DNA from: an uncultured Porphyromonadaceae bacterium
Lineage (GTDB): Bacteria; Bacteroidota; Bacteroidia; Bacteroidales; Muribaculaceae
Reading direction: 5' to 3'
Assembly (NCBI GenBank): GCA_947178165.1
Contig: CAMWXH010000012.1
Span: 1 to 43,633 of the forward strand
DNA length: 43,633 bases
A program made the translations under genes and the position numbers. Under the pieces are notes generated by a model, which was not told the origin of the DNA, searched no databases, and saw nothing but the letters and a program-made list of their open reading frames with translations. How positions within the stretch are numbered: position 1 is the first letter of the stretch; every line of letters begins with the position of its first letter. Below are positions 1-43,633 of this stretch, in pieces.

Positions 1-3
1 TAA

Positions 4-44
4 GCCGCCCCCGATGTTTTTGAAGCATCGGGTGCGGCGCTTTT
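4..44. terminator. Hairpin terminator-like structure downstream of the 170..4759 gene
   Basis: GCCGC-cc-CCGATG-loop-CATCGG-gt-GCGGC followed by a T-rich run. Confidence 0.6.
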
Positions 45-169
45 AAATTATCTTGTAGCTTATGAATATTTCAATCTCTAATCAATTTTGATTTCACAAA
101 TTACAAATCAATTATAATCTCACAAATTACAAATCAATTGTTGATTTCTTCAATCGATATTGAGAAGAG

Positions 170-3100
170 TTATTTCACTATCACCTTGGCTGTGGCTTTG
201 CCGGCCTTTACCATATAGACTCCTGGAGCCACTGACACCTTGAGGGTCGAGGCGGGAACGCCGTTATAAACCGCATGGCCGTCGATGCTGAAGATGGAGA
301 CCTCCTCTCCTGCCACATTTGCTACACAGATGGCAGAGTCTTTGGTATAAACCTTCAATGACTGAACAGCCATCCCACCTATGCCTGAAAGATCAACTTT
401 TGCTACATTTGATGCGCGTGATTCTCCCTTGTCAAACACGGCTGTCACACGGTAACCTTCCTCTGCAGGCGCTGCGTTCTCAAGATATGTGAGGTCGCTC
501 ACCGGCTCGGCATTGAGTTTATCTTTTCCACGATATACGTTGTAGCCCTGAAGCTTGGCAAGATTGATCGGGCCGTTCTTGGTGGTCATCGTCACATCGT
601 CAACGAAGAAGAGGAACTTATTAACCGAGATGCAACGGATTGCAAAATATTTCGATCCCGCAGGAAGCTCAGCCGTAAAGAGAGTCCAGGCAGTGGGCAC
701 ATTCCTGTGTGTTGAAATGAGTTCGAAATCTTTCACGTCGGTTCCCTTGTCAGATACGAGCATCTCAAATGTCTCAAGGGCCGCGGGTGAATAACTGCGT
801 GCATAGAGGCTGACTGTCTGGGCACCCCCTGTCAGTTCGGGCGAAATCATCCAGTCGTCGAGCGTGGTGCCGGTGTCGCCATAAGGATAGACAGCCGTCA
901 TGAACTTATGGCCTGAATATGCCTCGAAGCCTTTCTCATAACCGACAGGTATCACTTCGCTGTCGCCATTGTCGAATACAAAGAAGGAGCCGGGAGTGTA
1001 ACCGAAGGGGAAGAAGAAGTTCTCGAACATACCGGGCTTGTGGCCATCGCCGTCATAGAGTGTCCATTCTCCCACTTTCTCGCGCTCCCAAGATGTGTAG
1101 CTCTCAAAGTTATCTGTCATGGCAACCGGTGTCACGTGAGTGTCGGCCACCTCTTCCCAGCCGAGCTTAACTCCTTCAGATGTCTTTTCAGCCTTGAGGT
1201 TAGCGGGAACCGGATAGTCGGGGAAGACAACTGTGCATACAAGGGTCGGAGTCTTGTCGTCAACGGCATTCTCATCCTTGTCATATTTCACCACTGCATG
1301 GAATTCCACTTCATCATTTTCAAGCATAGAGAAGCTCTGATTGAAACGAACCTTCGCGCTCTCGCCCGGAAGAAGGGCCTTGCCGTCGGCTGTGCCTACA
1401 AGCTCGCCATCACGGTAGAGTTCTACAGTGTAGCTTTCGGCTTTCTCTGTGCCATAGTTAACCACAAGCACGTTGAATGGATTGGTTGAGCCTGCGTTCT
1501 GAAGAGTTGCTGCCTGAATCTCCTTAGCCATAAGGTTATTGTCGAGCACGTTATAGACGAGGAAGTTGTCGAAGAACTCGCGTGACATGCCGTTGCAGAC
1601 AACATTGATTTCAAGACAGATCTCCTGACCTGCAAATTCATCGAGAGGAACGGTGATCTCTTCCCAGTCGCCAACCTTGAGGATATCCTCGTAGCCATGG
1701 AAGGTCTTTATGGTTTTCTCCTCGCCATCCGCAGTGATAGCCAAAACGTTGATTTCGTTGGTATCGTCAATGTGAGTGACATAGTGCCAGAATGAGAATG
1801 TGGGATGCTTCCCTTCATTGATTGCGATTCGGCCTGTGCGGAAACCTGACTTGCCGTTCATAGCCTTTGCCTGATAGCCCACGAAACCGTTGTCGCCATC
1901 CTGAGAACCGACGTAGGTCTGTGAGTTTTCGAATGACGCATCGTTATAATAACCCCAGTAGCTATATTCTTCAGCGTCATACTGAGTCATGCCGCACGCG
2001 CCGTGAGAGGGAGCATTGTTGGGGAATGACTCCTCAAACGGCATCTCGTAGGCCTTTCCTACGGCCACGAGGTTCGATACAGTCAGGCCTGTGCTTCCGG
2101 CATCCGTATAGGCAATGACCGCGAAGTTCATGATGCGCTGTTCTTCGTTGGCAGGAACGGCGGTGTAGGCATATTCAGTTTCTGAAATGCCGGTTGCCAC
2201 CTCAATCTGGTTGCCACGGCGGTCGGTGGTGAGAATAGTATATTTCACAAGAGCCTGATTAAGCTTGTTGCCATCATAATCCACTTCCGACGGAACCCAG
2301 CTGATTACGACCTCGCCAACATCTTCGGTTATCTCTGCTGTGACGCTAACAGGTGGAAGAGGAACGTTGGGGCCTACGTGAACTGTTATCTCGGCCGGGT
2401 TTCCTGCGCCATCCGCGTTATAGGGAACAACCTTATATGTATGCTTACCCATGGTAAGGGCGGGATCTTCATCCAAATAAACCACCGGACGGCCGGGGAT
2501 GATGTTATCCGTGAGGGTTGCTATGAGCTTGTCATCACGGCTTATCTCTATCTTATCGAGCTTGTCGATATATGCACCCGATGCCGCCTGAGATGGAGCC
2601 GTGAAGGAAACCTTCGCGCTCAGTGCGCCGCCGAAGTCGGGAGTGACAGCAAGGTTGCCAACTGCCACCGGGGTGTCAGCGCTTCTCGGAGCCGAGACCT
2701 CAACGTCGTCAACGAAAAGATAGAACTTATATTTGTCGCTTATGGCGTGGATGCCGAAATAATAGACACCGCTCTCCTCGGGAACCACGTATGCATTCAG
2801 CCTGCGCTTCTCGGGATTCTGGTTGGTTATGTCAGTGGGTTCGATCAACCTGGTGTTCATTGCCTCCACCGTGTTCTCCTTTCCGAAGTAAGCCTCTACA
2901 CGCTCGGGATCGCCATAGTTGCTTGCATCGAATGCAAACTCATACTGCTTGCCGGCCTCGAGATAGATAGGAGGAGTAATGAGCCAGTCGTTCTTGGGAT
3001 TCAGCGAGCTGTAATTACAGTTCATCACGCCGTCGTTATATCCGGCCATCCAGTAGTAGCCCCATGTCTTGCCATCTTCATCGGCATCGACGATGTTGAA

Positions 3101-4759
3101 AGCGGCCACGCGGTCGTCGGTATCCTCTTTCTTATTCTGACCATAGTCGAATGTCTCAAGATATGGAGGTATGAAAGCGCCGGTCACAACCTTGTTCGAG
3201 GAAGTCGGATTGGTGACAGTTTCCCCTACGGTTGCATAGACCGTATAATAGTAGGGCACCACCTTATCCCCCTCGGGAATATCCTCAGTGAAGGTGGTTT
3301 CCTTGTAGTTGTCAGCCACTTTCACCTCCCCGGGATAGCGGGTCACGGTGTATGTCAAGGCGTCGGTGTCGATATAACCGCCGTTAGAGCCATGCTCGAG
3401 TGCATCCCAGGTAACGATGAATTTGCCGTCCTCCTCTTTGAGCACCACATTCTTCACTGCCGCCGGAGTGTCGGCACCCACGAAACAGGTCAGCTTCGCT
3501 TTTGCTCCGTTACCCTTATCGTTGCTTGCCACTACCGTGAAATCATACATACCGGCTTTCTCGACCGATACGTTTGCCGAAGCCTCCGCTCCTGCCTCTA
3601 CGGTGCCTGTAGCGAAATCCACACCGTTGATGCGCACCGTGTAGCCGAGCTCTCCGCTGATTGGCGAGCCGTCGAAGGCCATGGTGGGCGCGGTGAACGT
3701 GATCTTACCGCTCAACGAGGGGCCGTCGAACTCTACAGCAAGGTTTTCAGGAGCCGCCGGGGCTTCCATGCTCGATGTGAGCTGGGGCACCCAGAGTCCT
3801 GCCACCTGCTCCCCGCCGGGAAGGTCATAAATCAGGGTGGCTTTAGCTGTCTCCGTATCAATCTCATAGAGCGCGCTCTTATCAATTCCGGGAGTATATA
3901 CATAATAAAGCTTACCGGAATAAGGGTCGAAAGTGGCGGCCGAGAGATAGGCCGGCTTCAAGCCTGTCTCACCCACGAGAGTCATATCGCCTGTGGTCTT
4001 GTCAACAGTATAAAGCTTTCCGCTCATCTCGATGGCATAAAGCACGCCTTTCGGAGAAACGGCGCAGCCGCTCCAGGCGGAGTTGAGCTTCTTGATTGTG
4101 GTGCTCTTTCCGGCTTTGGGATCGAGAACACCGAAGTTCATCACCGTGCCCTGAAGGCTGTAGAAACATCCATAGATATTTTCGGTGTTAGCATCGTACG
4201 ACATACATGTTCCCTGAGAACTGAGGTCGCCATCGGCAACACCTTCCATCTCCCAAGTTTCTGCATTATAGATATAAGTGGATGGAAGCACTGTGGCTCC
4301 GTCATACACCACGAAGCTATTCACAATCAGCTTTCCGTCGGCATAGACCGCCCCGCCGTTGGCATACATTCGGGAATCGGTGTGCTCGGCTTCAAGTTTG
4401 GTCGGCACTCCGCTGGTGGGAAGGGAATAGACCCCGACATTGGCATTATAGGAGGGCCATTGTTTGGATGATAGCACCACGGCGCTCAAGGGGATGCTCG
4501 TTGCCGTAGGCGCCTTTGAGGGAGCCTGCTTCACGGCAGCCTTAGCCCCTGTGTAGGTGGCGGCGCGGTCGGCCATTGCTGCATCTCCTTCATCAGTCTG
4601 GTGCATAACCGGGACCGGGCGGAAGCTCTTTGGCAGCTCGTAGCCTGTACGGCCATGCTCCCTGCTCTTCTTCTCTACAAGTCCCTCTGCAAACAATACG
4701 CCAGTTGTGCCGGTGAGCACAAGGCTCATGGCAAGCGTTTTCAATGTAGTCTTTTGCAT
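170..4759 (-). CDS. Large secreted protein with fibronectin III-like / choice-of-anchor J-like repeats and a C-terminal T9SS type A-like sorting domain
   Basis: 1529-aa ORF; N-terminal signal peptide (MQKTTLKTLAMSLVLTGTTGVLFA); repeated FN3-like segments (PxxVxxVxLxxxDGxxxVTWxA) and jelly-roll-like segments (DDWMISPEL..FFVDDVTM); C-term SIFSIDGHAVYNG...LKVSVAPGVYMVKAGKATAKVIVK. Confidence 0.9.
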   Translation of the reverse strand: MQKTTLKTLAMSLVLTGTTGVLFAEGLVEKKSREHGRTGYELPKSFRPVPVMHQTDEGDAAMADRAATYTGAKAAVKQAPSKAPTATSIPLSAVVLSSKQWPSYNANVGVYSLPTSGVPTKLEAEHTDSRMYANGGAVYADGKLIVNSFVVYDGATVLPSTYIYNAETWEMEGVADGDLSSQGTCMSYDANTENIYGCFYSLQGTVMNFGVLDPKAGKSTTIKKLNSAWSGCAVSPKGVLYAIEMSGKLYTVDKTTGDMTLVGETGLKPAYLSAATFDPYSGKLYYVYTPGIDKSALYEIDTETAKATLIYDLPGGEQVAGLWVPQLTSSMEAPAAPENLAVEFDGPSLSGKITFTAPTMAFDGSPISGELGYTVRINGVDFATGTVEAGAEASANVSVEKAGMYDFTVVASNDKGNGAKAKLTCFVGADTPAAVKNVVLKEEDGKFIVTWDALEHGSNGGYIDTDALTYTVTRYPGEVKVADNYKETTFTEDIPEGDKVVPYYYTVYATVGETVTNPTSSNKVVTGAFIPPYLETFDYGQNKKEDTDDRVAAFNIVDADEDGKTWGYYWMAGYNDGVMNCNYSSLNPKNDWLITPPIYLEAGKQYEFAFDASNYGDPERVEAYFGKENTVEAMNTRLIEPTDITNQNPEKRRLNAYVVPEESGVYYFGIHAISDKYKFYLFVDDVEVSAPRSADTPVAVGNLAVTPDFGGALSAKVSFTAPSQAASGAYIDKLDKIEISRDDKLIATLTDNIIPGRPVVYLDEDPALTMGKHTYKVVPYNADGAGNPAEITVHVGPNVPLPPVSVTAEITEDVGEVVISWVPSEVDYDGNKLNQALVKYTILTTDRRGNQIEVATGISETEYAYTAVPANEEQRIMNFAVIAYTDAGSTGLTVSNLVAVGKAYEMPFEESFPNNAPSHGACGMTQYDAEEYSYWGYYNDASFENSQTYVGSQDGDNGFVGYQAKAMNGKSGFRTGRIAINEGKHPTFSFWHYVTHIDDTNEINVLAITADGEEKTIKTFHGYEDILKVGDWEEITVPLDEFAGQEICLEINVVCNGMSREFFDNFLVYNVLDNNLMAKEIQAATLQNAGSTNPFNVLVVNYGTEKAESYTVELYRDGELVGTADGKALLPGESAKVRFNQSFSMLENDEVEFHAVVKYDKDENAVDDKTPTLVCTVVFPDYPVPANLKAEKTSEGVKLGWEEVADTHVTPVAMTDNFESYTSWEREKVGEWTLYDGDGHKPGMFENFFFPFGYTPGSFFVFDNGDSEVIPVGYEKGFEAYSGHKFMTAVYPYGDTGTTLDDWMISPELTGGAQTVSLYARSYSPAALETFEMLVSDKGTDVKDFELISTHRNVPTAWTLFTAELPAGSKYFAIRCISVNKFLFFVDDVTMTTKNGPINLAKLQGYNVYRGKDKLNAEPVSDLTYLENAAPAEEGYRVTAVFDKGESRASNVAKVDLSGIGGMAVQSLKVYTKDSAICVANVAGEEVSIFSIDGHAVYNGVPASTLKVSVAPGVYMVKAGKATAKVIVK

Positions 4760-5009
4760 GCTGGTTAGTATTTGAATGGATATATTACTTTTTTACAACA
4801 ATTTTCACAAATTTATGCCATTTGTGCTGATTTTTGCTTATCATAGTTTAAGATTTCGTGTGCTTTTTCTTTTTTTTGTGTGTTTTCCGTTCAATAAATT
4901 TTACTCTATAGGGATTGTATGTTTATTTAAAACGAATGCATACTTCCCTTATTGCTTTCGCAAATAAGGGAACGGCGAAGGGTATGATCATGAGGGTCTG
5001 GGGAGGCTA

Positions 5010-5600
5010 TCAGTGGGGGCGTTTCAGGCTCTCCCTTTTAAGCTTGCTCAGATATTCGGGAGTGACGCCAAGATAGGAGGCGATTACCTTCTGAGGCACT
5101 TTCTCAAGGATCTCCGGGCGGTCGGCATAGATGCTCCTGTAACGCTCGGCCGCCGTGCCGTTGTGGATGGCCTTGTTCTTGTGTTCCTGATAGAATAGCT
5201 CTCCATAGGCATAATCGAGCATCCAGAGGGCAAGGTCTTTGCTCTCGTTGATGGCTTTGCGGAAGGCATCGCGCTTTATCACGAGCACCTCGCTCTCGCA
5301 ACAGGCCTCCACCTGATAGTAAGAGGGAAGATCCATCACGAAGGAGTGTTTCGACATGAACACCGTGCCGGCCAGGGCGAACCCGAAAGTACGCTCGCGG
5401 TCACCGTTCATATCAACGAAGCGTATTATCCCCGATTCGACGATAAACACATCGGGCACCATCTCCCCGACGCCTATCATGATATCGCCACGGGAATAGG
5501 TCACTTCCTGTCCGAAATCTATCAATATGTCGATGGCATCGTTAGCCGGGAGATAGCCCAGCTCATTTTTAAGAAGCACTTTGAGTTTTTCCCTGTCCAT
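5010..5600 (-). CDS. Crp/Fnr family transcriptional regulator (cyclic nucleotide-binding-like + HTH)
   Basis: 196 aa; cupin-like N-terminal domain (YSRGDIMIGVGEMVPDVFIVESGIIRFVD) and C-terminal HTH (KVPQKVIASYLGVTPEYLSKLKRE). Confidence 0.9.
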   Translation of the reverse strand: MDREKLKVLLKNELGYLPANDAIDILIDFGQEVTYSRGDIMIGVGEMVPDVFIVESGIIRFVDMNGDRERTFGFALAGTVFMSKHSFVMDLPSYYQVEACCESEVLVIKRDAFRKAINESKDLALWMLDYAYGELFYQEHKNKAIHNGTAAERYRSIYADRPEILEKVPQKVIASYLGVTPEYLSKLKRESLKRPH

Positions 5601-5749
5601 ATCGATTCTTTAATGAATGTAGCGATTTAAGCTTTTCTGGGTAGCGTCACTTATTTATTCAAAATTATATATTTCCACCCGAATATGCAACACATAGAGG
5701 CATTTATTAAAGTAGTTTAAATTAAGGCTTCGTTGCAAAAAATCTAAAT

Positions 5750-5776
5750 GGCGTGCCGACATCACATCGGCACGCC
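5750..5776 (-). terminator. Intrinsic terminator of the 5807..8890 gene
   Basis: Perfect 10-bp stem GGCGTGCCGA-(7 nt)-TCGGCACGCC; on the - strand followed by ATTTAGATTTTTT. Confidence 0.75.
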
Positions 5777-5806
5777 AACCTTATGAATCAAAACTACTTC
5801 ACTGTC

Positions 5807-8800
5807 TTATTTCACTGCCACCTTGCGGTTGTTGACAACATATATTCCAGCCGGGAGGCTAACCCTCTTTTCGCCTGCGAAACCTTCGAGACGCAGTACG
5901 GTGCGGCCTAATAGGTCATATACCGTAACATCTGCCTCATTCTCTGCCGAGATCAGGATTCCACCGGCCACAGCCTTTATGCGGAGGGCGCCGGCCTGGA
6001 TAGATTCAACACCTGTTGTGACGCCTGTCATTGTGAAATGATGTTCTGCATTAAGACCCGAGAGGTCGAGATATTCCTCACTCTCATAGTCGTCGAGCTT
6101 ATCCTTGGAAGCCTTCACCTTATACTTCTTGTCGGGCTGGAGCACATTGACAGTATATTGTCCATTCTCATCGGTAGTGGTCTTATACACCACATTCTCC
6201 GGGCTTTCGAGAGTGATAGCCACATCGGCCAACGGCTCCTTCGAAGTAGCGTGGGTAACGGTACCGGAAAGAACGGCGACATCCACACCTGTAGTAAAAC
6301 CAACAGTCATAAAATAATTGTCCTTAGAACCACTTGCTGGTAAAGTTTCAAGATTGGAACTATTCTTGTATTCAATCGCAGAGCCGCTTACATACTGATT
6401 CCAGTAATTCAAGGTTGGATAACCCTCGGGAGGATTGGGAATAAATGATTGTGTCAGTACATTTATACCATCTCCTTCATAAATAAATGGCTCATCAAAT
6501 TCTACAGTGAATAATACACCTCCATCTTGTTTACTAATGCTGACATTGCCATCATAAACTTTCTGCATCATCTCTACATCCGAGAAAGAAGTCCTTCCAT
6601 TTAAGGAAGATTCTGTTACATTCTGAATATATACCTTGAATTCAGCTTCAATAGGGTTCTCTCCCGTATATTTTCCGAAATATGATAAAGCCTTTATTTT
6701 GGTATTTGGGGTCAGACCTTCCGCATAAGAAGCAATCCTATCTTTTGAATATGTCGTTTCTCTAACAACATAACCTCTATATGAAGAAGCTCCTATGGGA
6801 CCATTTGAGGTTCCTGTCTCTGGGCCGACAACATATTGTGACCCCTCAGCTGATTCCTCCTGCACTGTGACCTTAATAGGATCAGTTGCTGTTACCTTAT
6901 CCCCCAATTTAACCTCAACATAGGCTTCGTATTCTCCGGCTTCATGCAACATGCCAGACATTTCGAATGATAGAGTGGCTCCGGGAGCCATATCTTCACT
7001 CTTGGCTACACAGAATTCTTCATCATCCACAAACAGGGTTACAGTATAATCAGTAGCCTCAAGCGCATCACCCGCATTAGATACTTCCACACTTACAACA
7101 AATGGATTATTAACCATTGCTGAGACCGGAATGTTGGAAGAAGCAATTACCAACTCAGGTTCAACCGGCAAAATAGTAAAGCCATAGATGTCATCAATAT
7201 TGAAATCTTTTGCAGTTACCTTCACATACCACTCACCGGCAGGAATATTCTCTACTGCTATAAAACTTCTCTGATATTTTCCTTCAACTCCAGTATCCTC
7301 TGACGGCCTGTATGCATAATCAACATCGTCAGAATCATACGCTATATTCCAGTTTGAACGGTCATTAGAATACTCTACCTTTACTTTGTAATACCTATCT
7401 TCAGCATAGCCGCTAAGCATTAATATCTCTTCGGCATCTACACTCATCTTTGATGTGGTTAAGTAAGATTCTTCTGAATATGAGGTAATGGCGATCTTAT
7501 GACCATCAGTCGCATATTCTTCTGGCATTTCTGTAAATTTCCAGTCACCGGTGGCAATAAAGCCAACCGGAATAGATGAATTCTCAAAACCAATCTGAGC
7601 AACTCCATCTACGGGAACGGCTGCCGTTACGTTTGCATTTATATCATCAATTCCTTTCGCAGTAATCGTCATTTTATTTACAAAAACTCCGGGATCCTCA
7701 TTAATCAAGCTTATGACCACATCAAGACTCTCTCCGGGCACTAAAGTCTTAGACCCAGCGAAATCCACACTGAAATCTGTGCCATCAAGTGTTATCTCTT
7801 CGATGGTTACAGGGGCAAGAGGAGCGGTATTCTTTATGGTGACTGTTTTTTTCTTCTGGCTTTCTTCAGTGACAACGCCCATTGTTAATGTGGCAGTGTT
7901 TAAGTTCCACCCCGCTATCCAATATTCCTCCTCAGTACCGGTAATAAACAAGCCTGCTTTCGGCTCATAAGGAATAAAGGTAAATTCTGCAAGTTTCACC
8001 TCTTTCTTATAATCCTTGCTCATATCGTCAATAACTGATATCTGTTTCCTTGAATAACTATCAGGCTTCGTAATTGACGCATTAATGTTCATTGTTTTGG
8101 TTTCTCCTACAGCCAGTGACTCGGGCAGATTAGTCGAACCGACAAACGTATAATCATCATAGCTAAATGCGTAGCCCCCACTGGGATCATAGCAATGATT
8201 AAGTGCGTAGCCATCTTCACCAGGGGTTAAAGGAGCATCCCCCGTATTGGTGACATCAATATCATACGTAATATGGTAAGCACCATTTTCATCTGAATAA
8301 GCGTTTTTATCAGCAACACGAGGATTACTTACCACAAAAGATTTTGCCAATTCAAGATTAACTTCCTCTGCAGAAAAATCATCTATATAAACCTTGTCAA
8401 GACGCAAACCAATTCTTGCATTTTCCTGGGCTGGGATTTCAACTTTCACCCATTCTTCTGTGGAGAGTTTTGGGATTTCTATTTCCATTTGTGTAAAGGA
8501 ATAGGCATTTTCTCCATTCTTTTTCCCAATAGAGAAAAAGGTTATTGCACCGGTGCTTTCTTTTTGTTTTACATAAACTGATGCAGTTCCAGTAACTGCT
8601 GGAGTGTAAAGAATATCATAATAATAAGATGCCGCTTGTTTTCCTTCGATACATCCACTTCCACCTCGACCTCCATCTGATATCCATGTATATGATCCAA
8701 AAGAATAGGAACTTCCAGCAGTTCCGGATGCACCGGTTACACTGTGAATCCATCCTGCCGGATGAAAGTATTTGTCACTTGTTTTGATTTCATCATCAAA

Positions 8801-8890
8801 ATTATACTCATAATTTTGAATCACCTCCGCGTTGGCCCCAAGGCCTACGAAGCAGAGAGCTGAAAATAAATGTAGTAATCGTTTTCTCAT
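5807..8890 (-). CDS. Large secreted protein with Ig/CARDB-like domains, carboxypeptidase-regulatory-like domain and T9SS type A-like sorting domain
   Basis: The ORF track begins at 8950 but the signal peptide MRKRLLHLFSALCFVGLGANA starts at the internal ATG at 8890. Near the C-term: LSGTVTHATSKEPLADVAITLES...TTDENGQYTVNVL, then VYDLLGRTVLRLEGFAGEKRVSLPAGIYVVNNRKVAVK. Confidence 0.88.
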   Translation of the reverse strand: MRKRLLHLFSALCFVGLGANAEVIQNYEYNFDDEIKTSDKYFHPAGWIHSVTGASGTAGSSYSFGSYTWISDGGRGGSGCIEGKQAASYYYDILYTPAVTGTASVYVKQKESTGAITFFSIGKKNGENAYSFTQMEIEIPKLSTEEWVKVEIPAQENARIGLRLDKVYIDDFSAEEVNLELAKSFVVSNPRVADKNAYSDENGAYHITYDIDVTNTGDAPLTPGEDGYALNHCYDPSGGYAFSYDDYTFVGSTNLPESLAVGETKTMNINASITKPDSYSRKQISVIDDMSKDYKKEVKLAEFTFIPYEPKAGLFITGTEEEYWIAGWNLNTATLTMGVVTEESQKKKTVTIKNTAPLAPVTIEEITLDGTDFSVDFAGSKTLVPGESLDVVISLINEDPGVFVNKMTITAKGIDDINANVTAAVPVDGVAQIGFENSSIPVGFIATGDWKFTEMPEEYATDGHKIAITSYSEESYLTTSKMSVDAEEILMLSGYAEDRYYKVKVEYSNDRSNWNIAYDSDDVDYAYRPSEDTGVEGKYQRSFIAVENIPAGEWYVKVTAKDFNIDDIYGFTILPVEPELVIASSNIPVSAMVNNPFVVSVEVSNAGDALEATDYTVTLFVDDEEFCVAKSEDMAPGATLSFEMSGMLHEAGEYEAYVEVKLGDKVTATDPIKVTVQEESAEGSQYVVGPETGTSNGPIGASSYRGYVVRETTYSKDRIASYAEGLTPNTKIKALSYFGKYTGENPIEAEFKVYIQNVTESSLNGRTSFSDVEMMQKVYDGNVSISKQDGGVLFTVEFDEPFIYEGDGINVLTQSFIPNPPEGYPTLNYWNQYVSGSAIEYKNSSNLETLPASGSKDNYFMTVGFTTGVDVAVLSGTVTHATSKEPLADVAITLESPENVVYKTTTDENGQYTVNVLQPDKKYKVKASKDKLDDYESEEYLDLSGLNAEHHFTMTGVTTGVESIQAGALRIKAVAGGILISAENEADVTVYDLLGRTVLRLEGFAGEKRVSLPAGIYVVNNRKVAVK

Positions 8891-9327
8891 ATATGATTGG
8901 TTATTAAGGAAAAACATCCCTGCGAACGCCTTTCCGATGTTGTTTCTCATAAATAAGTTAGCACCACTAATTTTAATAGGTTACACCACTTATTCCGTTT
9001 TCAATTATCATGCCTACCTTACCTTATAGTAATCTTATAGCGGTGGCTTTATACTTTTGTAGCAAATTTATCTATTATCTATGGAAAAATTCTTAACATA
9101 GTTTAAGTTCGGTGAATTATAGCAATTATTTCTTCAATGTTGATGTTATTTTGCTTGCAAGCCCTTCAATTCTGTGTGTTTATCTGCTCTCTCTTTAACG
9201 ATTCCCCCAATCCCTTTATTTCATCTCTTCCCCTCCTTTCATTTCTCTCCTCCCCCTCTCTTCTCCTCCCCTTCGCGGAGCTGTCCTGTTCAAAAGTTCT
9301 GCTTTTGCCTCCCCCTTCTCCCCTCCC

Positions 9328-9359
9328 TTTGCATAATCCCCGTTTTTTTATTAATTTTG
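9328..9359 (+). promoter_or_regulatory. Bacteroidales-type promoter for lysS
   Basis: TTTG (9328-9331) - N20 - TAATTTTG (9352-9359), matching the Bacteroides consensus TTTG-N19-21-TAnnTTTG; 30 nt upstream of the lysS ATG at 9389. Confidence 0.75.
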
Positions 9360-9388
9360 CCAAAAATCATGCAGTTAAGTTTTTACTT

Positions 9389-10972
9389 ATGGCAAATCAG
9401 GAATTGACAGAACAAGAGATTGTGAGGCGCAACAGTATGCAGGCCCTCCGCGACCGCGGAATCGAACCTTTCCCTGCCGCCGAGTATATAGTGACAGGCC
9501 ATACGGCCGAAATAAAAGAGAATTTCTCCGACGACCTTACCCCTCCCCGCGAAGTGGCTGTGGCCGGACGCATTATGAGCCGCCGAATCATGGGCAAAGC
9601 CTCCTTCCTGGAGCTTCAGGATGCCGACGGCCGTATCCAGATTTACGTTAGCCGCGATGACCTCTGCCCCGGCGAGGATAAGGATCTGTATAATGTGGTG
9701 TTCAAGAAACTTCTCGACATTGGCGATTTCATCGGAGTGAAAGGTTTTGTGTTCCGCACAAAGACCGGCGAGATATCCATCCATGCTCAGGAGCTCACAG
9801 TGCTTGGCAAGAGCCTGCGTCCCCTTCCAATCGTGAAGATGAAGGATGGCAAGGCTTATGATGCCTTCACCGACCCCGAGCAGCGTTACCGCCGCCGTTA
9901 TGTCGATCTTATCGTCAATCCGGGCGTGAGGGAGATTTTCGTGAAAAAGACGAAGATGTTCAATTCCATGCGTGAATATTTCAATTCGCACGGCTATCTC
10001 GAAGTGGAGACCCCGGTGCTTCAGTCTATCCCCGGCGGTGCCGCCGCACGCCCTTTCATCACCCATCATAATGCACTCGACATCCCCCTTTACCTCCGCA
10101 TCGCCAATGAACTCTACCTCAAGCGCCTAATCGTGGGCGGCTTCGACGGAGTTTATGAGTTCTCGCGCAATTTCCGCAACGAGGGCATGGACCGCACCCA
10201 TAATCCGGAGTTCACATGCATGGAGATTTACGTCCCTTACAAGGATTACAACTGGATGATGGATTTCACCGAGAAGATGCTTGAGAAGATATGCCTCGAC
10301 GTGAACGGATCAACCGAAGTGCAGGTGGGCGACAACGTGATAAGCTTCAAAGCTCCCTTCCGCCGCATCACCATGACTGATGCAATCCTTGAAAAGACCG
10401 GATTCGACATAACAGGGAAAAGCGAGGAGGAACTTCGCGCTTTCTGCAATCAGAATAACATCGAGGTGGAGGATTCGATGGGCAAGGGTAAGCTGATTGA
10501 TGAAATCTTCGGCGAGACCTGCGAGGGCAGCTTCATACAGCCCACTTTCGTGACCGATTATCCTATCGAGATGTCGCCTCTCACCAAGCGTCACCGCGAC
10601 AACCCCGAACTCACCGAACGTTTCGAGCTTATGGTCAACGGCAAGGAGCTGGCCAATGCATATTCAGAGCTTAACGACCCCATCGACCAGTATGAGCGTT
10701 TCGTGGAGCAGATGCGCCTGGCCGACAAGGGCGACGACGAGGCTATGATAATCGATGCCGATTTCATTCGCGCGCTCGAATACGGCATGCCCCCGACTTC
10801 GGGAATGGGTATCGGGATGGACCGCCTTGCAATGCTCCTCACGGGCCAGTCAACAATCCAGGAGGTGCTGCTCTTCCCGCAGATGCGCCCCGAGGTGAAG
10901 GCGAAGTCTGAGGATCAGGAGGAAAACGGTAACGCCGGAAAAGCGGAGTCCAATAATTCCAATCCAGAATAA
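9389..10972 (+). CDS. lysS: Lysine--tRNA ligase
   Basis: Starts [15 protein letters not shown] (in-frame ATG 9389; the ORF-track start at 9137 is over-extended); class II aaRS motifs ([51 protein letters not shown]). The stop overlaps the gpsA start (TAATG). Confidence 0.97.
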
Positions 10973-11973
10973 TGGAAGCTATAAAGAAAATAGCAGTGAT
11001 AGGAGGCGGGAGCTGGGCCACAGCTCTCGCCAAACTGCTCTTGGCCAATTGCGACCGCATTGTGTGGTATATGCACCGCCAGGACCGTATCGACGATTTC
11101 ATCAAGTCGGGGCACAACCCGGTTTACCTTAGCGATGTGAGCTTCGACACCTCGCGCATCGATTTCACTTCAGATATCGACCGTGCGTGCATGGCGGCAG
11201 ATACTCTCCTCTTCGTCACGCCTTCCCCCTATTTCCGCGATACGGCCGACAAGATTACGGTGAATATCTCGGAGAAGAATGTGGTTTCCGCTGTGAAGGG
11301 GATTGTGCCTGACCATAATATGATCATCACCGATTATATTGTTCAGCAATTCGGCTGCGACCCCGACAACATGCTTGTGATCGGCGGCCCGTGTCATGCC
11401 GAGGAAGTGGCGCTCGAACGCCTCAGCTACCTCACCATCGGATGCCACGACATAGCCAAGAGCCGCGAGTTTGCAGCTTTCCTTGCCGGCAAAAGGATGA
11501 AGACAATAATCTCGACCGATGTCGATGGCATCGAATATGCCGCCGTGCTGAAGAATGTCTATGCCATAATGGCAGGGATAATCAACGGCATGAAGACCGG
11601 CGACAATTTCATGGCTATGATGGTCTGCAATGCCATACGCGAGATGGACCGTTTCATCGATGCCATAGCCCCCATGCCGGCGCGCGACATCGACCGCTCC
11701 GCATATTTAGGCGACCTCCTCGTCACCGCCTACAGCCGGTTCTCGCGAAACCATAATTTTGGCTCGATGATCGGAAAAGGATACAGCGTGAAGGCGGCCA
11801 TGATGGAGATGGCTATGGTAGCCGAAGGATATTACGGCACCAAGTGCATCCATGAGATAAACGCCGCCGGGCCTGACGTGGAGATGCCTATCCTTAATTG
11901 CGTCTATGAGATTCTTTACGAAGGGAAGAATCCACACCGCGCCCTCAAGGGGATAACTGGCTCATTCACCTAA
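10972..11973 (+). CDS. gpsA: NAD(P)H-dependent glycerol-3-phosphate dehydrogenase
   Basis: 333 aa; IAVIGGGSWATALAKLLL Rossmann motif, PCHAEEVA, GIEYAAVLKNVYAIMAGI..GDNFMAMM; start overlaps the lysS stop by 1 nt. Confidence 0.93.
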   Translation: MEAIKKIAVIGGGSWATALAKLLLANCDRIVWYMHRQDRIDDFIKSGHNPVYLSDVSFDTSRIDFTSDIDRACMAADTLLFVTPSPYFRDTADKITVNISEKNVVSAVKGIVPDHNMIITDYIVQQFGCDPDNMLVIGGPCHAEEVALERLSYLTIGCHDIAKSREFAAFLAGKRMKTIISTDVDGIEYAAVLKNVYAIMAGIINGMKTGDNFMAMMVCNAIREMDRFIDAIAPMPARDIDRSAYLGDLLVTAYSRFSRNHNFGSMIGKGYSVKAAMMEMAMVAEGYYGTKCIHEINAAGPDVEMPILNCVYEILYEGKNPHRALKGITGSFT

Positions 11974-11997
11974 ACCGCACGCCCCGGGGAAACGTTA

Positions 11998-12229
11998 TAA
12001 CTATAAGCCGATAGGCTTTATAGGCAATTAAGGCAACTTAGGCCTTGTAGGCAATTTAGGCTTTATAGGCTTTATAGGCAATTTAGGCGTTATGGCCTTC
12101 CGAATGCGGAGCCACGGGGCGGGAGCTTGCAGCTTCCGCAAAATCCGAGGGGCTCGATGCCCCGCAGGATTTTCCGCCTACCCAGCCTAATTAGACTATG
12201 CCGCCTATATCGCCTACCTCTATCCGTAA
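11998..12229. repeat. TAGGC/GCCTA two-armed 9-nt array with hairpin core (locus 1, gpsA-pgi)
   Basis: TAGGC units (..taggctttataggctttataggcaatttaggc..), core ccacggggcgggagcttgcagcttccgcAAAATCCgaGGGGCtcgatGCCCCgcaGGATTTT (hairpin 12140-12173), then GCCTA units. Confidence 0.85.
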
Positions 12230-12269
12230 AAATAGTAGAAAAGCAATTACTAAAAATATAAATAACCCT

Positions 12270-13574
12270 ATGAAAACAATTGATCTTAACATTCAGGATG
12301 CAGTTTATTTCGCAGAGAAAGAATATGAAGCCCTGAAAGATAAATCAGTAGAAGCAATCACTACCCTTGAAGAGGGCACCGGCGCAGGAAACGACTTCCT
12401 CGGCTGGCTCGACCTGCCTTCAAAAACACCAGAAGCCCTCGTTGACCGCATCAACGCCACTGCAGAGCGTCTTCGCGAAAATTGCGACTACGTGGTGTGC
12501 GTAGGCATCGGAGGCTCATATCTCGGAGCCAAGGCCGTAAACTTCGCCCTCGCTGACTCTTTCGCAGATTTCTATGCTCCCAAGCCCAAGGAGCCGAAAG
12601 TGCTTTATGCAGGCCAGAACATCGGTGAAGACTACCTCGCAGAGCTTCAGAAACTCCTTGAAGGAAAGAAATTCGGCATCGTGGTCATCTCCAAATCAGG
12701 CACCACAACTGAGCCCGCTATCGCTTTCCGTCTCCTGAAGAATCAGCTCGAGCAGCAGGCTGGCAAGGAGGCCGCTAAAGACCTCATCGTGGCTATCACA
12801 GATGAGAAGAAAGGGGCACTCCGCACAATGGCCGACCAGGAAGGCTATGAAACATACGTAATCCCCGACAACGTAGGAGGACGCTTCTCCGTGCTCACAC
12901 CCGTTGGGCTCCTTCCCATCGCTTGCGCCGGCCACGACATCAAGAAACTTCTCGCCGGTGCAAAGGATATGGAACAGACCACACTCCATCCTTCTCCCGA
13001 GAATCCTGCACAGGAATATGCCCGTCTCCGCAACGCCCTTTACCAGAGCGGCAAGAAGATCGAGATTCTTGTGAACTTCGATCCCAAGCTTCACTATTTC
13101 TCAGAATGGTGGAAACAGCTCTACGGCGAGAGCGAAGGCAAGGATGGCAAGGGTATCTTCCCTGCATCTGTTGACTTCACAACCGACCTCCACTCAATGG
13201 GACAGTGGATTCAGGATGGCGAGCGCACCATCTTCGAGACTGTGATATCAGTAAAGAAGCCTGCCCTCACCCACCGCATTCCGATGAATGCATCCGACCT
13301 TGACGGCATCAACTACATTGCCGACAAGCGCATCGACGAGGTGAACAAGATGGCCGAGCTCGGCACAAAGATGGCACACGTTGACGGAGGCGTTCCCAAC
13401 ATCAAGATTGAGATTCCCTCGCTCGACGAATATAGCCTCGGACAGCTCATCTACTTCTTCGAGAAGGCATGCGGAATCTCCGGCTATATGCTCGGTGTGA
13501 ACCCCTTCAACCAGCCTGGCGTAGAAGCATATAAAAAGAATATGTTCAAGCTCCTTAAAAAGCCTGGATATTAA
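12270..13574 (+). CDS. pgi: Glucose-6-phosphate isomerase
   Basis: [25 protein letters not shown] start at in-frame ATG 12270 (434 aa); [63 protein letters not shown]. Confidence 0.96.
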
Positions 13575-13582
13575 TCTAATTA

Positions 13583-13858
13583 GGTCGGATAGGCCTCTAT
13601 AGGCTTTTTAGGCGAAATAGGCAGTATAGGCGAAATAGGCAGTATAGGCATTTTTGGCTTTTTGCTTCACAGGCCTTCTTGGTTTGCCTAATGCGTAGCC
13701 ACGGGGCGGGAGCTTGCAGCTTCCGCAAAATCCTGTGGGGCTCGATGCCCCACAGGATTTTTTGCCTATCCCGCCTACATCGCCTACTCCGCCTATCCCT
13801 CCTACATCGCCTACTCTGCCTATCCCGCCTCCTATGCCTACCTCGCCTATACTGCAAA
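13583..13858. repeat. TAGGC/GCCTA two-armed 9-nt array with hairpin core (locus 2, pgi-recA)
   Basis: gaaataggcagtataggcgaaataggcagtataggc ... core hairpin AAAATCCTGTGGGGC-tcgat-GCCCCACAGGATTTT (13727-13761, perfect 15-bp stem) ... gcctatccc gcctacatc gcctactcc gcctatccc (9-nt phased). Confidence 0.88.
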
Positions 13859-13930
13859 AATTTTGCAGTCTTTTATATTTTTTTATAAAAATAAAAAAGC
13901 CAAAAATTTCATTTGCGCCCTTTTTCATAT

Positions 13931-13938
13931 TATCTTTG
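13931..13938 (+). promoter_or_regulatory. Probable recA promoter -7 element
   Basis: TATCTTTG matches TAnnTTTG, 33 nt before the recA ATG; the -33 box at the right spacing is only TTTC. Confidence 0.5.
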
Positions 13939-13970
13939 CATCAGAAAAATAAATTAGAAAAAAAAGAATT

Positions 13971-15179
13971 ATGGCAAAGAAAAAATCAGCACCCAAATCG
14001 CCCAGCGTCCGCATCACCGATGCGGAAGAGAAGCGCAAAGCCCTCGGCGTGACCATGCAGCACCTTGAAAAAGACTTCGGTGCCGGCACCGTTATGCGAC
14101 TCGGCGATGAAGCTGTCCAAGATATTGAGACCATTCCCACCGGCTCCCTGGGCCTTGACTACGCTCTGGGCGTGGGAGGCATCCCCCGTGGCCGCATCAC
14201 TGAAATCTTCGGCCCCGAATCATCCGGCAAGACCACCCTTGCAATTCATATAATAGCCGAAGCCCAGAAACAAGGAGGAATATGCGCCATCATCGATGCC
14301 GAACACGCCTTCGACCGTTTCTATGCCGAGAAACTTGGCGTGGATGTCAACAACCTCTGGATTGCACAGCCCGACAACGGTGAACAGGCCCTCGACATTG
14401 CTGAGCAACTCATCAATTCCGGAGCCATCGACGTGTTGGTCATCGACTCTGTGGCCGCCCTTACCCCCAAGGCTGAAATCGAAGGAGAAATGGGAGAAAA
14501 GAATGTCGGACTCCATGCCCGCCTTATGTCGCAGGCCATGCGTAAGCTCACAGGCACAATCGCTCGCACACGCACCTGCTGCATCTTCATCAACCAGATT
14601 CGTGAAAAGATCGGAGTGATGTTCGGTAATCCGGAAACCACCACCGGCGGTAACGCGCTCAAATTTTACGCTACAGTCCGCATCGACATACGTCCCTCCA
14701 CTTTCATCAAAGATGGCGACACATCGATCGGCCGCCTGATAAAGGTAAAGGTTGTGAAAAACAAGGTCGCGCCTCCTTTCATGCGCGCTGAATTCGACAT
14801 CATGTTCGGCGAAGGGATATCGCGCTCAGGCGAGATAATCGACCTTGGCGTTGACTACGACGTAATAAAGAAATCCGGCGCATGGTTCTCCTACAACGGA
14901 AAGAAACTCGGCCAGGGACGCGACGCCGTGAAACGCGTCATTGAATCGCAGCCCGAGCTAATGGAAGAGCTGGGAAATAAAGTGATGGAAGCCCTTAAGT
15001 CTGGAAAAGCGCCCAGCAAAGGGAAGAAAACAAAGAAAAGCGCATCCGCATCGGAAGGCGAGACCACACGCTCCGAAACCGATGACGACGAGCCGATCGA
15101 CGACGGCTACGAACCCGAAGAAGAAGCGCCGGCAGAAGACCTCTTCGGCGACGACTTCGAATTAGACGTAGAGGAATAA
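13971..15179 (+). CDS. recA: Recombinase RecA
   Basis: 402 aa; [23 protein letters not shown] Walker [73 protein letters not shown]; acidic C-terminal tail. Confidence 0.98.
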
Positions 15180-15194
15180 AAGCCATCGGCCCGA

Positions 15195-15352
15195 TGGGCG
15201 CGGATAGGCACTATAGGCTAAATTTAGGCTTTATAGGCCTTTTAGGCTAAGTAGGCATAATGGGCGGGATAGGCATTCCTATTCCGCCCATTATTATTGC
15301 CTACCACGCCTATTCCGCCCACCACGCCTATATCGCCCACCACGCCTACCAG
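15195..15352. repeat. TAGGC/GCCTA two-armed array (locus 3, downstream of recA)
   Basis: taggcactataggctaaatttaggctttataggcc.. then GTAGGCATAATGGGCGGGATAGG-cattc-CTATTCCGCCCATTATTATTGCCTAC (15251-15304) then gcctattccgcccaccacgcctat arm; lacks the AAAATCC core. Confidence 0.8.
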
Positions 15353-15420
15353 GGGCATTAATCCTAACCATAAAAACCCTAATCCCCTCCAAAAAAGTTA
15401 AAATCTTAATTTTCCTAAAA

Positions 15421-15470
15421 ATTTCCTAAACACTCAAAAACTAAATTTAGTTTTTGAGTGTTTAGGAAAT
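15421..15470. repeat. Perfect 50-bp palindrome (25-bp arms, no spacer)
   Basis: ATTTCCTAAACACTCAAAAACTAAA|TTTAGTTTTTGAGTGTTTAGGAAAT; outer imperfect extension TAATTTTC (15407-15414) / GAAAATTA (15471-15478). Confidence 0.97.
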
Positions 15471-15995
15471 GAAAATTATCAAAAATTTCAATTAATTCTA
15501 AACAGAAAAATTATCAAAGCTTCAACGAAGAAACTTGATTAGACTCAATAAAAACACTTGATATTTCAATAAATTCTATCAGAAGACATAAGCTTAACTA
15601 CCAAGCCCTAAGCGATATCATAGCAAAGCCACTAAATAAATGAAGGCTAAAAATTAGGGAAGAAGCTATAAAGATAACACAGAGCTAAAAAGAAAAGGGA
15701 AAAAAGAGATTAGGGAAACAAATCCGAATAAAACCGGTGCAAATACAAAATCGCCAAAAAAAGGAAGAAGGAAAAGACAAGACGCGGATAAAAAGGGTAA
15801 ATAAGGATATAGGAACAATAGGATGGATTGGAAAAGAAAAAGATTAAAGAGCAAAGAGAAGGGAACAATAGATAAGGAGATAAGGAGAAAAGAACAATAG
15901 AAAGAGAATAGAGCAAGAATAAATATTATGGAGTAATTAATTAAACGTGGAGGAGGGAGCCGTGAGGTTGCCTCCTTCTTCTTTGTAACCCTCAC

Positions 15996-16019
15996 GGGGC
16001 GAGCTTGGATGCTCACCCC
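15996..16019. repeat. Hairpin repeat copy 1 flanking higBA
   Basis: GGGGCGAGCTTGGATGCTCACCCC; followed by CGGAGATATTCAGTTTGCTTGTGGA, partly shared with the copy at 16873. Confidence 0.85.
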
Positions 16020-16103
16020 GGAGATATTCAGTTTGCTTGTGGAGATTACCCGTATTTGACAAGTAGAAGAAATAATAGGAACAGGAACCCGTCTGGAGAA
16101 AAA

Positions 16104-16457
16104 CTAAAGCACGGCGGCAATATTGCGAATCCGGTCGAGTCTTGCCTTAAACGTGGAGTCTTTATTAAGACGGTTTTTATTATATGCACTCTGCGCATTC
16201 ATCCAAAAATCGGAATCAATACCTAATGCAGCCTCTATAAGCATCGCATATTCGAGGGTGAAATCCCTTTTCCCATTTATCAGTTCATTTAACAATGATA
16301 CTTTCACTCCTATCTCATTGGCGAGTCGGGTTTGCGTGATTCCACGCGTTTCTATCTCCTCCCTCAGAAATTCTCCCGGATGCGTGGGCTCATAAGGGGC
16401 GAGATTATTGGCAATCATATCTGTGGGTATTCCCGGAATGGTTATCATATCAATCAT
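16104..16457 (-). CDS. higA: HigA family addiction-module antitoxin (XRE HTH)
   Basis: 117 aa; PYEPTHPGEFLREEIETRGITQTRLANEIGVKVSLLNELINGKRDFTLEYAMLIEAALGIDSDFWMNAQSAY, a characteristic HigA HTH. Confidence 0.93.
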   Translation of the reverse strand: MIDMITIPGIPTDMIANNLAPYEPTHPGEFLREEIETRGITQTRLANEIGVKVSLLNELINGKRDFTLEYAMLIEAALGIDSDFWMNAQSAYNKNRLNKDSTFKARLDRIRNIAAVL

Positions 16458-16767
16458 AATGGTTTGAGAGTTCTATAATATTACATAATGTCAGTATTGA
16501 GGATCCTTGTGTCTCCGTTAAAGTGAATTCTACTCTATACTGGATATTGATTCTAACAGAAAATCTTCCTTTCTTATCCCCTTTTAAAGCTTCAAAATGC
16601 AAAGAATTTAGCTGATATAGAAATTCCGGATTTGGAGCGGCCTGAAGTTGTTCCACACGTCTCTTATACCCCTTTATAATCTCAGGTTGAAACCTATGTC
16701 TTTTATTCGAACATTTTCCATATTCATATAATTCCCGCAAATACTCTTCTTCAAAAGTGACAATCAT
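16450..16767 (-). CDS. higB: RelE/HigB family type II toxin
   Basis: 105 aa; FQPEIIKGYKRRVEQLQAAPNPEFLYQLNSLHFEALKGDKKGRFSVRINIQYRVEFTL; overlaps higA by 8 nt in toxin-first order. Confidence 0.88.
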   Translation of the reverse strand: MIVTFEEEYLRELYEYGKCSNKRHRFQPEIIKGYKRRVEQLQAAPNPEFLYQLNSLHFEALKGDKKGRFSVRINIQYRVEFTLTETQGSSILTLCNIIELSNHYD

Positions 16768-16787
16768 AACCTACATTCATTTAAATG

Positions 16788-16827
16788 CAAATTTAAAATT
16801 AATATTCCAAATTCACAAATTTGTGAA
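16788..16827 (-). promoter_or_regulatory. higBA promoter with overlapping palindromic operator candidate
   Basis: On the - strand TTTG (CAAA 16816-16819) - N20 - TAAATTTG (CAAATTTA 16788-16795); perfect 16-bp palindrome TTCACAAATTTGTGAA (16812-16827) covers the -33 box. Confidence 0.75.
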
Positions 16828-16872
16828 AAAGATTTTTTACGAACAGCTTTATTTTCCCATATATAACAATCC

Positions 16873-16896
16873 GGGGTGAGCTTGGATGCTCACCCC
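16873..16896. repeat. Hairpin repeat copy 2 flanking higBA
   Basis: GGGGTGAGCTTGGATGCTCACCCC inside CCGGGGTGAGC-ttggat-GCTCACCCCGG; one mismatch to the copy at 15996. Confidence 0.88.
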
Positions 16897-17048
16897 GGAT
16901 CCTATTTAATTTGCTTATAGAATGTGTTTATTTATCTCTTGCGGGCCGGATACCCACATACATATAATCAGGAAAATTTTTTAATTTAGCCACTTACTTT
17001 TAACTTAAGTGGAGAAATCATCGTTCAAATACGCATTTGTCAATTGAA

Positions 17049-17093
17049 TTTTAAAAGATAAGGGAGTTAAAGACACTCCCTTATCTTTTAAAA
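17049..17093 (-). terminator. Terminator at the 3' end of the fimbrial gene run
   Basis: Perfect 19-bp stem TTTTAAAAGATAAGGGAGT-(taaagac)-ACTCCCTTATCTTTTAAAA directly after the stop of the 17095..21570 gene. Confidence 0.85.
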
Positions 17094-17094
17094 A

Positions 17095-20000
17095 TTAATT
17101 TGGTCTTTCAGACGTTGTTTTACCATCTGTTCCGTAATATATTCGACGATCATTTGAACCACCGAAATCATATTCATCACTTTGGTTTCCTGGCTTCTTT
17201 GTCCCGTCATTCCAATTGGCAAGTGTACTTCTGAACAAGACTTTCTTATAATTATTCTTATCTATGTCACAATACAACCACCCAGTTACAGAACCATTTT
17301 TCTTAAGCTGAGTCATGTTCTTGGATTCACCAGTGTTATCATTCTTTACACACCATAGATAAGTAGGACTCCATCCCAAGTCCTTAACATAAATTCGACG
17401 ATAACCGGCAGTTAAAGTTGGTTCATCTTTATATTCCTTAGCCGAGTTATTATATGTCTTGTTATTCGTCAAGGCAAGATCATCTGTCTTAGCTTTGTCA
17501 TCACTCCACGAACCATTTGTAAATATGACAGCGTTGTAGTCATTTGTATTCTCAAAGGTATATGACCATTTAGTATCATTTACCTTGGTCATTGCTTTAT
17601 GCCCAGAATTTGTAGAGCCAACATACAAATATACGTGCGGAGTAGTCCAACCCTCAGGATTAGTGTAATAGATTGTATAACTCTCTGCACCGCCACCGCC
17701 GGATGGGCCGCCGGATTTGGGAGCGGATGCTTTGCTTGTGAACGTTACACTGAGAACACCGTCGCTGTCGGCAGAATAGAGGCTGCTCTTGAAGCTATGA
17801 GACTTTTCTGCTTCATTATCATACCAGTTAATGGTCTCAGGAATCTCTTCAATCTCTGTTTCCCAGTAACAATAAGTGTCTGAATATCTCTTATATTTAC
17901 CTGACGGCGATCCTATAGTCTGGTCATTGGGATAAGAAGAGTAATCTCCATCCACTTTGTAAACATCACCTGCTGTCCAAACATCCAGTCCTTTCCAACT
18001 TGAGCTGTAAGGCCAATAGATGCGATATTTTATCTTGGCTGCATCCGGACTACTCGGTTTGGCTTTGAACATCTCATAGATTGTGGTCACATATTCAGTG
18101 TCGCTCACTTTCTTGAAGGCATCTTTTCCTCCGGCCGTTTCACCCGACACATTGTTACCATTATTCCATGTGTAGGTGTAGTTAAAGCCCCAGCCTTTCT
18201 CCTTGGTCACGTATGTAATCACATAATAGGTCTTGCCGTCGTAAGTCTCCGTGGCAGTAAGGTTTTCGCCACCCCAGTTCTTGTTCACGAGGGTCTTATA
18301 TGAAGAGCTACCTGCCTTTTCCTGAACCTTCAGACGGAAGCCGGAAGGATCATTAGTGGTGTTCGGCGGAGTCTTCAACACATAGAATTTATATGTGATG
18401 TCGGGACGATTATCGAACGTCACCGGTTTTCCTATCTGAGATATGTAATTATCAGATGTAATTTCTGTAACATTCCCCTCTACAGTGGTAGAGAAGGTCT
18501 GCTCACTCTTATCATTCAAATCATCGATGCCGAACTTGAATATTTCAGCCAATGGCCAGCCGTTATATCGGGCTGCACCCGATTCGTTTCCATCCACACG
18601 ACGCGAGAACGTATAGATCTTACCCGAGTCGGTCACATAATTGAATACAAAGCGCAAATCCTCTTTGTTGGAGTTCGTGACATAATTGAACACATATTCC
18701 GTAGCATCACGGTTATACTCAGGATTATACCAGCTTTTGTTACTGCGCATAGTCTTGGGGTCGCCGATAGCCACGCCGGGCCATGCCATAAGGCCTGCCT
18801 TGATACCATCTTTCTTTCTTGCTCTGGTCATATCCACTGAACCGTCTGCATTTTTGCCATATTCCTCGCCTGCGTCATAGATATAGACGTGAGTTGCACC
18901 CGTCACCTTAAAGGCGATTGTTGACTGGCTCACCTCCTCATCGGCATCATCAATGGCACGGACCTGCATGGCATACTTATCCACATTGCCATGCATATAG
19001 CTATTCGATTCTCCCGAAAGCATCAATGCACGTAGCCAATGGCCAATCTGCGCTTTTTCAAGACCCGGAGCCTCGCTCTTGGTCCAGTAATATCCTGCAC
19101 GGGAGTCCCCCACCATCTTGTGTAACTCATTATGATAATACATCACCTTGGGGAGATAGATCATATTGCCGTTCAGATCCTCCACCTTGGAAGCGTAATA
19201 TGTCTTGCCATCCTTAATCTGCATACCATTATCAAAACCGTAGGAGTTGCGTATAATATCCCACTCTGTTGTGTTTGGAATACGGAACCCGGGAGGACAT
19301 ATCACCTTATGTATGTTGGCATTCACATCACCATAGTTCTCACCCTTTGCAGGAAGGAAGTAACCACCGGTTGCCCCGCTATTGAACTCTCCACCGTCGG
19401 AAATGTAATTGGTCGTCACATCTCCCGATTGCGAGAGGATAGACATGCCGGTAGCCGTTGCGCATATGTTACGGTCGAGCCAATAGCGGTTACCGAAGGA
19501 GCGCACTTCATAATAATACCATCCGGCCTGAGCATCACCTTTCTTCTCGTATGTGAGGGGGGTAGTATCGTCTGAATCTGAAGTTGAAGCTTTAACCCGA
19601 TGGAAAAAGCCGGTATGATAGATATCAATGGGAGGCAACTCAATTCCATTTACCATAATGATCAAATCGCCCACAAAGTAACGGAGTCCGAATGAATCGG
19701 ATCTCGCTTTAAGCGTTATCACATTTCCGGCCACAGTCAGGTCGTCGGGGGAGAAAGTCAGGCCTTCGGTCTTGACAGTTACCTCGTCATCGCTATTATA
19801 GACCTCACTGGTAAGGGTGAGTTTATACTCATATTCCCATTTATCTCCATCTTTGCTACCTCCATAATAATATGGGATATGAAGACCCTGATTACGGATT
19901 CTCCCTTCATTAGCTGCAGAGGAGACACCATAAGTGGTTGTGCTCTTGAGGAAGTTCCAATAGTTGGTGTAACATAGATCATTGGTCTTGGTCACGCTTG

Positions 20001-21570
20001 CATTGTTCTCGGTATCGGAACCACGATAAGATATTTTCAGAGAAGCCGAACATATCTTTGTCGGGTCGAAGTCGCCCGACCATTTTACGTTAACTTCACG
20101 AGTAAGTCCACGCCAAGTGACACGAATCTTACCCTCCATCGTACCCATATCATATTTGGAAGCATTTGAAACAACCAGATGATAACCTACTCCGGAGTTT
20201 GATGTTGATTCAGTGTATTCACTATCGTTCGATTCATTGGCAGATAGTTTGGAAAGGCTTTCAAGTTTAAGCCATTCAGCACCTTCAATCACCTCAATAG
20301 AGAAATCATTGTTAGAATAGGCTTGCTTATTTGTAAAGTCTGCCACTGAAGCGGGATATTCCGAAGAGGAGATTTTGGAGAATAAGGATAAGGAGATATA
20401 ATTCTTTGTGGCATTGAGGTTAGCCTCATATTCCACACCAAGTTCACGCACACCATCCGAGGCAATAGATAGCACTGCCGGCACGTGGTCGTGGATATCG
20501 GTCTCTATTATATCCTGCTGAGGGTTCTGCGCCGCAAGTTCGCGAGAGGCATACCCCTTCCCCTTTACTTTCTTGATTGTCACATCATACTGATGGTTGG
20601 CTGTGAGGAAAAGGTATTCCCATTTATTCTCATCATTCTTTTTGCGAAGGTCAACACGGTAGTAGCATGTCTCGCCGGCATATTCGCCACCTATGATAAC
20701 AAAAGCGCGGTTATCATAGGAAGGATCATTCAGATTTTTGGCATCCGTGTAATTGGGTTTTGGCTGCGCGTAGGCATACACGAAATTCGGATTTTCGGAA
20801 TCACTTGAAGGGGTCTGCTCCTCAGAATTCACTGTTCCGCTGCTGTTTTTGGCAAAACCGGTATTATCAGCTGCGCCAGACACACCCGAAGCTGTGTAAG
20901 CATTAGGAGCCGCACTCCATACGTTATAGCTTGTCAGCACAAAATTCTGCACCGTTTCCTCATCAGTTGCGACAGCAAGGCGAGCCAAGTCGCGACGCAT
21001 AGCAACATTTATCCCCTTATTCAAATCCGCTTTACTGGCCATCGCCACGGAAGCCACATCGCCGGGTGTGCCCAATTCAAAGCTACCGGTCATGACTATG
21101 TTTCGGGCCTGTTTCACCAGATCGGTGGCCGCAACGCCATCCTTATCCTTATAAAGGGCATCTACTGTTGCAGGAGCAGTGGTATAGGTTCGGTTGGCAA
21201 CCACAAAGAGATATACAGAACCATTTTTTAACTGATTCTTTACATCATCATTATATTTTACCTTAAGGGAATTTGAAGCATTACCCTCGCTCTCATCACC
21301 GCCATATCCGAATTTGGCAGTCTGGAGAAGAGTTGCATTGGCATAATTGCTTTCTCCTTTATATATCAAAACCGTTGCAGTCGATATATCATCGCTAAGG
21401 CTATATGCGGCACGGGTTGAAACGTGCTGCGGCTCAGCCACTGCGAGATTGATTTCGGCATAATCACGGTCGGGAACTTGATCCGGACTCATGAACCAGT
21501 CATCTTCGGCACATCCGGAGAAAAGGAGCGCCATCAGACAGCTGCAATATATGGTTAGTTTCTTTATCAT
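17095..21570 (-). CDS. Giant fimbrial (tip-like) lipoprotein: fimbrillin-like N-term, FISUMP-like domain, tandem starch-binding (CBM26-like) modules
   Basis: 1491 aa; lipobox LMALLFSGCAED; FISUMP-like RYWLDRNICATATGM...ICPPGFRIPNTTEWDIIRNSYG...GYYWTKSE...YAMQVRAID; CBM26-like YTIYYTNPEGWTTPHVYLYVGSTNSGHKAMTKVNDTKWSYTFENTNDYNAVIFTNGSW, with related segments before and after. Confidence 0.8.
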   Translation of the reverse strand: MIKKLTIYCSCLMALLFSGCAEDDWFMSPDQVPDRDYAEINLAVAEPQHVSTRAAYSLSDDISTATVLIYKGESNYANATLLQTAKFGYGGDESEGNASNSLKVKYNDDVKNQLKNGSVYLFVVANRTYTTAPATVDALYKDKDGVAATDLVKQARNIVMTGSFELGTPGDVASVAMASKADLNKGINVAMRRDLARLAVATDEETVQNFVLTSYNVWSAAPNAYTASGVSGAADNTGFAKNSSGTVNSEEQTPSSDSENPNFVYAYAQPKPNYTDAKNLNDPSYDNRAFVIIGGEYAGETCYYRVDLRKKNDENKWEYLFLTANHQYDVTIKKVKGKGYASRELAAQNPQQDIIETDIHDHVPAVLSIASDGVRELGVEYEANLNATKNYISLSLFSKISSSEYPASVADFTNKQAYSNNDFSIEVIEGAEWLKLESLSKLSANESNDSEYTESTSNSGVGYHLVVSNASKYDMGTMEGKIRVTWRGLTREVNVKWSGDFDPTKICSASLKISYRGSDTENNASVTKTNDLCYTNYWNFLKSTTTYGVSSAANEGRIRNQGLHIPYYYGGSKDGDKWEYEYKLTLTSEVYNSDDEVTVKTEGLTFSPDDLTVAGNVITLKARSDSFGLRYFVGDLIIMVNGIELPPIDIYHTGFFHRVKASTSDSDDTTPLTYEKKGDAQAGWYYYEVRSFGNRYWLDRNICATATGMSILSQSGDVTTNYISDGGEFNSGATGGYFLPAKGENYGDVNANIHKVICPPGFRIPNTTEWDIIRNSYGFDNGMQIKDGKTYYASKVEDLNGNMIYLPKVMYYHNELHKMVGDSRAGYYWTKSEAPGLEKAQIGHWLRALMLSGESNSYMHGNVDKYAMQVRAIDDADEEVSQSTIAFKVTGATHVYIYDAGEEYGKNADGSVDMTRARKKDGIKAGLMAWPGVAIGDPKTMRSNKSWYNPEYNRDATEYVFNYVTNSNKEDLRFVFNYVTDSGKIYTFSRRVDGNESGAARYNGWPLAEIFKFGIDDLNDKSEQTFSTTVEGNVTEITSDNYISQIGKPVTFDNRPDITYKFYVLKTPPNTTNDPSGFRLKVQEKAGSSSYKTLVNKNWGGENLTATETYDGKTYYVITYVTKEKGWGFNYTYTWNNGNNVSGETAGGKDAFKKVSDTEYVTTIYEMFKAKPSSPDAAKIKYRIYWPYSSSWKGLDVWTAGDVYKVDGDYSSYPNDQTIGSPSGKYKRYSDTYCYWETEIEEIPETINWYDNEAEKSHSFKSSLYSADSDGVLSVTFTSKASAPKSGGPSGGGGAESYTIYYTNPEGWTTPHVYLYVGSTNSGHKAMTKVNDTKWSYTFENTNDYNAVIFTNGSWSDDKAKTDDLALTNNKTYNNSAKEYKDEPTLTAGYRRIYVKDLGWSPTYLWCVKNDNTGESKNMTQLKKNGSVTGWLYCDIDKNNYKKVLFRSTLANWNDGTKKPGNQSDEYDFGGSNDRRIYYGTDGKTTSERPN

Positions 21571-21589
21571 GGATTTTCTTATTTTTAGG

Positions 21590-21615
21590 AGGCTGTCGCA
21601 TCAAAGCGACAGCCT
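21590..21615. terminator. Hairpin between the two giant fimbrial genes (terminator/attenuator candidate)
   Basis: AGGCTGTCGC-atcaaa-GCGACAGCCT flanked by AAAAA/TTTTT tracts on both sides. Confidence 0.75.
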
Positions 21616-21628
21616 TTTTAATCATCTT

Positions 21629-24600
21629 TTATTTCCTATTTATATTGTTTTTTCGTTCCCTTCTTCTTGCCGAAGGACTCGCTTTGCTTATCCTTATCTG
21701 CTTAGTGGCGCTGTTCCATTCAACAGTATAACTCTCCCCTTCCGAAGCACCATTGACTTTCATATTACCGCTTTCATTACCTATTTTAGTCCAGGTATTT
21801 AGATTAATGGATGAACCATTTGAATACCATGTTTTATTACCATTTTTTTCCTCAATGACCTTAAAGTCATTAGTGCCTATAGAAACATTGTATTGTGTAG
21901 TTACACTTTCAAATGATTTCACTCCTCCACTTTGTGGCCAACCGTTAAATCCACCAGTCACTATCACATTAGCATTCTGCATATTAGAGTTTATACTTTC
22001 AATATTCCAACTATCATTAAGCTGATAATATAGCACTTTTGATGTGGATTTCTGAATGTCTGACTGCAACGAAGAATATTCCGACGATCGACAATTTTCG
22101 CTATTGCTATAACTACAGAATCGTAGTTTGGTATTATCGTCAGGAACCTCATATTTCCACCATCGGTCGGAACCAATAGTTTCCAAGTTCATCTTGATGT
22201 TATTATTGCCACTCATGCCATCTGTTCCACCGCTATAACTAATATAGACATCGCCATTATTAAATTCCGGCACTTTACCATTATGTGCTTTATAATAAAC
22301 TGTTACATAATTTACAACTTTTATTTCCGGTTTACCGGCAGTTGCATTACCATTGGCATCAGTATATGCGGTATATCGGTCTTCAACCATAGAGAAGTCT
22401 TTAAGTTTAAGGGTCAACTTTTTGTCACTTCCACCGACAAGACTAATGTTAAGTTCCTCATCTAAGTCTCCAGGATGATCGAAGTCATAGTAATAATAAT
22501 CTCCGACTTCTGTTAATGCATCTTTTCCTACTCCGACAAAATGACTTTTACCGTTAAACCATAAGTATAGCTGAGTAGTTCCGCTCTTCGGCACATAGAT
22601 CCTGTATGGCATTGGATCTTCAACCACGATCGGATCATCTTCTTCCCCATTCCCTGCGTATGGGTTCTCATCGTAGAAATGGTTGGTGGTATAATCATCC
22701 CCACCATTTTCTTTAAGCACAAACCAACCCTCTTTATCTTCATAGTCGAAGAGAGGCACACCTACGGCTTCTCCTTTTGGAAAACGATAATCACTTCCAG
22801 TATGACCATTAGCCCACATCAAGAGAGTCTTTCCAGGTTCGGCCACACCTGAAAGCTCGTATTTCCACCAAGTTTTTCCATCAATTGTCTCCTTTTGCAT
22901 TATGATACCGGGCCAAAGCTGCACTTTGTTCGGACTTTCTCCGGGCGTAGGATTCCAGGTTGGGGAACAATGCTCATCAGTGCAAATGGATTGTCCTGCT
23001 GCTGTTAAATTCTTATAATGAGCATTATTGAACCCAAACCATTCATATCGGTCAGTATTCAGTTTACTACCACTAACATTACCGGTATTAGGCAAATAAT
23101 TAACGCCACTGAATTGGAAGAAACCACCGTAATCCTTACCATAGTTTCCAGCTGCTGTTGGATCATTCACATTAGCACCTCCATATCCTTTCCAACCTTT
23201 GAATGCAAAACCGGTTGAGAAACAATATTTCAATGCCGCATACCAATTATCACCATTCTTATCACCCACTGTTTTACCTGCATACTTGGCGTTATCGCCT
23301 TTCAAATCTACAGGAAGCTCAAGACACTGGTATGCGTATATATGAGGCTTTGTCCAACTGTCTGTATTCGCTTCCGAATGGAAGTGGATGATGTAGTTGG
23401 AAGTATAAGGTATCACCGTATAACGCACAGTCTTCTTGTGGCCGTTATTCTGCTTCAATTTATTGAAGAGGGTGATATCGTCGGCAGATGCATCAGCCGG
23501 CATCTTCACTTCGTATGTTACCTCAAGATATTTTCGGTCGGCATAGAACGGGATACCCTCGTCGAGCTGATAAACGTTCACACCGTCAACACCGCTTGAA
23601 GTTGCATCCGTAGCGACAGTGGGGACAAATGTATTGGCGATTTCTGCACCTGAATAACTTGTCAGTACATCACCTGAAGCATCTTTCCAGCGAGCAGAAC
23701 CCCAAGTGGATTCCACGTAACCGATATTTGATGCATATTCCACATTATAAAGATATTTGCTATAACCGCCGGCGATAAGCTCGCGGAGATCTACCACGAT
23801 TGTCTGCGGATTGACAGTGAAGCTGGGCTCTGCTTCAATCTCGTCTATATCCACACGTTTCTTGAGATTATTGGCAACCACATGGAAATAGCGGAGCGCC
23901 TTTGATTTGGTTTCATCTTTCCATACCGACAATGGGATTGCGTCGTTAATTTGCACCGTAAACTTACCTTCTTTAAAGCTCTTGGTGAAGATGAAAGCGG
24001 GATATTCGTTATTGTTGCTGTCAACATATTTTGGAGCCTCGAGAGAGAAATTCTCGGCTGTAACGTCAGTGTCAAAAGTCAAGGAATATTTCACGCCCGA
24101 CTTCATGGATGCAATCTTCGAGGCGGAAATGCGGAGATAGAACGGACCGCCCACCTCTGCATCAAGAGCATTGTTGATCCAACTATATACATTCAAAGTG
24201 ATGTTCCCTTTCGAATTGAGCAGATATTCATAATGGCAGCCACGATCGAGCGTGCGGACATTATTTCCATCCTTTTCACCAAGAGGGATATCAACTGTCA
24301 GCTCCGTGTCATTCTCATCTTTGAATTTAATATTAAGTTTCGATTCCTCTCTCTTTGAGAAAGTATTTTCGGGAACATAGAAAGTGTAGGTATGGTCCGT
24401 TCCCTTCAGATTGTTGCCCTTAAGCTGCAATCCAGCCGTGCCACTGGTTGCCAGTTCGGAAGAAGTGGCAAGGATCGGGAAAGTCTTGGCATAGTTGAAA
24501 AGATTGGCCTCGGTGAGAGCGCAGTAGTCACCGGCGGGTTTCTCCACATTCACCGTTACCTTTGCCACACAGAACACAAGGTCGGCATATAAGGTCTTGC

Positions 24601-25189
24601 TTCCATCGAAAAGCTGCGCCTGGTTTGAATTGAAATATTTTTTTTCAGAATTATCGCCATAATAATAAATATTCCCGTTGTCGCAACTCATAGGGAGACC
24701 ATTAGCCGCTCCTGCGGTGGTGTTCGGATAGGCAAACATATCGGTGGTATAATCCAATATCTTACCGGCCAGATTCCCCTTAGAGGGATATGATGACTTC
24801 AAAGCACTCTCTTCATCGCTGTCGAAAATATTGGCTACCACATAGAAGAAATAATTCTTATCCTTCTTAAGATTAGATATAGTATATTTTGTGTAACCAT
24901 TAGCTCCTGCAACGCCATTCTTTAGTTCAAACACCTGCACCGGCTCAGCATTAGCTGTTGCGCCATCGTATGCAAATAGATAGACGGTTGATATTTTTTT
25001 CTCCGCCTCTGTCGGAGCCGACTCCGACATTGCGCGCGTCGTCATATCGCTTGGCAGATATATGTGGAGGCCAGGTTCATTATCCTGACCGCCATTATCC
25101 GGCCGTATATCGAAAATATCGTCCGAGCATCCCTGGAAGCAAAGCAGAAGGGATGCAAGGAGCGATAATATGGAAAATCTTTTCAACAT
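21629..25189 (-). CDS. Large fimbrial (tip-like) lipoprotein with several CBM26-like modules
   Basis: 1186 aa; lipobox LASLLLCFQGCSDD; fimbrillin-like N-term (GLHIYLPSDMTTRAMSES.....STVYLFAYDG...FFYVVANIFD); CBM26-like segments (VQLWPGIIMQKETIDGKTWWKYELSG..TLLMWANG; YVTVYYKAHNGKVPEFNNGDVYISYSG...DRWWKYEVPDDNTKLRFCSYS). Confidence 0.8.
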   Translation of the reverse strand: MLKRFSILSLLASLLLCFQGCSDDIFDIRPDNGGQDNEPGLHIYLPSDMTTRAMSESAPTEAEKKISTVYLFAYDGATANAEPVQVFELKNGVAGANGYTKYTISNLKKDKNYFFYVVANIFDSDEESALKSSYPSKGNLAGKILDYTTDMFAYPNTTAGAANGLPMSCDNGNIYYYGDNSEKKYFNSNQAQLFDGSKTLYADLVFCVAKVTVNVEKPAGDYCALTEANLFNYAKTFPILATSSELATSGTAGLQLKGNNLKGTDHTYTFYVPENTFSKREESKLNIKFKDENDTELTVDIPLGEKDGNNVRTLDRGCHYEYLLNSKGNITLNVYSWINNALDAEVGGPFYLRISASKIASMKSGVKYSLTFDTDVTAENFSLEAPKYVDSNNNEYPAFIFTKSFKEGKFTVQINDAIPLSVWKDETKSKALRYFHVVANNLKKRVDIDEIEAEPSFTVNPQTIVVDLRELIAGGYSKYLYNVEYASNIGYVESTWGSARWKDASGDVLTSYSGAEIANTFVPTVATDATSSGVDGVNVYQLDEGIPFYADRKYLEVTYEVKMPADASADDITLFNKLKQNNGHKKTVRYTVIPYTSNYIIHFHSEANTDSWTKPHIYAYQCLELPVDLKGDNAKYAGKTVGDKNGDNWYAALKYCFSTGFAFKGWKGYGGANVNDPTAAGNYGKDYGGFFQFSGVNYLPNTGNVSGSKLNTDRYEWFGFNNAHYKNLTAAGQSICTDEHCSPTWNPTPGESPNKVQLWPGIIMQKETIDGKTWWKYELSGVAEPGKTLLMWANGHTGSDYRFPKGEAVGVPLFDYEDKEGWFVLKENGGDDYTTNHFYDENPYAGNGEEDDPIVVEDPMPYRIYVPKSGTTQLYLWFNGKSHFVGVGKDALTEVGDYYYYDFDHPGDLDEELNISLVGGSDKKLTLKLKDFSMVEDRYTAYTDANGNATAGKPEIKVVNYVTVYYKAHNGKVPEFNNGDVYISYSGGTDGMSGNNNIKMNLETIGSDRWWKYEVPDDNTKLRFCSYSNSENCRSSEYSSLQSDIQKSTSKVLYYQLNDSWNIESINSNMQNANVIVTGGFNGWPQSGGVKSFESVTTQYNVSIGTNDFKVIEEKNGNKTWYSNGSSINLNTWTKIGNESGNMKVNGASEGESYTVEWNSATKQIRISKASPSARRRERKNNINRK

Positions 25190-25233
25190 ATCTTGTTTTT
25201 CATTAGTCGTTGGTTAATTCAGTCCTTTCTCTT

Positions 25234-26520
25234 TTATTTGCTTGCGGAAGGAATCGGCGTGTCATATTCAATTACTTCCACCTCTTTACTGCCCCAATCC
25301 TTTACGCCTACGTTAATGATTAGTTCTCCGGTTGAGGCTTCCACTCCGTTGATCACGAATTCGTAGATGTGGTTGCGGATGATGTCCCAGGCATCTTCTC
25401 CTTCTACTGGCTTGCCGTCGCTGCCGTATCTGCGGAATAAGATGGTGTTATCCCTCTCTTCCCCGTCTATTTCATAGACTACCTTAAGTTCTATCTCCTT
25501 ATCGTGATCATGAACCTGCTCGGTCTCAGCATCGTCGCTGTCTATGTTATAGGTGTCAGGAACGTAAAAACGGATCATATCGGAATTGTTTGCATCCTCC
25601 GGAATCTTATCTGTGGCATTTACAGCAGGACAGCCGGAAGTATATGTTTGCTGCGTAAATACATTGCTCCAGTATTTTTTACTTAGCTCACCGATGTTAG
25701 AGCTTTTCTTCCATAGCTTTGGCACAAAATAGCCTTTTTCACTATGGCGCGAAAGCTGGATGCTCTTCAGCTTCATTCCACGGTCGGCAAGGTCTTTATT
25801 GTTTTTGTTCCATTTCACCCTTACCTTTGCCATTGCGCGGAGCATATTGACAGTGAGGTCTCCGTTGCCTGAACCATTCTGTATGGTATATGTCTCGCCT
25901 ATATCTTTTTTACTTATGTCCTTAAAAGAGGCATCGCCTACACCATACATCGGTATGGAATTGAATGCATCATTGCCGTATGGAATGCCGTGGCAGGTGA
26001 AATAGGCAGTTCCGAGCTTGGAGAGATGGTTACTGGCATCCCCGAATTTATTCAAATCATTATCGTTGATGTTGGCAAAAATTACAAGGCGGTATGTTCC
26101 AGTTTCCAGATCTTTTACAGTCTTGTTACCTAATGTCTTCATCTTCCCTGAGATCACATACTTCTCCTGCAAAACGTTTCCCGCTGCATCTTTCTGATGG
26201 ATGATGTTGTTGTCATAAACAGTCATCTCAGCTATCCTCTGATCCAGTTCATTTGAAGCATTTACACTATATATGAACGCCTTCAAATTCTCTATTTTGT
26301 TGTCGAATTCAGTGCCTTTCTTCGATTCATCATCTGTTTCGTCGATATCGGGTTGGATAGGGTCAATGGATCTCGTGCCCGACATATTCGACGACAGGGA
26401 TAGGACGAAGCTCATGGGAACCTCACCCTCCTTGTCCATAGGATTCACCGGTTCTTCACTCTTACAAGCGGAGAGGAGCGCGGCAAGCCCTAAGGCTATG
26501 TATATTTTCTTGAGTTTCAT
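25234..26520 (-). CDS. Fimbrial minor subunit lipoprotein (Mfa1/Mfa4-like fimbrillin fold)
   Basis: 428 aa; lipobox LAALLSACKSEE; LKAFIYSVNASNELDQR...YRLVIFANINDND...LRAMAKVRVKW...DIIRNHIYEFVINGVEASTGELIINVGVKDWGSKEVEV. Confidence 0.8.
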   Translation of the reverse strand: MKLKKIYIALGLAALLSACKSEEPVNPMDKEGEVPMSFVLSLSSNMSGTRSIDPIQPDIDETDDESKKGTEFDNKIENLKAFIYSVNASNELDQRIAEMTVYDNNIIHQKDAAGNVLQEKYVISGKMKTLGNKTVKDLETGTYRLVIFANINDNDLNKFGDASNHLSKLGTAYFTCHGIPYGNDAFNSIPMYGVGDASFKDISKKDIGETYTIQNGSGNGDLTVNMLRAMAKVRVKWNKNNKDLADRGMKLKSIQLSRHSEKGYFVPKLWKKSSNIGELSKKYWSNVFTQQTYTSGCPAVNATDKIPEDANNSDMIRFYVPDTYNIDSDDAETEQVHDHDKEIELKVVYEIDGEERDNTILFRRYGSDGKPVEGEDAWDIIRNHIYEFVINGVEASTGELIINVGVKDWGSKEVEVIEYDTPIPSASK

Positions 26521-26542
26521 AGTTATATGCGCTTAGGGGCTA

Positions 26543-27604
26543 TTACTGAAGATCTCCGTTTTGTTCGTATGGTGCCCATGAGTTGATGAGAATCTGATGC
26601 TCTATCCATGCACCGTCAGAGTCAAGGAAGAACATGAGGCGATAGTTATCCTGACGGTCAAGGTATTCCTGGTTGGTGAAGCCTTCGGCCTCGAATGGCT
26701 TAGCAAGCAGGGCATAGTCTCTCAAGGGGACCTGAAGCACTTTCGTTCCGTCGGTGTTGCGGATTGTGAGCATCGACTGGCGACGGTCCATGAGGCGGCT
26801 CATCTTGAGGTCGGCAACGGCTACTTTCTCATTCACGATTGCTCCGGCACGGGTCTCGTCCATCCCGGCAACAACATTCTTTGTGTTGAATGGCTCGTAG
26901 TTGATAGTCTCATCATCCTTTAGCTCATTGTCGCTACCGAGTGTGCCGTTCGCTTCTTCAATCTTGAAAGTGAAGTCACCTACATTCACATCCTTCCCTA
27001 TCTGCTGGAGCATGATGCGGATGTTATTTGTGTCTTTGGTGAGATTGATCTGATACACGTGGTCGCCCTGATGCTGCATATCGTTATTTGCATAGATCTT
27101 TACACCATAAGATGTTCCGTGATAAAGGTCGTAGAGCTGTTCGGCCGAGTGGTGAGTCCCGTCGGGGTGGATATCCCTCTCCATGCGGCAGAGAAGCTCC
27201 TGGCGCGTGGTCACGCCAATCTCGGTGTCGGAAACGATGAAGGATTCGGAGCGTGTGCCGTCGTTGTCGAGGCCGCACCATGCCACGATGGTGTATTCGC
27301 CCGGCTCCACGCCTGTGAGTGGCAGCGTGTAGCCCTGCATTGCGAGTGCGTCGCCTTTCTCAGCGAACTGGAAGGCGAGCTTGTCGTTCTGGTCGAAGCC
27401 ATAGATGGCAACTGAATGTACGTTGCCGCGGAAGGCGTCGGCGCCTACCATATTCGTATCCCACTGGAAGCGGACGGCGTGACGCGTCTCACAGGGGGCG
27501 AGGTCATCATAGATTAGGTTGTTGTCGCAAGATGTGAACAACGATGCCGCGCCAAGGAGGGCGCATGCTACCTGCCAATTAAGGTAATTCTTCACGTTAA
27601 ACAT
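26543..27604 (-). CDS. FimB/Mfa2 family fimbrial anchor subunit
   Basis: 353 aa; LFTSCDNNLIYDDLAPCETRHAVRFQWDTNM...VHSVAIYGFDQNDKL...PLTGVEPGEYTIVAWCGL, typical of Mfa2/FimB anchors. Confidence 0.88.
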   Translation of the reverse strand: MFNVKNYLNWQVACALLGAASLFTSCDNNLIYDDLAPCETRHAVRFQWDTNMVGADAFRGNVHSVAIYGFDQNDKLAFQFAEKGDALAMQGYTLPLTGVEPGEYTIVAWCGLDNDGTRSESFIVSDTEIGVTTRQELLCRMERDIHPDGTHHSAEQLYDLYHGTSYGVKIYANNDMQHQGDHVYQINLTKDTNNIRIMLQQIGKDVNVGDFTFKIEEANGTLGSDNELKDDETINYEPFNTKNVVAGMDETRAGAIVNEKVAVADLKMSRLMDRRQSMLTIRNTDGTKVLQVPLRDYALLAKPFEAEGFTNQEYLDRQDNYRLMFFLDSDGAWIEHQILINSWAPYEQNGDLQ

Positions 27605-27695
27605 TCTATATAAGCGAGTTAAGTTACAGTATTATTTTTATTATTGTATTTGTTTCAAGTTCTGATGAGGAGATCATTCTTTAAAGAAATCTCTT

Positions 27696-27820
27696 CTCTG
27701 CGGTATCTGCGCCTCTGCGTGAGACCATATATTTTTTCTCCTGAGAGAAGTTGTCTTTATCCTAATCTCTTGCGAGATTTATTTTTTTCCTCACGCAGAG
27801 GCGCAGAGTACACAGAGGGC
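27696..27820. repeat. TIR element copy A
   Basis: CTCTGCGGTATCTGCGCCTCTGCGTGAGA .. aatctcttgcgagattt .. CCTCACGCAGAGGCGCAGAGTACACAGAGG. Confidence 0.85.
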
Positions 27821-27862
27821 GCTCGCGCTTGGATGAGATTTTACCTGAAGTGGTTGGAATGC

Positions 27863-28261
27863 TCATTGAATAGACAAATTATAATTATTGACTATTCTTT
27901 TTACACCATCAATGAGTTTATTTACATTAAAATTTATCAATAAACCCACTCTTTTATCTGTTAGGCGAAGATAAGTTTGCAATTGTTTATAAAATACATT
28001 ACTTACCTCTGCTACAGATTTTAATTCCACTATCACTTTATCATTAACTATTATATCCGCTTCATACCCTTTATCCAATTCAATACCCTTGTAATGAATA
28101 GTGATAGGCTGATGTGCTTGAATCTTCAGACCTTGTTCTTTTAATTCGTATTCCATGGCTGCTTGATATGCGCTTTCTAACAATCCTGGGCCAAGAATTT
28201 TATGAACCTCTATTGCTGATCCAATGATTCGTTTAGTTAATTCATCATGTGATAATTCCAT
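27863..28261 (-). CDS. GxxExxY protein (PDDEXK_3-like nuclease fold)
   Basis: 132 aa; IGSAIEVHKILGPGLLESAYQAAMEYELKEQGL (GxxExxY = GLLESAY), GYEADIIVNDKVIVELKSV, YKQLQTYLRLTDKRVGLLINFNV. Confidence 0.93.
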   Translation of the reverse strand: MELSHDELTKRIIGSAIEVHKILGPGLLESAYQAAMEYELKEQGLKIQAHQPITIHYKGIELDKGYEADIIVNDKVIVELKSVAEVSNVFYKQLQTYLRLTDKRVGLLINFNVNKLIDGVKRIVNNYNLSIQ

Positions 28262-28279
28262 CTTTTTATTATTTTTTCT

Positions 28280-28393
28280 CTCTGCGGTCTCTGCGCCTCT
28301 GCGTGAGACCCTTTTCTCGAAAGAGAAATTTTTATTTTTAATCTCTTGCGAGATTCATTTTTTTCCTCACGCAGAGGCGCAGAGATCGCGGAG
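28280..28393. repeat. TIR element copy B
   Basis: CTCTGCGGTCTCTGCGCCTCTGCGTGAG ... CTCACGCAGAGGCGCAGAGATCGCGGAG: 28-nt terminal inverted repeat with 2 mismatches. Confidence 0.9.
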
Positions 28394-28573
28394 GGCGTTC
28401 GCGCTTCGGAGAGGCTTCATCTCGTTTGAGTTTTTTTTATTTTCTCTCTGCGGTCTCTATATCATGAGAGCTGTGGATATAAAAAAGACCCTGAGAGTGA
28501 AGGAAAACGGTGATTGAGTTTTTATGGTTCTTAATTAATCTCTGCGTTTTTAACAAGTTAAGCCTTTTCTCCA

Positions 28574-28649
28574 GTAGGGACGCATCCTGATGCGTCCGGC
28601 CTCTGACGGGTTTCATCCAGCCTGCGGTCGCGACAGGTCGCGACCCTAC
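28574..28649. repeat. REPIN/BIME-like pair of inverted hairpins with GTAG heads
   Basis: GTAGGGACGCATCCTGATGCGTCC ... and the reverse complement of GTAGGGTCGCGACCTGTCGCGACC, i.e. two GTAGGG-headed palindromes in inverted orientation. Confidence 0.8.
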
Positions 28650-28926
28650 AGTTTGATGTCCCGGTTTGGGGCTACTGCTTTTGTTAAAAATAACAAAAAT
28701 TATATTAAAAAGTTAAAGTAAGTGAAAGAGAAATTTTAAAAAATTTTCTTTTCACTTTCCTCTTAAAAACTCAGTGAAGTTTCCTACGCTTCAGAGCTTA
28801 CTCCGGAAAAATAAAATTTGATTTCGACCGGGTGCTCTCTCAGACGCAGCAAACGTCCACCCATCGTTTTCTTTTGAATCAACCCCTCCCGGTCGCGAGC
28901 CGGAAAGGAGTCTTTTCAATTGGTAA

Positions 28927-28952
28927 GTAAGGAGGGGATCAAGCCTCCTTAC
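28927..28952 (-). terminator. Hairpin downstream of the 29044 fimbrillin gene
   Basis: GTAAGGAGG-(gggatcaag)-CCTCCTTAC stem downstream of the - strand gene; T-run weak on the - strand, stronger on +. Confidence 0.5.
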
Positions 28953-29043
28953 CTTTTCGATTACTTTTGGAGCTTTGAATCTTCAAAAGCTGTATTACTT
29001 TCTCCATTAATGATTCACAAGGAATCTGAAGAAGAAACATTAC

Positions 29044-30738
29044 TTATTCAAATTTTACGCCTTGAGAATAAACAGCCCAGTTAAGGATGTTAATTTTTGC
29101 ACCAAGATATGATTCATCAGGAGTACCAGGATCAAAAGATTCAGGTTTTTCAGGAATGATAGGCTTATCAGGATCAAAGATAGGAGTACCCATACCTGCT
29201 ACAGTCTGAAGGTCAAGATTGTAAACGTGGTTACGTACAACTCCGGCAACACCTACATCATCAGGTTTAATTTCTTTAAAGTAGTAGCATTTACCATCAG
29301 CCCATTTCTTAACCCAATATTTCATAGCTTTACCCTGGTAACCAGTTGCTGTCTTAAGGTAGTTATTAACTGTGGTCAAGTTTCCTTCTACTGGAGCAGT
29401 TGTTCCATCTGTGGGATTATATTTACCAATTGTGAGTCCAGTTACTAATTGAGCATATCCTCTATAAGAAGCTCTATTGGGAGTTGTATTATCACCAATA
29501 GCAGTTGGTGCGGCAGCGAAAGTTATATCGGCAGGCTCGATCTTTGTCCAACCTCCTTTACCATCAGATTTCAAATAGTTATCATCATAAAGCATATTGG
29601 CAATCTGAACCTTGATACCATTGGTTGCGCTTTCAGTATAGAACTTACCATTGAAGCCGAGTTCATAAAGTGTCAAACCTGTAGTAGAACCCTTCTTGCA
29701 AAGTTGAGCTGTAATAAGGACACAAGTATTCTGTCCGTTAGTGTTAAGGGTGTTTTCGTAGAGATAATAGGGATTTGATTTAGTTCCCTTGTTCATATTA
29801 AATCCAGTTACAATTGTATTGTAATCACGGTTCTTAAGTTTTCCAGAAAGACCATCTGCAGGAGTAGCCCAATGAGAACGGTATGTTTCGTGAGCAACGA
29901 AACCGGTTTTAAAGTTAGTAGGCCATGTATATGAAGTCTGATCCACATCTTTTACCAAATAAGTTTCTGTAGCTTCATTAGCCATCTCGATACCAGTAAC
30001 AACAACATCAAGTTCTGTATCTGAGCCATCAATTGAAGGCTTGAGGGCAGTTGCTTCAGGATCATATCCAAAAGAGTTCAAGAATGTCCAAGTAACTTTG
30101 GCAAGAACACGCTCTACATAAATATTCTGTGCGTTGGACTCAGCCTCTGACTGGGTGGGATATACTTTCCCTTTGAAAGAAGTGGTATATGTAGGCGTTT
30201 TACCAAAAGCAGAAGAAGACATTACAAAAGCTCCACTTGTTTGAGCTGCGAAGTTGTAATCCTTGGTATTGTTTGTATATGTCTCAACTTTTTTTCTTAC
30301 ACCGTCAATGTCAAGATTGGAAGTTTTACTTATAGTGAAGTCTCCTGGATTAAGGATACACATTACTTCACCAACAGTCTTTTGAGTCTCACCACTTTCA
30401 GCCTTTGGAATTGAAATTGAAACTGCAGTGGTAGAGGTTTTTGTGATGTCGTTAGTGCCGTTATCCCATTTTTTAGGTATGAAAGTAACAACATCCAACA
30501 CTTTTTTACTTGCATCATCGAACACAATAAGCATTGCATTGGTAACAGCACTCTCTGCATCTGTACCAATTTCATCTACAGTCGCACGTGTACCATCAGG
30601 AGTTGCCAGAGTAACACCGATGTAACCGATTTCGGCCGGGCCATTATTGATTTCAACCACCTGCGGCTCATCGTTGTTGGAGCAGCTTGCGAGAGTCATG
30701 GCTGCGCAAAGGGCTGCTAATCCATAAATCTTTTTCAT
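29044..30738 (-). CDS. Mfa1 family fimbrial major subunit-like lipoprotein (paralog 2)
   Basis: 564 aa; MKKIYGLAALCAAMTLASCSNNDEP lipobox; VERVLAKVTW; GVAGVVRNHVYNLDLQTVAGMGTPIFDP...AKINILNWAVYSQGVKFE C-terminal signature. Confidence 0.87.
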   Translation of the reverse strand: MKKIYGLAALCAAMTLASCSNNDEPQVVEINNGPAEIGYIGVTLATPDGTRATVDEIGTDAESAVTNAMLIVFDDASKKVLDVVTFIPKKWDNGTNDITKTSTTAVSISIPKAESGETQKTVGEVMCILNPGDFTISKTSNLDIDGVRKKVETYTNNTKDYNFAAQTSGAFVMSSSAFGKTPTYTTSFKGKVYPTQSEAESNAQNIYVERVLAKVTWTFLNSFGYDPEATALKPSIDGSDTELDVVVTGIEMANEATETYLVKDVDQTSYTWPTNFKTGFVAHETYRSHWATPADGLSGKLKNRDYNTIVTGFNMNKGTKSNPYYLYENTLNTNGQNTCVLITAQLCKKGSTTGLTLYELGFNGKFYTESATNGIKVQIANMLYDDNYLKSDGKGGWTKIEPADITFAAAPTAIGDNTTPNRASYRGYAQLVTGLTIGKYNPTDGTTAPVEGNLTTVNNYLKTATGYQGKAMKYWVKKWADGKCYYFKEIKPDDVGVAGVVRNHVYNLDLQTVAGMGTPIFDPDKPIIPEKPESFDPGTPDESYLGAKINILNWAVYSQGVKFE

Positions 30739-30825
30739 GTTAGAGTTTTTTGAGTTAAAAGTATGTTTATTTATATAATTTTTCTTTTTAATTATCTCGC
30801 GAAGAAAAGAAGTTAAGAAGTTTTT

Positions 30826-30947
30826 CTCTGCGGATCTCTGCGCCTCTGCGTGAGACCCTATCTATATATCTTTTCTCTATGGAGATACTTTTGTTAAATC
30901 TCTTGCGAGATTTGCGTTCCTCACGCAGAGGCGCAGAGATCGCGGAG
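30826..30947. repeat. TIR element copy C (solo)
   Basis: CTCTGCGGATCTCTGCGCCTCTGCGTGAG ... CTCACGCAGAGGCGCAGAGATCGCGGAG. Confidence 0.9.
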
Positions 30948-30996
30948 GGCGCTTGCGCTTGGGAGGTTATTTTTCTTTGCGTTCTTTTTTTGGTAA

Positions 30997-31022
30997 GTGG
31001 CGGAGCGGTCAGGCTCCGCCAC
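30997..31022 (-). terminator. Hairpin downstream of the 31096 fimbrillin gene
   Basis: GTGGCGGAGC-(ggtcag)-GCTCCGCCAC perfect 10-bp stem; same GGTAAG-led layout as the hairpin at 28927. Confidence 0.6.
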
Positions 31023-31095
31023 CTTTTATTTTTCAGATTGGATTCTTTTCAGAGCGGATTAGCACTGAATGATATTCCTTTCTGAGAGAAATCTA

Positions 31096-33099
31096 TTAAT
31101 AGTTATCCTGGCCATTGTTGAAGTCAACATCCTGGTGGTAAGAACCCCAAGAGAGGATGTGGATATCGCAAGCCATTTTCCAAGGCTCGTCCTTAGGATC
31201 AATGTGAGGAGGAGTTACAGGAACAATAATCTCTGTGGGATCAAATACTGGAACGCCAAGACCTACCATTGTTCTGAGAGTGAGGTCATAGATGTGGTTA
31301 CGAACTACACCATATTCTCCAACTTTCTCCATCACAACTTTATCACCATCCATTACATCATCACCATTTTCATCAGTAACTTTTCTTTCAAGTGCCTGAC
31401 CGGTGATAAGCTCTACGTAGTAATAGCATTTACCATTATTCCATCTCCAAACCTGATAATCGGGAGTCTGAAGGTGACCGTTAAATGTATCTTTAGTTAC
31501 ATCAGTAAAGTTTGTACCACCATCCACAGTTTTTACGATAGAGCGTTTTGTATAGTTAACTGCAGAAGTAAGCTGAAGATAGCCGTCGTAACCAAGATTG
31601 TTGGCTGAAACGAAGTCAACATCACCTACATTGATGCTTACATATTTGTAAGTAGCTGGTTTCTCACCTTCTGCCGGAGTCACTTCCTCTTTAACCATAT
31701 AACCTTCGCGCTGGAGAAGATCAAGAAGCACTTTCTTTGCAGACTCCATAGTATAGTACTCACCATTTCTAAGAACACGTACCAGATCTACAGTTTCATT
31801 TGTGCCATGCTTTACGAGTTCTGCAGAAACCACGAGAGCAGTTTTATTGCTGCCATTAGTGTTTTCGTTGATATAGTTATTCACAAACTTAGGCTGAGAA
31901 GAGGCACCTGAAGTAAAGGTGAAGGGAGTGAAGCCCACATTGTAAGAATGATTTACGAAATCAGAAGTGGTTTGTTCAGAAGATTTTCTTGAAGCATTCG
32001 CAGTAGCTGCTGTATTGAATGCCCAGTGTGAACGATGGAAGCCGGAAGCATTCCAATCCTTGAACGGATTTGTAGTGCTGAAAACACCAACTGTAGGAAC
32101 TGCAGCATCTGTACCCATATTCTTAACGAGATATGACTTCTTAGCCACGTTAGCAATTTCGATACCGGTTACCTTGATATCAAATTGGGTGAGCGCATAT
32201 TCATACAGGCCAGTTTTTTCATTATAAGTACCGATTTCAACAGCAGCACCTGTTTGAGCTTTGTTAGCATCTGTGGGGCTGACAACATAAGTGCTTACAA
32301 AGTTATCAGCAAAAGCAGCGTCAACACGTGATACCACACGCTCAACATAAATGCTTACTGGAGTCTCGGCAGCGTTAGCCGCATTATTCTTGATCTTGCT
32401 ATTACCATTTGCATCTAAGCAACTTGAAGTATAAACGAGTTTCTCGCTTCCGGCAGTTGTGTCGTCCCAATAAACAGAATTGGTCATCACGAACTTATTG
32501 ATGGAAGTAAGGTTGGTTGCGTAATCATTTACCACCTTAACAACATCATCGATAGTCTTAATCACTTTGTCATTCGTATCACCATCTTTAAGAGAGCCAT
32601 CCAAATAGTCATCAAGGTTACCGGGGTTGAGAACGGCAATCACCTGAGTGATTTTGTCAACCTTAGCTTTAATAGTGGCAGCATCATCCTCTTTTCTTTT
32701 ATTCTCGTCCGCATCTGTTGATGGAGTATAGTCAACTTTAACATCCACCATAACGTGATAGTCACGTTCTACATTTTCATAAGGTGTAGTGTTCGGATCA
32801 GGAGTAGTGGTTGCTGTGAGATCCACACTCTTTGAAATACCTACGAAGTTACCCTCAGCATCAAAATAGATGAAAGATGCTTTAGATGCCTTGCTCTCAG
32901 CTTCTGTACCATACACGAAGTTATCGTGGTCTGCACGAGTGCCTTTATTGGCGTTAGCGATGTTCACTGAAAGATAGCCACCTACAGCAGATGCAGTGCT
33001 GTCAACTGAGCTACCGGGAACGATGGGCTCATCGTTGTTGGAGCAGCTTGCCAGCGTCATGGCTGCGCAGAGGGCTGCAAATCCATAAATCTTTTTCAT
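31096..33099 (-). CDS. Mfa1 family fimbrial major subunit-like lipoprotein (paralog 1)
   Basis: 667 aa; MKKIYGFAALCAAMTLASCSNNDEP near-identical signal; VERVVSRVDAAFAD; YGVVRNHIYDLTLRTMVGLGVPVFDPTEIIVP...CDIHILSWGSYHQDVDF. Confidence 0.87.
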   Translation of the reverse strand: MKKIYGFAALCAAMTLASCSNNDEPIVPGSSVDSTASAVGGYLSVNIANANKGTRADHDNFVYGTEAESKASKASFIYFDAEGNFVGISKSVDLTATTTPDPNTTPYENVERDYHVMVDVKVDYTPSTDADENKRKEDDAATIKAKVDKITQVIAVLNPGNLDDYLDGSLKDGDTNDKVIKTIDDVVKVVNDYATNLTSINKFVMTNSVYWDDTTAGSEKLVYTSSCLDANGNSKIKNNAANAAETPVSIYVERVVSRVDAAFADNFVSTYVVSPTDANKAQTGAAVEIGTYNEKTGLYEYALTQFDIKVTGIEIANVAKKSYLVKNMGTDAAVPTVGVFSTTNPFKDWNASGFHRSHWAFNTAATANASRKSSEQTTSDFVNHSYNVGFTPFTFTSGASSQPKFVNNYINENTNGSNKTALVVSAELVKHGTNETVDLVRVLRNGEYYTMESAKKVLLDLLQREGYMVKEEVTPAEGEKPATYKYVSINVGDVDFVSANNLGYDGYLQLTSAVNYTKRSIVKTVDGGTNFTDVTKDTFNGHLQTPDYQVWRWNNGKCYYYVELITGQALERKVTDENGDDVMDGDKVVMEKVGEYGVVRNHIYDLTLRTMVGLGVPVFDPTEIIVPVTPPHIDPKDEPWKMACDIHILSWGSYHQDVDFNNGQDNY

Positions 33100-33189
33100 G
33101 TTAGAGTTTTTTGAGTTAAAAGTATGTGTTAATTAAAAAATTTTTTCTTTTTTATTCTCTCGCGAAGAAAAGAAATGAAGAAAGTTCTT

Positions 33190-33301
33190 CTCTGCGAATC
33201 TCTGCGCCTCTGCGTGAGACCCTTTTCTCGAGAGAGAAATTTTTTTTAATCTCTTGCGAGATTTATTTTTTTCCTCACGCAGAGGCGCAGAGAGCGCGGA
33301 G
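33190..33301. repeat. TIR element copy D (solo)
   Basis: CTCTGCGAATCTCTGCGCCTCTGCGTGAG ... CTCACGCAGAGGCGCAGAGAGCGCGGAG. Confidence 0.9.
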
Positions 33302-33393
33302 AGCGCTTGCGCTTGGGAGGTTTTATTCTCTCGCAAAGAGAAGAAGTGACTAAGCTCTGTCTCTTCTGCGGAAGCTCGGAGGCTCCCGCCACC

Positions 33394-34878
33394 TTATATT
33401 TCTGTATTGAGTAGTTTGTAATGCTTGCCTGCGTTGTCTGTGATATTCTTTATCTGTTTTTCGGCTGCCTGTGCCTGAGGGAGCTGACGGAGGCCTGATA
33501 AAATCTGGTTGGCCTTTGCATAGTCTTTCTCCATTGCGGCGAGGGTGGCCCTTGCATACTGTGCTTCTGTGGAATCTCCAGCCTTGGCGAGGTATTTGGC
33601 CGCCGCTTCGAGGTCTCCTCTCATGAGGGCCGCGTTGCCGGCATTGAGGTTGGCCACGGGATCATTCGGATAAAGCTGCACTGCGAGGTCGAATGTCTCA
33701 TTATATTCTTTGCTTCCCGGCTCAAGGCTCTTTGCTAATACAAACAATTCTGAGAGCGAAAGGTTCTGGGGAGCGGTCTTCATTATCTTAGAAATTTCTT
33801 CCGGGGTCTGATATGAGCGCACCGTGAAGTTCACTGCATAGTCTGAATGACGCAATCCGGGATAAACTTCCGCCAAGAGGAACTGGTAGTCTTTGGGGAA
33901 TTTGGTCTTGATTGCCAGCTCGCGCGCGTCATCTTTTCCACGATATGCGGGGTCGGTGATGATTGCCAAGATACCCTCGGCATTCGTAAGGTTGCGCTTT
34001 CCGGCTTCGCTCTTCACATATTCTTCGAGACCGGCCCAATCCTCAGGTGTATAGGAGGTTGTGATGACGTTGCTCTTGAATTTATAAAGGTTGCGGACAT
34101 AGTCGGCGAGTGTCTGCGTACGTCCCTTTGCGAGTCGTTCATTGTTGGCGTAAGTACCTTCGGGCGATGCGTAACCCTTGATGTGGATGCTTTTGAAGGT
34201 GAGGTTTTCATCAGCTCGGACGGAGTCGATCGTAGCGAGAATCTTCTTCAGCTCCTGCGGGTTGCGACGGTAGTCGGGATAGATCTCTATCTTGTTGACA
34301 GGGAAGTCGATATATGCGCGTGCATTAATCTGACGTTCCTTGATTGCCTCAGCCTTGGGAGTGACATAGATCACATCGGCTGTATATGACCTCGGCACGA
34401 GGTCGATCTGTGCTACCGGCACATAGAAGGCGGGTCCATACTTGGAGCAGCATCCTCTCTCCTGGGCTTCCATCTCCACCTTGGCATCTTCCATCCATTT
34501 GGCGTAAGGGAAATCCTCCTTATACACTATAGGCTCCTTTATCTGTCCTGCACGGTAAGCTACCGGTTCGATGGTGTTTTTGTCGCCGCGGACGTGGCTA
34601 TAGAATCGGTTCTTGCCGGCCACTGCGAAGGGGCGCATGCGGAGAGTGTCGGTTCCGTTCACTATCATCGGCGTATATACCATCTCACGGTTGGTGCTCA
34701 TGCGGAGCTTAGCCGCGTCGAGAGTCATATTGAGGAGGAGACGGTCGCCATCCTTGCGGAGATCGAAGCTTTCCACTCCCAACTTAGGATCCACCTTGGC
34801 CGTCTTGCTGTCAGCAGCAGCGCCGAGGGCCGACCCGAAAATCAAAGCTGAAATTAAGGTGAGTTTTGCTGTTTTCAT
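33394..34878 (-). CDS. DUF3868 / OmpA-like domain protein of fimbrial locus, with TPR-like C-term
   Basis: 494 aa; signal peptide; LRMSTNREMVYTPMIVNGTDTLRMRPFAVAGKNR; OmpA-like IHIKGYASPEGTYANNERLAKGRTQTLADYVRN. Confidence 0.82.
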   Translation of the reverse strand: MKTAKLTLISALIFGSALGAAADSKTAKVDPKLGVESFDLRKDGDRLLLNMTLDAAKLRMSTNREMVYTPMIVNGTDTLRMRPFAVAGKNRFYSHVRGDKNTIEPVAYRAGQIKEPIVYKEDFPYAKWMEDAKVEMEAQERGCCSKYGPAFYVPVAQIDLVPRSYTADVIYVTPKAEAIKERQINARAYIDFPVNKIEIYPDYRRNPQELKKILATIDSVRADENLTFKSIHIKGYASPEGTYANNERLAKGRTQTLADYVRNLYKFKSNVITTSYTPEDWAGLEEYVKSEAGKRNLTNAEGILAIITDPAYRGKDDARELAIKTKFPKDYQFLLAEVYPGLRHSDYAVNFTVRSYQTPEEISKIMKTAPQNLSLSELFVLAKSLEPGSKEYNETFDLAVQLYPNDPVANLNAGNAALMRGDLEAAAKYLAKAGDSTEAQYARATLAAMEKDYAKANQILSGLRQLPQAQAAEKQIKNITDNAGKHYKLLNTEI

Positions 34879-34893
34879 TGCTGTTGCTCTGTT

Positions 34894-35487
34894 TTAGAAA
34901 ATATATACAAGATTGATGGCCGCCTTGGTGAGGCCGATGTAATTCTTCGTGAACCCTTCCTGGAGCTTGCTGCCGCATTCGGCGCAGGGATAGACGTCGC
35001 TCTTTGAATAGATATATCCGGCTCCTATCTCAGCTTCGATGTTCCAATGCTCGTTGAGCACCCATGCATAACCGTAGGCGATGCCGGCACCGGCCATCCA
35101 GCCTTGGTAGCGTTTTGTGGAGAGGTCGTCGAGACCGAGGAAGATGTATTTGAGGTTATTGTTGACGTTGCCTACATTGAACTGACCGCCGAGGGCGTGG
35201 ATTGCTACGAAGTGACCCTGGAAGCGTTCGCAGAACCAGTATCTTGCTTCGGGCTGAACTTCCCAATGGCGCCAGCGCTTGCCGGAAACGGTCCAGGCGT
35301 TCAGCTGTCCGGAGATATCCATGCTCCATTTTGGGGCCATGCCGAATTCGATGCCTAAGTTAGGATTTAGCCCCGCATCATAGAGAAGGTTGGTCTTGAT
35401 TGCGAAGTCATCTCCTGCGCGGGCCTCGCGCGGCAACAGCAGCGCCATCACTGCCATTAACATCAGGATGAGTGTAGGTCGTCTCAT
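34894..35487 (-). CDS. DUF3575 domain-containing protein
   Basis: 197 aa; FAIKTNLLYDAGLNPNLGIEFGMAPKWSMDISGQLNAWTVSGKRWRHWEVQPEARYWFCERFQGHFVAIHALGGQFNVG, typical DUF3575; 15 nt upstream of the DUF3868 gene. Confidence 0.9.
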   Translation of the reverse strand: MRRPTLILMLMAVMALLLPREARAGDDFAIKTNLLYDAGLNPNLGIEFGMAPKWSMDISGQLNAWTVSGKRWRHWEVQPEARYWFCERFQGHFVAIHALGGQFNVGNVNNNLKYIFLGLDDLSTKRYQGWMAGAGIAYGYAWVLNEHWNIEAEIGAGYIYSKSDVYPCAECGSKLQEGFTKNYIGLTKAAINLVYIF

Positions 35488-35794
35488 AATTCTTCTTTTC
35501 GTGTTGCCGGAGCTGTGTCGCCTCCGGAGAACATGTAATTATTTATTATGACGTGTTGAGTTAAGCTCTATTCGTCGGGTTGGTTTAAATTATGGGTCTG
35601 AATGGGCGTGCGACTCACTGCCGCACGAATCAAATAATCACCTTGCGTTGCTTTGCTTTGATCCTGTCTCCGAGTTAAGCCTTGACGGAGCGAGGGAGGA
35701 AAGGTCTTTTCAACCGGGTCTTCATCTTAGCAGTCTTAAGAATTATGATATGTTTTTCATAATTTTAAAGAGTGTTAGCCGAAGTTATTCGGTG

Positions 35795-35825
35795 CAAAGT
35801 TAATACAATAACAAAGAAACACAAA
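35795..35825 (-). promoter_or_regulatory. Promoter of the DUF3575-DUF3868-fimbrillin transcription unit
   Basis: On the - strand TTTG (CAAA 35822-35825) - N19 - TAACTTTG (CAAAGTTA 35795-35802); implies a leader of about 300 nt before the ATG at 35487. Confidence 0.75.
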
Positions 35826-35934
35826 CTTTTTATCATGAAATTTTAAACTTTTTTTCAAAAAAATTAAAAATATGTTTTATAGCATGATTTTTAGGCATTT
35901 TTATCCGCGTGGAGGGAGATTCTGAGCTTCCGCG

Positions 35935-36250
35935 GGGTAGGCGGTATAGGCAATGGGGCGGGAGCCTCCGAGCTTCCGCAGGGTTGGCGGTATAGGCGAG
36001 GTAGGCGGTATAGGCGAGGTAAGCGGTATAGGCGAGGTAAGCGGTATAGGCAAAAAATCCTGCGGGGGATTTAACCCCGCAGGATTTTGCGGAAGCTACA
36101 AGCTCCCGCCCCATGGCTCCGCATTAAGGAGGCCTATAAAAGCCTATCTCGCCTATTAAAGCCTATTTTGCCTACTCTGCGGAAGCTCGGAGGCTCCCGC
36201 CACATCGCCTACCTTGCGGAAGCTCGGAGGCTCCCGCCACATTGCCTATC
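35935..36250. repeat. TAGGC/GCCTA two-armed 9-nt array with hairpin core (locus 4)
   Basis: ggcgaggta-ggcggtata-ggcgaggta-agcggtata (strict 9-nt phase), core AAAATCCTGCGGGG-gatttaa-CCCCGCAGGATTTT (36054-36088, perfect 14-bp stem), then gcctat arm. Confidence 0.88.
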
Positions 36251-36252
36251 CT

Positions 36253-37935
36253 TTAAAGATAGGAGAGGTTATATTTCGAGAATTCAAGGTCGGTCTTGGC
36301 GCGCTTGAGCATTTTGGGATCAAGCTTGGAAACCTGACGGAGATTGTTCATCACCATGGCTTCATTATTGGTGCGCGCGCCGAGCACGGCATTCAGATAG
36401 TAGGTAGTGGCATCGGGGTTCTTTATGCCTCCGAGGGTTGCCTTGGCTGTGGTGTAGTCCTGTGCAAGGATCTGCGCAAGGGCGGCGTTGTTGGTCTTGG
36501 AATCGCCAAAAGCGTTGATAGCCTTGGCTACATCGCCATGCGCGAGGTGATACACACCCATTGCGTCGGCTGCCTCCGGCACGCCGGCCGCCGCTCCTAT
36601 CTGAGAATTAGCCTGGCTGTAGTCACCCTTGATCATGGAGATAAGGCCGAGGTTCATCTCAGGCTCCTTGGCAGAGGGATTGAGGCGCAGCGCGTGACGG
36701 AAGTTGGCTTCCGCACCGTCATAGTCACCCTCTACATACTGAGTGAGACCGAGGTCGTTGAAAGCGCGGTAATCTTTGGGGAATGTCTCGCAAGCCTGGT
36801 TATACACCTCCATCTTCTTGGTGTTGTCGTTGGTGAGGGTTGCTATATAAAGCATCTCATCGGCCGTCAGCTTGGAGGGGTCGGTGTTGAAGAGGTTGAT
36901 AAGCTCCTGGTCGCTCTTACCAATCACGTTGATCTGCGCCATCACGCGCGAATAACGGAGCTGGGGAAGGATCTGGTCGGCAAGTTCGTTGAATACAGCC
37001 GAGAGGTTGCGTATCTCCTGCTCACGCTGCACGGGATCGGGATACATGCGGAGCACCGAGAGGATAAGATCCTTATCCTGGATGTTGCTCTTCTCCACAA
37101 GTTTCTCGAAGCCTTCCCAGTCTTCGGGAGTGAAAGAAGATGTCAGCTCTCCGAACTCGGAAATCTTATCTTTCTTGAGCTGGTTCTCTATGAGGTTGGT
37201 GGTGTTGAGCTCACGTTTCTCGGCAAGCTGGGTGTTAAATTCGAGCGTACCTTCGGGAGAGGCATAAGAATTTACGGTGATGCCGGCTATCTCCTGATTG
37301 GGAGCCGCGTTGGCTTCCTGGAGACGTTTGTTGAGGTCGATATAATCAGGCTTATCGGTCTGGTTGGCGCGAATGTTGGCCTGATTGATGAGGAAGTGGA
37401 TGTCGGCGCTATATTTCTCCGTGATCACTTTCTGGAAATTGTCTTTTGCCACGGCAGGCACTACGGTCTTGGCAGAGGCAAGGGTGGAAGTTGCCACCAC
37501 ACCGAAACCAACCTTCACCGGAGGAAGGCTGTAAAGCTTTCCGTTCTGGTCAACGGCGAAAGAGAGGTAAAGGTCGCTCTTGGCCATATCGGGCTGATAG
37601 GCCACGCTGAAAGGGATAGCCACTGTGCCTCCGTCGGCGAAGCTTACCACCTGACCGTTGGCGCGCACATTCTCACCTTGAATGATAACGGGAGCGGCAG
37701 TGACCTCGCCATTCTCCCAGCGGATTACGGGAGTGGCGGTGACTTTCGCATTCTTGACCATAAATTTGGCCGGTATGCGACCGTTGATGGTGCCCGGCAC
37801 CTGTTCCCCGACAGTTGCAAGAGGGGTCGGGGCGGTGGTAAAGAAATCGCTGCGGAACTGACCAAGCTTCTTGCTGCAGCTTGTAGTGCCGAGAAGGGCC
37901 ATGCCGAGAGCGATATAAATGATCTCTTTTTTCAT
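36253..37935 (-). CDS. OmpA-like / TPR lipoprotein related to the DUF3868-type protein at 33394
   Basis: 560 aa; lipobox ALLGTTSCSKK; YASPEGTLEFNTQLAEKRELNT; TPEDWEGFEKLVEKS parallels TPEDWAGLEEYVKSE in 33394..34878; TPR segments FNDLGLTQYVEGDYDGAEANFRHALRLNPSAKEPEMNLGLI. Confidence 0.8.
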   Translation of the reverse strand: MKKEIIYIALGMALLGTTSCSKKLGQFRSDFFTTAPTPLATVGEQVPGTINGRIPAKFMVKNAKVTATPVIRWENGEVTAAPVIIQGENVRANGQVVSFADGGTVAIPFSVAYQPDMAKSDLYLSFAVDQNGKLYSLPPVKVGFGVVATSTLASAKTVVPAVAKDNFQKVITEKYSADIHFLINQANIRANQTDKPDYIDLNKRLQEANAAPNQEIAGITVNSYASPEGTLEFNTQLAEKRELNTTNLIENQLKKDKISEFGELTSSFTPEDWEGFEKLVEKSNIQDKDLILSVLRMYPDPVQREQEIRNLSAVFNELADQILPQLRYSRVMAQINVIGKSDQELINLFNTDPSKLTADEMLYIATLTNDNTKKMEVYNQACETFPKDYRAFNDLGLTQYVEGDYDGAEANFRHALRLNPSAKEPEMNLGLISMIKGDYSQANSQIGAAAGVPEAADAMGVYHLAHGDVAKAINAFGDSKTNNAALAQILAQDYTTAKATLGGIKNPDATTYYLNAVLGARTNNEAMVMNNLRQVSKLDPKMLKRAKTDLEFSKYNLSYL

Positions 37936-37984
37936 AATTAGCTAATTTACTCTTTGAGGGTGTAAAGGTAGTAAATATTTTTTT

Positions 37985-38068
37985 GATAGGCAAATTGGGC
38001 AGGATAAGGGGTATGGGCTTTTATAGGCAGAGTAGGCAGGATAGGCTTTTATAGGCGTGGTAGCAATT
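37985..38068. repeat. TAGGC one-armed array (locus 5, divergent region before polA)
   Basis: ataggcaaattgggcaggataaggggtatgggcttttataggcagagtaggcaggataggcttttataggcgtgg. Confidence 0.7.
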
Positions 38069-38079
38069 TTATCTGTGTT

Positions 38080-38138
38080 ATGTCTGGATTTAGAAGTAAA
38101 TTTATAGATATCTGGATTTAGAAATAAATTATAGGTAT
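38080..38138. repeat. Short tandem duplication (~29 nt x2)
   Basis: tgtctggatttagaagtaaatttatagata / tatctggatttagaaataaattataggta. Confidence 0.7.
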
Positions 38139-38374
38139 CGCGGATCTTTTTAATCGCATGGCGATTATGGACGCGGATTAGCGCGGATAAGACGCGGAAA
38201 GTGTTGAACCTAACACATCCGCGATTCCTGAAAATCTTTTATCCTAATTTTCCGAACGCAGGATTTTTGCAGGATAGCGGTCGCAGATAGGACGCAGATC
38301 TTTTCTCCTTTTTCCTTCTGCTTTCCATCCTAAAATTTTTTATTATTTTTGTAAAATCAAAAATAATATTCCCT

Positions 38375-41149
38375 ATGGAGCAGAAACGCCTTTTCCTTTT
38401 GGATGCATACGCGCTTATCTTTCGCGCCTATTATGCACTTATCAAGATGCCCCGAATCACACAGGCCGGTTTCAACACATCGGCTATATTCGGTTTTGTG
38501 AATACACTGGAGGAGATTCTTCGCAAGGAGAACCCTACTCATATTGCCGTGTGCTTCGATCCGCAGGGTCCCACTTTCCGTAATGAGGCATACGAGAATT
38601 ATAAGTCGGAGCGAGAGGCGACCCCGGAGGATATACGCTTATCCATACCTATTATAAAGGAGATCGTAAAGGCTTACAACATCCCTGTGGTGGAAGTGGA
38701 GGGTTTCGAGGCCGATGATGTGATAGGCACCCTCGCCCGCCGGGCCGAGAAGGAGGGGTTCACTACCTATATGATGACTCCCGATAAGGATTACGGCCAG
38801 CTTGTGTCGCCCTCCATACTCCAATATAAGCCGGCCTACCGCGGCCAGGATTTCGAACTCCGGGGAGAGGAGGAGGTATGCGGCCGCTACGGAATAGAGC
38901 GTACCGAGCAGGTGATCGACCTGTTAGCTCTCATGGGCGACAAAATAGACAATATCCCGGGATGTCCTGGCGTAGGCGAGAAAACGGCTGTGAAACTGAT
39001 TCAGGAATTCGGCTCGGTGGAGAATCTGTTGGATAACACCTCCTCGCTCAAGGGGGCGCTGAAAAAGAAGGTGGAGGAGAATGCGGAGCAGATACGTTTC
39101 TCTAAATTCCTTGCCACCATACGCACTGATGTGCCGGTGGATGTGAATCCCGACGACCTTAAACGCAAAGGGGAGGATAAGGATAAGCTTTTCGCTATTT
39201 TCAAGGAATTGGAATTCAGAAGCCTTATTGACCGAGTGGGAAGGAGGATTTCTTCTAATGGCGCTCCTTCTGCGCACGCTCCCGCGGCTAAGGCCTCGCA
39301 GCCTTCGCTCTTCGATGAGGGAGAGATAGGAGGGATGCCTACTTCGCCTATCACCACCAGCTATTCCCTCCTCAGCGGAGCTGAGGAGCTTAACCAGCTT
39401 TCAGATGAAATTCTGCCTCTGAAGGAGTGCGGGGTGTTCCTTCTTGCCGATGGAGAGAATGATGCCACCTCATCATGGGTTGGGACTGCCATAGCCACCA
39501 AGCCGGGAAAGGCTTACTATATCCCGGCCGATTTCAAGGAGGGATGCGAGTTTGTGCTCGACCTTCTGGCACGCAAGGATATAATGAAGGTGAGCGGCAA
39601 CACCAAGCGCGATTATGTTGTTGCCTCACGTCGCCGCACGGACGATGCTCCAGCGGTGGAGAACTATTATGATGTGGCTTTGGCGCATTACATTCTCCAG
39701 CCGGAGATGCGCCATGGCATCAGCGACCTCGCGTCGCAGTATATCAACGTCGCCCCCCTGCCCCTCCCCCAGCCCGCGGCAGGAGCAAAAAAGACGGCAA
39801 AATCTTTTGTGGCCGCAAATATCGATAGCTCAGTCCTTGCACCCTGGGCCTGCGAACAGGCCGACATGGCTCTGAGGCTGAAAGAGCCGATGGAACAACT
39901 TCTCGCACAAGAGAGCGAAGATATGCGCCGCCTCCTGTATGATGTGGAATTTCCATTGGTGAGGGTGCTTGCCGATATGGAGCTGACGGGCGTAAGGCTC
40001 GACGTGAATGCCCTCAATGAAGCCGCCAAAGAGATGGAGGGGAGAATATCCGAACTGGAGAAGGAGATACATGAACTGGCCGGAGAGGAGTTCAACGTCG
40101 GTTCGCCGGCGAAGGTGGGCGAGATACTTTTCGACCGCCTGCAGCTCGACCCGAAGGCTAAGAAAACAAAGACAGGGCAATATTCAACTTCAGAGGATAT
40201 ACTGGAAAAGATTGCCCCGAAGCATCCCATAGTGGGGAAGATAATAGAGTATCGCGCCCTCCGCAAATTGCTTAACACTTATCTCACTGCCCTCCCGGCG
40301 AATATAAATCCGGAGACAGGGAAGGTGCATACAAACTATAACCAGACAGTGACGGCCACCGGGCGCATCTCTTCATCGGCTCCCAACCTTCAGAACATCC
40401 CTGTACGCGATGACGAGGGACGCGAAATCAGGCGCGCCTTCATAGCCGATCCGGGGCATCTCTTCCTCTCGGCCGACTATTCGCAGATTGAGCTTCGCTT
40501 GGTGGCAGATTTCGCCGATGATGAGATCATGCTCGATGCATTCCACCATAACAAGGATATCCACGCCATCACGGCAGCCAAGATCTATCACAAGACACCG
40601 GAGGAGGTGACAGCCAATGAACGTCGTCACGCCAAGACAGCCAATTTCGGCATCCTCTACGGCATATCGGCTTTCGGCCTGGCTTCACGATTGGGGATTC
40701 CGCGCGGAGAGGCGAAGGAGCTTATAGACAATTATTTCTCCACTTTCCCAACCATACATAAATATATGTCGGATTCCGTGGAATTGGCCCGCGAGCATGG
40801 TTATGTCGTAACCCGGATGGGGAGGAAACGCATGCTTCCCGATATCAACAGCCGCAATCCGGTGGTGAGGGGTTATGCCGAAAGGAATGCCATCAATGCT
40901 CCGATACAGGGTTCGGCGGCCGACATAATCAAGGTGGCGATGGTGAGCATTGCCAAGGAGATGCGCGACCGCGGGCTGAAGTCGAAGATGATAATGCAGG
41001 TACACGACGAACTGAATTTCGATGTAGTGCCTGAGGAATTGCCGCAGATGCAGGAGCTCGTGGAACGGCTGATGCCGGCCGCCTATAAGGGGCGCGTGCC
41101 TCTCACTGCGGAATGCGGAGTAGGAAGCAATTGGCTCGATGCCCACTAA
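38375..41149 (+). CDS. polA: DNA polymerase I
   Basis: 924 aa; 5'-nuclease start KRLFLLDAYALIFRAYYALI, GDKIDNIPGCPGVGEKTA; polymerase motifs TATGRISSSAPNLQNIPVRDDEGREIRRAF, DYSQIELRL, RRHAKTANFGILYGIS, MQVHDELNFDV. Confidence 0.98.
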   Translation: MEQKRLFLLDAYALIFRAYYALIKMPRITQAGFNTSAIFGFVNTLEEILRKENPTHIAVCFDPQGPTFRNEAYENYKSEREATPEDIRLSIPIIKEIVKAYNIPVVEVEGFEADDVIGTLARRAEKEGFTTYMMTPDKDYGQLVSPSILQYKPAYRGQDFELRGEEEVCGRYGIERTEQVIDLLALMGDKIDNIPGCPGVGEKTAVKLIQEFGSVENLLDNTSSLKGALKKKVEENAEQIRFSKFLATIRTDVPVDVNPDDLKRKGEDKDKLFAIFKELEFRSLIDRVGRRISSNGAPSAHAPAAKASQPSLFDEGEIGGMPTSPITTSYSLLSGAEELNQLSDEILPLKECGVFLLADGENDATSSWVGTAIATKPGKAYYIPADFKEGCEFVLDLLARKDIMKVSGNTKRDYVVASRRRTDDAPAVENYYDVALAHYILQPEMRHGISDLASQYINVAPLPLPQPAAGAKKTAKSFVAANIDSSVLAPWACEQADMALRLKEPMEQLLAQESEDMRRLLYDVEFPLVRVLADMELTGVRLDVNALNEAAKEMEGRISELEKEIHELAGEEFNVGSPAKVGEILFDRLQLDPKAKKTKTGQYSTSEDILEKIAPKHPIVGKIIEYRALRKLLNTYLTALPANINPETGKVHTNYNQTVTATGRISSSAPNLQNIPVRDDEGREIRRAFIADPGHLFLSADYSQIELRLVADFADDEIMLDAFHHNKDIHAITAAKIYHKTPEEVTANERRHAKTANFGILYGISAFGLASRLGIPRGEAKELIDNYFSTFPTIHKYMSDSVELAREHGYVVTRMGRKRMLPDINSRNPVVRGYAERNAINAPIQGSAADIIKVAMVSIAKEMRDRGLKSKMIMQVHDELNFDVVPEELPQMQELVERLMPAAYKGRVPLTAECGVGSNWLDAH

Positions 41150-41164
41150 TCCTTGTAAATAAAC

Positions 41165-41539
41165 TGTTGATAAGTATGCCGCAAGTATGATGATAACGGC
41201 GCAATAAGTGGTATATAAGTAAGTTAGGAATAACTTTGGAATAAGGCGACTTTTTACAGGTCGCCTTCATTTTTATTATGCAAATAATATTGGAAGGGGT
41301 TATTGAGGAGTTATAGGCATCTTTTTCAACACAAATTCCGGCTTTTATCAACATCTTAATCGCCATTTGAAGGGTGATTTTATTAACATCCGCAGTTATC
41401 GACAGGGTGTAAGTAAAGTTGGCAATTCTTCTGAAAATCAGTCTTAGCGATTGTTGACAAAGTGTAGATAAGCGGTTGTGCGGCATCAATAACCCTTATT
41501 TCCAAATTTTTTGAGGAAAAGTTATTGGAGTTATCGACA
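41165..41539. promoter_or_regulatory. Cluster of DnaA-box-like 9-mers (candidate oriC / DnaA-binding locus)
   Basis: TTATCAACA at 41165-41173 (-) and 41345-41353 (+); TTATCGACA at 41396-41404 (+) and 41531-41539 (+); TTATCTACA at 41463-41471 (-); variants TTTTCAACA 41323, TTATTAACA 41380, TTGTCAACA 41452-41460 (-); A/T-rich tract 41560-41610. Confidence 0.6.
41243..41267 (+). terminator. polA terminator-like hairpin
   Basis: AAGGCGAC-tttttacag-GTCGCCTT followed by CATTTTTATT. Confidence 0.65.
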
Positions 41540-41610
41540 GGATTTATTGTTGATGTTTAATTTTTGAGATTTTTTCATTCTTTTAAAATTTATAGAGAAA
41601 ATTAAAAATT

Positions 41611-41730
41611 ATAGGCGGGGGAGGCGGAATAGGCATAGTGGGCGAGATGGGCATTATAGGCATTATAGGCGGAGTAGGCATTTAGGCATAGTGGGCGCCC
41701 CGTGGCGGGAGCCTCCGAGCTTCCGCAGTG
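41611..41730. repeat. TAGGC one-armed array (locus 6, polA-nadA)
   Basis: ataggcgggggaggcggaataggcatagtgggcgagatgggcattataggcattataggcggagtaggc, ending in ccccgtggcgggagcctccgagcttccgc. Confidence 0.8.
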
Positions 41731-41816
41731 AAAGCATTATTGCGCATAAAAATCAAGAATAATTTGGATATTATGGCGATTTGAATTTTCTTTGCAGAAA
41801 AGCATTAAAAAAGGAT

Positions 41817-42734
41817 ATGAAAGAGGAGATAAAAAGGCTGAAAAGAGAGAAGAATGCCCTCATTATGGCTCATTATTATCAGCGCGACGAGATTCAGGAG
41901 ATAGCAGATTTCATAGGTGATTCGTTAGCCCTTGCCCGTAAGGCGGCTGAGACAGATGCTGATATCATAGTGATGTGCGGAGTGCATTTCATGGGCGAGA
42001 CAGCCAAGATTCTCTGTCCCGACAAGAAGGTGCTCGTGCCCGATATGCAGGCCGGCTGTTCGCTTGCCGACAGCTGTGATCCAGAGGAGTTCAAACGTTT
42101 CATCGAGCGGCATCCGGGGCATACGGTGATAAGCTATGTCAACACTTCGGCCGCCGTGAAGGCTCTTACGGATATAGTGGTGACTTCAGGCAATGCCCGC
42201 AAGATTGTTGAGGCAATCCCAAAAGATGAGAAGATAATATTCGGCCCCGACCAAAATTTAGGAGGTTACATCAATAGCGTTACAGACCGCGAGATGATGT
42301 TATGGCCCGGTGCCTGCCATGTTCACGACCGTTTCTCTTTGGAGAAGATATTGGATCTTAAGAAAGAGCATCCCGGTGCGAAAATACTGGTTCATCCTGA
42401 ATGCCGGAAGCCATTGCAATTGGTGGCCGATAAGGTTGGTTCTACGGCGGCTCTGCTCGATTTTGCCACAAAGGATGATGCGAAGGAATATATAGTGGTT
42501 ACCGAGAGCGGAATTTTGCGAGAGATGCGCCTCAAATGCCCGGAGAAGGTGTTTCTGCCTGCTCCGGCCGAGGATTCGGAATGCCAATGCAACGAATGCG
42601 ATTATATGAAGATGAATACGCTTGAGAAAGTGTATAGATGCTTGCGCGATGAGAGCCCGGAGATTTTTGTTGATCCGGAGATTGCCAAAGAGGCAATCAA
42701 GCCGATCGAGAGGATGCTGGAGATGAGCAAATAA
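41817..42734 (+). CDS. nadA: Quinolinate synthase A
   Basis: Starts MKEEIKRLKREKNALIMAHYYQRDEIQEIADFIGDSLALA (ATG 41817); MCGVHFMGETAKILCPDKKVLVPDMQAGCSLADSC; FGPDQNLGGYI; HPECRKPLQLVADKVGST; CQCNECDYMKMNTLEKV cysteines. Confidence 0.97.
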   Translation: MKEEIKRLKREKNALIMAHYYQRDEIQEIADFIGDSLALARKAAETDADIIVMCGVHFMGETAKILCPDKKVLVPDMQAGCSLADSCDPEEFKRFIERHPGHTVISYVNTSAAVKALTDIVVTSGNARKIVEAIPKDEKIIFGPDQNLGGYINSVTDREMMLWPGACHVHDRFSLEKILDLKKEHPGAKILVHPECRKPLQLVADKVGSTAALLDFATKDDAKEYIVVTESGILREMRLKCPEKVFLPAPAEDSECQCNECDYMKMNTLEKVYRCLRDESPEIFVDPEIAKEAIKPIERMLEMSK

Positions 42735-42796
42735 AGCTTTGGGCTTTATTTGCTCACCCGACCCAAGGCTCGGGCACGATGAACAAACGTACACCC

Positions 42797-42892
42797 GCAC
42801 CCGGAGACAAACGGGCATTTGCACCCGGAGACAAACAGGCATTTGCACCCGGAGACAAACAGGCATTCGCACCCAGAGACAAACGGGCACCG
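42797..42892. repeat. 24-nt tandem repeat, 4 units
   Basis: GCACCCGGAGACAAACGGGCATTT / GCACCCGGAGACAAACAGGCATTT / GCACCCGGAGACAAACAGGCATTC / GCACCCAGAGACAAACGGGCACCG. Confidence 0.93.
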
Positions 42893-42944
42893 GGAGGCAA
42901 AAAAACGGGGAAATAAAAGGGAAATAAAAAGGGAGAAAGCAGAG

Positions 42945-43466
42945 ATGAAAAAGAAGAGCATAATAGAGCTTACCCGCTGCGATGTGGAGGGGTATCGGGA
43001 ACTGGAGAAGCTTCCGGTGAAGGTTATGTGTGATAATGTGCGGTCAATGCATAATATAGGGGCTATTTTTCGTACGTCGGATGCTTTTCTTATAGATGAG
43101 GTTATCCTCACAGGGATCTCGGGACGGCCGCCGCATCCTGAAATTGCCAAGACTGCTTTGGGGGCTGAAAATTCGGTTAAGTGGAGCTATGCCGAGGATT
43201 CCCTTTCCGAAGCTCTGCGCCTTCAGGCGGCCGGCTGGCGAATAGCTGTGCTGGAACAGGCTCATGGCAGCTTGCCTCTGCAGGAGTTCCACCGTGTTCC
43301 CGGGGAGAGGATTGTGCTTGTGGTGGGGAATGAGGTGGAGGGTGTTGACCAAAGGATAGTGGATATGGCTGACATCTGCCTTGAGATTCCACAGCATGGC
43401 ACGAAGCATTCGCTGAATGTCTCTTGCAGCGCGGCTATTGCGCTCTGGCAGATAGTTTCTTCTTGA
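42945..43466 (+). CDS. TrmH/SpoU family RNA methyltransferase
   Basis: Start MKKKSIIELTRCDVEGYRELEKL at ATG 42945; VMCDNVRSMHNIGAIFRTSDAFLIDEVILTGISG, IVLVVGNEVEGVDQRIVDMADICLEIPQHGTKHSLNVSCSAAIALW (SPOUT knot motifs). Confidence 0.95.
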   Translation: MKKKSIIELTRCDVEGYRELEKLPVKVMCDNVRSMHNIGAIFRTSDAFLIDEVILTGISGRPPHPEIAKTALGAENSVKWSYAEDSLSEALRLQAAGWRIAVLEQAHGSLPLQEFHRVPGERIVLVVGNEVEGVDQRIVDMADICLEIPQHGTKHSLNVSCSAAIALWQIVSS

Positions 43467-43467
43467 T

Positions 43468-43575
43468 CTTTTAGGGGATGGGCGATTTAGGCTTTTATAG
43501 GCGGGTAGGCATTATGGGCATTATAGGCAATTTAGGCTTTCATAGGCGGGGTAGGCATTTAGGCTCTTTTAGCTT
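43468..43575. repeat. TAGGC one-armed array (locus 7, downstream of TrmH-family gene)
   Basis: gggcgatttaggcttttataggcgggtaggcattatgggcattataggcaatttaggctttcataggcggggtaggcatttaggc. Confidence 0.8.
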
Positions 43576-43633
43576 TTTTGGAGAGATTTTAGCTATAATT
43601 TTTTAGAAAAAGGGAGCTAAAAGAGGGAAAATT

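Follow-up and report, generated by a model that had tools for sequence, protein, structure and literature searches.

Many GxxExxY genes of the Bacteroidota are bracketed by inverted arms built from short tandem words, and gene and arms behave as one piece at the sites compared. Comparisons of loci and genomes show the arms themselves, their bracketing of the gene, their specificity for it, the covariation of protein and word, and the presence, absence and swapping of the whole as a unit. On balance, we consider it somewhat more likely than not that GxxExxY is the coding part of an arm–gene–arm unit whose nuclease, with a predicted catalytic activity, acts on its own arms in a cut-and-anneal fashion.

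The window, by which we mean the whole stretch of 43,633 nucleotides that was analysed, carries a GxxExxY gene among the Mfa1- and Mfa2-like genes of a fimbrial locus (Table 1). A sequence-only reading of this DNA had described four elements with inverted arms, a GxxExxY gene between copies A and B, and a small internal palindrome. All four elements were found again, at most a base or two from where that reading placed them; the gene does lie between A and B, is intact and matches its family profiles above cut-off; and the palindrome AATCTCTTGCGAGATT is found inside all four copies. The elements span 112–125 bp and fold as single-stranded DNA into hairpins with z-scores of −6.7 (A), −9.9 (B), −9.3 (C) and −8.1 (D). 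These values, together with the genome-wide copies of the repeat core against none for a control pattern, argue that the elements did not arise by chance. A known RNA family was rejected as an identity for the hairpins, as only sub-threshold miRNA-type matches were obtained.

As pairs, the arms within elements A–D face the opposite way to those of what we regard as the canonical unit, the inner arm of A, the gene and the inner arm of B. The two inner arms, CTCACGCAGAGGCGCAGAGACCGCAGAG and CTCTGTGTACTCTGCGCCTCTGCGTGAG (z 7.9), lie 45 bp beyond the stop codon and 18 bp ahead of the start codon, and this layout matches that of the arm pairs around other GxxExxY genes. The partial arm fragment just past element B was recognised from a direct repeat family, D7 (28265–28292 and 28431–28458, 89%). 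A conserved GGGCGYTYGCGCTTSGGA-like tail is seen 3′ of elements A–D (e.g. 28394–28411), and arms at other places in the genome are followed by a related one. Two fimbrillin genes, with elements C and D upstream, begin with a 137-nt direct repeat (86%; window positions 30665–30801 and 33026–33162), which looks like a duplication of the gene starts.

Table 1. Repeat elements, gene and inferred unit in the window (positions count from the first nucleotide of the window).
Feature	Position	Strand	Description
Element A	27696..27820	+	arm 27696-27723, loop, inverted arm 27790-27817; arms 86% complementary
Element B	28280..28393	+	arm 28280-28307, loop, inverted arm 28366-28393; arms 93% complementary
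Element C	30826..30947	+	gene-less pair, between two Mfa1-like fimbrillin genes; arms 30833-30854/30920-30941, 22/22 complementary
Element D	33190..33301	+	gene-less pair, upstream of Mfa1-like fimbrillin gene; arms 33199-33218/33274-33293, 20/20 complementary
GxxExxY gene	27863..28261	-	intact, 132 aa; TIGR04256 and PF13366 matches
Inner arm - gene - inner arm (inferred canonical unit)	27790..28307	.	arms CTCACGCAGAGGCGCAGAGACCGCAGAG / CTCTGTGTACTCTGCGCCTCTGCGTGAG, z 7.9
Partial arm fragment CTCTCTGCGGTCTCT	28443..28458	+	just past element B

The 18-nt core of the window repeat, TCTGCGCCTCTGCGTGAG, occurs in 14 exact copies, both within hairpin pairs and as solitary arms, in the genome to which the window belongs (3.17 Mb, 184 contigs). 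With up to three mismatches allowed, 20 matches were found versus 0 for a reversed-pattern control. Among 59 genomes of the same family, the core was detected in two, G000 and G009; the latter holds 12 copies and has no GxxExxY gene in an assembly that is 85% complete. A scan of species genomes located the core in at least 11 other phyla, most commonly in Cyanobacteriota (51 of the 114 core-bearing stretches among the matches listed), with Bacteroidota, Planctomycetota, Verrucomicrobiota and others also represented. A GxxExxY gene was present in only one of these 114 listed stretches, 126 bp from the repeat copy, and no gene family beside the copies in other phyla was clearly enriched relative to a distant-gene control. 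Judged by G009 and by the 1 in 114 among the matches listed, the exact window repeat is not tied to GxxExxY, and we rejected it as a universal marker of the gene. Repeats just as abundant in genomes that lack GxxExxY had been named beforehand as evidence against the link. For the exact repeat this is partly what was found, in G009 and in the 114 stretches listed, cyanobacterial ones among them, and it is the class of repeat that carries the association instead.

We also considered whether the repeat favours PD-(D/E)XK genes generally, an idea that arose from Rpn-like, AAA-ATPase/PDDEXK_9 and AAA+DUF4143 genes near copies in the window genome and from Uma2/XisH genes near copies in other genomes. 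It was unsupported: bracketing of AAA-ATPase-like genes stayed at background, and Uma2 was counted 4 times against 3 among distant genes. AAA-ATPase_like genes (PF09820) number 26 in G000, compared with at most one in each of the other 98 genomes of the phylum that were searched.

The association with GxxExxY belongs to a superfamily of word arms and not to the window repeat alone. Our sample consisted of 91 Bacteroidota GxxExxY loci with flanks, mainly the best HMM matches, compared with small sets of S23 (n = 27) and RAYT (n = 26) genes. At least three 12-mers were common to the left and right 300-bp flanks of 37% of the GxxExxY genes (n = 91), versus 1.8% of the remaining genes at those loci; the same test returned 62% for RAYT genes, which served as a positive control, 15% for S23 and 4% for AAA-ATPase-like genes. 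When 150-bp flanks were aligned approximately, inverted arms at z > 4 were found at 58% of the 91 GxxExxY genes versus 2–3% of controls, which include 146 genes with matching intergenic gaps (p = 3e-23). The arms thus bracket GxxExxY strongly and specifically, and the expected enrichment of GxxExxY genes beside repeats holds at the level of the class. Inverted arms occur in 9 of the 15 loci from the window's own family. At the z > 4 threshold, detectable arms are absent from about 30–40% of GxxExxY genes.

The arms consist of tandem near-identical words, usually of the form xxxxG[C/T]G (CTTTGYG, CTCTGYG, ATCTGYG, CTCCGYG and CTTCGYG). Locus L246, for example, reads TTTTCACCGCAGAGACGCGGAGACGCAGAGA before and TCTCTGCGCCTCCGCGACTCTGCGGTAAAAA after the gene, and L204 reads TTTTAACACAGAGGCCGCAAAGGAGGCACAAAG and CTTTGTGCCTCCTTTGCGGCCTCTGTGTTAAAA. 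An inverted match was obtained at 67 loci; in these, the median distance from the stop codon to the downstream arm is 6 nt, and 0 is frequent, and the median from the upstream arm to the start codon is 27 nt, with many such arms ending only just ahead of it. Pairs of GYG words lie within 300 bp of 53 of the 91 GxxExxY genes (58%) and of 26 of 387 other genes (7%); none were found near the 27 S23 genes or the 26 RAYT genes. The gene is co-directional with both of its neighbours in 67 of 89 Bacteroidota loci. Genes of the S23 family (PF05635), which encode four-helix bundles, are bracketed by another word class, e.g. AAGTATCAAGATATGAGTATCAAGAT, as at L286, L303, L305 and L282; L286 and L303 apparently share one insertion site, with a respiratory-complex gene on either side.

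Repeat class and gene also go together across genomes. At least three copies of CTYTGYGNCTYTGYG (CTYTGYG pairs) occur in 40 of 198 Bacteroidota genomes, and 38 of these 40 carry GxxExxY, compared with 63 of the other 158 (p = 4e-11); a within-family permutation of this co-occurrence gave p = 0.005. For the repeat class, copy number therefore tracks GxxExxY presence, a test that the sequence-only reading had proposed. The sharing of words rises with protein identity, from 2% at 30–40% identity to 17% at 40–50%, 33% at 50–60% and 51% above 60% (Mantel p = 5e-4), where the Mantel test, like the concordance test reported below, removes shared ancestry incompletely. Roughly half of the sampled Bacteroidota genomes carry the gene, mostly with one copy of each GxxExxY type per genome. 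Paralogs within a genome are usually 34–69% identical, with one tandem pair at 99% in G150; the bursts of recent copies left by an active insertion sequence are therefore not seen.

GxxExxY genes occur in several phyla besides Bacteroidota. Among the few non-Bacteroidota loci examined, strong arms surround the gene in Gemmatirosa (Gemmatimonadota), the arm match in Treponema is short and not significant (z 1.5), and the Sphingomonas gene, located between fabD and fabG, is preceded by an arm of CTTCGCG type that has no inverted partner downstream. Strong arms are likewise found on Bacteroidota plasmid records, from Bernardetia and Bacteroides finegoldii. Relatives of GxxExxY were detected in 8 of 72,556 plasmid records, at 4 viral-contig loci and in 0 of 50,697 phage records, and on these counts a phage or plasmid gene was rejected as the identity of GxxExxY.

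Comparison of filled and empty orthologous sites revealed gene and arms present or absent together at two sites. Between a pair of ABC-transporter genes, arms–GxxExxY–arms fill gaps of 626–659 bp in G161, G240 and G267, while the same gap measures 2–97 bp, without the unit, in G281, G285, G153 and others. The second and more telling site, marked by miaB and a sigma-54-regulator gene, was compared in 29 genomes of one genus (g35), 11 of which are empty. From its gene content, this genus is presumably Flavobacterium. Three GxxExxY protein types (Q, L and N) are found at the miaB site. Every type has arms peculiar to it, the three kinds being GCCACAGATTAAAA..., GCCACGAATTTCACAAATTTACACGAATT... 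and AACCGCAAATTACACAAATTTCCGCAAATT..., and protein type and arm type are concordant in 13 of 13 measured loci (about 2e-5 under random labelling, which ignores relatedness). Types and empty alleles are mixed across a tree built from the flanking DNA, with 6 changes for the 6 rows of type L, 4 for the 4 of type Q and 4 for the 4 of type N (14 in total); L401 was counted as type L by its arms and a disrupted-looking gene and stands outside the 13-locus measurement. Sister rows whose flanks are about 91–96% identical differ in type (L393/L394 and L399/L402) or in occupancy (L390/L392).

A trace of an exchange is kept in L393, where a leftover downstream arm of type Q persists beyond a type-N unit; its sister L394 carries a type-Q unit. 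The leftover arm is a fossil of replacement. Concordant types, scattered alleles and this leftover arm together indicate that gene and arms move or are exchanged together. No clean boundary or target-site duplication was resolved in the comparison of filled and empty sites, the flanks of which hold other repeats, and swaps at a single site could be explained by ordinary homologous recombination between the flanking genes. Bracketing, co-occurrence and site comparison support well, at class level, the proposal that GxxExxY spreads with these repeats. In L411, L414, L415 and L395, the miaB site contains other small genes, some with flanking words of their own, and so it looks like a common landing place.

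The window protein matches the GxxExxY profile TIGR04256 with 142.9 bits (cut-off 35) and PF13366 (PDDEXK_3) with 137.1 bits (cut-off 22). In an alignment of 22 diverse members (A1), G26, E29, Y32, D69, E79, K81, Q93 and Y97 are invariant, and of these D69, E79, K81 and Q93 are the predicted PD-(D/E)XK catalytic residues. An AlphaFold2 model of the protein (pLDDT 93.5) has a fold that resembles the lambda-exonuclease/Cas4 nucleases. The nearest solved folds, obtained by a fold search with the model, are alkaline/lambda-type exonucleases and SSO0001, a Cas4 protein (3syy, 4ic1 and 1avq). This fold is of a DNA-end-processing type, which led us to propose a cut-and-anneal mechanism. A sequence search of the PDB with the GxxExxY protein returned no significant match. 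The window protein had no match among the PADLOC models, and two relatives matched Cas4 there at E 0.004–0.008. The protein did not match the Rpn family (PDDEXK_2 / transposase_31), giving only PF13366 at E 0.001, nor did the gene match the HUH tyrosine transposase (Y1_Tnp, PF01797), with hits to PF13366/TIGR04256 only.

In the unit we propose, an arm is roughly 20–50 bp long and holds two or three near-identical words, usually at 8–12 bp spacing; the arms often end outward in GGTTAA, GGTGAA or TGAG. GxxExxY, as a minimal lambda-exonuclease/Cas4-type PD-(D/E)XK nuclease, would recognise its own word arms and cut or resect at them. The exposed words could then pair with arms at other sites or with those of an incoming allele, and this annealing would copy the unit or replace the occupant, and would also keep the words alike within a unit. 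In intergenic positions the unit comes, goes and is swapped together with its arms, and gene-less arms are found singly or as hairpin pairs such as A–D. The sequence-only reading had supposed that GxxExxY proteins act on the repeats or spread with them. Action on the repeats is supported indirectly, by protein–word covariation and conserved catalytic residues; binding and cleavage of the arms by GxxExxY, and the annealing step, are inferred. That these features define a distinct class of self-directed mobile unit, with an arm-recognising minimal nuclease, spread and replacement by cut-and-anneal, and arm words co-evolving with the protein, is a tentative proposal to which we give slightly less than even chances.

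Genes of the RAYT/TnpA-REP type are known as REPtrons when flanked by REPs and as TIRtrons when flanked by long TIRs (PMC3733652, PMC8266576). The GxxExxY unit is like them in several ways: inverted repeats bracket a single small gene; repeats are also scattered on their own, frequently in inverted pairs (BIME-like); a gene type usually has one copy per genome; plasmids rarely carry it; and there is an apparent match between repeat and protein. It differs in its enzyme, a predicted PD-(D/E)XK nuclease whereas theirs is an HUH tyrosine transposase; in its arms, which are tandem words whereas a REP is a short palindrome tagged GTAG/CGTC, and no such tagged palindrome was present in the GxxExxY arm sequences read; and in changing occupancy and type at one orthologous site. 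The likeness to RAYT/REP systems suggested by the earlier reading therefore extends to a gene flanked by its own dispersed repeats, as GxxExxY is (RAYT control 62%), and stops at the HUH transposase and the tagged palindrome. The unit is TIRtron-like but fails the defining features tested, namely the HUH enzyme and the tagged palindromes.

With insertion sequences and MITEs, the unit shares terminal inverted repeats around a gene, here a candidate mobility gene, and gene-less short forms. Unlike insertion sequences, it belongs to no known transposase family and has few near-identical copies within a genome: multiple such copies were not found among GxxExxY pairs, which are 34–69% identical except for the tandem pair in G150. 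Like a free-standing homing endonuclease gene, GxxExxY is a nuclease gene that fills a given site in some related genomes and is lost or displaced there in others, but it lacks a known homing fold or context, and its word arms recur at unrelated sites. Rpn is a PD-(D/E)XK family that promotes RecA-independent recombination (PMC5350276) and for which a role in toxin–antitoxin systems or phage defence has been reported (PMC10327210). It shares with GxxExxY a fold family linked to recombination, and one Rpn-like (PDDEXK_2) gene of the window genome lies between two arms of like orientation (L024 952–1869, a single locus); Rpn differs in forming a separate subfamily, PDDEXK_2, and in being larger. 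Lambda exonuclease, RecE and Cas4 provide the nearest solved folds and the D, ExK and Q residues, but GxxExxY is far smaller (132 aa), is bracketed by repeats and has no phage or CRISPR context.

Several other explanations have to be weighed against a self-directed unit. The arms could be recombination-prone sequences spread by the host, the genes between them being swapped passively by homologous recombination while the nuclease serves elsewhere, for instance in phage defence or a toxin–antitoxin system. We regard this as unlikely, though deserving of serious attention. It agrees with arms that are widespread without the gene (G009 and other phyla), with S23 genes that are also bracketed, by other words (10 of 27 with inverted arms at z > 4), with the other genes at the miaB site in L411, L414, L415 and L395, and with the assignment of Rpn, another PD-(D/E)XK family, to phage defence (PMC10327210). 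However, GYG words flank GxxExxY but no sampled S23 or RAYT gene, protein type and word covary, the window protein has no PADLOC match, and a relative is carried by 0 phage and 8 plasmid records, as counted above. Homing, in which a free-standing nuclease cuts an empty or differently occupied allele, repair copies the unit and the arms are protected divergent edges, appears improbable. While it would account for the repeated occupation and replacement of one orthologous site without clean duplications, and accords with the mostly single copies of each type per genome and the modelled nuclease fold, it leaves unexplained the tandem-word arms, the recurrence of the same word class at unrelated sites and phyla, and the many gene-less copies.

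A RAYT/TnpA-REP tyrosine transposase might process the arms in trans, with GxxExxY merely residing in repeat-rich intergenic regions. RAYT genes are indeed bracketed by repeats (62% by shared 12-mers), and the window genome has two weak Y1_Tnp matches. Yet GYG words occur at 0 of 26 RAYT loci, whose flanks are classic palindromes, e.g. GGGCTAAAGCCCG; G009, with its 12 repeat copies, has no Y1_Tnp match; and the two Y1_Tnp loci of the window genome do not lie near the repeat copies. These observations disfavour ownership of the arms by RAYT and make this explanation very unlikely. We give hardly any credence to arms arising neutrally, from slippage or terminators in long intergenic gaps and independently of the gene. 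In favour of this are the shortness and tandem order of the words, and the lack of any preferred gene next to gene-less copies in other phyla (Uma2, 4 vs 3 in controls). Against it, gap-matched controls stay at 3–5%, S23 and RAYT genes are without GYG words, and slippage would not be expected to pair the arms in inverted fashion across the gene, to place them at the stop codon or to make them covary with the protein.

GxxExxY is a widespread and unexplained family of small proteins, seldom named in the open-access literature, where we found no prior description of a GxxExxY–repeat unit or of the repeat sequences. The link between gene and repeat offers a candidate substrate for GxxExxY, and accounts for some members of a large class of intergenic repeats, those of the CTCTGCG/CTCTGTG/CTTTGTG kind. 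If the arm–gene–arm unit does operate by cut-and-anneal, the same scheme would apply to other small gene families, such as S23, which has word arms of its own. The partnership also suggests that gene–repeat alliances of the RAYT/REP kind evolved on more than one occasion and with enzymes that are unrelated. The long-standing question of what such nucleases do and how the repeats spread has become directly testable, the materials being a protein of 132 aa and an arm of 30 bp.
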